Shown here piece after piece: positions 1 through 64,000 of a stretch of 64,000 nt of DNA. This DNA comes from Cellulomonas sp. (GTDB taxonomy: Bacteria; Actinomycetota; Actinomycetes; Actinomycetales; Cellulomonadaceae): the NCBI RefSeq assembly GCF_015234515.1, contig NZ_JADGMY010000010.1:186001-250000 (forward strand), given 5' to 3'. The notes under the pieces are model-generated. The model was not told the origin of the DNA. It saw only the letters and a list, made by a program, of their open reading frames with translations, and ran no database searches. The position numbers and the translations under genes were made by a program. Position 1 is the first letter of the stretch, and every line of letters begins with the position of its first letter.

Positions 1-3000
1 CCAGGCGAGCACCGAGCTCACCACGCCGAGCACGGCGGACCCCCACGCGTCGATGGCGCCGACCGCCACCACCAGGACGCTCGACGCGGCGCCGAGCACG
101 GCGTCCACGATCGGCAGCACGGTCCGGGACAGGGTCTGCGCCGCCGCGGCGAACCAGTCCGCCGCACCCTGGCTGACCTGGTCCCAGAGCTTCCCCAGAG
201 CCGCCCAGACCTCCGGCAGCCGGCCCAGCGCCTGCAGGAACGGCGCCAGCGGACTGGAGTCCCGCAGCCATCGCCACGCCGCCCGCAGCGCGTCCAGCAC
301 GGGCCGGGCGGCGTCGGTGATCGCCTGCCACAGCGCGTTGATGCCCTGCCGCAGCGCCTCGACCGGACCGATCGCCGGGTCGATTCCCAAGGCCGTCGCG
401 ATGTGCAGCCACGCCGTCGCCCCGATCTCGCCGAGGTCGTCGAGGACCTCGCTCACGGCCGGCTGGATGTCCTGCCACCACTGGTAGACCGGCGCGGCCA
501 CCCACCGGACGACGGCGAAGAAGTCGCTCAGACCGTTGATCTGGTCCTCGACGCCCTCGGCGGCCTGCCGCTGCAGGAACTGCTGGAGCTGGACGGCCAT
601 GGGGGACGCCAGCACCCGGTCCACGAAGCCCATGGCGTCCTGCAGGCTCTGCTGGAACGCCGCGCAGTCCAGCGCCTGCTGCTCCGGGCTCGCCTCGGGG
701 CGTGCGGCGCACATCGACTCGACCTCGAGGTCGGCCAGCATCGCGTCCAGTGCCGCGAGGCCCGTCGCCTCCATCGCTCGCTCGACCCAGCCGTCCAGTG
801 CCGCGGCGGTGCGGTCGACCGGCCCGGCCAGCCCCTCGTCCAGCAGCGACGCCAGGAGCGGGAACCGGGCGCGCAGGAAGGCCATCAGGCCGTTCGCCAG
901 CAGGTCGTCGACCGCTGCGCCGACCGCGCGGACGCCCGCACCCACCTCGTCGAGAAGACCGGTGACGGCCGTCGTGACGTCGGCGACGACGGCGTCGATG
1001 GACCGGTGGAGCCCGGCTGCCCAGGCGTCGATCTCACCTTGGACGCCGTCGAGGAACGTGTGGATCGACGTGCGGTACCGCTGCGCCAGCTCACCGAGCT
1101 CACCCGGGAGGTTGGCGGCGAGGACGTCGACCGCCGCGTGCAGCAGGCGGAAGGTGGTCGCGACCGCCTGCCGGGCGGCTTCCACCACGGCGTGGGCCAG
1201 TCGCGCCGCCGCGTCGAGCAGGGCGGTGATGGCCCGCCGGCACGCCGCCAGGAAGCTGTCGACCCACGCGACCAGACGCCCCACCTGCTCGCGGACCCAG
1301 TCCAGCCCGCGCTGGAACCATCCACGGTCGGCGGTCGCGGCCACCCGCGTCCGGGCCCGGCCGCGCGCGTCCTCCCACTGCCGGTCACCCTCCGCCTGGG
1401 CGTCGGTCGTGATCCGGGCGGCGCGGGCGAGCCCGTCGCGCTCGGTGCGGTCCGCATCCGCGGCGGCGCGCGTCGTGAGCTCGTCGACCCCCTGCTCGCG
1501 CTGGGCCAGCAGCGTCTCGCCCTCGCCCTGCCACGCGGTCCGCCGCTGCTGGACACCGGCCGTGGCACCGTCGCGGAGCCGGTCACGGTCCCGCCCGGCC
1601 GCCACGCACGCGTCGCGCACCTGGGTGTCGGCGGCGTCCAGTCGCTGCGCCACCTGCGCCCGCGCGTCCGGGTCGGACGGGACGGACTGCTCCACGGCCG
1701 CCAGCGGGCCGTCCTGGACGAGGACGACCTCATGGAGGGGGACGGCGCCGGCGTTCGCCGGCGTGGCCACCCGGTCCAGACGCGCAGGGTCCACCGCACC
1801 GACCACGTCGACGGTGGGCACCGGCAGACTCTCGAGCCGCAGGTCCAGACCCGCCGTCGGGTCCCGCTCCGGCTCGAGCCGGCGCTCGCCGAACCCCTCG
1901 TCCGTCGCGGTGCGGTGCTGCTGCTGGGCGGCGGCGGCACGCTCCCGGTACATGGCCGCGCTCGCGGACGGCACGGTGCCATCGGGCGTGGGAGGAGCGT
2001 CGGCACCAGGGCCGCCGCGGGTCTCGGGTGCGGACGCCGTCGTCGCGGGGGACTCGGTGCTCGTGATGCGCTGCTCGAGCTGCCTCTGGTGGCCGGCCCG
2101 CTCGCGCTGCTCGTCGGCCGAGAGCCCAGCGGTGTCCGGCGGGGGTGCACGCGCAGGAGCGGTGCCCACCTGGGCGCGGGCAGCCTCACGGGCGCGCGCC
2201 ACGGCGGTGGTGTCGGGTTCTGGCGCGCGAGGTGCCGGGACGTCCGGCACCGGTGTCGGTCGGGCGGTGCCGGACGGGGGACCCCGGGCCGGTGGGCTGG
2301 CAGCCCGGTCCGCGGCGACGGGTGTCCGCTGGGTGGGGACCACGTCGGCACACGGGCGGATCTCGTGCCCACCGGCGGTCGCTGCGGCGCCGTCCCACGT
2401 CGCCTGAGCACGGGCGACCACCTGGGCGAGCCGCTCGCGCCGGTCACGACCGGACCGCGCGGCGGTCGCGCGCCCGCCTGCCGGACCGGTCCGGCCCCGG
2501 TCGACCGCCGGCGTCCGGCCGTCGTCCTCTGCGGGTTCGGCCGGTCCGTCCGCCGACGCCGACGACTCACCGGAGGACGCGGGCGCGGCCTCGGGCCCGT
2601 CCGCCGACGCCGACGGCTCACCCGGGGACCCGGGCGCTGTCTCGGCGGCCTCGCCCGGCCGGCCCTCCTCCGTGCCCTGCGCGTCGGACTGCTCCGCCGC
2701 AGGAGCCTCCCCGGCGGACGTCGCGCGCGACGTGGACACGTCCGGGTCCGCCTCGGGCGGGGCCACCAGGTCCTCGGCGCGCGCCGTCTCCGCGGCCCCG
2801 ACCACCCCCCACGGCTGCGGTTCCGTGGCCACCTCGGGGTCCGGGAGCGGGAGCACGGCGCGGCGCAGCGCCAGGGCACCGGGCGACAACCGGGCCCGCA
2901 GGCGGACGAGCCCGGTGGCGTGCGCGGCCTGCTCGGCCTCGCGCTCGGCGGGGTGGTCCGCGGCGATCGGCGCCGGTGTGGACAGGACTGCCGGACCGCC

Positions 3001-3324
3001 CGCGCTGCCCGCGCCGGCCTGGACCACATGGGCCACCTCGTGCGCGACCGTCTGCGCGTCCGCGCCGGGGCCGAGCAGCACGGTGCTCCCCGACGCTGCG
3101 GCGCGCGCACCGAGAGCGTGGAGCAGCGAGCGGGCAACGGTGCCGTCGAACACCCGGACGGCAGACAGCGACGCACCGAACCGGCGTTCGAGGTCGGCGC
3201 GCCCGGGCAGGGCCCGCGCCGGCTCGCGCGCCGCTGCGGCCCAGCGCTCGCCCAGACCGACCGGCGCAGACGGCCTCGGCTGCGCGGGTCGACGCGGCTC
3301 AGGGACCGGGCGGGCGTGGGTCAT
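1..3324 (-). CDS. eCIS-associated DUF4157 (zincin-like) protein, C-terminus cut by window start
   Basis: At least 1108 residues are read without a stop from the ATG to the window edge. Residues 46-102 match the DUF4157 domain found beside contractile injection systems: an RFGASLSAVRV segment followed by HEVAHVVQ at 95-102, a zincin HExxH motif. Residues about 110-560 are a low-complexity stretch rich in Ala, Pro, Gly, Asp and Glu. From about residue 600 the chain is almost entirely predicted amphipathic helix, including segments like REQVGRLVAWVDSFLAAC. The start overlaps the preceding stop as ATGA, so translation is probably coupled. The family is a hallmark of eCIS loci, but its role (processing protease, cargo or scaffold) is not settled. 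The long helical tail could belong to a tape-measure-like or effector region; that is inference. The stop lies outside the window. Confidence 0.85.
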   Translation of the reverse strand, partial: MTHARPVPEPRRPAQPRPSAPVGLGERWAAAAREPARALPGRADLERRFGASLSAVRVFDGTVARSLLHALGARAAASGSTVLLGPGADAQTVAHEVAHVVQAGAGSAGGPAVLSTPAPIAADHPAEREAEQAAHATGLVRLRARLSPGALALRRAVLPLPDPEVATEPQPWGVVGAAETARAEDLVAPPEADPDVSTSRATSAGEAPAAEQSDAQGTEEGRPGEAAETAPGSPGEPSASADGPEAAPASSGESSASADGPAEPAEDDGRTPAVDRGRTGPAGGRATAARSGRDRRERLAQVVARAQATWDGAAATAGGHEIRPCADVVPTQRTPVAADRAASPPARGPPSGTARPTPVPDVPAPRAPEPDTTAVARAREAARAQVGTAPARAPPPDTAGLSADEQRERAGHQRQLEQRITSTESPATTASAPETRGGPGADAPPTPDGTVPSASAAMYRERAAAAQQQHRTATDEGFGERRLEPERDPTAGLDLRLESLPVPTVDVVGAVDPARLDRVATPANAGAVPLHEVVLVQDGPLAAVEQSVPSDPDARAQVAQRLDAADTQVRDACVAAGRDRDRLRDGATAGVQQRRTAWQGEGETLLAQREQGVDELTTRAAADADRTERDGLARAARITTDAQAEGDRQWEDARGRARTRVAATADRGWFQRGLDWVREQVGRLVAWVDSFLAACRRAITALLDAAARLAHAVVEAARQAVATTFRLLHAAVDVLAANLPGELGELAQRYRTSIHTFLDGVQGEIDAWAAGLHRSIDAVVADVTTAVTGLLDEVGAGVRAVGAAVDDLLANGLMAFLRARFPLLASLLDEGLAGPVDRTAAALDGWVERAMEATGLAALDAMLADLEVESMCAARPEASPEQQALDCAAFQQSLQDAMGFVDRVLASPMAVQLQQFLQRQAAEGVEDQINGLSDFFAVVRWVAAPVYQWWQDIQPAVSEVLDDLGEIGATAWLHIATALGIDPAIGPVEALRQGINALWQAITDAARPVLDALRAAWRWLRDSSPLAPFLQALGRLPEVWAALGKLWDQVSQGAADWFAAAAQTLSRTVLPIVDAVLGAASSVLVVAVGAIDAWGSAVLGVVSSVLAW

Positions 3325-3581
3325 GGCAGCCGCCGGTGCACAGCACGGGCGAGCTCGACGCCGAACAGCACGGGGTTCCCGTCCGGGCGGGCCCGCAACC
3401 GCGGCGACGACCCACCTCCGTCCGGACCGGCCTCGACCAGCCGGGTCAGCTCGCGCTCGAACGCCGCCACGACCGACCGGCGGCGCCCCGGCGGCACGTC
3501 GGTCAGGTCGAGCTCCCCGATCTCGATCACGACGTCCGCCTGCGGGTCGGCGACCCGCGACGCACGGGAGGTCAGCGCCAT
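3321..3581 (-). CDS. small eCIS-operon protein (86 aa)
   Basis: This is a short soluble protein with no signal peptide or membrane segment. The centre reads VVIEIGELDLTDVPPGRRR, followed by a helix (VVAAFERELTRLV). That strand-then-helix layout (a beta-strand ending in a Leu-rich motif, then an Arg-rich helix ending in ELxRLV) resembles small proteins I associate with eCIS operons beside the AAA+ ATPase. I have no functional name for it. The start overlaps the end of the ATPase gene by 10 bases, and the stop overlaps the DUF4157 start (ATGA), so it is translated as part of the operon. Being a real gene is well supported by the tight packing; the function is unknown. Confidence 0.75.
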   Translation of the reverse strand: MALTSRASRVADPQADVVIEIGELDLTDVPPGRRRSVVAAFERELTRLVEAGPDGGGSSPRLRARPDGNPVLFGVELARAVHRRLP

Positions 3582-5476
3582 CCGCGCACCTCCGCCGGGG
3601 TCAGCGACCGCCCGAGCTTGGCGTACTCGAGCTCGGCCGCGACGCGCAGCACCTCCATCGTCACGGGTCCTCCCGCATCGGCGGCGAGGAACGCCGCGTT
3701 GCGCGCGATGCTGCGGATGTTGCCGCCGGCGACCGCCAGGCGTGCGAGCAGCTGCGGCTGCAGGCCGTCGACGGGCGTCCGTGCGGGGAACGCGTGCCGC
3801 CAGATCTCCTCGCGCAGCGCCGGCTCAGGGAACGGGAACTCGACGACGAACGGGATCCGGCGCAGGAACGCCTCGTCGAGGTGGTCGCGGTGGTTCGTGG
3901 TCAGGATGGCCAGACCGCCGTAGGACTCCATGCGCTGCAGCAGGTAGCTGACCTCGATGTTGGCGTGCCGGTCGTGGCTGTCCCGGACCTCCGTGCGTTT
4001 GCCGAACAGTGCGTCGGCCTCGTCGAACAGCAGCACGGCGCCCGCCGACTCGGCGACGTCGAACACCCGGCGCAGGTTCTTCTCCGTCTCGCCGATGTAC
4101 TTGCTCACGACCGCGGACAGGTCGATGCGGAACAGGTCGAGCCGCAGCTCGCCCGCCAGCACCTCGGCCGCCATCGTCTTGCCGGTACCGCTCGGCCCGG
4201 CGAAGACGGCCGAGGTCCCCAGGCCGCGAGCGCCCGGGCGGTCGCCTGCGAAACCCCACTCGTGGTCGACGACGGCCTTGGCGCGGACCTGACCCGCCAG
4301 GGCCTGCAGCGCGACCCGGCTCTGCTCGGGCAGCACGAGGTCCGTCCAGGACGCGACGCAGTCCAGCCGTTGCGCCAGGTCCTCGAGCTGGGGGTGCGCC
4401 TGCTCGCGGGACGCAGCCCAGAGCAGCTCGCCGAGATCGGCTTCCGGCTGGTCGGCCAGAGCGGCGCGCGCTGCCGTCACGGTGTCGTCCAGCGCCACGG
4501 CGCCGAGGGGGAACCGGGTGACGATCTGCGCCAGCCGATCGGGCTCGGGCAGGCTGCCCAGGGCCGTGCGCCACTGCACGAGCCGCTCGGCATGCGAGGG
4601 GCGCGCGACGCGCAAGCGGGTCACGGCCTCCCCCGGCCGAGGGTCGGAGCCGTAGCTGACGACGGCGCCCGGCGCCCGGGAGACCAGGTCGGTCACCGCG
4701 GCGCGAGCCGACGGGTCCCCGGCCTGGAGCTCGACCGCGAGGGCGAGCGGCTGCAAGCGCGACTCCCGCCCCCACAGCACCACGAGCTCGTCCAACGCGT
4801 CCGGGTCGGCGGGCACCTCGGCCGACGACAGGCTGAGGACCTGCCGGCCGCGCCCGGCAGCCGCAGCCACCGCGAGCCCGTCGCTGGCGACGTCGCACCA
4901 CAGGTGCACGGGCCCGGCGCGCCCGGCGCGCCCGGCGCTCGAGCGTCCCGACCAGAGCTCGACGAGCGCCCGGGCGACCTCGGCGTGCCCGGCGGTCAGG
5001 ACACCGGTCCGGGGCACCACGTGCGCCCGACGTGCGAGCGCCGGCTCGAGGTACGCGTGCCCCATGAGCGCGTGCAGCACCCGCTCGGTCAGCAGGAGGG
5101 ACCGGTCGGTCAGGACGTCGCCCGGCCCGAGCTCGACCAGCCGGTGCGCCCGCAGCGGTGAGGTGGGCAGCAACGCGTGCCAGTCCGCACCGGGCAGGAT
5201 CGAGAGGGCCAGCCCGACCGTCGGCCAGGGCCGTGCGTCGCTGCCGTTGAGCGTGGCGAGCTCCAGCTCGACGCCCGGCTGCAGCTCGACGAGCGCGCCG
5301 AGCAGGAGGACCCCGCGCTCGAACGCCGTCAGCCCGAAGGCGGACGACACGGCGTCCAGCGACCCACCCGGAACGGGCTCGAGCAGCATGCCGCTCTCCG
5401 GGCGGTCACCACGCAGCAGCTTCTGCACGGCGTCCATCTGGGCGTCGAGCTCGTCCCGGGAGGTCTCGGTCGTCAT
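3572..5476 (-). CDS. eCIS AAA+ ATPase (Afp15/Pvc15-like)
   Basis: A 634-residue protein. The N-terminal 400 residues form a variable helical region. A classical AAA+ module follows: Walker A GPSGTGKT at 427-434, Walker B LLFDEAD at 482-488, a sensor-like ILTTNHRDHLDEAFLRR, and a C-terminal lid helix. The same two-part layout is seen in the ATPase encoded in Afp, PVC and Streptomyces-type injection systems. It is thought there to act in assembly or remodelling of the particle in the cytoplasm. The gene follows the DUF4255 gene with a 4-base gap and overlaps the next small gene, so it is inside the coupled operon. The ATG is the only start that preserves this spacing. The ATPase fold is certain; its exact task is inference from context. 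Confidence 0.9.
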   Translation of the reverse strand: MTTETSRDELDAQMDAVQKLLRGDRPESGMLLEPVPGGSLDAVSSAFGLTAFERGVLLLGALVELQPGVELELATLNGSDARPWPTVGLALSILPGADWHALLPTSPLRAHRLVELGPGDVLTDRSLLLTERVLHALMGHAYLEPALARRAHVVPRTGVLTAGHAEVARALVELWSGRSSAGRAGRAGPVHLWCDVASDGLAVAAAAGRGRQVLSLSSAEVPADPDALDELVVLWGRESRLQPLALAVELQAGDPSARAAVTDLVSRAPGAVVSYGSDPRPGEAVTRLRVARPSHAERLVQWRTALGSLPEPDRLAQIVTRFPLGAVALDDTVTAARAALADQPEADLGELLWAASREQAHPQLEDLAQRLDCVASWTDLVLPEQSRVALQALAGQVRAKAVVDHEWGFAGDRPGARGLGTSAVFAGPSGTGKTMAAEVLAGELRLDLFRIDLSAVVSKYIGETEKNLRRVFDVAESAGAVLLFDEADALFGKRTEVRDSHDRHANIEVSYLLQRMESYGGLAILTTNHRDHLDEAFLRRIPFVVEFPFPEPALREEIWRHAFPARTPVDGLQPQLLARLAVAGGNIRSIARNAAFLAADAGGPVTMEVLRVAAELEYAKLGRSLTPAEVRGWR

Positions 5477-5480
5477 GGCG

Positions 5481-6692
5481 TCAGGGCACCGTGACGGTGG
5501 GGCCGGTGATCGCCCCGGTGGCCGGGTCGACGTCGAGGAGGCTGAGGGCGCCGCCGATCGACAGCCGCACGAGGTGGGGACCGGACGGCAGGCCGCGGGT
5601 GGTCACCTCGACCACGCCGCCGACCACGGCGCCGTCGGACCACTCGGTGCGGGTGTCCCCCGGCCCGTTGAGCACCACGGTGAACGGCTCGTCCGCCGCC
5701 GGCACGGGTGTGACGGTCAGACGCAGGACCCGGGCGCCGGCACCCGGAGCGGCCCGGCTCGACGGGTTCGCCGGCTCGATGACGGGGACGAGGGCGACGG
5801 GGAACAGCCCGGACTCCGCAGCCGGGCGGGTGCTGCCGTCCGGCAGGGTCACCTCGTGCCGCACCTGGACGCCGGTGAGGCCCGGTCGCAGCGTGCCGCC
5901 GTCGACCGGGAGGCGGATCTCCGTGTCGCCCGCCGAAGGCGCAGGCAGCGCCCGCCCTCCGACGAGCACGGTGGTCCGGTCCCCGCGCAGGGACGTGCCC
6001 GTGACGACGAGATGCTCGCCGAACCGGACCACCGGCTGCGGGCGCGCGTCCGACCGCACGGCGCTGACCTGCGGCCGGCGCAGGGGGTACACGGTGAGGA
6101 CGGGCTCCCTCGTCACGGGCAGGGACGCACCGGTCGTCACCTGGGCGTCGAGCATCACGACGGCGGCACGGTAGGCCACCGTGAGCCGCGGTGCGGAGCG
6201 CGTGTTCATGCCCCAGAGCCGAGAGAGGTCCTCCAGGTCCAGCGGAACCATCGAGAGCCGGACGGACTCGACCTGGTTCGCCAGGTCCGAGCCGGCGAGG
6301 GCGTGGCCTGCCGGCAGGGCGGTCAGGAAGTCGGCGATCTCCGCCGGGGAGAGTCGCGGGACCTGGTTCAGGCTGCCGAGCACGAGACCTGCGAGGCGCT
6401 CCACGTCCTGGGCGGCCGGGGCACCGACGAAGCTGAGCGCGTACATGAGGTCGACCGCGAGGCGCGGTGCCTGGAGCACCGAGCCGTCCGTGTCGCGTTC
6501 CGGCATCCACTCGTTGCGCAGGTCGCCGTCGGGCATCACCTGGTACAGGTGGATGTACACGCCGGCGACCGCGTCCGGCTCCGGCGGTGCGGTGACGACG
6601 GTGAATCCCGCGAGCTCGGCGGCGTCGATGAGCCCCTGCACCCGGGCACGCAGCACCGCGCTCACGGTCGCGACCGCCAGGGAGTTGCTCAT
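5481..6692 (-). CDS. DUF4255 protein, eCIS sheath/tube terminator cap (Pvc16/Afp16-like)
   Basis: The protein has 403 residues. The N-terminal 200 or so (MSNSLAVATVSAVLRARVQG, then VYIHLYQVMPDGDLRNEWMP and a LAVDLMYALSF segment) match the DUF4255 family, which caps the tail end of contractile injection systems and controls sheath/tube length. A beta-rich C-terminal half follows, with an IPT/TIG-like Ig fold (FGEHLVVTGTSLRGDRTTVLV) and a second sandwich. Such extensions occur in actinobacterial members. The reading frame stays open upstream, but this ATG overlaps the previous stop as ATGA, as elsewhere in this operon, and is the one chosen. The protein should sit at the distal end of the particle. 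Confidence 0.85.
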   Translation of the reverse strand: MSNSLAVATVSAVLRARVQGLIDAAELAGFTVVTAPPEPDAVAGVYIHLYQVMPDGDLRNEWMPERDTDGSVLQAPRLAVDLMYALSFVGAPAAQDVERLAGLVLGSLNQVPRLSPAEIADFLTALPAGHALAGSDLANQVESVRLSMVPLDLEDLSRLWGMNTRSAPRLTVAYRAAVVMLDAQVTTGASLPVTREPVLTVYPLRRPQVSAVRSDARPQPVVRFGEHLVVTGTSLRGDRTTVLVGGRALPAPSAGDTEIRLPVDGGTLRPGLTGVQVRHEVTLPDGSTRPAAESGLFPVALVPVIEPANPSSRAAPGAGARVLRLTVTPVPAADEPFTVVLNGPGDTRTEWSDGAVVGGVVEVTTRGLPSGPHLVRLSIGGALSLLDVDPATGAITGPTVTVP

Positions 6693-7483
6693 CCGGACCC
6701 CCGCGTCCGGCTGGCGAGGTACTCCGCGAGCTCGCTGCCCCGAGCCGCGGCCGCCGACCCGGCGGAGGCCTGCGGCACCGACGACGAGCCGGCGCGGGCG
6801 GCTGGGGCGATCGGCGCGTCCGCCCGCACGACGATCCGGTCGATCCTGACGTGCACGGTCCTGCGCGCCGGGTCTCGACCGTCCGCACGGCGCGCGTCCG
6901 CCGCCGGTGCGGCCGAGGTCGGCGGGTGCAGCGGAACCGGTGCTGCAGCGGGCGCGGTCGTGCTGCGGTCCGGGCGTTCCGTCGGGGCCGGCACCGGCGG
7001 TGCCGGCCGTGCGACCGCAGGCGGGGCGGGCGGCCGTGCGGTCGCTGCCGGCGGGGGCGCTGCTGGTCGGCCCACCACGGTGGTGTGCACCTCGATCGGC
7101 ACGGGCGACACCGGCGCGGCTGCGGGCTTCGGGGACGGCGTGGACGACGGCGGCGGGATGCGCACCGGGGACGCCGACGCGTCGACGGGCTCCCGAGCGG
7201 GTGCGGACGGCTGGCGCGCTGCGGTCACGGGCTGCGCGGGCTGCGGGGCACCCGGCGGCGACGACTGCTCGACGTGCTGGACGTGGAGGGTGACCGGCGC
7301 CGGGTCGTGCTGCCGCTCGGTCGCCACGGGAGCCGGCGGCGCCGCGTCGACAGGCGGCGAGGGGAGCGCCCACACGACGTCAGCGGGCCGCACGAGGGGA
7401 TCGGCACCCGACGCACCGTCGGCGCGTGCGCCGTCTCCCGTCCCGGGGTCCAGCCGCGCCAGCAGGGCTCGCAGGTAGCTCAC
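6689..7483 (-). CDS. proline-rich eCIS-operon protein
   Basis: This 264-residue protein starts at a GTG that overlaps the previous stop (GTGA). A short N-terminal helix (SYLRALLARLDPG) is followed by about 150 residues of Pro/Ala/Thr-rich disordered sequence. A single conserved-looking beta motif (RTVHVRIDRIVVRA) and a short C-terminal helix ending SELAEYLASRTR complete it. The 'I-R-I-V-V-R-A' strand recurs, in my recollection, in small uncharacterised proteins of eCIS clusters next to the cap gene. No enzymatic motif, signal peptide or membrane segment is visible. It may be a flexible tether between baseplate or cap components; that is a guess. Frame and boundaries are secure from the overlaps on both sides. 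Confidence 0.7.
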   Translation of the reverse strand: MSYLRALLARLDPGTGDGARADGASGADPLVRPADVVWALPSPPVDAAPPAPVATERQHDPAPVTLHVQHVEQSSPPGAPQPAQPVTAARQPSAPAREPVDASASPVRIPPPSSTPSPKPAAAPVSPVPIEVHTTVVGRPAAPPPAATARPPAPPAVARPAPPVPAPTERPDRSTTAPAAAPVPLHPPTSAAPAADARRADGRDPARRTVHVRIDRIVVRADAPIAPAARAGSSSVPQASAGSAAAARGSELAEYLASRTRGSG

Positions 7484-8232
7484 GACCAGCCCGCCAGGTC
7501 CAGGTAGCTGCGGCGGCGGGTGGCCGGCAGCGAGAGGATGTCCCGCTCCGACCAGCCGTAGGTGCGGGCCAGCGCATCGACCTCCTGCAGCAGCCGCCGC
7601 GCGTTGACCTCGATCTCGCGCCACAGGAACGCCCCGACGTCGAACCGGGACGGCCAGGCGTGGCTGCACGCGGCGCAGCGCAGCTCGAGGGTGAGGTCTG
7701 CTGCCGGGTCGAGCCGAGCCAGCTCGGCGTCCAGGGCCTCGACCACCGGGGACGGGAGGTCCTGCACGGCACACCGGATCCCGGCTCGCTCCACCGACAC
7801 CACCGCGGCCTCGAGCAGGACCGCGGCCCGCAGGTCGTGGTCCGCCTGGGAGGCGACGCGCAGGTCCCGGCTACCCGGCAACCGGAACCGGACGTCCCAG
7901 TCCTCGACCCACAGCTCGTGGACCGCCGACCCGGCAGCCACGTCGTCCGCCACGGCCGTCCCCCCGGGAACCAGGTCGCGGACGTCCAGGGCGAACTCCA
8001 GCCCGTCCCCGCACCGAGGGCACGCCACGTAGCAGTCCGCGACGGCGCCGAAGGTCTGTCGACGCACCTCCAGCAGAGCGAGGTCGCGGACACCGAGGGG
8101 CGCCGCCGCCAGGTCCTCCACCGGCAGGCTGTCTGCCGCGGACCAGACGAGGAGGGCCCGGGTGAGCGCGTCGACACCGCGGCCCTGCTCCCAGACCGCG
8201 AGCAGCTGCTCCCCCGCCAGGCCCGCCGTCAC
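7480..8232 (-). CDS. four-cysteine (zinc-ribbon-like) baseplate-type protein of the eCIS
   Basis: A 250-residue protein with two CxxC pairs, C71/C74 (ACPRCG) and C186/C189 (RCAACS). They are separated by a beta-rich region (HELWVEDWDVRFRLPGSRDL), so the four cysteines could bind one zinc. The C-terminus reads LARTYGWSERDILSLP and ends in an Arg-rich SYLDL segment. That pattern resembles T4 gp26/gp51-type hub assembly proteins and phage tail chaperones found beside tube genes. It lies between the tube and cap genes, 6 bases after the tube stop, which fits a particle-assembly role. Family assignment beyond 'eCIS structural or assembly protein' is tentative. Confidence 0.7.
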   Translation of the reverse strand: MTAGLAGEQLLAVWEQGRGVDALTRALLVWSAADSLPVEDLAAAPLGVRDLALLEVRRQTFGAVADCYVACPRCGDGLEFALDVRDLVPGGTAVADDVAAGSAVHELWVEDWDVRFRLPGSRDLRVASQADHDLRAAVLLEAAVVSVERAGIRCAVQDLPSPVVEALDAELARLDPAADLTLELRCAACSHAWPSRFDVGAFLWREIEVNARRLLQEVDALARTYGWSERDILSLPATRRRSYLDLAGWS

Positions 8233-8238
8233 GCCAGG

Positions 8239-8763
8239 TCACTCCGGGACCGTGAAGCTGGGCTCGGTCGGTTCGAGCACGGCGACGTCGCGCAGCCAGC
8301 CCTCGTTCTCCAGCTTGATGGACTGGATCGCGACGGCGTTGCCGCTCGCGTCCAGCTCGGGGAAGGCCTGGTACTCGCTCACCCAGCACCGGTAGAGGTT
8401 GTAGGCGATGACCAGCTGGCCCGCCTCGTTGTACATCTCGATGGTGATGTCCTTGCGGAAGTCCTTCAGCGACACCTCGGCACCGAGGGCCGCCTCGTAG
8501 TTCCACACCTTGTTGGCCCACTGCTCGAACTCGCGGTCGTGGGTGACGCCACGCTCGAGGGTCACCGCCTCGAACTTCGACTGCCCCGGTGAGCGGAAGA
8601 CTGTGCTGACGTCACCGCCCGCGCGCACGTCGATGACCTCGGTGGTGCGCTTGAGCGCACCGACCTTGCTCACTCCGGCCACGTACCGGCCGTCCCACTT
8701 CACCCGGAACTTGAAGTTCTTGTACGGGTCGAATCGGTTGGTGTTGACGGTGAACTGGACCAT
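8239..8763 (-). CDS. eCIS inner tube protein (T4 gp19-like, Afp1/Pvc1)
   Basis: The protein has 174 residues, the usual size for the family. The features of the gp19/Hcp-like tube fold are all there: FKFRVKWDGRYVAGVSKVGAL near the N-terminus, TTEVIDVRAGGD, FEAVTLERGVTHDREFEQW, and a C-terminal IQSIKLENEGW strand. These subunits stack as hexameric rings inside the contractile sheath and are driven into the target on firing. The gene is 7 bases downstream of the second sheath gene, the standard sheath-tube order, with a GAGG-like ribosome site just before the ATG. Only one tube gene is visible in the window; PVC and Afp carry two. Confidence 0.93.
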   Translation of the reverse strand: MVQFTVNTNRFDPYKNFKFRVKWDGRYVAGVSKVGALKRTTEVIDVRAGGDVSTVFRSPGQSKFEAVTLERGVTHDREFEQWANKVWNYEAALGAEVSLKDFRKDITIEMYNEAGQLVIAYNLYRCWVSEYQAFPELDASGNAVAIQSIKLENEGWLRDVAVLEPTEPSFTVPE

Positions 8764-8770
8764 GGGATCC

Positions 8771-10966
8771 TCACTGGCCGGCCTGGGCGGCTTGCTGCTG
8801 GAGCCTGATGATGACGAACTCGGCGGGCCTGAGCGGCGCGAAGCCGATCAGGACGTTGACGACACCGCGCTGGATGTCACCGTCGGTGGTGGTCTCGTCG
8901 TCGCACTTGACCAGGTACGCCTCCTGCGCCGACGCACCCGCGAACGCCCCCTGACGGAACAGCCCGTGCATGAAGGAGCCCATGCTCATCCGGAGCTGCG
9001 ACCACAGCGCATGGCCGTTCGGCTCGAAGACGGCCCACCGGCTGCCGCGCATCAGGCTCTCCTCCAGGTACAGGGCGAGCCGCCGGACGGGCACGTACTT
9101 CCAGTCCGACGCCTGCACGTCGGCTCCGTTGAGGGTGCGGGCGCCCCACACGACCCGGCCGTAGACCGGGAAGGCGCGCAGCACGTTGACGCCCAGCCGG
9201 TTCAGCTCGCCGTGCTCGGTGTCCCCGACCCGCACCGCCAGCTCGGGGACACCGCGCAACGTCGCGTCGATCCCCGCGGGCGCCTTCCAGACTCCCCGCT
9301 GCGCGTCGGTCCGCGCGAGCACGCCGGCCACCACGCCGCAGGGTGGGAACTCGGCGAGCCTGCTCTCCTGCAACGGGTCGGGCACCCGCACGCGCGGGAA
9401 GTACAACGCGGCGTTGTCGCTGCGCGTCGCGAACGTGGCAGCGTCGGTCACGGCCGCCGCCGGGGTGGCCCACTCCACCGGCGGGTCGAGCAGGAGGAAC
9501 GCGCGGCGACGCTCGGCGAGGGCCACCGCCTGCGACCAGAGCGCGAGGTGACCGGCGTCCTGCGTCGACCAGGACTCGAGCGGCACGCACAGCAGGTTGA
9601 CGATGTCGGCCTCGAGCAGTGCCTGCATCCCGGTGCGACCGTCGGCGCTCCCCGACAGGTCCTCCGTGAGTCGCGGCGGTCCCCCGTCCAGCCCGCCGAC
9701 GAGCGGCACCGCGCCCTCGGCTGTCACCGGCGTCGTCGCGACGCGTGTCGCGACGAGCACGGCGAGCTGGGACGAGCGAGCGAGGACGCCGCCGAGCCAT
9801 CGAGGGGCGAGCGGGTCCGCCGACACGCTGTAGTGCACCTCGGAGGTCAGGACCCGGCCCGTGTCGTCGGTCTCGGTGAGCGTGAGGTGGAACGTGCCCG
9901 GCTCCGCCTCGACGGAGCCGACCTGCGCCCGGAGCCCGTTGCCCCAGGTGCCGGGCGACGCAGCCTCCAGGTCGAGGACCGTCGATGCCAGGGTGAGCAC
10001 GTGGGCGTCGTCGACGCTCGTGCTGCGCGCCGTGCCGTTCGGCGGCGTCGCGGCGGGAGCGGTGCCGACCACCTCGGCGAGGGCGAGACCCGTTCCCGTG
10101 CGCGCCGCTGCGATGGTCGCGGCGTAGTCGTCGTCCACGTCGAGCCCGACGATGTCCACCCGTGCCTCGTTGCCGTCGGGGCTCAGGACCGCGTCGCCGC
10201 CGTCCACGGCAGCCAGCTCGAGGTGGAAGGTGCCGGCAGCCGCATCCGAGGAGGACACGACCGCGCGCAACCGGGCGAACCCGGGCAGCGCGCGTGCCGC
10301 CGCCGTCGCGCGGAGCACCAGGCCCAGGCCGATCGTTGCCTGGGCGGCGACGGCCCGCTCACCCAGCGTGAGGACGTGCACCCCCGCGGCGGTCCGTGTC
10401 GTGCGGTAGCTGCCCTCGGGTGGCACACCGGTCGACGGGTCACCCACGAGCTCCACCAGAGCGGTGCCTGCGACCACGATGCCACCGATGGTGCCGGACG
10501 GGTCGGCGGCGAGGTCCACGGTGTCACTTCCGCTGACGTCGTTCCCGTTGTCCGTCAGCACTGTGCCGGCCGCGTCCTGGGCAGCGACCGTCAGGGTGAA
10601 CGTGCGTGCCCCGGCGTCGGCGTCGGCGACAGTGACGCCCAGGTGGTCGAACCCGGCCAACCCCTCGGCGGCGGGTGTGGCGCGCAGCACCATGGCGTCA
10701 GCGTTGACCACCCGGACGACGAGCGCCTGGCTCCCACCGTTGAGGAAGAAGTGGCGCACCACCTGCCCCATGACGCTCCGGCTCCACAGCGGCCCGAACG
10801 TCGCCTCGTACTGCGTCCAGCTGCTGATCGAGGTAGCAGCGTCGACCGGGCCCCGACGCGCGGTGCCGACGAAGGCGGTGACCGACGTCGACACCCCGGT
10901 GACTGCGCGGCTCCCGCTGGGCAGCTCGAGCGTGTAGACGCCCGGGGCCGTCGTCAGCATGCTCAT
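8771..10966 (-). CDS. eCIS contractile sheath protein with extra duplicated domain
   Basis: This 731-residue protein is clearly a phage-type tail sheath. The N-terminus reads TTAPGVYTLELPSGSRAVTG and the C-terminal core KYVPVRRLALYLEESLMRG, FEPNGHALWSQLR, then PLRPAEFVIIRLQQQ. It is longer than the 510-residue sheath encoded upstream because of an insertion at about residues 90-330 made of two related blocks (see the repeat entry). The rest aligns with the other sheath almost end to end. In eCIS, two or three sheath paralogues share the particle, some forming the ring next to the baseplate. The insertion should lie on the outer surface by analogy with decorated phage sheaths. The ATG follows an AAGGGA ribosome site. 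Confidence 0.92.
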   Translation of the reverse strand: MSMLTTAPGVYTLELPSGSRAVTGVSTSVTAFVGTARRGPVDAATSISSWTQYEATFGPLWSRSVMGQVVRHFFLNGGSQALVVRVVNADAMVLRATPAAEGLAGFDHLGVTVADADAGARTFTLTVAAQDAAGTVLTDNGNDVSGSDTVDLAADPSGTIGGIVVAGTALVELVGDPSTGVPPEGSYRTTRTAAGVHVLTLGERAVAAQATIGLGLVLRATAAARALPGFARLRAVVSSSDAAAGTFHLELAAVDGGDAVLSPDGNEARVDIVGLDVDDDYAATIAAARTGTGLALAEVVGTAPAATPPNGTARSTSVDDAHVLTLASTVLDLEAASPGTWGNGLRAQVGSVEAEPGTFHLTLTETDDTGRVLTSEVHYSVSADPLAPRWLGGVLARSSQLAVLVATRVATTPVTAEGAVPLVGGLDGGPPRLTEDLSGSADGRTGMQALLEADIVNLLCVPLESWSTQDAGHLALWSQAVALAERRRAFLLLDPPVEWATPAAAVTDAATFATRSDNAALYFPRVRVPDPLQESRLAEFPPCGVVAGVLARTDAQRGVWKAPAGIDATLRGVPELAVRVGDTEHGELNRLGVNVLRAFPVYGRVVWGARTLNGADVQASDWKYVPVRRLALYLEESLMRGSRWAVFEPNGHALWSQLRMSMGSFMHGLFRQGAFAGASAQEAYLVKCDDETTTDGDIQRGVVNVLIGFAPLRPAEFVIIRLQQQAAQAGQ
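9977..10693 (-). repeat. tandem domain duplication inside the longer sheath protein
   Basis: Two blocks of roughly 115 residues follow each other in the sheath, at residues 92-205 and 216-330. Both begin (M/L)VLRAT, have GF..L..V, then GTFxL or RTFTL strands followed by AA..D, a V/AVLxxDGN turn, a (V/L)V.G..P..PPxG segment, and end in HVLTL. The shorter sheath has nothing between its N-terminal domain and the AAADPGSWGDRLR segment, where this protein has AASPGTWGNGLR. The insertion site is therefore well defined. Divergence between copies suggests an old duplication. Confidence 0.8.
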
Positions 10967-11009
10967 GCGCTGTTCCCTTCAGGACGACGACCCTGGACGG
11001 TGGTCCGGC

Positions 11010-12542
11010 TCAGGTGGCCGACTGGCCAGCCATCTGCTGGAACGTAAGGATCACGAACTCGGCCGGCCGCAGCGGCGCGAAGCCGACGACCACGTTGACC
11101 ACCCCGACGGCGGCGTCCGCAGGGGTCGTCGTCGTGGCGTCGCACCGGACCAGGTACGCCTCGCTCGGCGTGGTGCCGAAGAAGGCCCCCTTGCGGAAGA
11201 GGTCCTGCATGAACCCGGTCACGGACGCCCGCAGCTGGCCCCACAGCGCGTGGTCGTTGGGCTCGAACACCGCCCACCGCAGGCCGCGGACCAGCGACTC
11301 CTCGATGTGCAGGGCCGTCCGCCGTACCGGGAGGTACTTCCACTCGGAGGCCATGACGTCGGCACCCCGACCGGTGCGGGCGCCCCAGACGACCGGACCG
11401 ACGACGCTCAGCTCGCGCAGCGCGTTGACGCCACGCGGGTTGAGCAGGCCGCTGTCGTCGTCGGTCAAGGTGCGCTCGAGGCCGGCGAGCCCGCGCAGGG
11501 TGGCCTCGGTGCCGGCGGCCGCCTTCCAGAACCCGCGAGCGGCGTCGGTCCGGGCGATCACGCCCGCCACGGCTCCCGAAGGTGCGAACGGCCGGCTCGC
11601 GTTCTGCTGCAGCGGATCGGCCGCCATCACGCGAGGGAACGTGAACACCGAGTTGTTGCTGCGGAACGCGTCCATCCCGCCCACGAGATCCGCGGCGTCC
11701 GCCGTCCTCGTCCAGCTGTCAGGCGGGTCCACGAGAAGCACCGCACGGCGGCGCTCGCAGAAGGCCAGCGCGGCGGCCCACGTCGCTGCGCTCGTCGGCC
11801 GGTCCCGCGCGATGGGCGGCACGCTCATCAGGTTGACCAAGTCCGCCTGGTCGAGCCGGCCGATCGCCGCCTCGAAGGCCGCGTCCGTGGCCTGCGCGAC
11901 GGAGCCGTCGGAGCCACCTCCGAAGGGCAGCCTCGCCCCGGCCGCCGGTCGAGCAGCCGGGACAGCTGTGGCACGGATGAGCGCAGACTGCTGCGCGAGC
12001 ACCGTGTGGACGTAGCGGGGGGACAACGGGTCGACCGACACATGCGTGAAGAACTCGCGGGCGACCACCGCCTGTTCGTAGCCTCGAAGGACCTCCACCG
12101 CCGGGTCGATCTCCTCGACAGTGAGGTGGAACGCGTCTGGCCCCGACACCGCCGTGACACTGCCGGCGACACCGTGGTCGACGCTGACCCGGAGCCGGTC
12201 GCCCCAGGAGCCGGGGTCGGCGGCGGCGAGCCGCAGTCCACCGGCCCCGCCTAGGCCGTGGGTCGCGGTCGCAGCTCCAGCGGCGACGCGTGAGACGAGG
12301 ACGCGACCTCCACCGTTGACGAAGAAGTGATGGACGGCATAGCCGAGCTCGGACTCCGCCCACAAGCCGCCGCAGCGGCGCTCGAAGTCCGGCCAGCTCG
12401 CGCAGTCCAACGGCACGTCGACCGACCCACGCCGCGTGCGTCCGACCATGGCGGTGATCGACGTCGCGACGCCCGTGAGGGTACGGGTCCCGCTCGGGAC
12501 CTCCTCGACGAAGACGCCCGGAGTCGCCGTGCTGACCGGCAT
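11010..12542 (-). CDS. eCIS contractile sheath protein (first gene of operon)
   Basis: A 510-residue tail sheath protein with the family N-terminus (TATPGVFVEEVPSGTRTLTG) and the C-terminal polymerisation core: KYLPVRRTALHIEESLVRG, FEPNDHALWGQLRASVTGF and PLRPAEFVILTFQQM. It is the compact paralogue of the next gene and lacks that gene's extra domain. It leads the operon. The ATG follows a GGGGGCGAGG stretch that can serve as ribosome site, and no related gene lies upstream on this strand. The promoter must be in the following 600-base gap, but I see no clear -35/-10 pair. Sheath identity is firm; which sheath forms the bulk of the tube is unknown. Confidence 0.93.
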   Translation of the reverse strand: MPVSTATPGVFVEEVPSGTRTLTGVATSITAMVGRTRRGSVDVPLDCASWPDFERRCGGLWAESELGYAVHHFFVNGGGRVLVSRVAAGAATATHGLGGAGGLRLAAADPGSWGDRLRVSVDHGVAGSVTAVSGPDAFHLTVEEIDPAVEVLRGYEQAVVAREFFTHVSVDPLSPRYVHTVLAQQSALIRATAVPAARPAAGARLPFGGGSDGSVAQATDAAFEAAIGRLDQADLVNLMSVPPIARDRPTSAATWAAALAFCERRRAVLLVDPPDSWTRTADAADLVGGMDAFRSNNSVFTFPRVMAADPLQQNASRPFAPSGAVAGVIARTDAARGFWKAAAGTEATLRGLAGLERTLTDDDSGLLNPRGVNALRELSVVGPVVWGARTGRGADVMASEWKYLPVRRTALHIEESLVRGLRWAVFEPNDHALWGQLRASVTGFMQDLFRKGAFFGTTPSEAYLVRCDATTTTPADAAVGVVNVVVGFAPLRPAEFVILTFQQMAGQSAT

Positions 12543-13121
12543 CCTCGCCCCCTGGCTCGGTGATCACGGCAGTCACATCTGAGGCGCCGGGCGTAGGCCC
12601 ACGCGCACTACGTCACCGCGCCAGCGACCGTGATCGTCGACCCGGTGAAGTCCCGAAATCCAAGTCGCGTGACGTCGGCAAAGGAGCCGGTACGTGAGGT
12701 GTGCCGCCCGAGCGGAACGGGCGGCGGCATGGTCTGAAACTAGCCCCGTGGCAGTGCCGAGAACAACCCCTTGACGAGTCGCGCACCCTCCTCATTGCCC
12801 GGCCTGCCCGCGACCGTGTTCGCGGTTTACGGCTCACGGTCATGGAACCGCGGCGGCGCCCGGATCGCCGCGTCGAGCGCCGCCGCCCTCATCGCACCGC
12901 GCTCGCTTGCCTCTCTCCCGTCCCCGTACTGGCGACCTGATCGGCGACGCAGATGGGGCCACAACGCATCGCTCGTGCCGGCTCAGCGGGGAGCAGAGTC
13001 CACCGACCTGACCAGCTACGACGACAGACTCGCAGCGATCGTGGGCGTGCCCGTCGGATCCGAGTCAGTTCCCGACTGGCGATGGAACGGGGCATCACTC
13101 CAGGTCAGCGCGCTGCAGAGT
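12543..13121. other. gene-free stretch between eCIS operon and tRNA-Gly remnant
   Basis: No reading frame here has protein-like composition or a recognisable domain on either strand. The frames that stay open are short and look like noise. Base composition seems slightly less GC-rich than the neighbouring genes. It must hold the promoter of the eCIS operon (near 12,550-12,700, minus strand) and may be the decayed end of an island. I see no integrase gene, insertion-sequence ends or clear direct repeats. Confidence 0.5.
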
Positions 13122-13169
13122 GCAGTCTTCCAAACTGGCTACGCGGGTTCGATTCCCGTCGTCCGCTCC
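13122..13169 (+). pseudogene. 3' half of tRNA-Gly(TCC); candidate attachment site of an integrated island
   Basis: The sequence gives an anticodon arm with loop CTTCCAA (anticodon TCC at 13129-13131; four of five stem pairs form). A CTAC variable loop follows, then a complete T arm (GCGGG, TTCGATT, CCCGT), the 3' acceptor strand CGTCCGC and TCC. The 5' acceptor partner (GCGGACG) and a D arm are absent: upstream bases do not fold. Integrases of many islands use tRNA 3' ends, leaving an intact tRNA at one end and such a 3' copy at the other. With the tRNA on the plus strand, the copy marks the right end of an element lying to the left, which is where the eCIS operon is. Not a functional tRNA. 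Confidence 0.7.
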
Positions 13170-13184
13170 GAGGGTGAACGCACC

Positions 13185-13640
13185 TCAGCCGGCGGCGCGC
13201 CGGACCAGGCCGGCGATCGTCGCCGCCACCTCCTCGGTCATCCACGTCAGCGCGTACGACGTCGGCCACATCGCGCCGTCGTCGAGCGCCGCCGGGTCCT
13301 CGAACCCGAGCGTCGCGTACCGGGATCCGAACTTGTCCGCCGGCTTGAGGAAGCACACGACCTTGCCGTCCCTCGCGTACGCGGGCATGCCGTACCAGGT
13401 GCGCGGCGTGAGGTGGGGGGCGACCTCCTGCACGATGGCGTGCACGCGCTCGGCGATCGCGCGGTCCCCGTCCGGCATCGCGGCGATCGCGGCGACGACG
13501 GCCGCCTCGAGCTGGGCCGCCTTGGTGGCCTTGCCCCCGCGCACCGACTGGGCCTTGAGCTCGGCGGCACGCTCCTTCATGGCGGCGCGCTCGGCTGCCG
13601 TGAACGTGCCCTCGGTGGACTGCGTGCTCGACGTGCTCAT
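13185..13640 (-). CDS. DUF1801 / YdhG-like protein
   Basis: A 151-residue soluble protein. Residues 75-115 carry the family signature PRTWYGMPAYARDGKVVCF followed by FGSRYATLGF, typical of small DUF1801-type proteins of unknown biochemical role. The N-terminal third is a Lys/Ala-rich helix (MKERAAELKAQS) often seen in actinobacterial members. The frame is open further upstream, but the ATG at MSTSSTQ is taken because the family starts near there and upstream codons look like noise. It ends 16 bases from the tRNA-Gly remnant, so it is the first ordinary chromosomal gene next to the putative island. Confidence 0.75.
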   Translation of the reverse strand: MSTSSTQSTEGTFTAAERAAMKERAAELKAQSVRGGKATKAAQLEAAVVAAIAAMPDGDRAIAERVHAIVQEVAPHLTPRTWYGMPAYARDGKVVCFLKPADKFGSRYATLGFEDPAALDDGAMWPTSYALTWMTEEVAATIAGLVRRAAG

Positions 13641-13884
13641 CGCCCTCTCCCGTCGTCCGGTGCTCGTGGGGACGACTCCGACGCTAGGAGCCGCGGCGGC
13701 GGCGGCGCTTCTCGGATCCTGACCGATGCGGGGGCGTCGTGGCGGGACGCGGACGGCCGCCACGTGCTCGGCCACCACCGGCTCGAGCGCCTCGTCCCCG
13801 CGCGCGTCCCTGCACGCGTGTGCGGCACTGAGGACTGACCTCGGCGCGCGGCACCGGTGCCGGCGACCACCTGGACGCGCTGGG

Positions 13885-13958
13885 TCGGGGTGGTCGGATT
13901 CGAACCGGCGACCTTCCGCTCCCAAAGCGGACGCGCTACCAACCTGCGCCACACCCCG
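13885..13958 (-). tRNA. tRNA-Pro(TGG)
   Basis: On the minus strand a full cloverleaf reads CGGGGTG acceptor, D arm GCGC..GCGC, anticodon stem TCCGC/GCGGA with loop TTTGGGA (anticodon TGG) and a T arm with GGTTCGAATCC. It closes with CACCCCG and discriminator A. No CCA is encoded (the next bases are CCC), so it must be added after transcription. Confidence 0.95.
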
Positions 13959-14063
13959 TGCACCCTGGTCGCTGCTGCGGCCAGGGCACGCGCTCACCCT
14001 ACCCGCGCACCCTCGCCGCGATGCCCGCGCCGCCCGCCGACCGGCACCGGGTGTGCGACGACA

Positions 14064-14540
14064 TCACGTGTCGAAGGCGGCGACGTGCACGGCGGCGTCC
14101 GGCCCGGTGCCGGTGACGTCCACATCGAGGACGTGCCACGCGCCGGGCGCCTCCGGGTCGCGGAACACCTGCACGCACCGGTCGACGACCCCGGCGCAGG
14201 TGTCCCCCAGCACCGCTCCGGGCCGCACGTCCGCGAGCCACGCGTCCACCGCGTCGAAGGCCGCCGTCGTCTGCGCCTCGTAGAGCGTGTCGATCCCGGT
14301 CGTGCGGCGGCACAGCGCGTTCCCGGGCAGCTCGGTGGTGGTCGCGAGGAAGTCGAGCATCAGCGCGCAGTCCACCTCCTCGCCCGTCCGGGAACCGCGG
14401 GCGTCCGTGTCGCGAGCGCCCGTGTCGCGGTCGTCCGCGACGCGGGCGGCCCCGCCCGCCTGCGCTGCGCAGGCAGACAGGCTCAGGACGACCACCAGGC
14501 CGATGACGGCGAGCGGGGCCGGGGGACGACGCGGGAGCAC
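14064..14540 (-). CDS. small secreted lipoprotein
   Basis: The protein has 158 residues and starts at GTG. Residues 1-25 form a lipoprotein signal: PRRPP, a hydrophobic core (AVIGLVVVLSL) and the lipobox LSAC with Cys24. The mature chain begins with a charged, Asp/Arg-rich linker to about residue 55, then a compact domain (CALMLDFLATTTELPGNALC, CAGVVDRCVQVF, WHVLDVDVTG) with four further cysteines that could pair. No known family is recognised. The mature domain should sit on the outer face of the membrane. It is divergent from the cysK leader region, and its stop lies about 100 bases from the tRNA-Pro gene. Confidence 0.7.
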   Translation of the reverse strand: MLPRRPPAPLAVIGLVVVLSLSACAAQAGGAARVADDRDTGARDTDARGSRTGEEVDCALMLDFLATTTELPGNALCRRTTGIDTLYEAQTTAAFDAVDAWLADVRPGAVLGDTCAGVVDRCVQVFRDPEAPGAWHVLDVDVTGTGPDAAVHVAAFDT

Positions 14541-14756
14541 GTCGACGACCGTAGCGGGGCAGGTCAGCGCTGACGTCCCCCGCCGGGTGGACCCGTCGTC
14601 GGCCGTCCGGCGGGGCGACGTCCTGCTGTCCGCATCGCGGGACCGCCGTCTCACGGGAACCTTTGCGCCCGCTACCGTGTTGACGCTAGCGTCGGCTCGA
14701 CCACGGGCCGACGTCCGTGCCCCGGGCCGGCCCACGGCCCCTGGACGAGGAGAGCG

Positions 14757-14831
14757 ATGCGCGTGCACACCGCCGCCGTTGCCCACGTCCTGCGCGCCTG
14801 CGTGGCGTGCACCTGTTGTCGGTGTCGGTAG
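14757..14831 (+). CDS. polycysteine leader peptide upstream of cysK
   Basis: This is a 24-codon reading frame encoding MRVHTAAVAHVLRACVACTC followed by CRCR. Five cysteine codons fall in the last ten positions (15, 18, 20, 21, 23). A ribosome site (GAGGAGAG) lies just before the ATG. Short ORFs ending in clustered Cys codons are described in mycobacteria as cysteine-responsive attenuators: ribosomes stall when Cys-tRNA is scarce, and the downstream operon is then expressed. Here the downstream genes are cysK and cysE, the two steps of cysteine synthesis, so the fit is direct. The ORF is seen in the sequence; the regulatory function is inferred. Confidence 0.8.
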   Translation: MRVHTAAVAHVLRACVACTCCRCR

Positions 14832-14895
14832 AGCGCTGGCCGCTCCCGCACGCCTGACGTGCACGCACCCCTGGGGTGCACCCTCGCCCAGCGCT
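14832..14895 (+). promoter_or_regulatory. candidate attenuator structure after the cysK leader peptide
   Basis: Immediately after the leader stop codon the arms AGCGCTGG (14832-14839) and CCAGCGCT (14888-14895) can pair. Between them lies a tight hairpin GCACC/GGTGC around 14865-14879. No T-run follows, so it is not a textbook intrinsic terminator. It could be the structure that responds to ribosome position on the Cys codons. It ends about 120 bases before the cysK start. Confidence 0.5.
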
Positions 14896-15014
14896 CGCCC
14901 CGGAGGACCCGCTGCGGCGCGCCTCCCCCGGCCCCACCCGCGTCGCCCCGGCGCACCCTCGCACATCCCCCGCACCGCCGGCCCTGACGGGCACGGCTCG
15001 ACCGAAGAGGAACC

Positions 15015-15950
15015 ATGGCCCGCATCTACGACGACGCCACCGCGCTGATCGGCAACACCCCCCTCGTCCGCATCAACAAGATCACCGACGGCGCGCCCGC
15101 CCAGGTCGTCGGCAAGCTGGAGTTCTACAACCCCGCCAGCTCGGTCAAGGACCGCATCGGCGTCGCGATCATCGACGCGGCCGAGAAGTCCGGTGACCTG
15201 CAGCCCGGCGGCACGATCGTCGAGGCCACGAGCGGCAACACCGGCATCGCACTGGCGTTCGTCGGCGCGGCCCGCGGCTACAAGGTCGTCCTGACGATGC
15301 CGGAGACGATGTCGAAGGAGCGGCGCGCGCTGCTCCGGGCCTTCGGCGCCGAGCTCATCCTCACCCCCGGCTCCGAGGGCATGAAGGGCGCGGTCAACCG
15401 TGCCAACGAGATCGTCGCCGAGCGCCCGGGCGCGGTCCTCGCCCGGCAGTTCGCGAACGAGGCCAACCCCGAGATCCACCGCCGCACGACGGCCGAGGAG
15501 ATCTGGGCGGACACCGACGGCGAGATCGACATCCTCGTCGCGGGCATCGGCACGGGCGGGACCATCACCGGTGTGGGCCAGGTGCTCAAGGAGCGCAAGC
15601 CCGGCATCCAGATCGTGGCCGTCGAGCCGGCCGAGTCCCCGATCCTCAACGGCGGCGCGCCCGGCCCGCACAAGATCCAGGGCATCGGTGCCAACTTCGT
15701 GCCCGAGATCCTCGACACCACGGTCTACGACGAGGTCATCGACGTCGACGCCGAGACGGCCATCTCGGTCGCCCGGCGCGCCGCGCGCGAGGAGGGCCTG
15801 CTCGTCGGGATCTCGTCCGGCGCCGCCCTGCACGCTGCGACCCTGCTGGCGCAGCGCCCGGAGAACGCGGGCAAGCTGATCGTCGTGATCATCCCGTCGT
15901 TCGGGGAGCGCTACCTGTCCTCGGTGCTCTACGCCGACCTGCTCGACTGA
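15015..15950 (+). CDS. cysK: cysteine synthase A (O-acetylserine sulfhydrylase)
   Basis: This 311-residue PLP enzyme makes cysteine from O-acetylserine and sulfide in the cytoplasm. The PLP lysine is K45 in [11 protein letters not shown]. The substrate loop [11 protein letters not shown], the phosphate-binding [12 protein letters not shown] and the C-terminal VGISSGAA are all present, and length is standard. It begins after a GAGGAAC ribosome site. The polycysteine leader peptide upstream suggests cysteine-dependent attenuation. cysE follows 93 bases later past a strong hairpin, so the two probably share a transcript with reduced downstream expression. Confidence 0.97.
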
Positions 15951-15956
15951 GCGCCG

Positions 15957-15992
15957 AGCCCGGCCGTCGTCCTCACCGACGACGGCCGGGCT
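15957..15992 (+). terminator. strong hairpin between cysK and cysE
   Basis: The arms AGCCCGGCCGTCGTC and GACGACGGCCGGGCT are perfect 15-base complements around a six-base loop, starting 7 bases after the cysK stop. There is no T-run, as is usual in high-GC actinobacteria. It probably reduces read-through into cysE or protects the cysK message 3' end. Confidence 0.75.
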
Positions 15993-16043
15993 AGCAGCGT
16001 CCGCCCACCGGCGGACACCCCACCCGTGACCCGGAGCCCCGCC

Positions 16044-16628
16044 ATGCGTCCCCTGCACCGCTTCCTGCGCACGCTGCGCGACGACCTCGACGCGGCGCAC
16101 CAGCACGACCCGGCGGCGCGCTCGCTGCTCGAGGTCGCGCTGGCCTACCCCGGGGTGCACGCGATCTGGGTCTACCGCCTCGCCCACCACATGTGGGCCG
16201 TCCCATTCCTGCGGCTGCCGGCCCGGCTCGTCTCGCAGGCGGCGCGCGCCGCGACGGGCGTCGAGATCCATCCCGGGGCGCGACTCGGCCAGCGGCTGTT
16301 CATCGACCACGGCATGGGCGTGGTGATCGGCGAGACGGCAGAGGTCGGGGACGACGTGGTCCTGTTCCACGGCGCCACGCTGGGCGGCCGCTCGATGAAG
16401 CGCGGCAAGCGGCACCCCACGCTCGGTGACCGCGTCGTGGTGGGCGCGGGAGCGAAGATCCTCGGCCCGGTGTGGTTGGGCCACGACGTGCAGGTCGGCG
16501 CCAACGCCGTCGTCATCACCGACGTGCCCGCCGGCGCCATCGCCGTGGGTGTGCCCGCCAAGATCCGCCGGCGCGGCACCGATGTCCCGTTCGACGTCGA
16601 GGTCGACGACCCCGCCATCTACATCTGA
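16044..16628 (+). CDS. cysE: serine O-acetyltransferase
   Basis: The protein has 194 residues and makes O-acetylserine, the CysK substrate, from serine and acetyl-CoA. The N-terminal helical part (RPLHRFLRTLRDDLDAAHQHDPAA) precedes a left-handed beta-helix of hexapeptide repeats: GVEIHPGARLGQRLFIDHGM with the catalytic His in IDHG, then VVIGETAEVGDDVVLFHGAT and VGANAVVITDVPAGAIAVG. A GTG 18 bases upstream is also in frame, but the ATG has a GGAG site eight bases before it and matches the family start. Short actinobacterial CysE of this size lack the longer N-terminal domain of the E. coli protein. Confidence 0.95.
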   Translation: MRPLHRFLRTLRDDLDAAHQHDPAARSLLEVALAYPGVHAIWVYRLAHHMWAVPFLRLPARLVSQAARAATGVEIHPGARLGQRLFIDHGMGVVIGETAEVGDDVVLFHGATLGGRSMKRGKRHPTLGDRVVVGAGAKILGPVWLGHDVQVGANAVVITDVPAGAIAVGVPAKIRRRGTDVPFDVEVDDPAIYI

Positions 16629-16701
16629 CGGGGCGGGCCGCACGTAGGGTGCTCCCGTCGCGCCCGCGACCGTGACCGCCCTCGGCGAGGAGACCTCTGC
16701 G

Positions 16702-17697
16702 ATGACCGCGCCCCGCCCGACCCCCCCGCACCGGCTCGCGACCACGGTGACGACCCTGGTCGCGCCCCTCCTGGTGCTCGCGGTGACGGTCGGCGTCGCG
16801 CTATCGTGGACGCCCCGCCTGCCCGACCCGCTCGCGGTGCACTGGGACGCCGCGATGCGCCCGGACGGCTTCGGCTCGCTCAAGGACGCCGTCGCGATCC
16901 CCCTGCTGTTCGTGCCGCTCTTCGCGCTCGGCATGTGGGCCCTCGCGTTCTGGACGGGACGGGACGACTCCGTCCGCCGGCTCTCCGCAGGGTTCGCGAC
17001 CGGTCTGGCGGTGCTGGTATCCGTCGTGGTGCTCGGGTCGCTGTCCGTGCAGCTGGACCTCGCCGACGCGGCCGACGCGCCGGGGATCGGGCACGTCACC
17101 GTGTGGGCGTTCGGCGGCGGGATCGTCGCCGGCGTCCTCGCCGCGCTGGTCGTGCCGCGCGGCCGGCCGATCCCGAGCGACGCGCCGGTCGACCCGTCCG
17201 CGCCCCGCACGGCGCTCGCACCCGACGAGCCCGCCGCCTGGAGCCGATCGGTCACCAGCCAGGCCGGCGCGTGGGTCGGTGCCGTGGCGGTGCTCGTCAA
17301 CGTCGTGCTGGCACTCGTGCTCCGGACGCCCGCGATGCTGCTCGTCGGGGCAGGGATCGCGCTGCTGCTGGTCTCCACGCTGGCGCTGCACGTGAGCGTC
17401 GACGACCGCGGGCTGGTCGCCCGCTCGCCCTTGGGGTGGCCGGCCGTCCGCGTCCCCCTCGACGAGGTCGTCGCCGCGCGCGCCACGCAGGTCGACCCGT
17501 TCGGCGAGTTCGGTGGCTGGGGCTACCGCGTGGGTGCCGGCGGGCGGGCCGGGTTCGTGCTGCGCAAGGGCGAGGCGATCCAGGTGGAGCGGACGGGCGG
17601 GCGCGTCACGGTCGTGACGGTCGACGACGCGGCGACGGCGGCCGCGCTCCTCAACACCCTCGCGGACCGGGCGCGCGGTACGACGACCGCCCGGTAA
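16702..17697 (+). CDS. DUF1648-type integral membrane protein
   Basis: A 331-residue protein with about six hydrophobic segments: near residues 15-35, 62-82, 95-115, 125-145, 195-215 and 220-240. The loop after the first segment (LPDPLAVHWDAAMRPDGF) is the DUF1648 motif, in which P-x-H-W/F-x-x-x-G-x-P/D is conserved. The C-terminal 90 residues look like a soluble PH-like domain (RVPLDEVVAARATQVDPFGEFGGWGYRV). No function is established for the family; some members act in stress or lantibiotic immunity. The ATG was chosen over one 30 bases upstream because GAGGAGA lies in front of it. Confidence 0.7.
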   Translation: MTAPRPTPPHRLATTVTTLVAPLLVLAVTVGVALSWTPRLPDPLAVHWDAAMRPDGFGSLKDAVAIPLLFVPLFALGMWALAFWTGRDDSVRRLSAGFATGLAVLVSVVVLGSLSVQLDLADAADAPGIGHVTVWAFGGGIVAGVLAALVVPRGRPIPSDAPVDPSAPRTALAPDEPAAWSRSVTSQAGAWVGAVAVLVNVVLALVLRTPAMLLVGAGIALLLVSTLALHVSVDDRGLVARSPLGWPAVRVPLDEVVAARATQVDPFGEFGGWGYRVGAGGRAGFVLRKGEAIQVERTGGRVTVVTVDDAATAAALLNTLADRARGTTTAR

Positions 17698-17752
17698 CGT
17701 CGCCCGGGCGCCCGGGCGGGCGCACGTCGACGGCGACGAGAAGGAGCACCGC

Positions 17753-18838
17753 ATGCGCCTCGGGTACCACACGGGCTACTGGTCGGCGGGTCCCCCGCCG
17801 GGCGCGGCGCAGGCGGTCCGTGCGGCCGACGAGCTCGGCCTCGACTCCGTCTGGACGGCCGAGGCGTACGGCTCCGACGCGCTCACGCCGCTCGCGTGGT
17901 GGGGTGCCGGCACGCGCCGCGTGCGCCTGGGCACCGCTATCGCGCAGATCTCGGCGCGCACCCCGACGGCGGCCGCGATGGCGGCACTCACGCTCGACCA
18001 CCTGTCGGGCGGACGTTTCGTCCTCGGCCTCGGGGCGTCCGGGCCGCAGGTCGTCGAGGGCTGGTACGGGCAGCCCTACCCGCGGCCGCTCGCTCGCACG
18101 CGCGAATACGTCGACGTCGTGCGACAGGTCCTCGCGCGCGAGGCGCCGGTGACGTACGACGGCACCTTCTACCGCCTGCCCCTGCCCGCCGACGAGGGCG
18201 CCGGCCTGGGCAAGGCGCTGCGCTCGACCGTCCACCCGCTGCGCGCCGACCTGCCGATCCACCTGGCCGCCGAGGGACCGCGCAACATCGCGATGACCGC
18301 CGAGATCGCCGACGGCTGGCTCCCGCTGTTCTACTCCCCCCGCATGGACGCCACGTACCGCGAGCTGCTCGCCGAGGGGTTCGCGCGTCGCTCCCCGGAC
18401 CGCCGGCCGCCCGAGGAGTTCGAGGTCGTCGCCACGGTGCCCGTGGTCCTCGGCGAGGACGTCGAGCAGGCCGCCGACGTGGTGCGCCCCTTCATCGCGC
18501 TCTACGCCGGCGGGATGGGCGCCAAGGGCGCCAACTTCCACCGCGACGTCCTCGACCGGCTCGGCTACACCGAGGCGTGCGACGAGATCCAGGCGCACTA
18601 CCTCGCCGGGGACCGGGCGCGGGCGGCCGCGGCGGTGCCGACCGAGCTGGTGCGCGACATCGCGCTCGTGGGCACCGAGGACGACGTGCGCGCCCAGCTC
18701 CCCGTGTGGCGCGCCACGGCCGTCACGACCGTGCTCGCCCAGGCCGACCCGCGCGCCCTGGCCCGGATCGCGGCCCTGTGGCGTGATGCTGGTCACGACG
18801 ACGGACCCACGGACCGTCCCGCCTCGGAACCGGCCTAG
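17753..18838 (+). CDS. LLM-class (luciferase-like) F420-dependent oxidoreductase
   Basis: This 361-residue TIM-barrel protein of the bacterial luciferase family starts MRLGYHTGYWSAGPP. The barrel has AADELGLDSVWTAEAYGSD, the strand RVRLGTAIAQISARTP, LDHLSGGRFVLGLGASGPQVVEGWYG and a C-terminal LVGTEDDVRAQL, typical of the F420-dependent subgroup in actinobacteria. It should reduce or oxidise a small molecule with coenzyme F420 in the cytoplasm; the substrate cannot be told. An AGAAGGAG ribosome site precedes the ATG. It stands alone between a membrane protein and an acyltransferase. Confidence 0.88.
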   Translation: MRLGYHTGYWSAGPPPGAAQAVRAADELGLDSVWTAEAYGSDALTPLAWWGAGTRRVRLGTAIAQISARTPTAAAMAALTLDHLSGGRFVLGLGASGPQVVEGWYGQPYPRPLARTREYVDVVRQVLAREAPVTYDGTFYRLPLPADEGAGLGKALRSTVHPLRADLPIHLAAEGPRNIAMTAEIADGWLPLFYSPRMDATYRELLAEGFARRSPDRRPPEEFEVVATVPVVLGEDVEQAADVVRPFIALYAGGMGAKGANFHRDVLDRLGYTEACDEIQAHYLAGDRARAAAAVPTELVRDIALVGTEDDVRAQLPVWRATAVTTVLAQADPRALARIAALWRDAGHDDGPTDRPASEPA

Positions 18839-18906
18839 CCTGAGTCGGACGACGCGCCGGCCGGGGGCACGTCGGATCGCGCAGGGCACGTCCGCAAGGG
18901 GTCGCA

Positions 18907-20790
18907 GTGGCAGTCGTCGAGCACGTCGCGACGCGTCCGGCGACCCCCTCCGCAGACGCACCGCCCCCTGCCGGCCGGCTCCCCCACCTGCGGGGCCTCG
19001 ACGGCGTCCGGGCGCTCGCCGTCCTCGCGGTGCTGCTGTACCACCTGCGCGTCCCGTGGGCCCGCGGCGGGTTCCTCGGTGTCGACGTCTTCTTCGTGCT
19101 GTCCGGCTACCTCGTCGCGACCCTCGTGCTGGACGAGGTCGAGGCGACGGGGCGCTTTCGCACCGGGCGGTTCCTCGCGCGGCGCGTGCGCCGGCTCGTC
19201 CCCGCCCTGCTCGTGGTGCTCGCCGGCACGGCGGCCGCCGGGCTCGTCGCGCGTGACGCGCTCACGTCACTGCGTGGGGACCTCCTCGCGGCGCTGACGT
19301 ACACGTCCAACTGGTGGCAGGTGGTCGCCGACCGTTCGTACTTCGAGCTGACGGGGCGCCCACCGCTGCTGCAGCACCTGTGGTCGCTGGCCGTGGAGGC
19401 GCAGTTCTACCTCGTCGTCCCGCTCGTGGCACTGCTCGCGCTGCGCGCGGGCCGGGCCCGCGTCGGGCAGGTCGCCGCCGCCCTGGCCGTCGCGTCGACC
19501 GTCGCGATGGGCGTCCTGGCGACGCGTGCCGGCATGCCGGTGCCGCAGGACCCCACGCGCGTGTACGTCGGCACGGACACGCACGCCATGGGTCTGCTGC
19601 TGGGCGTGGCCGCGGCGACCGTCTGGCAGCCGTGGCGCACCTGGCGGGCCGCCGGGTCGTGGGTCACCGAGCGCGGTGACGCGGTCCGACGGTTCGAGGC
19701 GGGGATCGCCGACGTGCTCGGCGTCGTGGCGCTCGCAGGGGTGGTCGCCTGCGTCGCGCTGGTCGACGAGTACTCCGTGGGCCTGTACCGGGGCGGGTTT
19801 CTGGCGTTCGCGGGACTGACCATGGTGCTGGTCGGCGCCGCCTCCGACCCCGCGGGGCTGCTGGGGCGGGCGCTCGCACGGCAGCCGCTGCGGTGGCTGG
19901 GCGAGCGCTCGTACGGGATCTACCTGTGGCACTGGCCCGTGCTGATGCTGACGCGCCCCGACCAGGACGTCACGCTGCCGGACTGGGCCGCGCCGCTCGT
20001 ACGTGTGGGGCTGACGCTGCTGCTGGCCGAGGCGTCGTACCGGTGGGTCGAGACGCCGGTCCGGCGCGGCGCCCTGCGGCGCGTGGTAGGCCGCCTGCGG
20101 ACGCCGGGACCCGGGCGGCTCAGGCGCGCGGTGGTCACCGGCACGGTGACCACCGCGGTCGTCGCGACGGTGGTCGCACTCGCGGTGGGGGTGGTCCGGA
20201 CCCCGGCGGCGGACGCCCCGGGTGCGAGCGCCTCGGCAGTGCCCGACGTGATCGGCTCCGTCGTCCCGGAGCAGGACCGAGCACCGAGCGCCGCACCCAC
20301 GCCCGACCCGGCGCCGGTCGAGGAGGTCGGCACGGTCACCGCCTTCGGGGACTCCGTCATGCTCGGCGCCGCGGCGGACCTGGCCGCACACGGCGTCGCG
20401 GTGGACGCGGTCGTGTCGCGGCAGTTCGGCGAGATGGTCGACCTCGTGCTGGGCGCGAGGGCGGCGGGGTCGCTCGGCCACACCGTCGTGGTGCACGGCG
20501 GCACCAACGGGCCGGTGGCGGAGGAGGACCTGCGGCGCCTGCTCGAGGGAACGGCCGGCCACCGCGTGTTCGTCGTCAACGTGCGCGTCCCGCGGCCGTG
20601 GGAGCAGTACGACAACGAGCTGTTCGCGCGCGTGGTGCCCGACTACCCGCACGCGCGCCTGCTCGACTGGAAGTCGAACGGCGAGGCCAACCTCTCGTGG
20701 TTCTACGACGACGGCATCCACCTGCGTCAGGGCGGCGGACGCGAGGGCTACGCCGCGTGGATCGCGCAGGAGATCCAGCCCGCCGGGTGA
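18907..20790 (+). CDS. acyltransferase-3 membrane protein with C-terminal SGNH domain (OafA-like)
   Basis: The protein has 627 residues and starts at GTG after AAGGGG. The N-terminal half is an acyltransferase-3 domain of about ten membrane segments: LRGLDGVRALAVLAVLLYHL, GGFLGVDVFFVLSGYL, LLQHLWSLAVEAQFYLVVPL and RSYGIYLWHWPVLM. After another membrane segment near residue 430 comes an external SGNH hydrolase-like domain with block I GDSVMLGAA and a C-terminal DDGIHLR supplying Asp and His. Such fusions O-acetylate cell-wall or surface glycans. The exact acceptor is unknown. No polysaccharide genes are nearby. Confidence 0.9.
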   Translation: MAVVEHVATRPATPSADAPPPAGRLPHLRGLDGVRALAVLAVLLYHLRVPWARGGFLGVDVFFVLSGYLVATLVLDEVEATGRFRTGRFLARRVRRLVPALLVVLAGTAAAGLVARDALTSLRGDLLAALTYTSNWWQVVADRSYFELTGRPPLLQHLWSLAVEAQFYLVVPLVALLALRAGRARVGQVAAALAVASTVAMGVLATRAGMPVPQDPTRVYVGTDTHAMGLLLGVAAATVWQPWRTWRAAGSWVTERGDAVRRFEAGIADVLGVVALAGVVACVALVDEYSVGLYRGGFLAFAGLTMVLVGAASDPAGLLGRALARQPLRWLGERSYGIYLWHWPVLMLTRPDQDVTLPDWAAPLVRVGLTLLLAEASYRWVETPVRRGALRRVVGRLRTPGPGRLRRAVVTGTVTTAVVATVVALAVGVVRTPAADAPGASASAVPDVIGSVVPEQDRAPSAAPTPDPAPVEEVGTVTAFGDSVMLGAAADLAAHGVAVDAVVSRQFGEMVDLVLGARAAGSLGHTVVVHGGTNGPVAEEDLRRLLEGTAGHRVFVVNVRVPRPWEQYDNELFARVVPDYPHARLLDWKSNGEANLSWFYDDGIHLRQGGGREGYAAWIAQEIQPAG

Positions 20791-20807
20791 CCGCCAGGTG
20801 GCGAGCG

Positions 20808-20837
20808 TTGCCGCGGGGCGGCGCGTGCCGCTACAGT
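20808..20837 (+). promoter_or_regulatory. candidate promoter of the sulfonate-transporter operon
   Basis: TTGCCG and TACAGT are separated by 18 bases and lie about 80 bases before the polycysteine leader ATG. Spacing and sequence fit a housekeeping sigma promoter, giving a start near 20,844. This is assigned by eye only. Confidence 0.45.
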
Positions 20838-20860
20838 CTGCTCGAAACGTGGTCACCGAG

Positions 20861-20875
20861 TCTCACATCGTGAGA
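20861..20875 (+). promoter_or_regulatory. palindrome in the sulfonate operon leader (possible operator)
   Basis: TCTCAC-ATC-GTGAGA is a perfect inverted repeat. It is flanked by a second, near-perfect pair (GGTCACCG before, CGGTGATC after). It sits just downstream of the proposed promoter, where a bound repressor would block transcription, or where the RNA would form a stem near its 5' end. The regulator is not known. Confidence 0.45.
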
Positions 20876-20915
20876 ATCGCCCGGTGATCGCCCCGACGCC
20901 GGCAGGAGGCCCGCG

Positions 20916-21008
20916 ATGATCGTCGCCCGCTCCGCCCGCGTCACCCCCTCCCTCATGTGCCGCTGTTGCCCGTGCTGCCCCATGCAGCCCCGCACCGGCA
21001 CCTGCTGA
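20916..21008 (+). CDS. polycysteine leader peptide upstream of sulfonate transporter
   Basis: This 30-codon reading frame has a strong ribosome site (GGAGG) and encodes Cys at positions 15, 17, 18, 20, 21 and 30, the core being MCRCCPCCP. It is the second such ORF in the window and lies about 105 bases before the ABC transporter ATPase gene. By analogy with mycobacterial polycysteine ORFs it should let a shortage of charged Cys-tRNA raise expression of the sulfur-acquisition operon. Reading frame and ribosome site are visible; the function is inferred from the Cys cluster and from the genes it precedes. Confidence 0.8.
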   Translation: MIVARSARVTPSLMCRCCPCCPMQPRTGTC

Positions 21009-21022
21009 CCCCAGCAACCCGC

Positions 21023-21038
21023 CGACCCTCCCGGGTCG
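21023..21038 (+). promoter_or_regulatory. hairpin after the second polycysteine leader
   Basis: CGACCC and GGGTCG pair around TCCC, beginning 15 bases after the leader stop codon, close enough to be melted by a ribosome stalled at the last Cys codons. It is short and has no T-run, so any attenuation mechanism remains a guess. Confidence 0.35.
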
Positions 21039-21112
21039 CCCCGCCGGTGCCCGCCCTCGTGGCCGCCCGGCCCCCGCCGGACGCCCGCGCCCGAACCCCA
21101 CGGACGTCCCCC

Positions 21113-21949
21113 ATGAGCCTGACCTCCGCCGCCGAGCGCCGCGCGCACACCGTGACGCTCGACGCCGTGCGCCGCACGTTCCCCACACCGTCGGGGACGC
21201 GCACCGTCCTGCACGCCGTCGACCTCGAGCTGCGCGCCGGCGAGATCGTCGCGCTCGTCGGCCCGTCCGGCTGCGGCAAGTCGACCCTGCTGCGGCAGGT
21301 CAGCGGCCTCGACACCCCCGACTCCGGACGCATCCTGCTCGACGGCACACCGCTGGCCGGTGTCGACCGCCGCACCGCGGTCGCCTTCCAGGAGCCGCGC
21401 CTGCTGCCCTGGCGCACGCTGACCGGCAACGTCGCGCTCGGCCTGCCACGCGGCACCGACACGCAGACCGGCCGCGCACGCGTCGCCGAGCTGCTGCGGC
21501 TCGTCGGCCTCGAGGAGTCCGCCGGCCTGCGGCCCCGCCAGGTCTCCGGCGGCATGGCGCAGCGGGCGTCGCTCGCCCGGGCCCTCGCCCGCAACCCCGG
21601 CGTGCTCCTGCTCGACGAGCCGTTCGGCGCCCTGGACGCCCTGACGCGCCTGCGCATGCAGGACCTGCTGCTCGACGTCCACGCCGCCGAGCCGACGACC
21701 GTGCTGCTGGTGACGCACGACGTCGAGGAGGCGCTCTACCTCGCCGACCGCGTGCTGCTGCTGCGCAACCTCGCGCGCTGCCCCGAGGGCACGCCGACCG
21801 TCGCGCGCGTCATCGACGTGCCGGGCGCCCGCCCGCGGGACCGCGCGGACCACCAGCTCGCGGAGCTGCGGGCCGAGCTGCTCGAGGGCCTCGGCGTCGC
21901 CACGCACCACCCCGCGCCGCTCGACCCTGACCTCCACCACTCCATCTGA
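21113..21949 (+). CDS. ssuB: ABC transporter ATP-binding protein, aliphatic sulfonate type
   Basis: A 278-residue ATPase of the nitrate/sulfonate/taurine import family. It has Walker A GPSGCGKSTLL, Q-loop VAFQEPRLLPWRTLTGNVALG, signature SGGMAQRASLARAL, Walker B VLLLDEPFGALD and the H-loop LLVTHDVEEALYL. The frame is open upstream, but that part overlaps the leader ORF and is not protein-like, so the ATG of MSLTSAAERR is used. The binding protein and permease follow, so the genes form one importer that brings organosulfur compounds into the cytoplasm. Substrate (sulfonate or taurine) is inferred from similarity and from the sulfur genes in the operon. Confidence 0.92.
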   Translation: MSLTSAAERRAHTVTLDAVRRTFPTPSGTRTVLHAVDLELRAGEIVALVGPSGCGKSTLLRQVSGLDTPDSGRILLDGTPLAGVDRRTAVAFQEPRLLPWRTLTGNVALGLPRGTDTQTGRARVAELLRLVGLEESAGLRPRQVSGGMAQRASLARALARNPGVLLLDEPFGALDALTRLRMQDLLLDVHAAEPTTVLLVTHDVEEALYLADRVLLLRNLARCPEGTPTVARVIDVPGARPRDRADHQLAELRAELLEGLGVATHHPAPLDPDLHHSI

Positions 21950-22030
21950 TCCTGCCCTGCCCACCGGCGCGCCCCCGCGCCGGCCCCACCCGGGCCGACC
22001 GGCCCCTCCCCCGAGATGAGAGAACCGACG

Positions 22031-23074
22031 ATGACCATCCGTACCGCCGTCTCCGCCACCGCACTGGCCCTCGTGACCACCCTGGCGCTGACCGGCTGCG
22101 TCGCCGGTGAGAACGCCGAGCCGGAGGCCGCCGCGCCGTCCGGCGCCGCCGACGCCGGGTGGAGCGCCGACACGCTCGACATCGACTTCGCGACCTACAA
22201 CCCCCTGAGCCTGGTCATCAAGGACCAGGGCTGGCTCGAGGAGACGCTCGGCGACGACGTCACCGTGAACTGGCTGCAGTCGGCCGGCTCCAACAAGGCC
22301 AACGAGGCCCTGCGCGCCGGCGCCGTGGACGTGGGCTCGACCGCCGGCTCGGCGGCGCTGCTCGCCCGCTCCAACGGCTCGCCCATCCGCACCATCGGCA
22401 TCTACTCGCAGCCCGAGTGGGCCGCGATCGTCGTGCCCGCGGGCTCGGACGTCACGTCGGTGGCCGACCTGGCGGGGAAGTCCGTGGCCGCAACCAAGGG
22501 CACCGACCCCTACTTCTTCCTCCTGCAGACGCTCGAGGAGGCCGGTGTGCCGCTCGACCAGGTCGAGGTGCAGAACCTGCAGCACGCCGACGGCCGGACG
22601 GCCCTCGAGCAGGGCTCGGTCGCCGCGTGGTCCGGCCTGGACCCGATCATGGCCGCGAGCGAGGCGGAGTCGGGCACGAAGCTGATCTACCGCAACATCG
22701 ACTTCAACACGTACGGGTTCCTCAACGCCACCGAGGACTTCCTCACCGAGAGCCCCGACCTCGCGCAGGTCGTCGTCGACGCCTACGAGAAGGCGCGCGC
22801 GTGGGCGCAGGAGAACCCGGAGGAGGTCGTCGCGATCCTCGCGGAGGTCGCCGGGATCGACCCGGCCGTGGCCGAGAAGGTCATCGTCGAGCGCACCAAC
22901 CTCGGCGTCGACCCGGTGCCCGGTGACGCGCAGCGCAAGGTGCTCGAGGTCGTCGGGCCGATCTTCGTCGAGTCCGGTGACGTCGCGGACCAGGCCACGA
23001 TCGACAAGGCGCTCGACGAGCTGTTCGAGCCGGCGTTCGCCGAGAAGGCCGACGCCGCGAACCTCGCGGACTGA
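22031..23074 (+). CDS. ssuA: aliphatic sulfonate ABC transporter substrate-binding lipoprotein
   Basis: The protein has 347 residues. The signal peptide ends in lipobox LTGC, anchoring the mature protein outside the membrane. The ligand domain has the SsuA/TauA pattern: FATYNPLSLVIKDQGWLEE, QSAGSNKANEALRAGAVDVG, then VADLAGKSVAATKGTDPYFF. An in-frame ATG 15 bases upstream exists; the chosen one has GAGAG at the right distance and gives a normal signal peptide. It delivers sulfonates to the permease SsuC. A strong hairpin follows the stop, probably giving this gene a more stable message than the permease. Confidence 0.92.
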   Translation: MTIRTAVSATALALVTTLALTGCVAGENAEPEAAAPSGAADAGWSADTLDIDFATYNPLSLVIKDQGWLEETLGDDVTVNWLQSAGSNKANEALRAGAVDVGSTAGSAALLARSNGSPIRTIGIYSQPEWAAIVVPAGSDVTSVADLAGKSVAATKGTDPYFFLLQTLEEAGVPLDQVEVQNLQHADGRTALEQGSVAAWSGLDPIMAASEAESGTKLIYRNIDFNTYGFLNATEDFLTESPDLAQVVVDAYEKARAWAQENPEEVVAILAEVAGIDPAVAEKVIVERTNLGVDPVPGDAQRKVLEVVGPIFVESGDVADQATIDKALDELFEPAFAEKADAANLAD

Positions 23075-23080
23075 CGCACC

Positions 23081-23112
23081 GGTGCCCCGCCGCGGCGACG
23101 TGGCGGGGCACC
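23081..23112 (+). terminator. intercistronic hairpin between ssuA and ssuC
   Basis: GGTGCCCCGCC and GGCGGGGCACC are perfect 11-base complements around a ten-base loop, 7 bases after the ssuA stop. The operon continues, so this is more likely a message stabiliser or partial terminator favouring the binding protein. Confidence 0.65.
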
Positions 23113-23150
23113 GCCCCACCCTTCCTCCTCCTCTCCCCCAGGAGCGCTCC

Positions 23151-24020
23151 ATGACCGTGCTCGGCACTCCCGGCACCGGACCCGTCACCGACACCGAGGG
23201 GCGCCCGCTGCGAGCGCTCAACCCGCACGACAGCGGGCCCGCACGGCCGACGTCGGCGTCGTTCTGGTCGCGGCGCGGCACACGCGTCGTCGGCGGCGCG
23301 CTGCTCCCGCTGCTCGTGCTCGCCGTGTGGCAGTACGTCACGACCAGCGGCCTCGTGGCGCCGTACCAGCTGCCCAGCCCCGCGTCGGTGTGGAACGCAG
23401 CCGTGGACCTCTGGCAGCGCGGCGACCTGCAGACGCACGTCGCCATCTCCGTCCAGCGCGTGTTCGTCGGCTTCGCGATAGGCGCCGCGGTCGCGCTGGT
23501 CGTCGCCGCGTTCGTCGGCCTGTCGCGGGCCGGTGACGTGCTGCTCGCACCGACGCTCGCCGCCGTCCGCGCGGTCCCGTCGCTCGCGTGGATCCCGCTG
23601 CTGATCCTGTGGCTGAAGATCGGCGAGGAGTCGAAGATCACGCTCATCGCGATCGGCGCGTTCTTCCCGGTCTACACGACCGTCGCGGCCGCGCTGAGGC
23701 ACGTCGACCCCCAGCTCGTGGAGGCCGGTCGCGCCTTCGGGCTGCGCGGCGTGCGGCTGTTCCAGTCCGTGCAGCTGCCCGCAGTGCTCCCCGCCGTCAT
23801 GTCCGGCCTACGCCTCGGCCTCGCGCAGGCGTGGCTGTTCCTGGTCGCCGCCGAGCTCATCGCGTCGTCCATGGGGCTGGGCTTCCTGCTGATCGACTCC
23901 CAGAACAACGGCCGGGTCGACCGGATCCTGCTCGCCATCGTGCTGCTCGCGCTCATCGGCAAGCTCACCGACTCCATCGTCGCGATCGTCGAGAAGCAGC
24001 TCCTGCGGAGGTTCGCGTGA
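23151..24020 (+). CDS. ssuC: aliphatic sulfonate ABC transporter permease
   Basis: A 289-residue inner-membrane permease with about six segments. It starts at the ATG after GGAGCG; upstream in-frame codons run back through ssuA and are not real. The cytoplasmic coupling loop (EAGRAFGLRGVRLFQSVQLPAVLP) is the EAA motif that contacts SsuB. WIPLLILWLKIGEESKI and the ending KLTDSIVAIVEKQLL are typical of SsuC/TauC. The stop overlaps the start of the acetyl-CoA synthetase gene (GTGA), so both are translated together. Confidence 0.93.
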   Translation: MTVLGTPGTGPVTDTEGRPLRALNPHDSGPARPTSASFWSRRGTRVVGGALLPLLVLAVWQYVTTSGLVAPYQLPSPASVWNAAVDLWQRGDLQTHVAISVQRVFVGFAIGAAVALVVAAFVGLSRAGDVLLAPTLAAVRAVPSLAWIPLLILWLKIGEESKITLIAIGAFFPVYTTVAAALRHVDPQLVEAGRAFGLRGVRLFQSVQLPAVLPAVMSGLRLGLAQAWLFLVAAELIASSMGLGFLLIDSQNNGRVDRILLAIVLLALIGKLTDSIVAIVEKQLLRRFA

Positions 24021-26050
24021 CCACCCTGACCGCGCTGCAGACCGAGACGCGCACCTACCCCGCGCCGGCGCACCTGGCCGCGACGTCCAACGTCCGGCCC
24101 GAGGACTGGGCCCGCGCCGAGGCCGACCCCGTCGCGTTCTGGGAGGAGGCCGCGCGCCGCCTGCAGTGGGACACGCCCTGGCATACCGCGCACACGTGGT
24201 CCCCGCCCGTCCCCGTCGCGGGGGGCGAGGCCGACGAGCTCACCGTCCCCGAGGCCCGCTGGTTCGTCGGCGGGCGGCTCAACGTCGCCGTGAACTGCGT
24301 GGACCGGCACGTCGCGGCGGGTCGCGGCGGCAAGGTCGCGCTGCACGTCGAGGGCGAGCGCGGCGACCGCCGCTCGATCACCTACGCGCAGCTGCAGCGC
24401 GAGGTCGCGCAGGCCGCGCACGCGCTCACCGAGCTCGGCGTGGGGCCTGGCGACCGCGTGGTCGTGTACCTGCCGGTGATCGCGGAGACCGTCGTCGTGA
24501 CGCTCGCGATCGCGCGCATCGGCGCCGTGCACTCGCTGGTCTTCGGCGGGTTCTCGGGCGAGGCCGTGCGGTTCCGTGTCGAGGACACGCAGGCCAAGGT
24601 GCTGGTGACGAGCGACGGCCAGTTCCGCCGCGGGCAGGCCGTCGAGGTCAAGTCGGCGGCCGACGAGGCCGTCGCGGGGCTCGACCACGTCGAGCACGTG
24701 CTCGTCGTGCGTCGCACCGGCCAGGACGTCGCGTGGACGCCGGGGCGCGACGTCTGGTGGCACGAGGTCGTCGACCGGCAGCCCGACGTCCACGAGGCGC
24801 GGGCGTTCGACGCCGAGCACCCGCTGTTCGTCATCTACACCTCCGGCACGACGGGCAGGCCCAAGGGGCTCGTGCACACGTCCGGCGGGTACCTCACGCA
24901 CGCCGCGTGGTCCCACTGGGCGGTCTTCGACGCCAAGGACGACGACGTGCACTGGTGCACCGCGGACCTCGCGTGGGTCACGGCGCACACGTACGAGATC
25001 TACGGCCCGCTGGCCAACGGCCTCACGCAGGTGATCTACGAGGGCACGCCCGACACGCCGCACCGCGAGCGCCACCTCGAGGTGATCGAGCGCTACGGCG
25101 TCACCACCTACTACACGGCCCCCACGCTCATCCGGACGTTCATGACGTGGTTCGGCGACGCGCTGCCCGGCGGGCACGACCTGTCGAGCATCCGGCTGCT
25201 CGGGACGGTCGGCGAGGCCATCAACCCCGAGGCGTGGGTGTGGTTCCGCCGCACGTTCGGCCGCGACGAGGTGCCGATCGTCGACACGTGGTGGCAGTCG
25301 GAGACCGGCGCGGCGATGATCGCGCCCGTCCCGGGGGTCACGACCCTCAAGCCGGGCTCGGCGACGCGTCCGCTGCCGGGGATCGCGGCCAAGGTCGTGG
25401 GCGAGGACGGCGTCGAGGTGCTGCCCGGACAGGGCGGCTTCCTGGTCGTCGAGCGCCCGTGGCCGGGCATGGCGCGCACCGTGTGGCGCGACCCGCAGCG
25501 GTACCTGGAGGCGTACTGGCGGCGGTTCGCCGGCCACGGCCCGCACGGCGGGTACTTCCTCGCGGGCGACGGCGCGTCGTACGACGAGGACCGGGACATC
25601 TGGCTCCTGGGCCGCATCGACGACGTCATCAACGTCTCCGGGCACCGCCTGTCGACCATCGAGGTCGAGTCGGCGCTCGTCGCGCACCCCGCCGTGGGCG
25701 AGGCCGGCGTGGCGGGCGTCACGGACCCGGTGACCGGCCAGAGCATCGCGGCGTTCGTCGTCCCCAGCACGCCGCCCGGGCCGGTCGAGGACGTCGAGGC
25801 GTGGCTGGCCGCGACGCATCGCCTGCGCGAGGACCTGCGGGCGCACGTGGCACGCGAGATCGGCCCCGTCGCGCGGCCGCGCCACGTGCTGGTCGTCCCC
25901 GAGGTCCCCAAGACCCGCTCGGGCAAGATCATGCGCAGGCTGCTCGCGCAGCTCGTCGAGGGCACGACGCTCGGCGACACGACCTCTCTGCAGAACCCGT
26001 GGGCGGTCGACCAGATCGGCACGCTGGTCGCCGCGGGCCTGCCCCGCTGA
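24017..26050 (+). CDS. acs: acetyl-CoA synthetase (AMP-forming)
   Basis: The protein has 677 residues, GTG start overlapping the ssuC stop. It activates acetate to acetyl-CoA through acetyl-AMP. It has the N-terminal GGRLNVAVNCVDRHV, P-loop YTSGTTGRPKG, WWQSETGA, the hinge region VINVSGHR and the C-terminal PKTRSGKIMRR, in which K637 is the usual regulatory acetylation site. Slightly longer than the E. coli enzyme. Placement inside a sulfur operon is unusual. Acetyl-CoA is the donor for making O-acetylserine and O-acetylhomoserine, so it may supply acetyl groups for sulfur fixation; that link is inference. A related short-chain acyl substrate cannot be excluded. Confidence 0.9.
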   Translation: MTTLTALQTETRTYPAPAHLAATSNVRPEDWARAEADPVAFWEEAARRLQWDTPWHTAHTWSPPVPVAGGEADELTVPEARWFVGGRLNVAVNCVDRHVAAGRGGKVALHVEGERGDRRSITYAQLQREVAQAAHALTELGVGPGDRVVVYLPVIAETVVVTLAIARIGAVHSLVFGGFSGEAVRFRVEDTQAKVLVTSDGQFRRGQAVEVKSAADEAVAGLDHVEHVLVVRRTGQDVAWTPGRDVWWHEVVDRQPDVHEARAFDAEHPLFVIYTSGTTGRPKGLVHTSGGYLTHAAWSHWAVFDAKDDDVHWCTADLAWVTAHTYEIYGPLANGLTQVIYEGTPDTPHRERHLEVIERYGVTTYYTAPTLIRTFMTWFGDALPGGHDLSSIRLLGTVGEAINPEAWVWFRRTFGRDEVPIVDTWWQSETGAAMIAPVPGVTTLKPGSATRPLPGIAAKVVGEDGVEVLPGQGGFLVVERPWPGMARTVWRDPQRYLEAYWRRFAGHGPHGGYFLAGDGASYDEDRDIWLLGRIDDVINVSGHRLSTIEVESALVAHPAVGEAGVAGVTDPVTGQSIAAFVVPSTPPGPVEDVEAWLAATHRLREDLRAHVAREIGPVARPRHVLVVPEVPKTRSGKIMRRLLAQLVEGTTLGDTTSLQNPWAVDQIGTLVAAGLPR

Positions 26051-26107
26051 CCACCCCGGCGTCCCGGCGCCGCACCCGTCCCCCGTCCCCTCCCCGACAG
26101 GAGCACC

Positions 26108-27430
26108 GTGAGCGAGCACCGCTTCGGCTTCCGCACCCGCGCCCTGCACGCCGGCGGCATCCCCGACGCCACCACGGGCGCACGCGCCGTGCCGATCTAC
26201 CAGACGACGTCGTTCGTCTTCGACGACACCACCGACGCCGCGAACCTGTTCGCGCTGCAGAAGTACGGCAACATCTACTCCCGGATCGGCAACCCCACCG
26301 TGGCGGCGTTCGAGGAGCGCATCGCGTCGCTCGAGGGCGGCATCGGTGCGGTCGCCACCGCGTCCGGCATGGCCGCCGAGTTCCTCGTGTTCGCCGCGCT
26401 GGCCGGCGCGGGCGACCACATCGTCGCCTCGGCCCAGCTGTACGGCGGCACGGTCACGCAGCTCGACGTCACGCTGCGCCGGTTCGGTGTCGAGACGACG
26501 TTCGTCCCCGGCACCGACCCCGCCGACTACGCCGCGGCGATCCGTCCGGAGACGAAGGCCGTCTACACCGAGGTGATCGCCAACCCGTCCGGCGAGATCG
26601 CCGACCTCGCGGGGCTGGCCGAGGTCGCGCACGCCGCCGGCGTGCCGCTCGTGGTCGACTCGACGCTGTCCACCCCGTACCTGGTGCGGCCCATCGAGCA
26701 CGGCGCGGACATCGTGATCCACTCCGCGACCAAGTTCCTCGGCGGGCACGGCACCACGCTCGGCGGCGTGATCGTGGAGTCCGGCCGGTTCGACTGGGGC
26801 AACGGGCGCTTCCCCACGATGACCGAGCCCGTCGCGTCGTACGGCGGCGTGCGCTGGTGGGAGAACTTCGGCGAGTACGGGTTCCTCACCAAGCTGCGCT
26901 CCGAGCAGCTGCGCGACATCGGCCCGGCCCTGTCCCCGCAGTCGGCGTTCCAGCTGCTGCAGGGCGTCGAGACGCTGCCGCAGCGCATCGACGCGCACCT
27001 CGCCAACGCGCGCGAGGTCGCGACGTGGCTGGAGTCGGACCCGCGGATCGCGTCGGTGCTCTGGGCGGGCCTCGAGTCGCACCCCCACCACGAACGCGCC
27101 CTGCGGTACCTGCCGCTGGGGCCCGGGTCGGTCATGGCGTTCCGGCTCGCCGCCACCCCGGAGCTCACGGGACGCGAGATCGGGCGCCACTTCATCGAGT
27201 CGCTGCAACTCGCGAGCCACCTGGCCAACGTCGGTGACGCCCGCACGCTCGTCATCCACCCCGGTTCGACGACGCACCAGCAGCTGTCCGCGGAGCAGCT
27301 CGCCGCCGCGGGCGTGCCCGAGGACCTGGTGCGCATCAGCGTCGGCATCGAGGACGCCGCCGACATCCTGTGGGACCTCGACCAGGCGCTGACCGCCGCC
27401 ACCGGCACGACACGAGAGGACGCCCGATGA
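26108..27430 (+). CDS. metY: O-acetylhomoserine sulfhydrylase
   Basis: A 440-residue PLP enzyme of the Cys/Met metabolism family, GTG start after AGGAGC. It joins sulfide to O-acetylhomoserine to give homocysteine. Family marks are [28 protein letters not shown], the PLP lysine K209 in [12 protein letters not shown], and the C-terminal [10 protein letters not shown] with [13 protein letters not shown]. The AALFAL-type loop and the 430-440 length separate it from cystathionine synthases. It overlaps the next gene by four bases. With the sulfonate importer, it turns imported organosulfur (once reduced to sulfide) into methionine precursors. Confidence 0.93.
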
Positions 27431-27912
27431 GCGCACGCACCTGGCAGGGGCCGAGCGCCCCGGAGCGGCTGTCGATCCTGCGCGCGACGCGCTCGATCGC
27501 GATCGTCGGGGCGTCGAGCAACCCGGCCCGCGCGTCGTACTTCGTGGCGACGTACCTGCTGTCCAGCTCGCCGTACGACGTGTACTTCGTCAACCCGCGC
27601 GCCGACGAGATCCTCGGCCGGCCCGTCTACCCGTCGCTCGACGCGCTGCCGGTCGTCCCGGACCTCGTCGACGTGTTCCGCCGCCACGACGACCTGCCGA
27701 CCGTGCTCGACGAGACGCTCGCGGTGGGCGCGAGGACCCTGTGGCTGCAGCTCGGGTCCTGGCACGAGGACGTCGCGCGGCGCGGGGAAGCCGGGGGCCT
27801 CGACGTCGTCATGGACCGCTGCGTGAAGATCGAGCACGCGCGGTTCCACGGCGGCCTGCACCTGGCCGGGTTCGACACGGGGGTCATCTCGTCACGGCGC
27901 GCGCTCGGCTGA
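27427..27912 (+). CDS. CoA-binding (Rossmann) protein, YccU-like
   Basis: A 161-residue single-domain protein of the CoA_binding_2 type. [19 protein letters not shown] at the N-terminus is the nucleotide-binding turn, followed by [30 protein letters not shown] and LWLQLGSW, ending with [13 protein letters not shown] containing the conserved Cys-x-x-x-x-x-R. The start overlaps the metY stop (ATGA). This pairing with metY is frequent in actinobacteria in my recollection, yet its role is unknown; binding CoA or an acyl-CoA to tune the acetylhomoserine step is possible. Confidence 0.85.
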
Positions 27913-27928
27913 GCGTGGCGCCGGCTGC

Positions 27929-28264
27929 TCAGTCCTCGGGGAACCAGACCGCCTCGCGCACCCGCACGCGCTCGCCGTCGTCGGTCAGCGGCGTGCCCTC
28001 GGCCCGCAGGTGGGCGAGCGCGCGGCCCTCGTGGCACGCGGGCGGGCGGCCCGCGGCGGTGACGACGCGCCACCACGGCACGTCACCGCCGTGGGCCATC
28101 GCGCGTCCGACCTGACGCGGTCCACCGCGCGGTGGGCGGCCGACGGCGGCCGCACGGTCGACGAGCACCTCCGCGATGAGCCCGTACGTCATGACCCTGC
28201 CGGCGGGGATCCGGGCGACGAGGTCGTGCACCTCGTCGACGTAGTCCGTCCGCTCGTCCGGCAC
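27929..28264 (-). CDS. alkyltransferase-like DNA-binding protein (Atl)
   Basis: The protein has 111 residues, matching the DNA-binding domain of O6-alkylguanine alkyltransferases: PAGRVMTYGLIAEVL, GGPRQVGRAMAHGGD and the active-site motif changed from PCHRV to PWWRV, so the acceptor Cys is a Trp. Such Atl proteins bind O6-alkylguanine lesions and hand them to nucleotide excision repair without transferring the alkyl group. It ends tail-to-tail with the CoA-binding gene and starts two bases after the phosphatase stop, so the two minus-strand genes are co-transcribed. Confidence 0.88.
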   Translation of the reverse strand: MPDERTDYVDEVHDLVARIPAGRVMTYGLIAEVLVDRAAAVGRPPRGGPRQVGRAMAHGGDVPWWRVVTAAGRPPACHEGRALAHLRAEGTPLTDDGERVRVREAVWFPED

Positions 28265-28266
28265 CG

Positions 28267-29337
28267 TCAGCGCCGCCGCACGACGACGACCGCACGGTCG
28301 TCGTCCTCCGCCGCCCGCACACCCGCGAGGACCTCGTGGGCGCTGCCGGGCCGTGCGGCGACCATCGTCTCGACGACCCCGAGCAGCCGGTCGATGCCCT
28401 GGTCGACGTCACGCCCGGGCGCCTCCACGAGGCCGTCGGTGTACAGGACGACCGCGTCGCCGGCGAGCAGGACGCCGCCGAGGACCCCGGGGGTCATGTC
28501 GTCGACCACACCGAGCGCGATGCCGCCCGGGGGGTCGAGGACCTCGATGCGCCCCGAGCCCGCGTGCAGCAGCGCCGGCGGCGGGTGCCCGGCGATCGCG
28601 ACGCGGAACGCGCCCGTCGTCAGGTCGATCGTCAGGTGCGCGGCCGTCGCGAACCCCTCGTCCCACCCCTGGCTCAGCAGGTACCGGTTGGCCGCCGGCA
28701 GGAAGCTCTCGAACGGGAGCGCACCGAGCAGCCCACCGAGCGCCCCCTGCAGCTGCAGGGCGCGCACCCCGGCGGCCTGGCCCTTGCCGGACACGTCCAC
28801 GAGCACCACCTCGAACGAGGACCCGGCCCGGTGCGCGACGACGAAGTCGCCCGAGAAGGCCGCGGCGTGCGCCGAGCGCACCTCGGCGTCCACCTGCCAC
28901 ACGGCGGGCAGGTCCGGCAGCCGGCCGCCGGCCGCGAGCCGGTCGCGCAGGTCCACGAGCATGAGCGCACCCGGGGCGCCCTGCAGGCCGAGCCGTTCCC
29001 GCTCGACGCCGAAGGTGACCACGGCACCGCAGGCGAGCACCAGCACCGCGATCTCGCCGGCGTTCACGACGGCGGCGACCGCGAGCCCCGCCGTGAGCAG
29101 CACGACGAACGAGACGAGCACCAGCAGCCACCGCCACCGCAGGACGAACGCGCCGACGAGCAGCACCAGGAGCAGCCCGGAGGCCGCGAACCACTCGGGG
29201 CGCCAGTGCACCGCGCCGGCGTAGACCACCGCGAGCAGGCAGAGCGCGATCCCGACGAGCGGCTGCGGCCCGACGGCCCAGCCCGCCAGCACCCGCGACA
29301 CCCACCCCGTGGGGGCGCCGGGCCGGGAGCTGGTCAC
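28267..29337 (-). CDS. membrane-anchored PP2C/SpoIIE-type serine phosphatase
   Basis: A 356-residue protein. The first 125 residues hold about four membrane segments (QPLVGIALCLLAVVYAGAV, FAASGLLLVLLVGAFVL, WRWLLVLVSFVVLL, IAVLVLACGAVVTF). The C-terminal 220 residues are a PP2C/SpoIIE domain: FSGDFVVAHRAGSSFEVVLVDV, SGKGQAAG, IAGHPPPALL, AVVLYTDGLVEAP and EDDDRAVVVVRRR supply the metal-binding Asp and Gly residues. Such proteins usually dephosphorylate anti-sigma antagonists. No partner kinase or STAS protein lies nearby, so the target is unknown. It reads divergently from eis with about 80 bases between. Confidence 0.88.
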   Translation of the reverse strand: MTSSRPGAPTGWVSRVLAGWAVGPQPLVGIALCLLAVVYAGAVHWRPEWFAASGLLLVLLVGAFVLRWRWLLVLVSFVVLLTAGLAVAAVVNAGEIAVLVLACGAVVTFGVERERLGLQGAPGALMLVDLRDRLAAGGRLPDLPAVWQVDAEVRSAHAAAFSGDFVVAHRAGSSFEVVLVDVSGKGQAAGVRALQLQGALGGLLGALPFESFLPAANRYLLSQGWDEGFATAAHLTIDLTTGAFRVAIAGHPPPALLHAGSGRIEVLDPPGGIALGVVDDMTPGVLGGVLLAGDAVVLYTDGLVEAPGRDVDQGIDRLLGVVETMVAARPGSAHEVLAGVRAAEDDDRAVVVVRRR

Positions 29338-29416
29338 GGTCCGAGCCTAGAGGTCCGGTCCGGCGAACCGGGGAAAGGCCGTGCGTCGCCGCACGCCGCA
29401 GCGGCAGGATGACCCG

Positions 29417-30664
29417 ATGACCACGCTGCCTGCCGGGTACCGCACCGCCGTCGTCCCGCCCGAGCGCGTCGACGAGTTCCGCACCGTCGACCAGCTCGCG
29501 TTCGCGACCTCCCCGGATCCGGAGGTCGAGCGGCTCCTGCCCTTCCCGATCCCGCTCGACCGCCTCATGGCCGTCGAGGGCCCGGACGGCCAGTACGCGG
29601 CCGTGCACGGCTCCTACGAGTTCGCGATGCCGGTCCCGGGCGGGCAGGTCGCGTGCTCGGGCCTCACGTGGGTCGCGGTCCGCCCCGACCACCGCCGCCG
29701 GGGCCTGCTGCGGTCGATGATCAGCACCCACGTCGAGCGGTCGCTCGAGCGCGGTGAGCCGGTCTCCGCGCTCTTCGCCGCCGAGTCGTCGATCTACGGG
29801 CGGTTCGGCTACGGCAGCGCGGCCGACGACGTGCGGCTGACCCTGCCGCGCGGTGCCGCGCTTCGCCCCGTCGCCGGCTCGCAGGACCTCACGGTGCGGC
29901 TCGAGCGCGTCGACCCGGCGCAGCACGCGGGGCTCGTCGAGGAGCTGCACGTGCAGGCGGGGCGTGGTCGGCCCGGGTGGATGCCGCGGGCGACGCCCGC
30001 GCTGCAGGCGCGCAGCGTGGGTGACCCGCCCAGCTGGCGGCACGGCTTCGAGCCCCTGCTGCTGGCGACCGTCCGCGCCGGCGACGACGTCCGCGGCCTG
30101 GCGGTGCTCGCGCGCAAGGACTCCTGGGGCGAGGGCGGACCGGACTTCACCGTGAAGGTCCGTCAGGCCTCCGCGGTGGACGCGGCCGCGACGCACCGGC
30201 TGTGGTCCTTCCTGCTGGACCTCGACCTGACCGCCACCGTCGAGACGCCCCTGCTCCCCGTCGACGACCCGCTGCTCCAGCTGCTCGTCGACACCCGCCC
30301 GACGCGGCGCCGCCTCAACGACAACATGTGGGTCCGTCTGCTCGACCTGCCGACGGCCCTCGCCGCCCGCACGTACGCCGGGCCCGCCGACGTGGTCCTC
30401 GAGGTCACCGACACGCTGCTGCCCGCGAACGCGGGCCGGTGGCGGCTCGTCGTGGACGCCGCGGGCGACGCCGAGGTCACCCGGACCGACGCCGAGGCCG
30501 AGGTCCGCCTCGACGTGCGCGAGCTCGGTGCGCTGTACCTCGGCGGCCGCTCGGCGACGGCGCTGGGCACGGCGGGGCTCGTGCTCGGCGAGGACCGTGA
30601 CCTGGCCCGGCTCACGACGACGTTCGGTTCGCCGCTGGCCCCCGTCTGCCCCTGGATCTTCTGA
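29417..30664 (+). CDS. Eis-type GNAT N-acetyltransferase
   Basis: A 415-residue three-domain acetyltransferase. The first GNAT half has LTWVAVRPDHRRRGLLRSMI, the acetyl-CoA pyrophosphate loop. Then come YGRFGYGSA, a degenerate second GNAT half, and a C-terminal sterol-carrier-like domain ending APVCPWIF. The chain ends exactly at Phe, whose carboxylate is the catalytic base in the Eis family. Members acetylate lysines and aminoglycosides at several amines; the natural substrate here is unknown. The ATG at MTTLPAG follows GGCAGGA and is preferred over a longer frame 36 bases upstream. Confidence 0.88.
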   Translation: MTTLPAGYRTAVVPPERVDEFRTVDQLAFATSPDPEVERLLPFPIPLDRLMAVEGPDGQYAAVHGSYEFAMPVPGGQVACSGLTWVAVRPDHRRRGLLRSMISTHVERSLERGEPVSALFAAESSIYGRFGYGSAADDVRLTLPRGAALRPVAGSQDLTVRLERVDPAQHAGLVEELHVQAGRGRPGWMPRATPALQARSVGDPPSWRHGFEPLLLATVRAGDDVRGLAVLARKDSWGEGGPDFTVKVRQASAVDAAATHRLWSFLLDLDLTATVETPLLPVDDPLLQLLVDTRPTRRRLNDNMWVRLLDLPTALAARTYAGPADVVLEVTDTLLPANAGRWRLVVDAAGDAEVTRTDAEAEVRLDVRELGALYLGGRSATALGTAGLVLGEDRDLARLTTTFGSPLAPVCPWIF

Positions 30665-30680
30665 GGTCCGCGGGCGGGGT

Positions 30681-30711
30681 CGGGTGGCGGCGTACCGGAC
30701 GCCGCCACCCG
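30681..30711. terminator. bidirectional hairpin between eis-like gene and rpiB
   Basis: CGGGTGGCGGCGT and ACGCCGCCACCCG are perfect 13-base complements around ACCGG. It lies between two convergent genes, so it can end both transcripts. Confidence 0.75.
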
Positions 30712-30718
30712 GACGCGC

Positions 30719-31171
30719 TCAGGCGCGCGCGGCCTCGTAGGCGGCGAGCTGCTCGATCCGGCGGGCGTGGCGCGGGTTGCCGCTGAAGGGCTCGGCGACG
30801 AACGCGTCGACCAGCTCGAGCGCCTCGTCGACCGAGTGCTGCCGCGCGCCGATCGCGACGACGTTGGCGTCGTTGTGCTGGCGGCCCAGGCGCGCGGTGT
30901 CCAGGTTCCACGCGAGCGCCGCGCGCACGCCGGTCACCTTGTTCGCGGCGATCTGCTCGCCGTTGCCCGAGCCGCCGATGACGACGCCCAGCGAGCCGGG
31001 GTCGGCGACGACGGCCTCGCCGGCGGAGAAGCAGAACGCCGGGTAGTCGTCCTGGTCGTCGTACTCGAAGGCACCGTGGTCGACGACCTCGTGGTCGGCG
31101 GCACGCAGGTGCTCGACGAGCGCGACCTTCAGCTCGTACCCGGCATGGTCGGCGGCGACGTGGATGCGCAT
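30719..31171 (-). CDS. rpiB: ribose-5-phosphate isomerase B
   Basis: The protein has 150 residues and interconverts ribose-5-phosphate and ribulose-5-phosphate. MRIHVAADHAGYELK and VVIGGSGNGEQIAANKVTGV match the actinobacterial RpiB type, in which the base is Glu (the E in NGEQ) rather than the Cys of E. coli. The sugar-binding LGRQHNDANVVAIGAR and C-terminal RHARRIEQLA are present. The frame is open far upstream but only this start fits the family. It is divergent from the peptidase gene with 60 bases between, so the two share a promoter region. Confidence 0.93.
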   Translation of the reverse strand: MRIHVAADHAGYELKVALVEHLRAADHEVVDHGAFEYDDQDDYPAFCFSAGEAVVADPGSLGVVIGGSGNGEQIAANKVTGVRAALAWNLDTARLGRQHNDANVVAIGARQHSVDEALELVDAFVAEPFSGNPRHARRIEQLAAYEAARA

Positions 31172-31231
31172 GTGCACATCCTGCCGCAGGCCGGGCCCCC
31201 GGATGTCACCGGCAGTTCGTAGGCTGTCGCC

Positions 31232-33226
31232 ATGACGCGCAGCGGAATCCCCCTGGACGACCTCGACCCGGCCGCCCGACCCCAGGACGACCTCGACGCC
31301 TTCGTCAACGGACGGTGGATCGCGTCGTACGAGATCCCGCCCGACCGTGCGATGGACGGCCCGTTCCGAGCGCTGTACGACGAGGCCGAGCGCCAGGTGC
31401 TGGCCATCATCACCGACGCGGCCGCCGCTGCCGGCGAGGGCGACGCCACGGGTGTCGAGGCCAAGATCGGCGCGCTGTACGCGAGCTTCATGGACACCGA
31501 CGCGGTGTCCGCCGCGGGCGTCGAGCCGCTGCGGGAGGACCTCGCCCTCGTCGACGGCGCGACGACGCCTGCCGACCTGACGGTGGCGCTGGGCACGCTG
31601 CAGCGCACGGGCGCCGTGTCGGCCGTCGACCTGTACGTGGACAACGACGCCAAGGACCCCGACACGTACGTCGTCCACCTGGTGCAGGGCGGTCTCGGCC
31701 TGCCCGACGAGGCGTACTACCGCGAGGAGCAGCACGCCGCGGTGCGCGAGAAGTACCTGCCGCACGTCGCCCGCATGCTGCGGCTCGCGGCGCCGGTGTC
31801 CGAGGTCGTCGCGGCCGGCGACCCCGAGGACCTCGCGGCGCGCGTCGTCGCGCTCGAGTCGCGGCTGGCGGGCCACCACTGGGACGTCGTCAAGGACCGC
31901 GACGCCGAGCTGACGTACAACGCGCTCACGCTGGCCGAGCTCGCCGAGCGCGCCCCGACGTTCGACTGGCGCGCGTGGGTGGCGGCCCTCGGTGCGCCGC
32001 AGGACGCGCTCGACCGGCTGGTGGTGCGCGAGCCGTCGTTCGCCGAGGGCTTCGCGAGCCTGTGGGCCGAGGTGCCGCTGGCCGACTGGAAGGCCTGGGC
32101 CACGTACCACGCGGTGTCGGCGCGCGCCGCGTACCTGACGGACGAGCTGGTCGAGGCCAACTTCGACTTCTACGGCCGCACGCTGTCCGGCTCGCCGCAG
32201 GTCCGCGAGCGCTGGAAGCGGGGCGTCTCCCTGGTGCAGGGCGCACTCGGGGAGGCCGTCGGGAAGGTCTACGTCGAGCGCCACTTCCCGCCGTCGCACA
32301 AGGAGCGCATGGACACGCTCGTGGCGCACCTCGTCGAGGCCTACCGGGAGTCGATCACGTCGCTCGAGTGGATGGGTGAGGACACCCGCCGTCGCGCGCT
32401 GGAGAAGCTCGAGAAGTTCACACCGAAGATCGGGTACCCCGTGCGGTGGCGCGACTACTCCGCGCTCGAGGTGCGCGCCGACGACCTGCTGGGCAACGTG
32501 CGGCGGTCCCACGCGTTCGAGCTCGACCGCGAGCTGCACAAGATCGGCCGGCCGATCGACCGCGACGAGTGGTTCATGACGCCGCAGACCGTCAACGCGT
32601 ACTACAACCCCGGCATGAACGAGATCGTCTTCCCGGCCGCCATCCTGCAGCCGCCGTTCTTCGACGCCGACGCGGACGACGCGGTGAACTACGGCGGCAT
32701 CGGCGCCGTCATCGGCCACGAGATCGGCCACGGGTTCGACGACCAGGGGTCGAAGTACGACGGCGACGGCCGGCTGGTCGACTGGTGGACGGCCGAGGAC
32801 CGCGCCGAGTTCGAGCGCCGGACCAAGTCGCTGGTCGACCAGTACGCGCAGTTCTCGCCGCGCCAGCTCGGCGGCAGCCACCACGTCAACGGCGAGCTGA
32901 CGATCGGGGAGAACATCGGCGACCTCGGCGGCCTGGCCATCGCGGTCCGCGCCTACGAGATCGCGCTCGGCCGTCCGCTCTCCGAGGCCCCCGTGCTCGA
33001 CGGGTACACCGGGCTCCAGCGCCTGTTCATCGGCTGGGCGCACTCCTGGCGGACGAAGGGCCGGGACGAGGAGATCATCCGGCGGCTCGCGGTGGACCCG
33101 CACGCACCGGACGAGTTCCGCTGCAACGGCGTGGTGCGCAACATCGACGAGTACTACACGGCGTTCGACGTGCAGCCGACCGACGCCCTGTGGCTGGACC
33201 CGGAGGACCGCGTCCGCATCTGGTGA
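31232..33226 (+). CDS. M13 family zinc metallopeptidase (neprilysin/PepO-like)
   Basis: A 664-residue peptidase. The N-terminal M13 domain (DDLDAFVNGRWIASYEIPPDR) has no signal peptide, so the enzyme is cytoplasmic or exported by another route. The zinc site is HEIGH at 496-500 with the third ligand Glu in ENIGDLGGLAIA. NAYYNPGMNEIVFPAAILQPPFF and the C-terminal FRCNGVVRNIDEYYTAFDV form the substrate cleft. It should cleave small peptides. Length and motif spacing are standard for the family. Confidence 0.94.
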   Translation: MTRSGIPLDDLDPAARPQDDLDAFVNGRWIASYEIPPDRAMDGPFRALYDEAERQVLAIITDAAAAAGEGDATGVEAKIGALYASFMDTDAVSAAGVEPLREDLALVDGATTPADLTVALGTLQRTGAVSAVDLYVDNDAKDPDTYVVHLVQGGLGLPDEAYYREEQHAAVREKYLPHVARMLRLAAPVSEVVAAGDPEDLAARVVALESRLAGHHWDVVKDRDAELTYNALTLAELAERAPTFDWRAWVAALGAPQDALDRLVVREPSFAEGFASLWAEVPLADWKAWATYHAVSARAAYLTDELVEANFDFYGRTLSGSPQVRERWKRGVSLVQGALGEAVGKVYVERHFPPSHKERMDTLVAHLVEAYRESITSLEWMGEDTRRRALEKLEKFTPKIGYPVRWRDYSALEVRADDLLGNVRRSHAFELDRELHKIGRPIDRDEWFMTPQTVNAYYNPGMNEIVFPAAILQPPFFDADADDAVNYGGIGAVIGHEIGHGFDDQGSKYDGDGRLVDWWTAEDRAEFERRTKSLVDQYAQFSPRQLGGSHHVNGELTIGENIGDLGGLAIAVRAYEIALGRPLSEAPVLDGYTGLQRLFIGWAHSWRTKGRDEEIIRRLAVDPHAPDEFRCNGVVRNIDEYYTAFDVQPTDALWLDPEDRVRIW

Positions 33227-33247
33227 CGCGGGACGGCGGGACGGGTC

Positions 33248-33808
33248 TCAGGGCAGCGCGTTCCACTGGGCGCGCGCCAGCCGGAACCCGATCCCGCCGG
33301 CGTCCGTGCACGTCACGCCGTCGGTCCCCGACGCGCACGTGTAGTCACCGACGGTCTCCCGGAGCCCGTACGTGAGCTCGGGGCCGTCGGCGGTCACCCG
33401 CGGGGCGTCGTCGTCCTCGCACACGAAGCCGAAGCCCTCGGCGTCGAGCCGCAGGAGGTGCCCGGTCTCGGCCTCGCAGCCGGTGACCTGCGGCGGCGCG
33501 TAGGTGAAGCTGCGGATGCTGCACAACACACCCTCGACGCCCATCTCGCACGCGATGTTCCCGCTGGGCAGCGTGAACGCGACGGTCTCGTCCGGGCGGC
33601 CCTCGCCGTCCTCGTCGCCGTCGCCGACGTCCGACGTCGCCGTCGGCGTCGAGGTGGTGGTCGCTGCCGACGCTGCGTCGCCCGACCCGCCCCCGCCGGG
33701 CAGGGTCGCCGCGAGCACCACGACGAGCAGCAGCACGAGCAGCACGTCGATGAGGACGAACGCCTGCATGCCCCGGCTCAGACCGCGCAGCAGCTCCGGA
33801 GCTCTCAC
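33248..33808 (-). CDS. membrane-anchored DUF6636-like extracytoplasmic protein
   Basis: A 186-residue protein with GTG start overlapping the previous stop (GTGA). One membrane segment near residues 16-36 (AFVLIDVLLVLLLVVVLAA) is followed by a Gly/Thr/Asp/Glu-rich linker to about residue 75, then a domain with FTLPSGNIACEMG, C-x-I, TGCEAETG, FVCEDDD and YTCASGTDGVTC. The spaced cysteines and the F-x-LPSGN-I-x-C motif match DUF6636, a small secreted domain common in actinobacteria with no known function. It should face the outside. It overlaps the nitroreductase-like gene, suggesting one transcript. Confidence 0.75.
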   Translation of the reverse strand: MRAPELLRGLSRGMQAFVLIDVLLVLLLVVVLAATLPGGGGSGDAASAATTTSTPTATSDVGDGDEDGEGRPDETVAFTLPSGNIACEMGVEGVLCSIRSFTYAPPQVTGCEAETGHLLRLDAEGFGFVCEDDDAPRVTADGPELTYGLRETVGDYTCASGTDGVTCTDAGGIGFRLARAQWNALP

Positions 33809-34425
33809 GCCTTCTGCGCCTCCGTGGTATCGAACACCGGCCCCTGCGTGCGCGTGCGCTTCAGCTCGTAGAACCCGGGGACGCTCGTGACGAGCGCGAG
33901 ACCGTCGAAGAGCCGGCCCGCGTCCTCGCCCTTCGGCGCCGGGGTGATGACGGGCCCGAAGAAGCCGACGCCGTCGATCGCGACGACCGGCGTCCCGACC
34001 TCGTCGCCGACGAGCTCCATGGCCTGCTGGTGCGAGGCCCGCAGCAGGTCGTCGACCTCGTCGGTGGCGGCGACGTCCGCGAGGGACGCCGGCAGGCCGA
34101 CCTCGGCGAGCGACTCGGCGACGATCGCCGCGGTGTCGGACCTCCCGCCGGGGTGCCGGCGCGTGCCCATGGCGTCGTACAGCGGCTTGAGGACCTGGTC
34201 CCCGTGGTCCCGCGCGGCGGCGACCAGCACGCGCACCGGGCCCCAGGAGGCGTCCAGCAGCTCGCGGTAGCCGTCGGGCAGGTCACGCCCCTCGTTGAGG
34301 ACGGACAGGCTCATGACGTGCCACCGGACCTCGACGTCCCGGACGCGCGCGACCTCGTCCATCCAGCGGGACGTCATCCACGCCCACGGGCACGCGGGGT
34401 CGAACCAGAAGTCGACGACGGGCAC
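33805..34425 (-). CDS. DsbA-fold mycothiol-dependent nitroreductase homologue (Rv2466c-like)
   Basis: The protein has 206 residues, GTG start after GAGGAGA. It follows the M. tuberculosis Rv2466c pattern along its whole length: VDFWFDPACPWAWMTSRW, EVRWHVMSLSVLNEGRDL, DEVGTPVVAIDGVGFFGPVI and FYELKRTRT. That protein is a mycothiol-dependent reductase with a CPWC active site. Here the second cysteine is Ala (CPWA), which leaves a single thiol; mycothiol may supply the second. It presumably works in the cytoplasm against oxidants or nitro-compounds. Divergent from pepN across 234 bases. Confidence 0.85.
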   Translation of the reverse strand: MPVVDFWFDPACPWAWMTSRWMDEVARVRDVEVRWHVMSLSVLNEGRDLPDGYRELLDASWGPVRVLVAAARDHGDQVLKPLYDAMGTRRHPGGRSDTAAIVAESLAEVGLPASLADVAATDEVDDLLRASHQQAMELVGDEVGTPVVAIDGVGFFGPVITPAPKGEDAGRLFDGLALVTSVPGFYELKRTRTQGPVFDTTEAQKA

Positions 34426-34659
34426 GCGGTCTCCTCTCGCTGACGGGTCGTGCCAGAGTGTGCCCCTTCCGGCGCCGGGGTGCACATCCCGCTCCGCTCC
34501 CCGGCCGTGCGGGACCCCCGTGGCATGATCGTGCGGTCGCGCACCAGCGACACGGTGGCGCCTCGCCACGGCCCCGACCCGACCTCCGGTCGTCGCCGAC
34601 CGCCCGGTCGCCGCTGCAGCCCCTCGTGGCCACCGCCGCAGATCGATCGGAGAGCATCC

Positions 34660-37266
<2,607 letters not shown>

Positions 37267-37276
37267 CCGCTCACGT

Positions 37277-37308
37277 CGACGGCCGGGCACCGACGTGCCC
37301 GGCCGTCG
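37277..37308. terminator. bidirectional terminator between pepN and the convergent kinase gene
   Basis: CGACGGCCGGGCAC and GTGCCCGGCCGTCG are perfect 14-base complements around CGAC, 10 bases after the pepN stop. Confidence 0.75.
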
Positions 37309-37364
37309 GCGTCCCGGGCGTCGGCGTCCCGGGCGTCGGCGTCCCCGGCGTCGGCGTCCCGGTC
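37305..37364. repeat. four tandem copies of a 15-bp unit
   Basis: GTCGGCGTCCCGGGC is repeated four times head-to-tail, the last two copies with single changes (CCCCGGC and CCCGGTC). It fills the gap between the terminator and the end of the next gene and touches neither reading frame. Probably slippage; it could vary between strains. Confidence 0.85.
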
Positions 37365-37365
37365 G

Positions 37366-37908
37366 TCAGCGGGCGTGCTCGAGGGCGCGCAACCAGCGCT
37401 CGGCGGCGCGGGGGTCACGCAGCCGCACGACGTCCGACCCCGGTGCCTGCGCGCGTCGCGCGTACCGCTCGGCCACTGCGCCGTGGTTGTGCCAGGCCCA
37501 CAGGACGATGTTGCGGTGCGGGTCGGCGTGCCGCAGGTTCGCGAGCGTCTCCCGGTTGCCGTGCCACAGCTCGCGCCGCGTGACGCCCCGCCACAGCGTC
37601 CGGCGCACGACCCGTGCCATGACGGTCCGCCGCGGGTAGTCCAGCCACACCAGCGTGTCCGCGCCGTCGAGGAGGTCGCGGACCTGGGACTCCCAGTTGC
37701 CGTCGACGACCCAGCGGGCTCCCGCCGTCCGCGCGCGGAGGTCGGCGCGTGCCTCGTCGGGATCGCGCTTGACCCACGCCGGCCCCCAGAACACCTCGTC
37801 GAGCTCGACGTGCGGAGCGTCCAGCACCCGGGCGAGACGGCGAGCGAAGGTCGTCTTGCCCGCGCCGGAGACACCGACCACGCGCACGCGACACAGCTGC
37901 GCGCTCAC
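37366..37908 (-). CDS. P-loop kinase-like protein (FlaR/adenylate-kinase-related)
   Basis: A 180-residue P-loop protein, GTG start overlapping the malQ stop (GTGA). Walker A is GVSGAGKTT near residues 12-20; the lid and acceptor region DAPHVELDEVFWGPAWVKRD and the segment VVDGNWESQVRDLL, WLDYPRRTVMARVVRRT match the small 'topology modulation'/adenylate-kinase-like family. The phosphate acceptor is unknown. Translational coupling to malQ is probably positional only. Confidence 0.75.
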   Translation of the reverse strand: MSAQLCRVRVVGVSGAGKTTFARRLARVLDAPHVELDEVFWGPAWVKRDPDEARADLRARTAGARWVVDGNWESQVRDLLDGADTLVWLDYPRRTVMARVVRRTLWRGVTRRELWHGNRETLANLRHADPHRNIVLWAWHNHGAVAERYARRAQAPGSDVVRLRDPRAAERWLRALEHAR

Positions 37909-40031
37909 TCGCCCATCGCGTCGGCGAGCGACTGCGCGCGTGCGTTGGTGAACAGTTCGTCGAGGAGCACCAGCCGCCCGGTGCCGTCGGCGAGCGGCAC
38001 CTTCCAGTTGGGGTACTCCTGGTCGGTGCCCGGCTGGTTCTGCGCACGGCGCTCCCCCACGGCGTCGGCCAGGGAGACCCCGTGCAGGACCGACGGTGTC
38101 GCGCGGATCCACCGGTGCAGTGCCTCGACGACCTCCCGCTCGGAGGGGTCGTGGCCCAGGAGCCCGCGCTCGCGCAGCGCGTCGAGCATCCGGTCGCGCT
38201 CGGCCGCGGCGTGCTCACGCACCTGGGCGACGGGCTCCGACAGCAGCCCGAGGCGGTCGCGCAGCGTGACGTGCTCCCCCGCGAGGTACCCGGCGGTCGG
38301 CGGCAGGTCGTGCGTCGTCACGGTGGCCAGCGCCAGCTCGCGGTACGTCTCGGGAGGGCGGGGGCGTCCGTCGTGCTCCTGCTCGAACCACAGCACCGAC
38401 GTCCCGAGGATGCCGCGGTCGTTGAGGTAGTCGCGCACCCAGGGCTCGACGGTGCCCAGGTCCTCGCCGATGACGACCGCACCGGCGCGGTGCGCCTCCA
38501 GCGCGAGGATCCCGATGAGGGCGTCGTGGTCGTAGCGCACGTACGCGCCGTCCTTGGCGCTGTTGCCCACGGGCACCCACCACAGCCGGAACAGGCCGAT
38601 GACGTGGTCGATCCGGATGGCCCCCGCGTGCCGCAGCACCGTGCGGAGCATGTCGCGGTAAGGGCGGTACGCGGCGCGCGCGAGCGCCTCGGGGTGCCAC
38701 GGCGGCTGCGACCAGTTCTGCCCCTGCTGGTTGTACATGTCGGGCGGGGCGCCCACGGACGCACCGGTGGCCAGGACGTCGCGCAGCGCCCACGCGTCGG
38801 AGCCCTGGGCGTGCACGCCGACCGCGAGGTCGTGCATGATCCCCAGCGCCATGCCGCCCTCGCGCACGACCCGCTGCGCGCGCTCGAGCTGCTCGTCGGC
38901 GACCCACTGCAGCCACGACCAGAAGACGACGCGGTCGGCCAGCTCGACCGCCGCTGCGGCGACCGCGTCGGACAGCGGGTCGCGCAGGTCCTCGCTCCAG
39001 CCCGCCACGGGCCCGTACCGCTCGACGAGCGCGCACCACAGCGCGAACTCGCGCAGCCCCTCGCCCTCCTCCTCGACGAAGGCGTCGAACGCGGCCTGGC
39101 GCGCCGCCGACCGCGGGTGGGCGTGCACGACCTCGAGCGCGGCACGCTTGGCGGCCCAGACTGCGTCGCGGTCGATCGGCCCGGTGTCGGTGTCCAGCGC
39201 GAGCACGGGTTCCGCGGCCCACTCCACGAGGGCACGGTCCGCGGCGGACAGGTACGCCGTCTCGCGCACGTCCTCCACGCGGATGTACAGCGGGTTGACG
39301 AAGCGGCGCGTGGTCGGCAGGTAGGGGCTCGGGGTGAGCGGCTCGACGGGCTCCGCCGCGTGCAGGGGGTTGACCAGCAGGAAGTCCGCGCCCCACCGGT
39401 GCGCCGCGAGCCAGCCCAGCTCGGCGAGGTCTGCAAGGTCACCCACCCCCCACGACCTGCTCGAGCGCACCGAGTAGAGCTGGGCCATGAGCCCCCAGAC
39501 GCTCTCCTCCCGCAGTCGCTCGGGCAGCTCCAGCCGTCGCGGTGTCACGACGACGGGGCTGTGCGCGTGCGCGCTGGGTCCCTCGGCGTGGAGCTCGTGC
39601 CAGCCCAGCGGCAGGTCGTCGGGGACGACGAAGGTCGCGCGCCCGACCAGGCGCCCGTCCACCGAGCGCGGCTCGACCACGACGTCGACCTGCGTCAGCT
39701 CGCGGCGACCGCCACCCGCGTCCGGCTCGATCTCGAGCCAGACGTCGACGGGGTCGCCGTGCGTCACGTGCACCGACACCTGGACGGACTCGCCCTGCCG
39801 CACGACCACCACGGGCGGGAGGACGCGCCGCCACGGCGTGTTCTCGACGTTCGCCAGCGCCAGCGCGATGCGCTCCGGGGAGGAGGCGTCGACGCCGAGG
39901 GCGGCGAGCACCCGGACGACGGTCTCGTCGCTCGCCTCGTGGTCGTGGCCGTCGTGCCCGCGGTAGCCGGGCACGACGTCGTAGGCGGCGGCGAGCCGCC
40001 ACAGGTCCTCATGGGTCGTCGTCTCGGGCAC
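37905..40031 (-). CDS. malQ: 4-alpha-glucanotransferase
   Basis: The protein has 708 residues, GTG start. It transfers maltodextrin chains during glycogen and maltose use. The GH77 core is preceded by an actinobacterial N-terminal domain of about 160 residues with beta-sandwich character. Catalytic features are AIRIDHVIGLFRLWWVP (Asp nucleophile), VVIGEDLGTV (Glu acid/base) and TTHDLPPTAGYLAG (third Asp). NPLHA and PSPYLP loops are typical of MalQ. It reads divergently from the prolyl oligopeptidase gene with 143 bases between. No other glycogen genes are here. Confidence 0.94.
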   Translation of the reverse strand: MPETTTHEDLWRLAAAYDVVPGYRGHDGHDHEASDETVVRVLAALGVDASSPERIALALANVENTPWRRVLPPVVVVRQGESVQVSVHVTHGDPVDVWLEIEPDAGGGRRELTQVDVVVEPRSVDGRLVGRATFVVPDDLPLGWHELHAEGPSAHAHSPVVVTPRRLELPERLREESVWGLMAQLYSVRSSRSWGVGDLADLAELGWLAAHRWGADFLLVNPLHAAEPVEPLTPSPYLPTTRRFVNPLYIRVEDVRETAYLSAADRALVEWAAEPVLALDTDTGPIDRDAVWAAKRAALEVVHAHPRSAARQAAFDAFVEEEGEGLREFALWCALVERYGPVAGWSEDLRDPLSDAVAAAAVELADRVVFWSWLQWVADEQLERAQRVVREGGMALGIMHDLAVGVHAQGSDAWALRDVLATGASVGAPPDMYNQQGQNWSQPPWHPEALARAAYRPYRDMLRTVLRHAGAIRIDHVIGLFRLWWVPVGNSAKDGAYVRYDHDALIGILALEAHRAGAVVIGEDLGTVEPWVRDYLNDRGILGTSVLWFEQEHDGRPRPPETYRELALATVTTHDLPPTAGYLAGEHVTLRDRLGLLSEPVAQVREHAAAERDRMLDALRERGLLGHDPSEREVVEALHRWIRATPSVLHGVSLADAVGERRAQNQPGTDQEYPNWKVPLADGTGRLVLLDELFTNARAQSLADAMGE

Positions 40032-40174
40032 ACGTCGATCCTGCCAGAGGGTGCGTCGTGCGGCTCGACGCGGGGCCGGGGACCCGGCCGACGTCCACCC
40101 GTCGCGGAGCTCCCGTGCCCGTACCGCCCCCGGGTCCGCCAGTCGGCCCGTCGGTCGACGTAGCCTGGGGCACC

Positions 40175-42376
40175 GTGACGACCCAGCCGCTGCGGGACGA
40201 CCCGCGTCCCGCCTCACCCGTTGCCACCTACCCCGTCGCCCAGCGCGCCGACCTCGTCGAGGAGCTCCACGGCCGACGTGTCGCCGACCCGTACCGGGCC
40301 CTCGAGGACGCCGACGACGAGGGCACGCAGCGCTGGTCCGGCGCGCAGGACGACCTGTACGGCGCCTACCGGTCCGCGCTGACGGCCCGGGCCGCCGGTA
40401 CGCCGTTCGCCGACGAGGCGCTGCACGCGCGGCTGAGCACGCTGCTCGGCGCGGGGTTCGTCAGCGCGCCCGCGTGGCGCGGGGACCGGCGGTTCTTCTC
40501 CCGGCGCGCGGGCGACCAGGAGCACGCCGTGGTCGTCGTCGCCGAGCCCGGCCCGGACGGGACCGAGACCGAGCGCGTCCTGATCGACCCGCTCGCGCTC
40601 GACGCGACCGGCACGACGACCCTGGACGGGTGGCAGCCCTCGAAGGAGGGCGACCTGCTCGCCTACAAGGTGTCGCACGGCGGCACCGAGGAGAGCGTGC
40701 TGCACGTGCTGGACGTCGCGACGGGCGAGCTGGTCGACGGGCCGATCGACCGGACTCGCCACTCCCCCGTCGCCTGGCTGCCGGGCGGTGAGGCGTTCTA
40801 CTACGTGCGCCGCCTCGCGCCCGACCTGCTGCCCGCCGACGAGCAGCAGTACCACCGCCGCGTCTGGCTGCACCGCGTCGGCACGCCCGCGGACCAGGAC
40901 GTCGAGGTGTTCGGCGCGGGGCTGCCCATGACGAGCTACTACGGCCTGCAGGTCAGCCGCGACGGACGCTGGCTGCTGGTCTCGGCCGCGGCCGGCACGG
41001 CACCGCGCAACGACGTCTGGATCGCCGACCTCACGGCGCCCGGCGCCCTGGAGGCGCCACCGTTCGTCGAGGTCGCGGTCGGCCTCGACGCCGAGGTCGG
41101 CGCGTGGGTCGCCCGTGACGGACGGCTCTTCGTGCACACGGACCTCGACGCCCCCCGCGGACGCCTCGCCGTCACGGACCCCACGACGCCCGGCGTCGAG
41201 CACTGGGTGACGCTGCTCGCGCAGGACGACGTCGCAGTCCTGGAGGACGTCGCCCTCGTCGACGCGGGCGACGCGTCGCAGCCGACCGCGCTGCTCGCGG
41301 CGTGGCGACGGCACACGGTTAGCGAGGTCACCGTCCACGACCCACGCACCGGCGCCCGCACGGGCGAGCTCCCGCTGCCCGGCCTCGGCTCGGTCTCCGG
41401 GCTCGTCACCCGGCCCGACGGCGGGCCCGAGGTCTGGTTCGGGTACACCGACCACGTGTCGGTGCCGCGCGTGCACCGGTACGACGCGACCACGGGCGCC
41501 GTCACGCTGTGGGCCGCACCCCCCGGAGCGTTGCCCGACCTACCGGCGGTCCGCACGCAGCAGATCGAGGTCACGAGCGCCGACGGCACGACCGTGCGGG
41601 CGTTCGTGCTCGCACGCGCCGACCGCGTGGCCGTCGACGGGCGGCCGCTCGCGCCGGCCCCGACCGTCCTGTACGGGTACGGCGGCTTCCAGATCAGCCT
41701 CGACCCCGCCTACTCGGCCACCACGCTCGCGTGGGTCGAGGCGGGCGGCGTGTACGTCGTCGCCCACCTGCGCGGCGGCGGCGAGGAGGGTGAGGAGTGG
41801 CACCGCGCGGGCATGCGGGCCACGAAGCAGAACGTGTTCGACGACTTCCACGCGGTCGCGGAGCACCTGGTGGCCGAGGGCTGGACGACACCGGACCGGC
41901 TCGCGTGCTGGGGCGGGTCCAACGGTGGTCTGCTCGTGGGGGCGGCCGTCACGCAGCGCCCCGACCTGTGGGCGGCGGCCGTGTGCTCGGCGCCGCTGCT
42001 GGACATGGTCCGGTACCAGCGCTTCGGGATGGGCGTCACGTGGACCGAGGAGTACGGCGACGCCGACGACCCCGAGGAACTCGGCTGGCTCCTCGGGTAC
42101 TCGCCATACCACCGCGTCATCGAGGGCACGGCCTACCCCGCGGTGCTCTTCACGGTCTTCGAGGGCGACTCGCGCGTCGACCCGCTGCACGCCCGCAAGC
42201 TCGCCGCGGCGCTGCAGCACGCGACGACCTCGGACCCCGCCGAGCGGCCGGTGCTGCTGCGACGTGAGGTCGGCGTGGGGCACGGCGCGCGCGCACTGTC
42301 GCGCACGATCGGGCTGTCGGTCGAGCAGCTGCAGTTCGTCGCCGACCGCACGGGCCTGCTGGGAGCGGCACGATGA
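40175..42376 (+). CDS. prolyl oligopeptidase family serine peptidase (S9A, oligopeptidase B-like)
   Basis: A 733-residue peptidase with an N-terminal seven-bladed propeller (about 70-430) and a C-terminal alpha/beta-hydrolase. The nucleophile is S582 in WGGSNGG; Asp is in [15 protein letters not shown] and His in [27 protein letters not shown] and [18 protein letters not shown] are the oxyanion region. It should cleave short peptides after basic residues or proline. No signal peptide. The GTG is the only start that fits the family; the frame runs on upstream antisense to malQ and is not coding there. The stop overlaps the mscS-like start (ATGA). Confidence 0.93.
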
Positions 42377-43527
42377 CGCGGTCGACCATGTCCCCGAGCG
42401 CCGACCCCACCCTGCCGGCGCTGCCGAAGGACACCGAGGACATCCCGCAGTGGCTCGCCGAGCTCGGCGAGTGGTTCGTCGGCGTCCCCCTGCGCATCGT
42501 CCTGATCATCGTGTTCAGCGCGATCGTCCTGCTCCTGCTGCGCCGCGCGATCGCCGGCATCACCCGGCACATCGCCGAGGGCGAGCCGGTGATCGAGCGC
42601 GGGGTCCTGCGCCCGATCGGACGGACCGAGGTGGGCTCGGTCCTGCTCAAGGCGAACCCGCTGGCCAACGCCCGGCGGGCGCAGCGGGCACGGACCATCG
42701 GCTCGGTGCTGCGCTCGACCGCCTCGGTGGTCGTCTGGTCGCTGGCCGCGGTGCTCGTGCTCGACTCCCTCGGCGTCAACCTGGCACCGTTCATCGCCTC
42801 CGCCGGGATCGTGGGCGTGGCCGTCGGCTTCGGTGCGCAGAGCCTGGTGAAGGACTTCCTGTCGGGCCTGTTCATGCTGCTCGAGGACCAGTACGGCGTC
42901 GGTGACGTCGTCGACGTCGGCCCCGCCACCGGGACCGTCGAGGCCGTGGCCCTGCGCGTCACCAAGATCCGCGACGAGGACGGCACGCTCTGGTACGTGC
43001 CGAACGGCTCGATGGTCCGCGTCGGCAACAAGACGCAGGGCTACAGCACGGCCGTGGTCGAGGTGGACGTCGACTACTTCGTCGACCTCGACGAGGCATC
43101 CGGTCTGCTCCGGCAGGCCGCGCGCGACGTCGCCGCGGACCCGGTCGTCGGCACCTACCTGCAGGGCGAGCCGACGGTCACGGGAGCCGAGAAGCTGGCG
43201 GCCGACGCCGTGGGGCTGCGGCTGTCCGTGCGGACGGCACCGGCGATGCAGTGGGAGGTGGCCCGCCACCTGCGGGTCGCCGTCCGCCGCGTGCTCGAGG
43301 CGGCCGCGATGCCGCTCGCCGGGCAGCGCGACGCGCTGGTCGCGCACCGGGAGCGGATCGGCGGGGTCACGGACGCCGGGCCGGTGGACGCGGACACGAG
43401 CACGGACGCGGCCACGCAGCCCTCGTCGGACGGCAGCCCGCAGGACGTCGAGCCGACGCGCGACCCGCACGACACCCCGGTCCACGAGGCGGTCGAGCCC
43501 GACCAGCCGCCGCGCCCGACGCGGTGA
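42373..43527 (+). CDS. small-conductance mechanosensitive channel (MscS family)
   Basis: A 384-residue membrane protein starting with an ATGA overlap. Helices at about 38-58, 118-138 and 140-165 precede the pore helix [32 protein letters not shown], the TM3 region of MscS, then the beta domain ([35 protein letters not shown]). The last 60 residues are acidic and disordered. It releases osmolytes when turgor rises. Co-translation with the peptidase seems accidental. Confidence 0.93.
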
Positions 43528-43537
43528 CGCGCAGCAC

Positions 43538-44008
43538 TCAGCGGGCGGGGGCCCACTCCAGCAACGCCTGACCCGCGTCCACGTGGTCGCCGTCGGCGAC
43601 CGACGACGTGAGGGCCGCAGGGTCCCCCTGCAGCGCGATCACCGGGCACATGGTCGACAGGCCCGCGGCGGCGACGTCCACGGGCGACCAGGTCAGCACG
43701 ACCTGGCCCGCGCGGACGCGCTGCCCCCGCTCGACGCGCAGGTCGAAGCCCAGACCCGCGAGCGTCACGGTGTCGATGCCGACGTGCACCAGCACCCCCC
43801 GCCCGTCGTCCAGCTCGAGCGCGAACGCGTGGGGGTGCAGGGCGCCCACCACGCCGTCGCACGGCGCCAGCACGTCCTGCCGCCCGTTGCGGTCCGGCTC
43901 GAGCGCCACGCCCGGCCCGACCATCTCGCCGGCGAAGACCTCGTCCGGCACGGCCGACAGCGGTCGCACGACGCCGGGCACGGGGCTCGTGAGCCGCAGC
44001 AGGGTCAC
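43538..44008 (-). CDS. PTS EIIA component, glucose type (Crr-like)
   Basis: A 156-residue single-domain EIIA. DVLAPCDGVVGALHPHAFAL carries the auxiliary His (H60) and RGVLVHVGIDTVTLAG the phosphorylated His (H75). The GTG has only a weak ribosome site but gives the normal family length. EIIA takes phosphate from HPr and gives it to EIIB. It follows the EIIB gene by 13 bases in the same operon, with ptsI reading the other way. Both active histidines are intact. Confidence 0.9.
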   Translation of the reverse strand: MTLLRLTSPVPGVVRPLSAVPDEVFAGEMVGPGVALEPDRNGRQDVLAPCDGVVGALHPHAFALELDDGRGVLVHVGIDTVTLAGLGFDLRVERGQRVRAGQVVLTWSPVDVAAAGLSTMCPVIALQGDPAALTSSVADGDHVDAGQALLEWAPAR

Positions 44009-44021
44009 CCGCGTGCCGTGG

Positions 44022-44252
44022 TCAGCGCAGGCCGTCGAGCTCGGCGGCGAGGTTGTCCGCCTCCGGACCGACGATGACCTGCACGATGCGACCCGAGCGC
44101 ACGACGCCGAACGCGCCGCTCGCCTTGAGCGCGGCCTCGTCGACGAGATCCGCGTCACCGACCTCGACCCGCAGCCGGGTGATGCACGGCTCGAGGTCGA
44201 CGACGTTCGTCTCGCCACCCAGCGCCGCCAGGATCTGCTGTGCCTTGCTCAA
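44022..44252 (-). CDS. PTS EIIB component, glucose/N-acetylglucosamine type
   Basis: A 76-residue stand-alone IIB domain with the phospho-cysteine C23 in VVDLEPCITRLRVEV and FGVVRSGRIVQVIVGPEADN, the features of the glucose/GlcNAc IIB family. Upstream in-frame codons look non-coding. TTG at the start of SKAQQILAALGG is chosen because GGGGAGAG sits seven bases before it. TTG starts are uncommon, so this is noteworthy. The matching IIC membrane domain is not in the window. Confidence 0.88.
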   Translation of the reverse strand: MSKAQQILAALGGETNVVDLEPCITRLRVEVGDADLVDEAALKASGAFGVVRSGRIVQVIVGPEADNLAAELDGLR

Positions 44253-44454
44253 TGGGCTCTCCCCGGGTGTCGTCCGTCTCTCACCCAGGCTACCGCCGCG
44301 GCGAGCCGCGCGGCTCCCCCGTCCGCCCACTGCGACGCGCCGCGCGCGCGTGTCGCCGCTGGCCCGCCGCGCGCGCGGGCGACAGACTGCTGGGGCACGA
44401 CGACGAGGCCCGCACGGGTGCCCGCGTCGTCGCAGGTACCGAGGAGGTCCCGGG

Positions 44455-46137
44455 GTGGGCAGCAGCAGCGTCGTCGGCATCGGCGTGAGCCCGGGCCGCG
44501 CGGTCGGTCCGGCGGTGCACCTGCCCGACCCCGTCGCCGAACCGCCGGCGGGGCGACGCCTCCCCCCGGGAGCCGACAGGCAGGCGGCCGCCGAGCGGGT
44601 CGCCCGGTCCGCCGACGCCGTCCGCGACGAGCTCGACGCCGCGGCGCTCGCAGCGCAGGGCGACAGCGCCGCGCTGCTCCACGCCACCGCGGCGATGGCC
44701 GCCGACCCCTCGCTCGTCGCCGACGCGCAGCAGCGTGTGATCGAGGAGCACCTCGTGCCCGAGCGCGCGGTGTGGGAGGCGGCCGACGCCGTGTCGGCCC
44801 AGCTCGAGGCGCTCGGCGGGCACATGGCCGAGCGCGTGCGTGACGTCGTCGACGTGCGCAACCGGCTCGTCGCCCACCTCACCGACCAGCAGGCGCCGGG
44901 TGTCCCCGTGCGGGCGCACCCCTACGTGCTCGTCGCCCAGGACCTCGCCCCGGCGCTCACCGCGACCCTGGACCCGCAGCGGGTCGTCGCGATCGTGACG
45001 GCCGCCGGCGGACCCACGTCGCACACCGCGATCCTCGCCCGCTCGCGCGGCATCCCCGCGGTCGTGGCGGCGGCGGGCGTGCTCGACGTCCCGGAGGGCA
45101 CGCTGCTGCTGGTGGACGGTGCGGCCGGGACCGTCACGCCGGACCCGTCCGACGAGGCGGGGCGGCGCGTCCGCGCGCTCGCCGGTGCCGTGCGCACGTT
45201 CGACGGCGACGGGCGCACCGCGGACGGGCACCGCGTCGAGCTGCTCGCCAACGTCGGCGACCCCGCCGAGGCGCAGGCCGCCGCCGACTCGGGGGCGCAG
45301 GGCGTGGGGCTGTTCCGCACCGAGTTCGCCTTCCTCGACCGCACGCAGGCCCCCGACGTGGACGAGCAGACCGCCGCGTACGGGCGGGTGCTGTCGGCGT
45401 TCACGGGCCGCAAGGTCGTCGTGCGCACGCTCGACGCCGGCGCCGACAAGCCGCTGCCCTTCCTGCACGCTGCGGCCGAGACCAACCCCGCCCTCGGCGT
45501 GCGCGGGCTGCGCGTGGCCCACGAGCGGCCCGACGTCCTGGAGGACCAGCTCACGGCGATCGCCCGTGCGGCCGCGGCGCACCCCGGCACGACGACGTGG
45601 GTGATGGCCCCGATGGTGTCGACCGTCGACGAGACCGAGCAGTTCGTCGCCGCCTGCGCGCGGCACGGCCTGACCACCGCCGGGATCATGGTCGAGGTGC
45701 CGAGCGCGGCGCTCCTGGCCGGGCCGATGCTCGCGCACGCCCGGTTCGCGAGCATCGGCACCAACGACCTCACGCAGTACACGATGGCGGCGGACCGCCT
45801 GCTGGGCGCCGTCGCGTCCCTGTCCGACGCCTGGCAGCCGGCGGTCCTGCGCCTCGTCGAGTCCACGGCGCTCGGCGGTGCCGCGCAGGCACGGCCCGTC
45901 GGCGTGTGCGGTGAGGCCGCCGCCGACCCCGCGCTGGCCGTCGTGCTCGTCGGGCTGGGCGTCACGTCCCTGTCGATGACGCCGCGCGCGCTGCCCGACG
46001 TCGCCGCGGTGCTCGCCGCCACGGACCTCGCGACGTGCCGCGTGCTCGCCCGGCGGGCCGCCGACTCCTCGAGCGCGGCCGACGCGCGCGCGGTCGTCCG
46101 TGCCGGGCTACCCGTCCTGGACGAGCTCGGGCTGTGA
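44455..46137 (+). CDS. ptsI: PTS enzyme I (phosphoenolpyruvate-protein phosphotransferase)
   Basis: A 560-residue enzyme I. It takes phosphate from PEP onto H190 in GGPTSHTAILARS and passes it to HPr. The PEP-binding barrel has GVGLFRTEFAFLDR, KVVVRTLDAGADKPLPF, IMVEVPSAAL and IGTNDLTQYTMAADR, and a Cys in GVCGEAA. The GTG follows GAGGAGG. It is divergent from the EIIB-EIIA genes over a 200-base gap, so a common control region is likely. No HPr gene is visible. Confidence 0.95.
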   Translation: MGSSSVVGIGVSPGRAVGPAVHLPDPVAEPPAGRRLPPGADRQAAAERVARSADAVRDELDAAALAAQGDSAALLHATAAMAADPSLVADAQQRVIEEHLVPERAVWEAADAVSAQLEALGGHMAERVRDVVDVRNRLVAHLTDQQAPGVPVRAHPYVLVAQDLAPALTATLDPQRVVAIVTAAGGPTSHTAILARSRGIPAVVAAAGVLDVPEGTLLLVDGAAGTVTPDPSDEAGRRVRALAGAVRTFDGDGRTADGHRVELLANVGDPAEAQAAADSGAQGVGLFRTEFAFLDRTQAPDVDEQTAAYGRVLSAFTGRKVVVRTLDAGADKPLPFLHAAAETNPALGVRGLRVAHERPDVLEDQLTAIARAAAAHPGTTTWVMAPMVSTVDETEQFVAACARHGLTTAGIMVEVPSAALLAGPMLAHARFASIGTNDLTQYTMAADRLLGAVASLSDAWQPAVLRLVESTALGGAAQARPVGVCGEAAADPALAVVLVGLGVTSLSMTPRALPDVAAVLAATDLATCRVLARRAADSSSAADARAVVRAGLPVLDELGL

Positions 46138-46209
46138 CGCCCGCGGCGTGGCGCGCCCCACACGCGCCCGCCGCCGGACGGGACGACGCCGCATGTGAGG
46201 ATGGACGCC

Positions 46210-46593
46210 GTGAGAGACGACTCGTTCTACGCCGCTGTCGGCGGGCACGAGACGTTCGTCCGGCTGGTCGACGAGTTCTACCGGGGCGTCGCTGCCGACC
46301 CGGTCCTCAAGCCCATGTACCCCGAGGAGGACCTGGGCCCGGCCGCCGAGCGGCTGACGCTCTTCCTCGAGCAGTACTGGGGCGGCCCGACGACGTACTC
46401 GGACCAGCGCGGCCACCCGCGCCTGCGCATGCGCCACGCGCCGTACAAGGTCAACCCCGACGCCCGCGACCGGTGGCTGCGGCACATGCGCGCGGCGGTC
46501 GACAGGCTCGACCTCGCCCCGCTGCACCGGGCGCAGCTCTGGGACTACCTCGAGCGCGCGGCCCACTCCATGCTCAACACCTTCGAGGACTGA
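46210..46593 (+). CDS. glbO: group II truncated haemoglobin
   Basis: A 127-residue globin closely following mycobacterial trHb[62 protein letters not shown] with proximal His and Trp, and [12 protein letters not shown]. It binds oxygen and may pass it to respiratory enzymes or detoxify NO. Earlier in-frame GTG and ATG codons exist at 46195 and 46201, but this GTG has AGGA before it and matches the family start. It is separated by one base from tesB. Confidence 0.9.
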
Positions 46594-46594
46594 C

Positions 46595-47473
46595 ATGACG
46601 CTGCCCGACGCGGGCCACGACCCGGTGGGCGCGGTCCTGCGCGCCCTCGACCTGACCGCGGACGCGCAGCGGCCCGACGTCTTCGCGGGGCTGAGCCTGC
46701 CGCAGCCCCAGGGACGGGTCTTCGGCGGCCAGGTGCTGGCGCAGGCGCTGCTCGCGGCGGGACGCACGGTCGACGACGACAGGCTCCCGCACTCGCTGCA
46801 CGGGTACTTCCTGCGGCCGGGCGACGACTCCGCGCCGATCGACTTCGTCGTCGAGCGGCTGCGCGACGGCCGGTCGTTCTCGGCGCGGCGCGCGCTCGCC
46901 CAGCAGGGCGGCAACCCGATCCTCGCCATGACCGCGTCGTTCCAGGAGCAGCAGCCCGGCATCGAGTACGCCGAGGCGATGCCCGACGTGCCCGGCCCGG
47001 ACGAGGTCGCCTCCGCGCTCGAGGTGCTCGGCGACGTCGACCACCCGATGGCCAGGTTCTGGGCGCAGGAGTCGGCGTTCGACCTCCGTCACGTCCCGGG
47101 CCCCATCTACATGCGCCCCGACGCGGACTCGCCGCTGGGCCGCCAGAGCGTGTGGGCGCGGGCCCGCGGCCCCGTCCCCGAGGACCAGCTGCTGCACCGC
47201 GCGCTGCTCGCGTACGCGTGCGACCAGATCATGCTCGAGCCGGTCCTGCGCCGGGCCGGTCTGCCGTGGGCCACCCCGGGACTGTCCATGGCGAGCCTGG
47301 ACCACGCCATGTGGTGGCACCGGGACGTGCGCGTCGACGACTGGCTGCTGTTCACCCAGTCGACGCCCAGCGCGCAGGGCGGCCGAGGCCTGGGAGCGGC
47401 ACGGGTGTTCGACCGTGCGGGCGCGCTGGTCGCGTCGATCGCGCAGGAGGGCATGGTGCGCGTCCCCCTGTGA
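46595..47473 (+). CDS. tesB: acyl-CoA thioesterase II
   Basis: The 292-residue double-hotdog thioesterase hydrolyses medium and long acyl-CoAs. QGRVFGGQVLAQALLAA, LHGYFLRPGDDSAPIDFVVE, the FSARRALAQQ segment and LDHAMWWHRDVRVDDWLLF with the catalytic Asp are all typical of TesB. The start lies one base after the glbO stop, so both are translated from one message. Confidence 0.93.
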   Translation: MTLPDAGHDPVGAVLRALDLTADAQRPDVFAGLSLPQPQGRVFGGQVLAQALLAAGRTVDDDRLPHSLHGYFLRPGDDSAPIDFVVERLRDGRSFSARRALAQQGGNPILAMTASFQEQQPGIEYAEAMPDVPGPDEVASALEVLGDVDHPMARFWAQESAFDLRHVPGPIYMRPDADSPLGRQSVWARARGPVPEDQLLHRALLAYACDQIMLEPVLRRAGLPWATPGLSMASLDHAMWWHRDVRVDDWLLFTQSTPSAQGGRGLGAARVFDRAGALVASIAQEGMVRVPL

Positions 47474-47549
47474 GGTGACGTGCCGGGCGCGGCCCGCCGC
47501 GCTCCTGCTCGACGCGCGCGACGGCGGTCGCCGGGTGAGACTCTCCGAC

Positions 47550-48542
47550 ATGGTCCGCCTGCGACGTGTGCGCCTCGACCAGCCGGGGTGGACCCGGCGC
47601 CGGGCCGGGCGCGGGTTCGTCTACCTCGACGTGGACCGCCGGCGCATCGAGGAGCGCGAGCACCTCCAGCGCGTGAGGGCACTCGCGATCCCGCCGGCAT
47701 GGCGCGACGTGTGGATCAGCCCGTGGCCCAACGGCCACATCCAGGCCGCCGGTCTCGACGACGCGGCACGCCGCCAGTACCTCTACCACCAGCAGTGGCA
47801 GGCGCGACGGGCGCGGCTCAAGCACGAGCACGTGCTGGACGTCGCCCGCCGGCTACCCGCCGCGCGCCGCCGGGTGCGCGCCGACCTGGCGCTGGACGGC
47901 ATGCCGCGCGACAAGGCGCTCGCCCTGGCCTTCCGTCTGCTCGACCGCGCGTACCTGCGCGTGGGTACCGAGGGCTACACGCGGCGGCACGGGTCGTTCG
48001 GGCTGGCGACGCTGCGCCGGGACCACGTGCGGGTCCTGCCCGACGAGGACGGCCGCCCCGGTGCGGTGCACCTGCTCTTCCCCGCCAAGTCCGGTCAGGT
48101 GCGCGACACCGTGGTGGACGACGAGGTCGTCGCCGAGCTGGTCCGCACGCTGCTGCGCCGACGCGACGTCAGCCCCGAGCTGCTGGCGTGGCGCGACGAC
48201 GCCGGCTGGCACGACGTGACCAGCGCCGACGTCGGCCGGTACGTGCGCGACCGGCTCGGGGAGGCAACCCCGAAGGACTTCAGGACCTGGCACGCCACCG
48301 TTCTCGCGGCGCGCGGCCTCGCGGAGGCCGGCCCTCCCCCGCGCAGCGAGCGCGGTCGCCGCCGCGTCCTCGCGGCGGTCGTGAAGGACGTCGCCGAGGA
48401 GCTCGGGAACACGCCCACCGTCGCGCGCTCGTCGTACATCGACCCCCGGGTCGTCGAGCTGTGGGAGCGCGGGGAGACGATCGTCCCCACACGCTCGCAG
48501 CAGGTCGCCGAGCGCCGCACGCTCGACCTCCTGACGTCCTGA
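47550..48542 (+). CDS. type IB DNA topoisomerase (poxvirus/bacterial type)
   Basis: A 330-residue protein, size typical of bacterial topoisomerase IB. The N-terminal beta domain (GFVYLDVDRRRIEEREHLQRVRALAIPPAWRDVWISPWPNGHIQA) is followed by the catalytic core: LRVGTEGYTRRHGSFGLATLRRDHV, LLFPAKSGQ with the catalytic Lys, KDFRTWHATVLAA, and the nucleophile Y296 in VARSSYIDP. It relaxes DNA by transient nicking. A GTG 15 bases upstream could also serve as start. Occurs sporadically in actinobacteria. Confidence 0.92.
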   Translation: MVRLRRVRLDQPGWTRRRAGRGFVYLDVDRRRIEEREHLQRVRALAIPPAWRDVWISPWPNGHIQAAGLDDAARRQYLYHQQWQARRARLKHEHVLDVARRLPAARRRVRADLALDGMPRDKALALAFRLLDRAYLRVGTEGYTRRHGSFGLATLRRDHVRVLPDEDGRPGAVHLLFPAKSGQVRDTVVDDEVVAELVRTLLRRRDVSPELLAWRDDAGWHDVTSADVGRYVRDRLGEATPKDFRTWHATVLAARGLAEAGPPPRSERGRRRVLAAVVKDVAEELGNTPTVARSSYIDPRVVELWERGETIVPTRSQQVAERRTLDLLTS

Positions 48543-48588
48543 CGCCCGCCCGGGTGCGGGTACCTGGCGCGCGGCGCAGACTGCCCGG

Positions 48589-50316
48589 ATGAGCCACAGC
48601 GCCGGCCGAGCGCCCGCCCCCGCGCCCGAGCCCGGCAGGGCGTCCGAGCCGGACCTCGCCCCCGAGCCCGTCGCGCGCACGCTCGCCGGACTGGTGCCGG
48701 GGCCGGGGCCCGACGGGCGTCCCCGCCCCGACGCTCCCCTCGTGGCGGTCACCGGCGTCACGGGCTACGTCGGCGGGCGCCTGGTGCCGGAGCTCCTCGC
48801 CGCGGGGTACCGGGTGCGCGCGGTGGCCCGGCACCCCGACCGCCTGCGCGGGCGCCCCTGGTACGACTCGGTCGAGGTCGTCGCCGCCGACGCCGCGGAT
48901 CCCGCGCAGATCCGGGCCGCGCTCGAGGGCGTCGACGTCGCGTACTACCTCATCCACTCCCTCGGGACCGGGAAGACGTTCGAGGAGCGGGACCGGTCCA
49001 CAGCGCGGACGTTCGCGGAGGCGGCTCACGACGCCGACGTCGGGCGCATCGTCTACCTGGGCGGGCTGTCGCCGCGGGGTGAGGAGCTGTCGCCGCACCT
49101 GGCGTCCCGGACCGAGGTCGGCGAGATCCTGCTGGCCTCGGGCGTGCCGACCACGGTGCTGCGCGCCGCGGTGATCCTCGGCTCGGGGTCCGCGTCGTTC
49201 GAGATGATGCGCTACCTCACCGAGCGACTGCCCGCGATGACGGTGCCGAAGTGGGTCTCCAACCGCATCCAGCCGATCGCGATCCGCGACGTCCTGCGCT
49301 ACCTCGTCGGTGCGGCGGCCATGCCGCGCGACGTGTCCCGCGTCTTCGACATCGGCGGGCCCGACGTGCTCACCTACCGCGACATGATGCAGCGCTACGC
49401 CCGGATCGCGGGCCTCCCCCGGCGCGTCATCGTGCCCGTCCCCGTGCTGACGCCGCGCCTGTCGAGCCTGTGGGTCTCGCTGGTCACGCCCGTGCCCGGT
49501 GGCCTGGCGCGGCCGCTCGTCGAGTCGCTGATCCACGAGGTCGTCTGCGAGGAGCACGACATCGCGGACCACGTGCCCGACCCGCCCGGCGGCCTCGTGG
49601 GGTTCGACCGCGCGGTGCGGCTCGCGCTGGCCCGCGTCCAGGGCGCGACGGTCAGCACACGCTGGTCGTCCGCGGCTCCCCCCGGCGCACCCAGCGACCC
49701 GCTCCCGTCGGACCCGGACTGGGCCGGTGGCTCGCTGTACGTCGACGAGCGGCGCGTGCAGGTCGACGCGTCACCGGCCGCGCTGTGGCGCGTCGTCGAG
49801 GCCGTGGGCGGTGAGCGCGGCTGGTACTCGTGGGCCCTGGCGTGGCGCGTGCGCGGCCTGCTCGACCGCGTCGTCGGCGGGCCGGGCCTGCGGCGCGGGC
49901 GTCGCGACCCGGCGCGGCTGCTCCTCGACGACGCCGTGGACTTCTGGCGGGTCGAGCAGCTGGTGCCCGGACGCATGCTGCGGCTGCGGGCCGAGATGCG
50001 CCTGCCGGGCCTGGCGTGGCTCGAGCTGCGCGTCGAACCGGCCGAGGGCGCCGTGACCCGCGCGGAGGCTTTGCCGCAGGCGGGCCCGGGCCCGCACGAC
50101 GCCGAGGGGTCGTGGGACCCTGCGGCGTGGCGCAGCCCGCCGGTGGTCTTCGCGCAGCGCGCGCTGTTCCACCCGCACGGGCTCGGCGGGCAGCTCTACT
50201 GGTGGGCGGTGTACCCGTTCCACGGCGTCGTGTTCGGTGGCATGCAGCGCAACGTCGCACGCGCCGCCGAGCGCGCCGAGCGCGCGCGGACCGACCTCAC
50301 GCGCGACGGCGGATGA
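48589..50316 (+). CDS. NAD(P)-binding protein fused to DUF2867 domain
   Basis: This 575-residue protein has an atypical SDR/NmrA-like domain at residues 50-380 (VAVTGVTGYVGGRLVPELLAAGY, YYLIHSLGTGKTFEERDR, YLGGLSPRGEELSPHLASRTEVGEIL). A DUF2867 domain follows at about 400-560 (YVDERRVQVDASPAALWRVVEAVG and HGLGGQLYWWAVYPFHGVVFGGM). The N-terminal 45 residues are Pro/Ala-rich and unstructured. The fused DUF2867 type is common in actinobacteria and of unknown function; a redox or isomerase role on a lipid is a guess. The last 20 bases overlap tail-to-tail with the thioesterase gene. Confidence 0.85.
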   Translation: MSHSAGRAPAPAPEPGRASEPDLAPEPVARTLAGLVPGPGPDGRPRPDAPLVAVTGVTGYVGGRLVPELLAAGYRVRAVARHPDRLRGRPWYDSVEVVAADAADPAQIRAALEGVDVAYYLIHSLGTGKTFEERDRSTARTFAEAAHDADVGRIVYLGGLSPRGEELSPHLASRTEVGEILLASGVPTTVLRAAVILGSGSASFEMMRYLTERLPAMTVPKWVSNRIQPIAIRDVLRYLVGAAAMPRDVSRVFDIGGPDVLTYRDMMQRYARIAGLPRRVIVPVPVLTPRLSSLWVSLVTPVPGGLARPLVESLIHEVVCEEHDIADHVPDPPGGLVGFDRAVRLALARVQGATVSTRWSSAAPPGAPSDPLPSDPDWAGGSLYVDERRVQVDASPAALWRVVEAVGGERGWYSWALAWRVRGLLDRVVGGPGLRRGRRDPARLLLDDAVDFWRVEQLVPGRMLRLRAEMRLPGLAWLELRVEPAEGAVTRAEALPQAGPGPHDAEGSWDPAAWRSPPVVFAQRALFHPHGLGGQLYWWAVYPFHGVVFGGMQRNVARAAERAERARTDLTRDGG

Positions 50317-50791
50317 CGACGGGGTCCTCCAGGTACGGGCTCCACACCGCACGCTCGTCCGCGGTCAGGCGGCGCGGGGCCCCGGTCGCGGTGTCGACCA
50401 GCACGATCGTCGTGGTCGCGACCGCGAACACGACCGACCCCTCGACGGACGTCGGCGCGTCGCGGACCTCGTAGCAGACGTCCAGGCTCGCGCCGCCGAG
50501 GTGCCCCAGCCACAGCTCGATGACGACGGGTGCCCGCCGGTACGGCAGGGGACGCACGTACTGGATCTCCTGACGGGCCACGAGCGTCGACGTCAGGGCA
50601 CCCGGCCCCGCGTCGAGGACCGCCGTCGGGCGCGCGCCGTCGGGGACCGTGCCGTCCGGGCCCTCCGGGTGGCGCCAGAACACCTCGATACGGGCCTCCT
50701 CCAGGAGGCGCAGCATCTCCACGTTGTTGACGTGGGCGTACGCGTCCATGTCGGACCAGCGCAGCTGCACCGGCACCGTGATCCTGGCCAT
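50297..50791 (-). CDS. hotdog-fold acyl-CoA thioesterase (4HBT-like)
   Basis: A 164-residue protein starting MARITVPVQLRWSDMDAYAH, with the 4HBT signature WSDMDAYAHVNNVEMLRLLEEAR (Asp nucleophile region). IQYVRPLPYRRAPVVIEL and FAVATTTIVLVDTATGAPRRL complete the fold. It should hydrolyse short acyl-CoA esters. The gene reads divergently from the double GNAT gene, with about 115 bases between, and overlaps the SDR gene at its 3' end. Confidence 0.9.
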   Translation of the reverse strand: MARITVPVQLRWSDMDAYAHVNNVEMLRLLEEARIEVFWRHPEGPDGTVPDGARPTAVLDAGPGALTSTLVARQEIQYVRPLPYRRAPVVIELWLGHLGGASLDVCYEVRDAPTSVEGSVVFAVATTTIVLVDTATGAPRRLTADERAVWSPYLEDPVVIRRRA

Positions 50792-50907
50792 GCGTCCTCC
50801 TCGAGCCCCCGGCGCTCGGTCCCGCGCCAGGTCGTATCGTCGCCCCGGCGCGGGTCGTGGCGGAAATCGGCCTCGCGCTGCCGCCACCGCGCACGCCATG
50901 CTGGCCC

Positions 50908-52023
50908 ATGCGCACCACGAGCGACTGGCGGGTGGTCGAGGCGCCGCCCGCACCCACCGACCTCGACCACCCCGACGCCTGGGCCTACCAGGCGCTGTGC
51001 GACATCGACCACGCGCACGAGCTCGCGCGCTACGGCTGGACGGACCTGTGGGCCCCGCTGCACGTGCGGCTGCCCCAGTACGCCGACCAGGAGTACGCGA
51101 TCCAGCACCTGGCGGTCGCCGTCGCGGCCGAGGCGCCGACCGGTGCGCAGGACGTGCTCGGCACGGTCACCGTCAACATGCCCCGCCACGAGAACACGCA
51201 CATGGCGCAGGTCTACCTGCAGGTGCGGCCCGGGCATGAGCGCCGCGGCATCGGGACGGCCCTGCTGCGTCACGCCGAGCGCGTCATGTCGGACCACGGC
51301 AGGCACACCGTCATCGGGTGGTCCGGGCACGCGCCCGAGCCGCCGTCCGGCCCGGGGGCGCTCGACGCCCCGACCGGCGCGGGCCGCGTGCCCGCCGACG
51401 CTCCCGCTGCGCGGTTCGCGCTGCGGCACGGGTTCCACCTCGAGCAGGTCGTCCGACACTCCGTCCTGAGGCTGCCCGGCGACCCGTCGGTGCGAGCGGA
51501 CCTGCTCGCCGACGCCCGCACGCACGCCGGGGACGAGTACCGCGCGCACACGTGGTGGGACACCGTTCCCGACACGTGGCTCGACGCCCTCGCCGTGCTG
51601 TGGACCCGCATGAGCACGGACGCGCCGAACGCCGGCTACGACCTCGGCGAGGACCCCTGGGACGCTGCCCGCGTGCGACACCACCTGGCGAGGCGTGCCC
51701 AGCAGCACCAGCGCGTGCTGCTGACCGCCGCCGAGCACGTGCCGACCGGCACGCTCGCGGCGTTCACCGAGCTGGCGATCCCCGCCCCGGACGTCCCGTT
51801 CGGCTTCCAGGGGGACACGCTCGTCCTGGCCGACCACCGCGGACGACGCCTCGGCATGCTGGTCAAGGGCATCAACCTCGAGGCATACACCGCCTGGCGG
51901 CCCGGTGATCGACGCTTGCACACCTGGAACGCGCAGGAGAACGAGCACATGCTCGCCATCAACGTCGCGCTCGGCTTCCGACCCACGGGTATCGCCGCGG
52001 GTTGGCAGCGCCGCGCGGGCTGA
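50908..52023 (+). CDS. tandem GNAT-domain acetyltransferase
   Basis: A 371-residue protein with two GNAT halves. The first has the acetyl-CoA loop QVRPGHERRGIGTALLRHAE; the second (about 190-370) keeps FTELAIP, the strand TLVLADHRGRRLGMLVKGIN, then NAQENEHMLAINVALGFRPTG. Such double proteins are common in actinobacteria; substrate unknown. The ATG at MRTTSDWRV is preferred to an upstream GTG whose extra 17 residues are not family-like. Confidence 0.85.
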   Translation: MRTTSDWRVVEAPPAPTDLDHPDAWAYQALCDIDHAHELARYGWTDLWAPLHVRLPQYADQEYAIQHLAVAVAAEAPTGAQDVLGTVTVNMPRHENTHMAQVYLQVRPGHERRGIGTALLRHAERVMSDHGRHTVIGWSGHAPEPPSGPGALDAPTGAGRVPADAPAARFALRHGFHLEQVVRHSVLRLPGDPSVRADLLADARTHAGDEYRAHTWWDTVPDTWLDALAVLWTRMSTDAPNAGYDLGEDPWDAARVRHHLARRAQQHQRVLLTAAEHVPTGTLAAFTELAIPAPDVPFGFQGDTLVLADHRGRRLGMLVKGINLEAYTAWRPGDRRLHTWNAQENEHMLAINVALGFRPTGIAAGWQRRAG

Positions 52024-52043
52024 CGTTCCGCCGTCGGCCGTCC

Positions 52044-53693
52044 TCAGCGGCCGGCGGCCCGTGCGGCCTGCCGACGGCACGCGGCCAGCGCGTCGGTCTC
52101 CGCCGCCAGCGGCGTCAGGACGAGCCGCTGCGCGACCTCCGTGACGGACGCCCGCAGGCGCCGGCGGGCCGCCCGCGCGCGGGCACGCGCGCCCAACCGA
52201 CCGGCAAGGGCCCCGAGCGCCGCGACCAGCAGACCGGCGAGCACACCGCCGACCAGCAGGACGGTCGGTGCGGGCGCCGGGCCCCACACCGGGGTGACCG
52301 GGTCCGGGAGCTGCAGGTACGCCAGCAGCGCGATCCCCCCGAGCCACAGCGCACCGGTCACCGCGGCGGCGAGCAGGAGCCACTGCAGCGCCCCTGCGAC
52401 GCGCCACCACCAGACCGGACGCTGGGGCAGCAGCGGGGTGCGCGCGACCGCGTGGTCGAGGGCGTCGGGCAGCGCGGCGGTGTCGAGGCGGGCGCGGGCC
52501 GCGAGCACCCACGTGTCGGGTGCCCCTGCCAGCGCGGCGTCCGCGTGGTCGCGCACGGCGGTCGCTGCCGTCGCCCGCTGCGCAGGCCCGGCGGGGGGCA
52601 GCGACGTGCGGGTGACGTCGGCCTCCGCGGCGGACCGCGGCGCCAGGTGCAGCCGCCGCAGCGGGTCAGGACGCAGCCGGGCGAGCCAGCGCACCGGGGG
52701 CCAGCCGGTGTGGGCGCCGGCGCGACGCACCGCCGACCGCCGCACGGCCGTGACCACGGTCGGCACGCCCGCGGCGTCCTCGAGCGCGTCGAGCAGCCGG
52801 TCGGTGGCCACGTCACGGCGGCGGCCGCGCGGCTCCGGACCGCAGGCGTCCGCGACGCCACGGGCCGCGGCGCGCAGATCGGCACCGAAGCGCTGGTTCG
52901 TCGCCTCGCGTCGCTCGACGGCCTGCGCGACCAGTGCCCGCAGGTCGTCGACACCGGCGCCCGTCCGTGCGGACGCGGCGAGGACCCGGGCACGCTCCAG
53001 GCCGTCGGCGGCGGCGAGCCGACGCAGGTCGCCCAGGACGGAGTCGACGTCGCCCGCGCTGAGCCGGTCCGCCTGGTTCAGGACGAGCACGACCACGTCG
53101 TCGTGCCCCGCCAGCGGGCGCAGGTACCGCTCGTGCAGCGCGGCGTCGGCGTACTTCTGCGGGTCCACGACCCAGACCAGCAGGTCGGCACGGGACACCA
53201 GCCGTTCGGCCCGCACGCGGTGCTCCACGACGACCGAGTCGTGGTCGGGCAGGTCCAGCAGCACCAGTCCGTCGGCGAGCCGGGCACCGCGGACGGCGGC
53301 CCCGCGCCGTTGACCGCCGTCGGGGGGCGCGCCGGGCGGCCCGGCCGGCAGGGCGTGACGACGCCCGACCTCGAGCCAGTCGAGCAGCCGGGCGGGCCCG
53401 TCACCGTCCGGGTCGTCCCCCACGACGACGGCCAGCGGGTGGGACGTCGTCGGACGCTGCACCCCCGTACCGGCCAGGTCGGCGCCGACGAGCGCGTTGA
53501 ACAGGGACGACTTGCCCGAGCCGGTCGCACCCGCGAGCGCCACCACGGTGTGCTCGGCCGACAGCCCGGCGCGCTCGCGTACCCGAGCCAGCAGGTCGCG
53601 CGTCTGCGTGACCAGCGTCGCGGGCAACCGGCCGTCTCCGGCGTCCAGCGCGGCGTCGAGCGCGCCCACGCGCTCGTCGAGGGTGAGGCTCAT
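52044..53693 (-). CDS. membrane-associated P-loop GTPase (copy A, partner of dynamin-like protein)
   Basis: The protein has 549 residues and begins at an ATG overlapping the previous stop (ATGA). The GTPase domain has G1 ALAGATGSGKSSLFN (55-66), a PTTS switch, G3 VLLDLPDHDSVVVEHR, WVVDPQKYAD and G4 LVLNQAD. Two membrane segments near residues 430-490 are followed by a basic helix and a short tail. This is the YfjP/Era-like actinobacterial GTPase that always sits next to a dynamin-like gene. Its paralogue (copy B) at 58390-59952 shares the same domain order and about half of the residues in the G domain, by eye. Function unknown; membrane remodelling or stress response is plausible. Confidence 0.85.
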   Translation of the reverse strand: MSLTLDERVGALDAALDAGDGRLPATLVTQTRDLLARVRERAGLSAEHTVVALAGATGSGKSSLFNALVGADLAGTGVQRPTTSHPLAVVVGDDPDGDGPARLLDWLEVGRRHALPAGPPGAPPDGGQRRGAAVRGARLADGLVLLDLPDHDSVVVEHRVRAERLVSRADLLVWVVDPQKYADAALHERYLRPLAGHDDVVVLVLNQADRLSAGDVDSVLGDLRRLAAADGLERARVLAASARTGAGVDDLRALVAQAVERREATNQRFGADLRAAARGVADACGPEPRGRRRDVATDRLLDALEDAAGVPTVVTAVRRSAVRRAGAHTGWPPVRWLARLRPDPLRRLHLAPRSAAEADVTRTSLPPAGPAQRATAATAVRDHADAALAGAPDTWVLAARARLDTAALPDALDHAVARTPLLPQRPVWWWRVAGALQWLLLAAAVTGALWLGGIALLAYLQLPDPVTPVWGPAPAPTVLLVGGVLAGLLVAALGALAGRLGARARARAARRRLRASVTEVAQRLVLTPLAAETDALAACRRQAARAAGR

Positions 53694-55666
53694 GCGTCGT
53701 CCTGCGTCCCGCCGAGCAGCCGACGCCAGAACCCGGGACGCCGGGCGTCGGGCTGGTCGCGGTCCGCCCCGTGCGGTGCGTCGCGTCGCGGGCCTGCCGC
53801 ACCGGTGGACGCGCCTGCACCGCGCAGGGCGTTGCTCACTGCGGGAGCCGAGCCGGGGACCGCCTCCGGGCGCACCGACCGCTCGGCGCTCGCCGCCCGC
53901 TCGACGTCCCGGCCCGCAGCACGCAGCGCGGTCGCGTCGACGTCGGCGGACCCCAGCGCGTCGAGCTGCGCGGTGTACCGCTCGGCCTCCCGGGCGAGCA
54001 CGCCGTCGACGCGCGCGTCGAGGCGTTCGCGCGCGTAGGTGGTCAGCCGACGGACCGCGTCGTCCCCGAAGACCGCCTCCAGGAGCTTCTGCGCGACGAC
54101 CGCGGTACCGCCGGCGATGCCGACCTCGATGCCCGTCAACCCGCCCGTCGACGCGAACGCGAGCACCATGAGGCTCACGCCGGCCGCGTTGACCCCGAAC
54201 GACAGGTAGCGGGCGGTCCCCCGCCGCGACTCGCCCTGCTCCCGCACGAGCTCCAGCACGTCCGACTGCCACCCGCGCACCTGCGCGTCGACCTCGGCCC
54301 GCAGCGTCGTCGACGCGCGCGCCAGGTCCAGACCCGGGAGCAGCGCAGCGCCCGCGGGGTCGCCGCGCCACGCGGCGTGCGTGCGCTCGGCGGCCGCGTC
54401 GGCGGCGTCGAGCACGACGGCCGTCAGGCCGTGCGCGATCGCCTGCTCGACGCGCGGCGCCTGCGTCGGCGTGCCGCGGAAGAACGCCGTGACCGCGTCG
54501 CGCAGCCGGCCGACGCCCTGCTCGACCGAGCGCAGCAGCTCACCGGTCCCGACGAACTCCTGCCAGCGGGCCAGGACCTCGCCGCGCAGCATCGCGCCGT
54601 CGGACGTCGCCAGCTGCACGTGCGTCGCCGCGTCGGCGTAGGCGGCCGCCACCACCTCGCGGAGCCGACGGTCGGTGGCGACCTGCACGTCCGCCGCGTC
54701 GGCGAGCACCTGCGCGCGCCGGGCCAGGTCGCCGACGACGCCGTCCCGGGTGGCGAGCGCGACCGCCTCACGTGCGGGAGCGTCCGCGCCCAGCGCCGTG
54801 AGCCAGGTCGCGACGTCGGACACGGCCGACTCGGGCAGCAGCCCGTCGACCAGCGGGGACTCGGGAACGAGGAAGAGCCGCGCGTCCGGCAAGCCGTTCT
54901 CGTCCATCATCCGCCGCAGGTCGGCGGCGACCTCCTCGGTCCCCGGGTCGACGCGGTCGACGACCAGGGCGACCTGCGCGTGCCGCTGCGCCGCCCGGTG
55001 CAGCAGGTCCCACGGGACGGCGTCGGCGTACCGCGCGGCGGTCGTGACGAACAGCCACAGGTCGGCCGCGTCGAGGAGCTGCGCGGCGAGGCGCCTGTTC
55101 TCGACGTCCACCGAGTCGACGTCGGGCGCGTCGAGCAGCGCCAGCCCGCGCGGCAGCGCCGGGGACGCGACGAGCCGCAGGGCCCGCGCCGTGTCGGCGA
55201 CGCCGCTGCCCGCGGGCGCGTCGCCCGTCACGGGTGCGGCGGTGAGACGTGCGAGACCGGGCAGGACGCGGTCGGTGGAGTACCAGCGCTCATCCAGGGG
55301 GTGGTGCACGAGGACGGGCGCCCGGGTGGTGGGGCGCAGCACGCCGGGCGCCGAGACCTGGACGCCCAGCAGCGAGTTGACGAGAGTGGACTTCCCGGCG
55401 CCGGTGGACCCGCCGACGACGACGAGCAGGGGCGCCGAGCGTGCCCGCAGGCGCGGGAGCAGGTAGTCGTCGAGCTGCGCGAGCGCGGCGGCCCGGTCGG
55501 CACGCGCCTCGGCGACACCGGGCGCCTCCAGCGGGAGCGCGAGCGTCGCGAGCCGCTGCTGCAGGCGCTCGAGCGCGTCGAGCAGCCCGCTCACCGCCCC
55601 GTCGGACGTCACGGACGAGCCGCTGACCTCGGGCTCCGTCGTGTCGTCGACCTCGGGGTCCGTCAT
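53690..55666 (-). CDS. dynamin-like GTPase (copy A)
   Basis: A 658-residue protein with P-loop VVVGGSTGAGKSTLVNSLLG (85-93 core), a switch RPTTRAPVLVHHP, G3 LALLDAPDVDSVDVENRR and LVVDRVDPGTEE. A helical stalk follows and a hydrophobic hairpin near residues 500-545 (FGVNAAGVSLMVLAFASTGG, EVGIAGGTAVVAQKL) that could insert in the membrane. The C-terminus is Arg/Pro-rich. The overall pattern resembles bacterial dynamin-like proteins such as mycobacterial IniA/IniC and streptomycete DynA/B. It is co-translated with the following GTPase. The paralogue (copy B) lies at 59949-61649. Confidence 0.85.
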   Translation of the reverse strand: MTDPEVDDTTEPEVSGSSVTSDGAVSGLLDALERLQQRLATLALPLEAPGVAEARADRAAALAQLDDYLLPRLRARSAPLLVVVGGSTGAGKSTLVNSLLGVQVSAPGVLRPTTRAPVLVHHPLDERWYSTDRVLPGLARLTAAPVTGDAPAGSGVADTARALRLVASPALPRGLALLDAPDVDSVDVENRRLAAQLLDAADLWLFVTTAARYADAVPWDLLHRAAQRHAQVALVVDRVDPGTEEVAADLRRMMDENGLPDARLFLVPESPLVDGLLPESAVSDVATWLTALGADAPAREAVALATRDGVVGDLARRAQVLADAADVQVATDRRLREVVAAAYADAATHVQLATSDGAMLRGEVLARWQEFVGTGELLRSVEQGVGRLRDAVTAFFRGTPTQAPRVEQAIAHGLTAVVLDAADAAAERTHAAWRGDPAGAALLPGLDLARASTTLRAEVDAQVRGWQSDVLELVREQGESRRGTARYLSFGVNAAGVSLMVLAFASTGGLTGIEVGIAGGTAVVAQKLLEAVFGDDAVRRLTTYARERLDARVDGVLAREAERYTAQLDALGSADVDATALRAAGRDVERAASAERSVRPEAVPGSAPAVSNALRGAGASTGAAGPRRDAPHGADRDQPDARRPGFWRRLLGGTQDDA

Positions 55667-55721
55667 GCCCGTCAGTCTGCCCGACCGGCAGCCCGGCCAC
55701 CTGTCGACCCGTCCATGACGA

Positions 55722-55760
55722 ACGACGGCCCGGACGAGGAGTGCTCGTCCGGGCCGTCGT
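55722..55760 (-). terminator. terminator after ettA
   Basis: ACGACGGCCCGGACGAG pairs perfectly with CTCGTCCGGGCCGTCGT around GAGTG, 10 bases past the ettA stop on the minus strand. It should separate ettA from the downstream dynamin pair A, which starts 56 bases further. Confidence 0.8.
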
Positions 55761-55770
55761 CGACCGCGGG

Positions 55771-57453
55771 TCAGTCGCGGCGCAGCTTCCGGTAGGTCAC
55801 GCGGTGCGGACGCGCGGCGTCCGGACCGAGGCGCTGGACCTTGTTCTCCTCGTACGACGCGAAGTTGCCCTCGAACCAGTACCAGTTGCCCGGGTTCTCC
55901 GCGGTGCCCTCGTACGCCAGGATGTGCGTCGCCACACGGTCGAGGAACCACCGGTCGTGGGAGACGACGACGGCGCAGCCGGGGAACTCGAGCAGCGCGT
56001 TCTCCAGCGAGCCGAGCGTCTCGACGTCGAGGTCGTTGGTCGGCTCGTCGAGCAGCAGCAGGTTGCCGCCCTGCTTGAGGGTGAGCGCGAGGTTCAGGCG
56101 GTTGCGCTCACCGCCTGACAGCACGCCCGCTGGCTTCTGCTGGTCCGGGCCCTTGAAGCCGAACGCGGCGACGTAGGCGCGCGACGGCATCTCGACGTTG
56201 CCGACCTTGAGGAAGTCGAGCCCGTCGGAGACGACCTCGAACAGCGTCTTCTTGGGGTCGATGCCACCACGGGACTGGTCGACGTAGGAGATCGAGACGG
56301 TCTCGCCGACCTTGAGGTCACCGCCGTCGAGCGGCTCGAGACCGACGATCGTCTTGAACAGCGTCGTCTTGCCGACGCCGTTGGGGCCGATCACGCCGAC
56401 GATGCCGTTGCGCGGCAGCGTGAAGCTGAGCCCGTCGATGAGCACGCGCCCGTCGAAGCCCTTCTCGAGGTTCGACGCCTCCAGCACGATCGAGCCCAGG
56501 CGCGGGCCCGGCGGGATCTGGATCTCCTCGAAGTCGAGCTTGCGCGTGCGGTCCGCCTCGGCGGCCATCTCCTCGTAGCGCGCGAGACGCGACTTGGACT
56601 TGGTCTGCCGGCCCTTGGCGTTGGACCGCACCCACTCGAGCTCGTCCTTGAGTCGCTTGGCGAGCTTCGCGTCCTTCTTGCCCTGGATCGCCAGGCGCTC
56701 GCCCTTCTTCTCCAGGTACGTCGAGTAGTTGCCCTCGTACGGGTAGAGGCGTCCGCGGTCGACCTCGCAGATCCACTCGGCGACGTGGTCGAGGAAGTAC
56801 CGGTCGTGGGTGACGGCGAGGATGGCGCCGGGGTAGTCCTTGAGGTGCGCCTCCAGCCAGAGCACGCTCTCGGCGTCCAGGTGGTTCGTGGGCTCGTCGA
56901 GGAGCAGCAGGTCGGGCTTCTCCAGGAGGAGCTTGCACAGCGCGACCCGGCGGCGCTCACCGCCCGAGAGCACGGTGACGTCGGCGTCCGGCGGCGGGCA
57001 CCGCAGCGCGTCCATCGCCTGCTCGAGCTGGGCGTCGAGGTCCCACGCGTCCGCGGCGTCGATGGCCTCCTGCAGCTGACCCATCTCGGCCAGCAGCGTG
57101 TCGAAGTCGGCGTCGGGGTCGGCCATGAGGGCGGAGATCTCGTTGTACCGGTCGAGCTTGCCCTTGATCTCGGCGACGCCCTCCTCGACGTTGCCGAGGA
57201 CCGTCTTCTCCTCGTTCAACGGCGGCTCCTGCTGCAGGATGCCGACCGTGTACCCGGGCGAGAGACGCGCCTCGCCGTTCGACGGCTGGTCGAGGCCGGC
57301 CATGATCTTGAGGATCGTCGACTTGCCGGCACCGTTGGGGCCGACGACGCCGATCTTCGCGCCGGGCAGGAAGTTGAGGGAGACGTCGTCGAGGATGACC
57401 TTGTCGCCGTGCGCCTTGCGCGCCTTGTACATGGTGTAGATGAACTCAGCCAC
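55771..57453 (-). CDS. ettA: energy-dependent translational throttle protein EttA (ABC-F)
   Basis: A 560-residue tandem ATPase with two Walker A sites (GVVGPNGAGKSTILK and GVIGPNGVGKTTLFK), two LSGGERRRV/NRL signatures and two Walker B sites (LLLDEPTNHLDAESV and LLLDEPTNDLDVETL). A linker between the cassettes (KGERLAIQGKKDAKLAKRL) and an arm matching EttA complete it. It binds the ribosome E site and gates the first elongation cycle by ADP/ATP ratio. No membrane part. MAEFIYTMYKARKAHGDKVIL at the start is characteristic. Confidence 0.96.
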   Translation of the reverse strand: MAEFIYTMYKARKAHGDKVILDDVSLNFLPGAKIGVVGPNGAGKSTILKIMAGLDQPSNGEARLSPGYTVGILQQEPPLNEEKTVLGNVEEGVAEIKGKLDRYNEISALMADPDADFDTLLAEMGQLQEAIDAADAWDLDAQLEQAMDALRCPPPDADVTVLSGGERRRVALCKLLLEKPDLLLLDEPTNHLDAESVLWLEAHLKDYPGAILAVTHDRYFLDHVAEWICEVDRGRLYPYEGNYSTYLEKKGERLAIQGKKDAKLAKRLKDELEWVRSNAKGRQTKSKSRLARYEEMAAEADRTRKLDFEEIQIPPGPRLGSIVLEASNLEKGFDGRVLIDGLSFTLPRNGIVGVIGPNGVGKTTLFKTIVGLEPLDGGDLKVGETVSISYVDQSRGGIDPKKTLFEVVSDGLDFLKVGNVEMPSRAYVAAFGFKGPDQQKPAGVLSGGERNRLNLALTLKQGGNLLLLDEPTNDLDVETLGSLENALLEFPGCAVVVSHDRWFLDRVATHILAYEGTAENPGNWYWFEGNFASYEENKVQRLGPDAARPHRVTYRKLRRD

Positions 57454-57597
57454 TGAGTGCTCGTCCGCTCCTCGTAGGTTCTGGTGGTGCCGCGGGGCCG
57501 GGGCGCGCGGCCCCTGGACGCACGGGAGTGCGTGCAGGGAGTCGCGCTGTCACGGCCCGGCCGCGGGCGCCGGGTGCCGATCCACCAGCCTAGGCGA

Positions 57598-58224
57598 TCA
57601 CCCGCGTCCGGCCAGCGCCCGTTCGGCCCGCGATCCGGGCGCGGCGGCACCGGCGAGGTCCGGGGCGGCCTCGCCCGCCGCCGCGTCCGACTCGTCCGCG
57701 GGCGGCTCGTCGCCCGCGGACGGCACGTCGGGGGTGGAGGCCCACGGGTCGTCGGTGAGCACCGGGCCGGGACCGTCGGGCGCCTCGGCCAGACCGCTGA
57801 CGTCGTCCGGGACCGCGTCGGCCTGGTCCTCGCGGGCACGCCGCGGTCCCGACAGCGTCCGACGGAACTTGGTGGTGCCGAAGCTCAGGTCGTGCCCCAC
57901 GGCCAGCGCCTCGAGCACCAGCTCGGTGCGCGGCGCGCCGTCCGGCGCGACCCACTCCGACTGCCCCAGGCGCCCCACCACGACCACGGGGTCACCCTTG
58001 GCGAGCGACGCGTCGAGGTTGACCGCTGCGGTGCGCCACGCCTTGACCGTGAACCACAGCGTCGGTCCGTCGCGGAAGGCCCCGGACTGCCGGTCGAGCA
58101 CGCGGCGCGTCGACGCGAGGCGGAACTGCGCGTACGGGACTCCCCCGACCCCGTCGAGGTGGTAGCTGCGCAGGTCGGAGCCGACCCATCCGACGACCGT
58201 CACGTCCTGGGTGTGCGTTCCCAT
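57598..58224 (-). CDS. single-stranded DNA-binding protein paralogue without acidic tip
   Basis: The protein has 208 residues. The OB-fold is clear: DVTVVGWVGSDLRSYHLDGV, YAQFRLASTRRVLDRQSGAF, DGPTLWFTVKAWRTAAVNLDASLAKGDPVVVVGRLGQSEW. After about residue 125 comes an acidic, Pro/Ala-rich tail. Canonical SSB ends in an aspartate-rich tip followed by Pro-Phe (DDDIPF-like); here the last residues are ERALAGRG, so that docking tip is missing. It is therefore probably an accessory SSB rather than the replication protein. It lies between the two GTPase pairs, separated from GTPase B by 165 bases that contain a terminator. Confidence 0.85.
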   Translation of the reverse strand: MGTHTQDVTVVGWVGSDLRSYHLDGVGGVPYAQFRLASTRRVLDRQSGAFRDGPTLWFTVKAWRTAAVNLDASLAKGDPVVVVGRLGQSEWVAPDGAPRTELVLEALAVGHDLSFGTTKFRRTLSGPRRAREDQADAVPDDVSGLAEAPDGPGPVLTDDPWASTPDVPSAGDEPPADESDAAAGEAAPDLAGAAAPGSRAERALAGRG

Positions 58225-58360
58225 CGTGGTCCCCTGTCTGCCGTGGCCCCGCGAGCGCGGGGCGTCGAGCCGCCATCGTCGACCGCGGAGCGGGCAGCGC
58301 AGGGTGCCGGCGGACGCATCGGTGGACGAGGGCGCCGAGCGCAGGGGCTGTGGTCGGCTC

Positions 58361-58384
58361 GCACCGGCGGTGGTCCGCCGGTGC
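58361..58384 (-). terminator. terminator after GTPase copy B
   Basis: GCACCGGCGG and CCGCCGGTGC are perfect ten-base complements around TGGT, 5 bases past the stop of the GTPase on the minus strand. It separates that gene from ssb. Confidence 0.7.
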
Positions 58385-58389
58385 CGGTG

Positions 58390-59952
58390 TCAGCTCTCGC
58401 CGAGCGCCTGCGCCGCGAGCTCGCGCGCGTGCCGGTGCTCGGCCAGCACGTCCTGGGTCGGCGCCAGCAGCCGGACGCGGGCTGCCGACTCGATCGCCGC
58501 CCGGCCGTCGGCGACGACACGTGCACCCCGGGCGCGGGCCGCACGGCGCCGCACGATCGTCGACGCCGCGAGCAGGAGCACGGCCAGCCCGAGGAGCCCG
58601 GCCACCAGGGACGTCGCCGGCAGCCACGGCGTCGCGGCACCGAGGCGGTCCGCCAGCAGGAGCCCCGCACCGACGAGCCCCGCCGCGCCGGCGACGGCCG
58701 CCAGGATCAGCAGCACGGTTGCGGCACGTGAGCGTCGGGCGGCGAGCGGGACGTGTGCGAGCGCGTCCGTCACCGCCAGGCGCAGCTCGGCCGTCGTCGC
58801 GACGCGCGAGCGCAGGTCGGCCGCCCAGAGCTGCGGCAGACCCTGCGTGACGCTCGAGAGCCACGACGCCCGCGCGAGCCCGACACCGTCGGCGTGCACC
58901 TCACCGAGCCGCGGCGGTGTGCCCGCGCCGCCGCGCACGGCAGCCGCCACCGCGTCACCGACGGCGGTCAGTCCGGCCGCCGCGGACAACCGGTCCACGA
59001 CCACGCCGACCGCCAGCGCGCTCGGCGCGGGTTCGCGAGCCGCCGTCTGGGACTGGACCAGGCGCGCGGCGTCGGCGATCTCGGCGTCGGCGTGCACCGC
59101 GGCGACCGACCGACGGTCGACGGCGTCGGCGATGGCGGCGCGCAGCCCGGCCACGCCCTCCGCCGTGACCGCCGACACCTCGTGCACCTCGACGTCCGGC
59201 AGCCCGTCCTCCACGAGCAGCCGCCGGACGTCCTGGACCAGGTCGCCGCGCACGGCGGGCGGCACGGTGTCGACCTGGTTGAGGACGAGCAGCATCGACG
59301 CGTCCCGGCCGGTCATGCGGCGCAGGTAGCCGGAGTGCAGGGCGTTGTCGGCGTACTTCTGCGGGTCGACGACCCAGACGAGCAGGTCGACCTGCGGCAG
59401 CACCCGGTCGACGACCTCGCGGTGCTCGGGGGCGATCGAGTCGTGGTCGGGCAGGTCGAGCAGGACCAGGCCGCGCAGCGCGGCCTCGCTGTCGCCGTCG
59501 AGCACGCTCTCGCGCTCGATCCGGTGCTCGGGCTCGACGCCGATCCAGTCGAGCAGCGGCCCGCCGTCGGCGCCCCACACGCACGCGGTGACGCGCGAGG
59601 TGGTCGGCCGGCGTACGCCCACGTCAGCGAACTGCAGACCGCTGACGGCGTTGAACAGGCTCGACTTGCCGGATCCCGTGCCCCCGGCGAGCGCGACGAC
59701 GGTGTGGTCGACCCCGAGCGCGAGACGCTCACGGACGCGGTCGATCGTCGCTGCGACGCTCACCACCACGGCGGGGTCGAACCGTGTCCCGCCGACTGCG
59801 AGCGCACCGTCGAGCGCGTCGACCCGCTCGTCGAGCGCGGCCGTGGTCTCGCCACGCACGGCTCCACCGGGCTGGACGCGGACCTCGCGCGTGGGACGCG
59901 CGTCGCGGGTGACGACGGGGACCGTCGTGGTGCTCGTCGGGTCGTCGCTCAT
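58390..59952 (-). CDS. membrane-associated P-loop GTPase (copy B)
   Basis: The protein has 520 residues and an ATGA overlap with the preceding dynamin gene. The G domain mirrors copy A: ALAGGTGSGKSSLFNAVSG, RRPTTSRVTACVWG, VLLDLPDHDSIAPEHR, VVDPQKYADNALHSGYLRRM, LLVLNQVD. Two membrane segments (about 405-435 and 440-465) and a basic tail follow. The first 40 residues are Thr-rich and absent from copy A. The repeated pairing with a dynamin-like gene in both copies suggests the two proteins act together. Function unknown. Confidence 0.85.
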   Translation of the reverse strand: MSDDPTSTTTVPVVTRDARPTREVRVQPGGAVRGETTAALDERVDALDGALAVGGTRFDPAVVVSVAATIDRVRERLALGVDHTVVALAGGTGSGKSSLFNAVSGLQFADVGVRRPTTSRVTACVWGADGGPLLDWIGVEPEHRIERESVLDGDSEAALRGLVLLDLPDHDSIAPEHREVVDRVLPQVDLLVWVVDPQKYADNALHSGYLRRMTGRDASMLLVLNQVDTVPPAVRGDLVQDVRRLLVEDGLPDVEVHEVSAVTAEGVAGLRAAIADAVDRRSVAAVHADAEIADAARLVQSQTAAREPAPSALAVGVVVDRLSAAAGLTAVGDAVAAAVRGGAGTPPRLGEVHADGVGLARASWLSSVTQGLPQLWAADLRSRVATTAELRLAVTDALAHVPLAARRSRAATVLLILAAVAGAAGLVGAGLLLADRLGAATPWLPATSLVAGLLGLAVLLLAASTIVRRRAARARGARVVADGRAAIESAARVRLLAPTQDVLAEHRHARELAAQALGES

Positions 59953-61649
59953 GTCAGCCCCTTGAGGACGGCGAGGCGCAGCCGCAGGCGCGACGAGGCG
60001 TCGGCTGCGAGGTCCGGGTCGTCGAGCGTGCGGTCCGCGATGGTCCGCTCGAGGTCCACCTGCGCACGCGCACGGCGCACCAGGTCCTCGCGCAGTTCCG
60101 ACACGACGTCGTCACCCGCGGGGCCGAGCAGCGTGCGGACCGCCGACGCCGCCTCGTCCAGGCCGGCCGCGGCCGCGAGCGCCATGGCGGTCAGCGCCTC
60201 CTCGCCGACGGCCTTGCCGACCCGCGCGCGGCGCCGGGAGTCCGCCCCGCTGCCGGCCAGCGCGACACGCACGACGCGGGCGCCCTCACCGGTCCAGGCG
60301 CGCGCGGCCCGCTCGGCGGCCGCCGCGCGCGACGCCTCGCCGTCCGGCCAGCGTTCGAGCACCGACGCGCCACCAGGGGGCGCCGACGGGCCGGTGAGCG
60401 CCGCCCGCAGCGCCGCGCTCCCCCGGTGCCCGACGGCGGTCAGCACGGAGGTCGTCGACTCGGTGAGGTCGCCCATCAGCGGCGCGACGGCGGCGCCACG
60501 GGCACGGGCCGTGCGGGCGGAGCCGCGCACGCGTCCGGAGCGGCCCACGAGCCGCGAGAACGGCGCGCCCTTGGCCACCAGCTGCGCCCAGCGCGCGCGC
60601 ACCGCGCCGTCGGCCACCGCACCGGCGCGGACCGTCTCCGCGGCGGCGTCGCCCGGCGCGGCCGTCGCCTCGTCGAGCGTCTGCCCGATGCGCGCGGCCG
60701 CGTCGGCCTGGTCCTGCACGGCCTCCGCGAGCTCGTCGACCCAGGGCCGCAGCGCGGCGAGCGCGCCGCGCAGGGTGCGCGCGACGACCGTGCGCGCCCG
60801 GTCCGGTCCGGCGAGCATGGTCAGCCACCGCAGGACGGGCGCGACGACGGCGGGCGTCAGGGGCCCGGAGTGCGGGCCGACGTCCGGGATGACGAAGAGG
60901 GGCGACCCCGCCAGGCCGTGCGCGCGCAGCCGGTCGAGCAGGTCACCGCGGACGGTGGGCATCGAGGCGACCGGCACGCGGTTGAGCACCATCGCCACGG
61001 ACGTGCTGCGCTCGACGGCCGACCGGAGCACCTGCCAGGGCAGCGCGTCGCCGTACCGGGACGCGGTGGTGACGAAGAGCCACAGGTCCGCCGCCTCGAG
61101 CAGCCGGTGGGCGGTGTCCCGGTTGGCGTCGAGGACGGAGTCCAGGTCGGGGGCGTCGAGGATCGCGATGCCGCGTGGCACGGTGTCGGACGCGACGGCC
61201 TGCACCTCGTCGAGCACCGGGTGGTGCGACAGCAGGTCCGTGTCCAGGGGGTGGTGGACGAGCACGGGCTCACGCGTAGTCGGGCGCAGGACGCCCGCGG
61301 CGCTCACCTCCCGCCCGACGAGCGAGTTCACGAGGGTCGACTTGCCCGCGCCCGTCGAGCCGGCGACCACGACGACGGCGGGCGCCGACAGCTCGGTCAG
61401 ACGCGGCACGAGGTGCTCGTCGAGCTGGTCGACCAGGCGGCCACGGGACGCCCGCGCCTCCTCCACACCCTCGATCTCGAGCGGGAACGTCGTGGCCTCG
61501 ACGTCGCGGCGCAGATCGCGCACCGCGTCCAGCAGCGACGTCTGCGCGAGCGGCCGGGCCAGGATCTGCTGGGCAGCCGACGGCTCGCCGAAGTCACCCG
61601 GCGCAGGCACTGACGTCTGCGCAGGCACGGTTCCAGGCTGCGCACTCAC
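59949..61649 (-). CDS. dynamin-like GTPase (copy B), first gene of the block
   Basis: A 566-residue protein, GTG start. It has P-loop VVVAGSTGAGKSTLVNSLVG (97-104 core), RPTTREPVLVHHPLD, IAILDAPDLDSVLDANRD and VLNRVPVASMPT. The stalk lacks an obvious hydrophobic hairpin like that in copy A; a weaker hydrophobic helix lies near residues 505-520. The chain is about 90 residues shorter than copy A and ends in an Arg-rich region. It leads the block, with a 135-base gap to the tRNA-Arg gene. The paralogy to copy A is evident through the whole G domain. Confidence 0.85.
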   Translation of the reverse strand: MSAQPGTVPAQTSVPAPGDFGEPSAAQQILARPLAQTSLLDAVRDLRRDVEATTFPLEIEGVEEARASRGRLVDQLDEHLVPRLTELSAPAVVVVAGSTGAGKSTLVNSLVGREVSAAGVLRPTTREPVLVHHPLDTDLLSHHPVLDEVQAVASDTVPRGIAILDAPDLDSVLDANRDTAHRLLEAADLWLFVTTASRYGDALPWQVLRSAVERSTSVAMVLNRVPVASMPTVRGDLLDRLRAHGLAGSPLFVIPDVGPHSGPLTPAVVAPVLRWLTMLAGPDRARTVVARTLRGALAALRPWVDELAEAVQDQADAAARIGQTLDEATAAPGDAAAETVRAGAVADGAVRARWAQLVAKGAPFSRLVGRSGRVRGSARTARARGAAVAPLMGDLTESTTSVLTAVGHRGSAALRAALTGPSAPPGGASVLERWPDGEASRAAAAERAARAWTGEGARVVRVALAGSGADSRRRARVGKAVGEEALTAMALAAAAGLDEAASAVRTLLGPAGDDVVSELREDLVRRARAQVDLERTIADRTLDDPDLAADASSRLRLRLAVLKGLT

Positions 61650-61783
61650 GGACCCATTGTCGGTCCCACATCTGACCAGGCCAAACGCGGCGCGCGGGTG
61701 ACACGTCACGGGTCTGCTGCCGGAGTCGTCCGCGGACACGCCGGAGGGCGCCCGACGGACCCCCACTACGCTGGTCGCCACTG

Positions 61784-61856
<73 letters not shown>

Positions 61857-61960
61857 CCGCACTGAGGTGCTGCTCCGCGCCGCGGGTGACGGGCGCCGTT
61901 CCGACCCGGTGTCCTTCGCGCGACAGCAGAGCGCACACCCGCTCACACCGGTCACTCTTT

Positions 61961-61977
61961 ATGGTCAACTCGACCAT
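61961..61977 (+). promoter_or_regulatory. palindromic operator, probable NrtR site
   Basis: ATGGTC-AACTC-GACCAT is a perfect inverted repeat, in an AT-richer patch (CTTTATGGTC). NrtR sites have this architecture, two GTC/GAC half-sites with A/T flanks. It sits 43 bases before the start of the pncB remnant, the normal place for a repressor site, and the nrtR-like gene lies at the end of the same operon, which would make the circuit autoregulated. Confidence 0.6.
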
Positions 61978-62019
61978 CATCGCTGGCGCGGTGCATCTCG
62001 GGGTGCAACAGTGGTCACC

Positions 62020-62200
62020 GTGACCACAAGAACTCGACCCGACGTCCCCAGCACCGCGCTGCTGACCGACCACGACGAGCTCACGATGCAAGGGCGGCAC
62101 GGGCGGGCGCAAGATCGCCTACCGAGCTGACCGCCACCGACCTGGACCTCGCACCGGGCACCCCGCCTGGCCGCTGACCCGACCGACATCGGCAACCTGA
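62020..62200 (+). pseudogene. pncB: remnant of nicotinate phosphoribosyltransferase (pncB) with large internal deletion
   Basis: From a GTG the frame reads TTRTRPDVPSTALLTDHDELTM, where STALLTDHxELTM is the conserved N-terminus of nicotinate phosphoribosyltransferase. After ATG at 62086 the frame changes: reading from 62090 gives KGGTGGRKIAYRAD, which resembles the conserved GGRK segment near the C-terminus, ending at a TGA at 62198. The whole catalytic body (over 1 kb) is missing. N-terminal match is strong; the C-terminal match is moderate and by memory. It lies directly upstream of pncA, so the ancestral operon was pncB-pncA-nrtR. Confidence 0.7.
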
Positions 62201-62213
62201 TGGGAGCCACAGC

Positions 62214-62810
62214 ATGAAGAGTGCACTGATCGTCGTGGACGTGCAGAACGACTTCTGCGAGGGCGGTGCGCTGGCGGTCGCCGGCGGCGCCGACGTCGCG
62301 GCGCGCATCACCGACTACCTGCGCCGGCGCGGCGACCGGTACGACACCGTCGTCGCGACGCGGGACTGGCACGCGCCCCTGCCGGACACCAACGACGGCC
62401 ACTTCGCCGCGGACGGCGACCCGGACTACGTGACGACGTGGCCCGTGCACTGCGTCGCCGGCACACCGGGTGCCGAGTACCACCCGGACCTCGTGCTGCC
62501 GGAGCGCACCGTCCACGTCGTCAAGGGCGAGTCGCGGCAGGACTACTCGGGGTTCCAGGGGCGCGTCGTCGAGCCCCCGGACGACCGTCAGCTCGCGGGT
62601 CTGCTGCTCGCCCGGAACATCGCGTGCGTGGACGTCGTGGGGATCGCCACCGACTTCTGCGTCGCGGCGACCGCCGTGGACGCGCGGCGCGGCGGCGCGA
62701 CCATCGTCACCGTCCTGACCGACCTCACGGCCGCGGTGTCGGCCCCGACCGCGATCAAGGCGCTGACCGACCTGACCGCCCGCCGGATCCGCCTCGAGGA
62801 GTCGCGGTGA
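62214..62810 (+). CDS. pncA: nicotinamidase
   Basis: A 198-residue isochorismatase-fold amidase that turns nicotinamide into nicotinic acid. Catalytic triad D9 (ALIVVDVQND), K104 (HVVKGES) and C149 (GIATDFCVAAT); metal ligands D51, H53 and H63 in RDWHAPLPDTNDGHF. GGGAG lies before the ATG. With pncB lost here, its product nicotinate would need another phosphoribosyltransferase to return to NAD. Stop overlaps the nrtR-like start (GTGA). Confidence 0.95.
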   Translation: MKSALIVVDVQNDFCEGGALAVAGGADVAARITDYLRRRGDRYDTVVATRDWHAPLPDTNDGHFAADGDPDYVTTWPVHCVAGTPGAEYHPDLVLPERTVHVVKGESRQDYSGFQGRVVEPPDDRQLAGLLLARNIACVDVVGIATDFCVAATAVDARRGGATIVTVLTDLTAAVSAPTAIKALTDLTARRIRLEESR

Positions 62811-63631
62811 GCGGCACCGACCCCGCCGGGCACGCAGCGCCCGAGGGCTACGACCCCGGCGACTACCCGCCGTTCGCCGTGACCGTGGACCTGGCGATCT
62901 TCACGGTGCGCGACGGCGCGCTCAAGGTCCTGCTCATCGCGCGGTCGGCGGACCCGTACGCGGGAGCCTGGGCCCTGCCCGGCGGGTTCGTCGACATCGA
63001 CGAGGACATCGCCGACGCCGCGTGGCGCGAGCTCGCGGAGGAGACGGGCCTGACCCGCACGGACTGGCACCTCGAGCAGCTGCGCACGTACGGCACGCCC
63101 GGCCGGGACCCGCGGATGCGGGTGGTCTCGGTCGCGCACGTCGCCTTCGCACCCGACCTCCCGGACCCGCAGGCGGGCTCGGACGCCCGCAACGCCCGCT
63201 GGTGGGACGTCGACGACCTCAACCTGCCGGGGCTGCGGGGCGGCAACCACGACAGTGACGTCGACGACGCGCCCGCGTTGGCGTTCGACCACGCGCGCGT
63301 CCTCGCCGACGCGTTCGACCGGGTCGCGGCCAAGATCGAGTACACGTCGCTCGCCACCGCGTTCTGCCCGCCCACGTTCACGCTCGGCGAGCTCCAGCAC
63401 GTCTACGAGGCCGTGTGGGGCGTGCGGCTCGACCGCTCCAACTTCCGCCGATGGGTGCAGCAGACGACCGGCCTCGTGCGCCCGGCGCAAACCGACGAGG
63501 TGCGGCCGCCTCAGGGGCGGGGGCGGCCCGCCGCGCTGTTCGAGGCCCGGACCGAGGGCGTCCGGACGCTCCATCCCCCGCTCCTGCGCCCCGAGCACGC
63601 TCGCACCCTGCGCGCGGACGAGAAGCGCTGA
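62807..63631 (+). CDS. nrtR: NrtR-family transcriptional regulator (Nudix domain plus winged helix)
   Basis: A 274-residue protein. The N-terminal Nudix domain has a complete box, GGFVDIDEDIADAAWRELAE followed by ETGL, so hydrolase activity may survive; in many NrtRs it is lost. The C-terminal part is a winged helix (FTLGELQHVYEAVWGVRLDRSNFRRWVQQT). NrtR represses NAD genes and is released by ADP-ribose. It is coupled to pncA by GTGA. The palindrome upstream of the pncB remnant is its likely target. Confidence 0.9.
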   Translation: MSGTDPAGHAAPEGYDPGDYPPFAVTVDLAIFTVRDGALKVLLIARSADPYAGAWALPGGFVDIDEDIADAAWRELAEETGLTRTDWHLEQLRTYGTPGRDPRMRVVSVAHVAFAPDLPDPQAGSDARNARWWDVDDLNLPGLRGGNHDSDVDDAPALAFDHARVLADAFDRVAAKIEYTSLATAFCPPTFTLGELQHVYEAVWGVRLDRSNFRRWVQQTTGLVRPAQTDEVRPPQGRGRPAALFEARTEGVRTLHPPLLRPEHARTLRADEKR

Positions 63632-63668
63632 CGATGTCGGCCGTCGGGGTCCGCGTGGCCGGGCGCGG

Positions 63669-64000
63669 TCACCCGCCCTCGACGACCCGCGCCACCTCGT
63701 ACCCGTCCTGCACGTGCACCAGCTCGAACGCCGCCTCCGGGTGCAGCATCTGCGCGACCTGCAGGACGTCGCCCCACTCCTGCGGCGTCCCACCGCCCTG
63801 CCGGTCGATCACCAGGTACTCCGGCACGGGGTTCTGGTTGCCCAGGTAGTACACGTCCGTGCGGTCGACGAGGTACGACATCAGACCGATGTCCGACTCG
63901 ACGACGGCGCCGTCCGGGATCACAGCCAACGTGTCCCGAGCGGCCTGCTCGCGCGGCGCACCGAAGTGCAAGCCCGGGTTCGTCAGCTGCCACAGGGGCA
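63669..64000 (-). CDS. C-terminal end of a DUF2079 membrane protein (start outside window)
   Basis: At least 110 residues read in from the right edge: PLWQLTNPGLHFGAPREQAA, then VIPDGAVVESDIGLMSYLVDRTDVYYLG and PEYLVIDRQGGGTPQEWGD. This resembles the extracytoplasmic C-terminal domain of DUF2079 membrane proteins, relatives of glycosyltransferase-type polytopic proteins. The membrane segments are beyond the window. It converges with nrtR. Confidence 0.65.
   Translation of the reverse strand, partial: PLWQLTNPGLHFGAPREQAARDTLAVIPDGAVVESDIGLMSYLVDRTDVYYLGNQNPVPEYLVIDRQGGGTPQEWGDVLQVAQMLHPEAAFELVHVQDGYEVARVVEGG

Follow-up and report, generated by a model that had tools for sequence, protein, structure and literature searches.

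Gene content and setting of the locus

The window analysed here, a stretch of 64,000 nucleotides, opens inside a gene cluster for a contractile injection system (CIS). The features described below lie at the following window positions, except for the left repeat, which is given by its contig position.

1..3324, minus strand: cargo, N-terminal 1108 of 1981 residues, with eCIS_core/DUF4157 and most of the trunk (PF13699, full ORF)
3321..3581, minus strand: p86, a small protein of 86 aa between ATPase and cargo (no family match)
3572..5476, minus strand: AAA+ ATPase (PF00004, 2.1e-26; PF22977, 2.8e-10)
5481..6692, minus strand: Pvc16/DUF4255 cap protein, Pvc16_N (PF14065, 4.9e-24)
6689..7483, minus strand: Pro/Ala-rich protein of 264 aa (no family match)
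7480..8232, minus strand: gp26/T4 baseplate-like protein with CxxC pairs (PF12322, 22.9 bits, slightly below the cut-off of 24.5)
8239..8763, minus strand: tail tube protein gp19 (PF06841, 2e-43)
8771..10966, minus strand: sheath B, second sheath protein, 731 aa (Pfam: PF04984, 9.6e-11; PF17482, 1.3e-9)
11010..12542, minus strand: sheath A, first sheath protein, 510 aa (Pfam: PF17482, 1.2e-9; PF04984, 1.7e-7)
13123..13172, plus strand: attR-like right repeat, 50 bp, a perfect match to the 3' end of the tRNA-Gly gene (sequence repeat)
13883..13958, minus strand: tRNA-Pro (tgg), in the host DNA flanking the island (relatives lacking the CIS have the same neighbour)
G000:C10:168622-168671: left copy of the repeat, overlapping an intact tRNA-Gly (sequence repeat)

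The preliminary description had read this part as a tightly coupled minus-strand eCIS operon of two sheath genes, tube, DUF4255 cap, AAA+ ATPase and DUF4157 gene, with its left part beyond the window, and the searches bear it out. All four Pfam families that it named (PF04984, PF06841, PF14065 and PF13699) are matched, and intergenic gaps in the window part range from -10 to +43 bases. The spike, baseplate and other genes that it expected left of position 1 are found there, within 16.7 kb on the same contig and in the same orientation, as a set comprising tube initiator, LysM-like protein, hub, spike, PAAR-like protein, gp25, two baseplate-J-like proteins, tail-I and DUF6519. Sheath, tube, gp25 and J baseplate, spike/hub, AAA+ ATPase and Pvc16 cap, by which an eCIS/CIS is recognized, are thereby present in one cluster. 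Each of the 20 genes called is a CIS gene, the cargo, or a small or Pro-rich gene without assigned function; all are open frames with zero internal stops, and with gaps of -10 to +90 bases over the whole cluster their coupling looks intact. Family profile searches of these 20 genes gave zero matches to capsid/head, portal, terminase or integrase families (the set excludes one low-scoring frame of 102 aa at C10:168705-169013, also between the repeats). A prophage was rejected for lack of head, terminase or integrase family matches in the cluster, and the leftward check for head genes or a complete prophage came out empty, in line with the earlier view of a particle system.

The sheath matches to PF04984 and PF17482 all exceed the cut-off. 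In alignment, sheath B differs from sheath A by an insertion of about 200 aa, and it matches PDB sheath structures, Pvc2 and Afp3 among them. Tandem sheath genes occur in one of 69 named relatives, which is also the only one of 80 to carry this cargo trunk. The tube protein is 66-73% identical to those of five relatives, and the AAA+ ATPase has what we take to be a Pvc15/Afp15-like role. Other components were assigned by less direct means. Hub and tube initiator were recognized by profile comparison against chains of 9rce, and the PAAR-like protein by its position and its relatives. CIS_tube is matched by three of five aligned members, our own not being among these, and J1 alone, the LysM-like protein and gp26 each score under their Pfam cut-offs. 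Homologues of gp26 nevertheless occupy the same position in relatives, several of which also encode a protein of similar size where the 264-aa Pro/Ala-rich protein stands. The latter and p86 had zero matches in Pfam, NCBIfam and PHROGs; p86 has a counterpart at the same place in genome G182 (53% identity over 35 residues).

At each border of the block stands a direct repeat of the tRNA-Gly 3' end, and the block is missing from the site in three close relatives (of four fetched), a configuration typical of a tRNA island. We consider it probable, as part of the overall explanation developed below, that the CIS block was acquired horizontally and inserted at the tRNA-Gly gene. Over the genome, the integrase search covered the Phage_integrase family (PF00589), which has no match between the repeats and five elsewhere. 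The actinobacterial host proposed in the preliminary description agrees with the G+C content and the relatives.

The cargo, its tip and the downstream gene

The DUF4157 gene of the preliminary description is real, but the window edge cuts it: it runs on to G000:C10:183379 (window position -2621), and this outer part holds the end of the trunk and the tip. With 1981 aa it is the longest ORF of the cluster, and it comprises an eCIS_core domain at residues 42-105 (PF13699, E 8.5e-15 to 2.1e-14), a long trunk and a C-terminal tip of putative PD-(D/E)XK type. The HExxH motif is retained in 10/10 aligned relatives. The preliminary description had suggested looking for cargo-like toxins beyond the DUF4157 gene; the likely cargo of the particle is the product of that very gene, with its nuclease-like tip.

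At E<=0.1 the cargo matches seven PHROGs families, every one of them a tape measure family (best 7.7e-10). Since the reversed trunk, used as a control, also matches tape-measure families (7.6e-6), this similarity is partly compositional and is weakened as proof. Profile comparison of the trunk with three Streptomyces-type Tme-like cargos gave a probability of 98.8 over 370 columns. The most cationic 250 residues of the cargo contain 16% R and 6.8% K, compared with 30% and 9.6% in G182 and a reported 32% and 8.8% in Tme, a weaker cationic stretch than that of Tme.

The tip, at residues ~1771-1981, is shared with four other proteins, three of which are Rhs proteins (P0003-P0005); identity in the alignment is 59% with P0002, 42% with P0003 and P0004, and 36% with P0005. 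E82, RPD113, (E/D)122-V-K124 and Q136/Q140 are kept in 5/5 aligned sequences. In the tip the elements of the acidic/PD...(D/E)xK motif keep their order, an arrangement that we assign to the PD-(D/E)XK superfamily. It had no relevant match among solved structures, Pfam, NCBIfam or PHROGs, and these motifs together with the Rhs homology suggest a PD-(D/E)XK-type nuclease. A search of viral contigs with one pattern confirmed no tip, none was found on plasmids, and of 138 stretches of genome contigs matching patterns built from three sequences none was confirmed.

Relatives of the trunk exchange this part. P0002 has the same tip, and P0007 is a fragment without one; in the seven others (P0008-P0014) the trunk is retained and similarity to the tip is at background, with 7-21 identical residues per comparison window of <=100. 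A constant carrier with exchanged C-terminal tips is thus found in this trunk family, and likewise when G546 is compared with G572.

Directly downstream of the cargo, and alone between it and the tube initiator, stands an orphan gene for a 262-aa protein. In each of the five trunk-type loci examined the cargo is followed by a gene on its own strand, and these downstream genes are not convincingly alike. Searches found no homologue of the 262-aa protein, and it matched neither the genes called in other mapped loci nor the other downstream genes, so that a structural CIS role is not favoured. The only HEAT-type match among solved structures has E 0.96, the label HEAT-like being a reading by eye. 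Its position makes the gene a candidate immunity gene.

Proposed mechanism and targets

Taken as a whole, we judge it probable that a syringe was acquired which injects a nuclease fused to the trunk, its likely targets being bacteria, and that the gene next door encodes an immunity protein. The operon products would assemble a sheathed tube on a baseplate, within which the 1981-residue DUF4157 protein would be loaded, probably in place of a tape measure, given that no other tape-measure candidate was seen in the locus. Contraction would expel the cargo, the hydrophobic trunk would insert into the target membrane, and the C-terminal PD-(D/E)XK-type tip would reach nucleic acid and cut it. The tip is the exchangeable part, in the manner of polymorphic toxins, and the 262-aa product would shield the producer.

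Who is struck is the point on which other explanations diverge. The tip is common to Rhs proteins, which are usually regarded as interbacterial weapons, and this argues against a particle acting in or at the envelope of its own producer, where the nuclease would tune development, DNA release or cell death and the 262-aa protein would be a chaperone or adaptor. So does the variation of both tip and downstream gene across the five trunk-type loci, a pattern more readily expected of immunity genes than of a chaperone. Such self-directed action is nonetheless how the closest characterized relative, Tme of S. davawensis, is described to work (PMC11126660), as are the SLP effectors of S. lividans (PMC13277306), and we regard it as unlikely here. 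Less likely still is a particle directed at eukaryotes in the manner of Afp, PVC and MACs, its nuclease acting on a host or predator cell. Earlier characterized eCISs are described as acting between bacteria and invertebrates (PMC8213781), and the nuclease effector of MACs as lethal to eukaryotic cell lines, but a candidate immunity gene would be of little use in that role, and the Rhs homology of the tip also speaks against it. The tail-I and DUF6519 proteins have no tail-fibre domain in the general Pfam search, a weak argument. Finally, an integrase-free interval between the repeats and the absence of the block from three close relatives could reflect a decayed island whose genes are passengers and no longer make particles; 20 open frames whose close coupling looks intact render this very improbable.

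Returning to a mainly antibacterial syringe, that most antibacterial eCIS toxins have no immunity gene next to them has been called an "intriguing mystery" (PMC8213781). Should the genes that separate cargo and tube initiator prove to confer immunity specific to each tip, this question becomes directly testable across a whole CIS group, and bacteria are indicated as the targets. The Tme paper proposes C-terminal exchange as an application (PMC11126660); the differing tips suggest that it already occurs naturally. A bolder generalization, to which we give somewhat less than even credence, is that of a tape measure turned polymorphic toxin, with a constant DUF4157-tape-measure trunk and swappable tips (some exchanged with Rhs weapons), each tip having an immunity gene of its own behind it, on an integrase-free cassette inserting at a tRNA gene. 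It would hold for a tandem-sheath sublineage, to which the presumed actinobacterium studied here and one distant bacterium belong, and equally for Streptomyces-type Tme loci.

Comparison with known systems

Taking the definition of the Tme-type CIS group from the Discussion of PMC11126660, the locus has both the long ORF (1981 aa) with DUF4157 near its N-terminus and the conserved gene order, in which the cargo gene comes before those for tube initiator, spike and tip; here a single gene separates the cargo from the tube initiator. A trunk related to tape measures, a strongly cationic segment behind the hydrophobic region and coiled-coil segments are further traits reported for Tme, outside that definition. 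It is probably, within the same overall explanation, a complete CIS of the Streptomyces davawensis Tme type. As described for Tme (BN159_7576; PMC11126660), the largest gene encodes a protein that begins with DUF4157, continues in a long trunk containing hydrophobic stretches and closes with a nuclease-like domain, and it lies just upstream of the genes for tube initiator, spike and tip. Tme-like loci of a genus taken as Streptomyces share this order. Likeness to Tme-like trunks is detected by profile comparison only. The Tme tip is described as EndA-like with DRGH and H-N-N motifs (PMC11126660), whereas the present one is of apparent PD-(D/E)XK type and shared with Rhs proteins. Unlike the S. 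davawensis system, our cluster has two sheath genes, and within the Tme group it is set apart by its bounding 50-bp tRNA-Gly repeats and its absence from three close relatives. Tme is reported to affect the biology of its producer rather than rivals, and self-protection is ascribed to low activity, sequestration and multinuclearity (PMC11126660); the words "immunity", "antitoxin" and "7577" are absent from the main text of that paper.

Similarities extend to SLP of S. lividans, which belongs to another CIS clade (PMC11126660). Sle1/Sle2 likewise combine a tape-measure-related effector of variable C-terminus with a DUF4157 protein, but Sle2, the DUF4157 protein, stands on its own in that system, whereas here DUF4157, trunk and tip are fused; one member of this set, the effector-immunity pair RS14790/RS14785 of M. 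eburnea, has a protective gene just downstream (PMC13277306). DUF4157-linked eCIS-associated toxins are also described with an N-terminal DUF4157, a C-terminal toxin and linkers occasionally exceeding 1000 residues, and an eCIS integrated between tRNA genes is mentioned (PMC8213781). In the same account most antibacterial eCIS toxins have no adjacent immunity gene (PMC8213781), whereas 5/5 trunk-type loci here have a candidate. With Rhs proteins P0003-P0005 the cargo has the C-terminal tip in common (36-42% identity), but their carrier is an Rhs protein and its own a CIS cargo trunk. The machine is of a known kind, and in this version a doubled sheath, an Rhs-shared tip and a possible protective neighbour gene come together.

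Gene content and chromosomal setting

The draft genome under study (4.21 Mb, 38 contigs) encodes the genes of a contractile injection system (CIS), which continue leftwards of the window (G000:C10:186001-250000). Genes were called by codon-position G+C across C10:147001-186000 and C10:180001-200000; for window 16000-64000 the analysis covered gene calls.

Genes of the CIS locus, minus strand, numbered right to left
1, sheath A, 510 aa (-)
2, sheath B, 731 aa (-)
3, tube, 174 aa (-)
4, gp26-like, 250 aa (-); weak, Pfam 22.9 bits against a cut-off of 24.5
5, Pro-rich protein, 264 aa (-)
6, Pvc16 cap, 403 aa (-)
7, AAA+ ATPase, 634 aa (-)
8, small protein p86, 86 aa (-)
9, cargo, DUF4157 protein, 1981 aa (-)
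10, orphan, candidate immunity gene, 262 aa (-)
11, tube initiator, 211 aa (-); from relatives and solved-structure chain 9rce_H
12, LysM-like, 94 aa (-); weak, Pfam 18.9 against a cut-off of 22
13, hub, 381 aa (-); from chain 9rce_F, called VgrG, 3.6e-6
14, spike, 165 aa (-)
15, PAAR-like, 110 aa (-); from position and relatives
16, gp25, 119 aa (-)
17, baseplate J-like 1 (J1), 843 aa (-); weak, Pfam 12.7 bits against a cut-off of 21.1
18, baseplate J-like 2 (J2), 834 aa (-); Baseplate_J 4.1e-7
19, tail-I, 738 aa (-)
20, DUF6519 protein, 877 aa (-)

Pfam matches left of the window include DUF6519 (4.5e-36), Phage_base_V (6.3e-21), GPW_gp25 (4.6e-13) and Tail_P2_I (1.9e-4). The tube initiator matches 9rce_H at 3.3e-5; its CIS_tube score of 13.8 lies below the cut-off of 27, and CIS_tube was found in three of the five aligned tube-initiator members, ours not among them. 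The PAAR-like gene has no family or solved-structure match, and genes 41-50% identical to it occupy the same place in four loci. Throughout the locus, adjacent genes overlap or are separated by at most 43 bases, with the single exception of 90 bases after the orphan. Host genes flank the block: to its left, trigger factor and Clp genes; to its right, a 311-aa gene called cysK (names read from sequence). Another CIS, belonging to a different class, is present in the genome (G000:C16:about 32812-62309). It has a separate tube, spike and baseplate J, a 1020-aa eCIS_core protein, and a sheath 42% identical to sheath B in the C-terminal part.

The CIS block on C10 lies between two tRNA-Gly repeats, of which just two copies exist within C10:147-250 kb.

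Landmarks of the tRNA-Gly island
C10:168596-168668, tRNA-Gly (tcc)
C10:168622-168671, left repeat, 50 bases, 3' part of tRNA-Gly
C10:199123-199172 (window 13123-13172), right repeat, 50 bases, no mismatches
C10:199883-199958, tRNA-Pro (tgg)

Between the second repeat and tRNA-Pro lies a gene that we take to be DUF1801-like. Four genomes of the same genus were compared: tRNA-Gly and tRNA-Pro lie close together without a CIS in G003, G756 and G754, and no tRNA-Gly was found in the stretch compared in G011. In G754, DNA from ~0.2 kb past tRNA-Gly is colinear (82%) with our DNA right of the second repeat. Because other small genes occupy the tRNA-Gly/tRNA-Pro interval in G003 and G756, this interval looks like an insertion hot spot. 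A genome-wide search for Phage_integrase returned five matches, three of them above the cut-off and none between the repeats. No similar tRNA repeat was seen at 12 other mapped CIS loci, several with short flanks; the CIS locus of G732 has two repeats, of 18 and 23 bases. Integration of an eCIS at a tRNA site was noted earlier in PMC8213781.

Architecture of the giant cargo

The eCIS_core domain spans cargo residues 42-105, in which H95, E96 and H99 are invariant across 10 aligned relatives, and hydropathy peaks occur at residues 1069-1106, 1164-1182, 1268-1300 and 1553-1571. The cargo matches seven PHROGs families at E<=0.1, every one of them a tape measure family (best 7.7e-10); this similarity is partly compositional, since the reversed segment 585-1123 still matches such families at 7.6e-6. 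The trunk search, which scored the 8000 candidates with most words in common, returned the cargo itself and eight proteins, one of which (P0007, Pseudonocardia) is a fragment without tip. The giant eCIS_core protein P0002 is absent from these matches, yet its trunk aligns. In the best 100-residue window, our trunk has 54-65 residues in common with six trunk relatives and 45 with another, P0014.

The tip is homologous to the ends of Rhs proteins. Searching with residues 1700-1981 returned the cargo itself and four proteins, P0002 and three Rhs proteins, and the alignment keeps E82, RPD113, E/D at 122 followed by VK124, Q136 and Q140 in all five. Over residues 1700-1981, seven tip-bearing trunk relatives have 7-21 residues per window in common with the cargo, against 42-54 for P0002. 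Passages of PMC11297309, which predicts eCIS toxins by machine learning, have no bearing on this tip.

Candidate immunity genes and proposed mechanism

A same-strand gene follows the cargo in all five trunk-type loci.

Genes following the cargo in trunk-type loci
Genome under study, 262 aa after cargo
G182, 191 aa after cargo
G546, 407 aa, overlapping the cargo stop
G572, two genes of 173 aa and then 219 aa, the first overlapping the cargo stop
G757, 201 aa after cargo, then more genes

These genes are not convincingly alike (best 0.006, between the 219-aa protein of G572 and a 288-aa protein of G757), and those of G546 and G572 are less sure because initial gene calling overlooked both. At G182_C2, G258 and G029, which hold another kind of slot protein, the tube initiator comes next. 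No homologue of our 262-aa protein was found at E<=0.01 among 8000 candidates scored, and a search of 57 other genomes, of which 35 belong to the same genus, found none either; its position is what suggests a role in immunity. Among open-licence PMC papers, none was found that describes immunity genes specific to the tips of Tme-type cargos. The M. eburnea effector-immunity pair (PMC13277306) is an earlier case of immunity next to a CIS effector related to tape measures.

Gene content and tip homology are shown. We infer every functional step, relying for the earliest on the analogy of Tme, the Streptomyces davawensis CIS effector (PMC11126660). In the best-supported mechanism, the giant cargo would be loaded by the CIS and expelled upon contraction; the trunk would insert in the target membrane, the tip would cut nucleic acid, and the gene downstream of the cargo would protect the producer. 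Bacteria are a more likely target than self or eukaryotes.

Distribution and relation to Tme-type systems

Sheath matches were found in 29 of 296 genomes of the phylum and in 39 of 81 of the genus, ours included; CIS loci sampled from five of the other 38 carriers contain neither tandem sheaths nor our trunk. The trunk region matched 5 of 394 class genomes at E<=1e-3, ours included, the other four weakly (20-39% over parts). Scanning with the tube protein yielded at least 553 confirmed related loci, the best 80 of which come from many phyla. An HExxH-type open frame follows the ATPase in 56 of these 80, a count made by hand with a loose pattern; of the remaining 24 loci, many end before that place. 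In Chloroflexus (L058, L074), the slot is filled by open frames of the HExxH type, about 1440-1470 aa long, and the match in the L058 genome weakly resembles our trunk (31%, about 218 residues).

Tandem sheath genes were present in one of the 69 loci with enough upstream DNA among these best 80, and our trunk in one of the 80, in both cases L105 of the MAG 'bacterium isolate bin.47' (G757, JANSYI010000013.1). In a tree of 28 sheaths, our sheath A groups with A of G757 (support 100/99) and our B with its B (100/98), the four forming one group (94/91); as A groups with A and B with B, the duplication appears to predate the divergence of the two lineages, and tandem-sheath systems with this trunk look like a sublineage. 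In G757 (C63:32001-88000, L146-L148), the tube initiator-to-DUF6519 block runs in the opposite orientation to the sheath block, and several additional genes separate the two.

The slot of our cargo is filled in G182, G546 and G572, of one genus, by cargos of 2301, 2130 and 2237 aa. Up to residue 1900, the G546 and G572 cargos have 46-90 residues per 100 in common; in the final three windows they have 16, 24 and 7. G182 holds two CISs of our tube clade (G182:C1 and G182:C2, L028-L031), one on a 9.5-Mb contig and the other on a contig of 223 kb, which may be a plasmid. Profile comparison of the three cargos with our trunk family gave a probability of 98.8 over 370 columns, for one pair whose two sides look helical and compositionally biased. 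No tandem-sheath Tme lineage was found described in open-licence PMC papers. The Tme group is defined, in PMC11126660, by relative ORF length, an N-terminal DUF4157 and synteny, and our locus shares all three.
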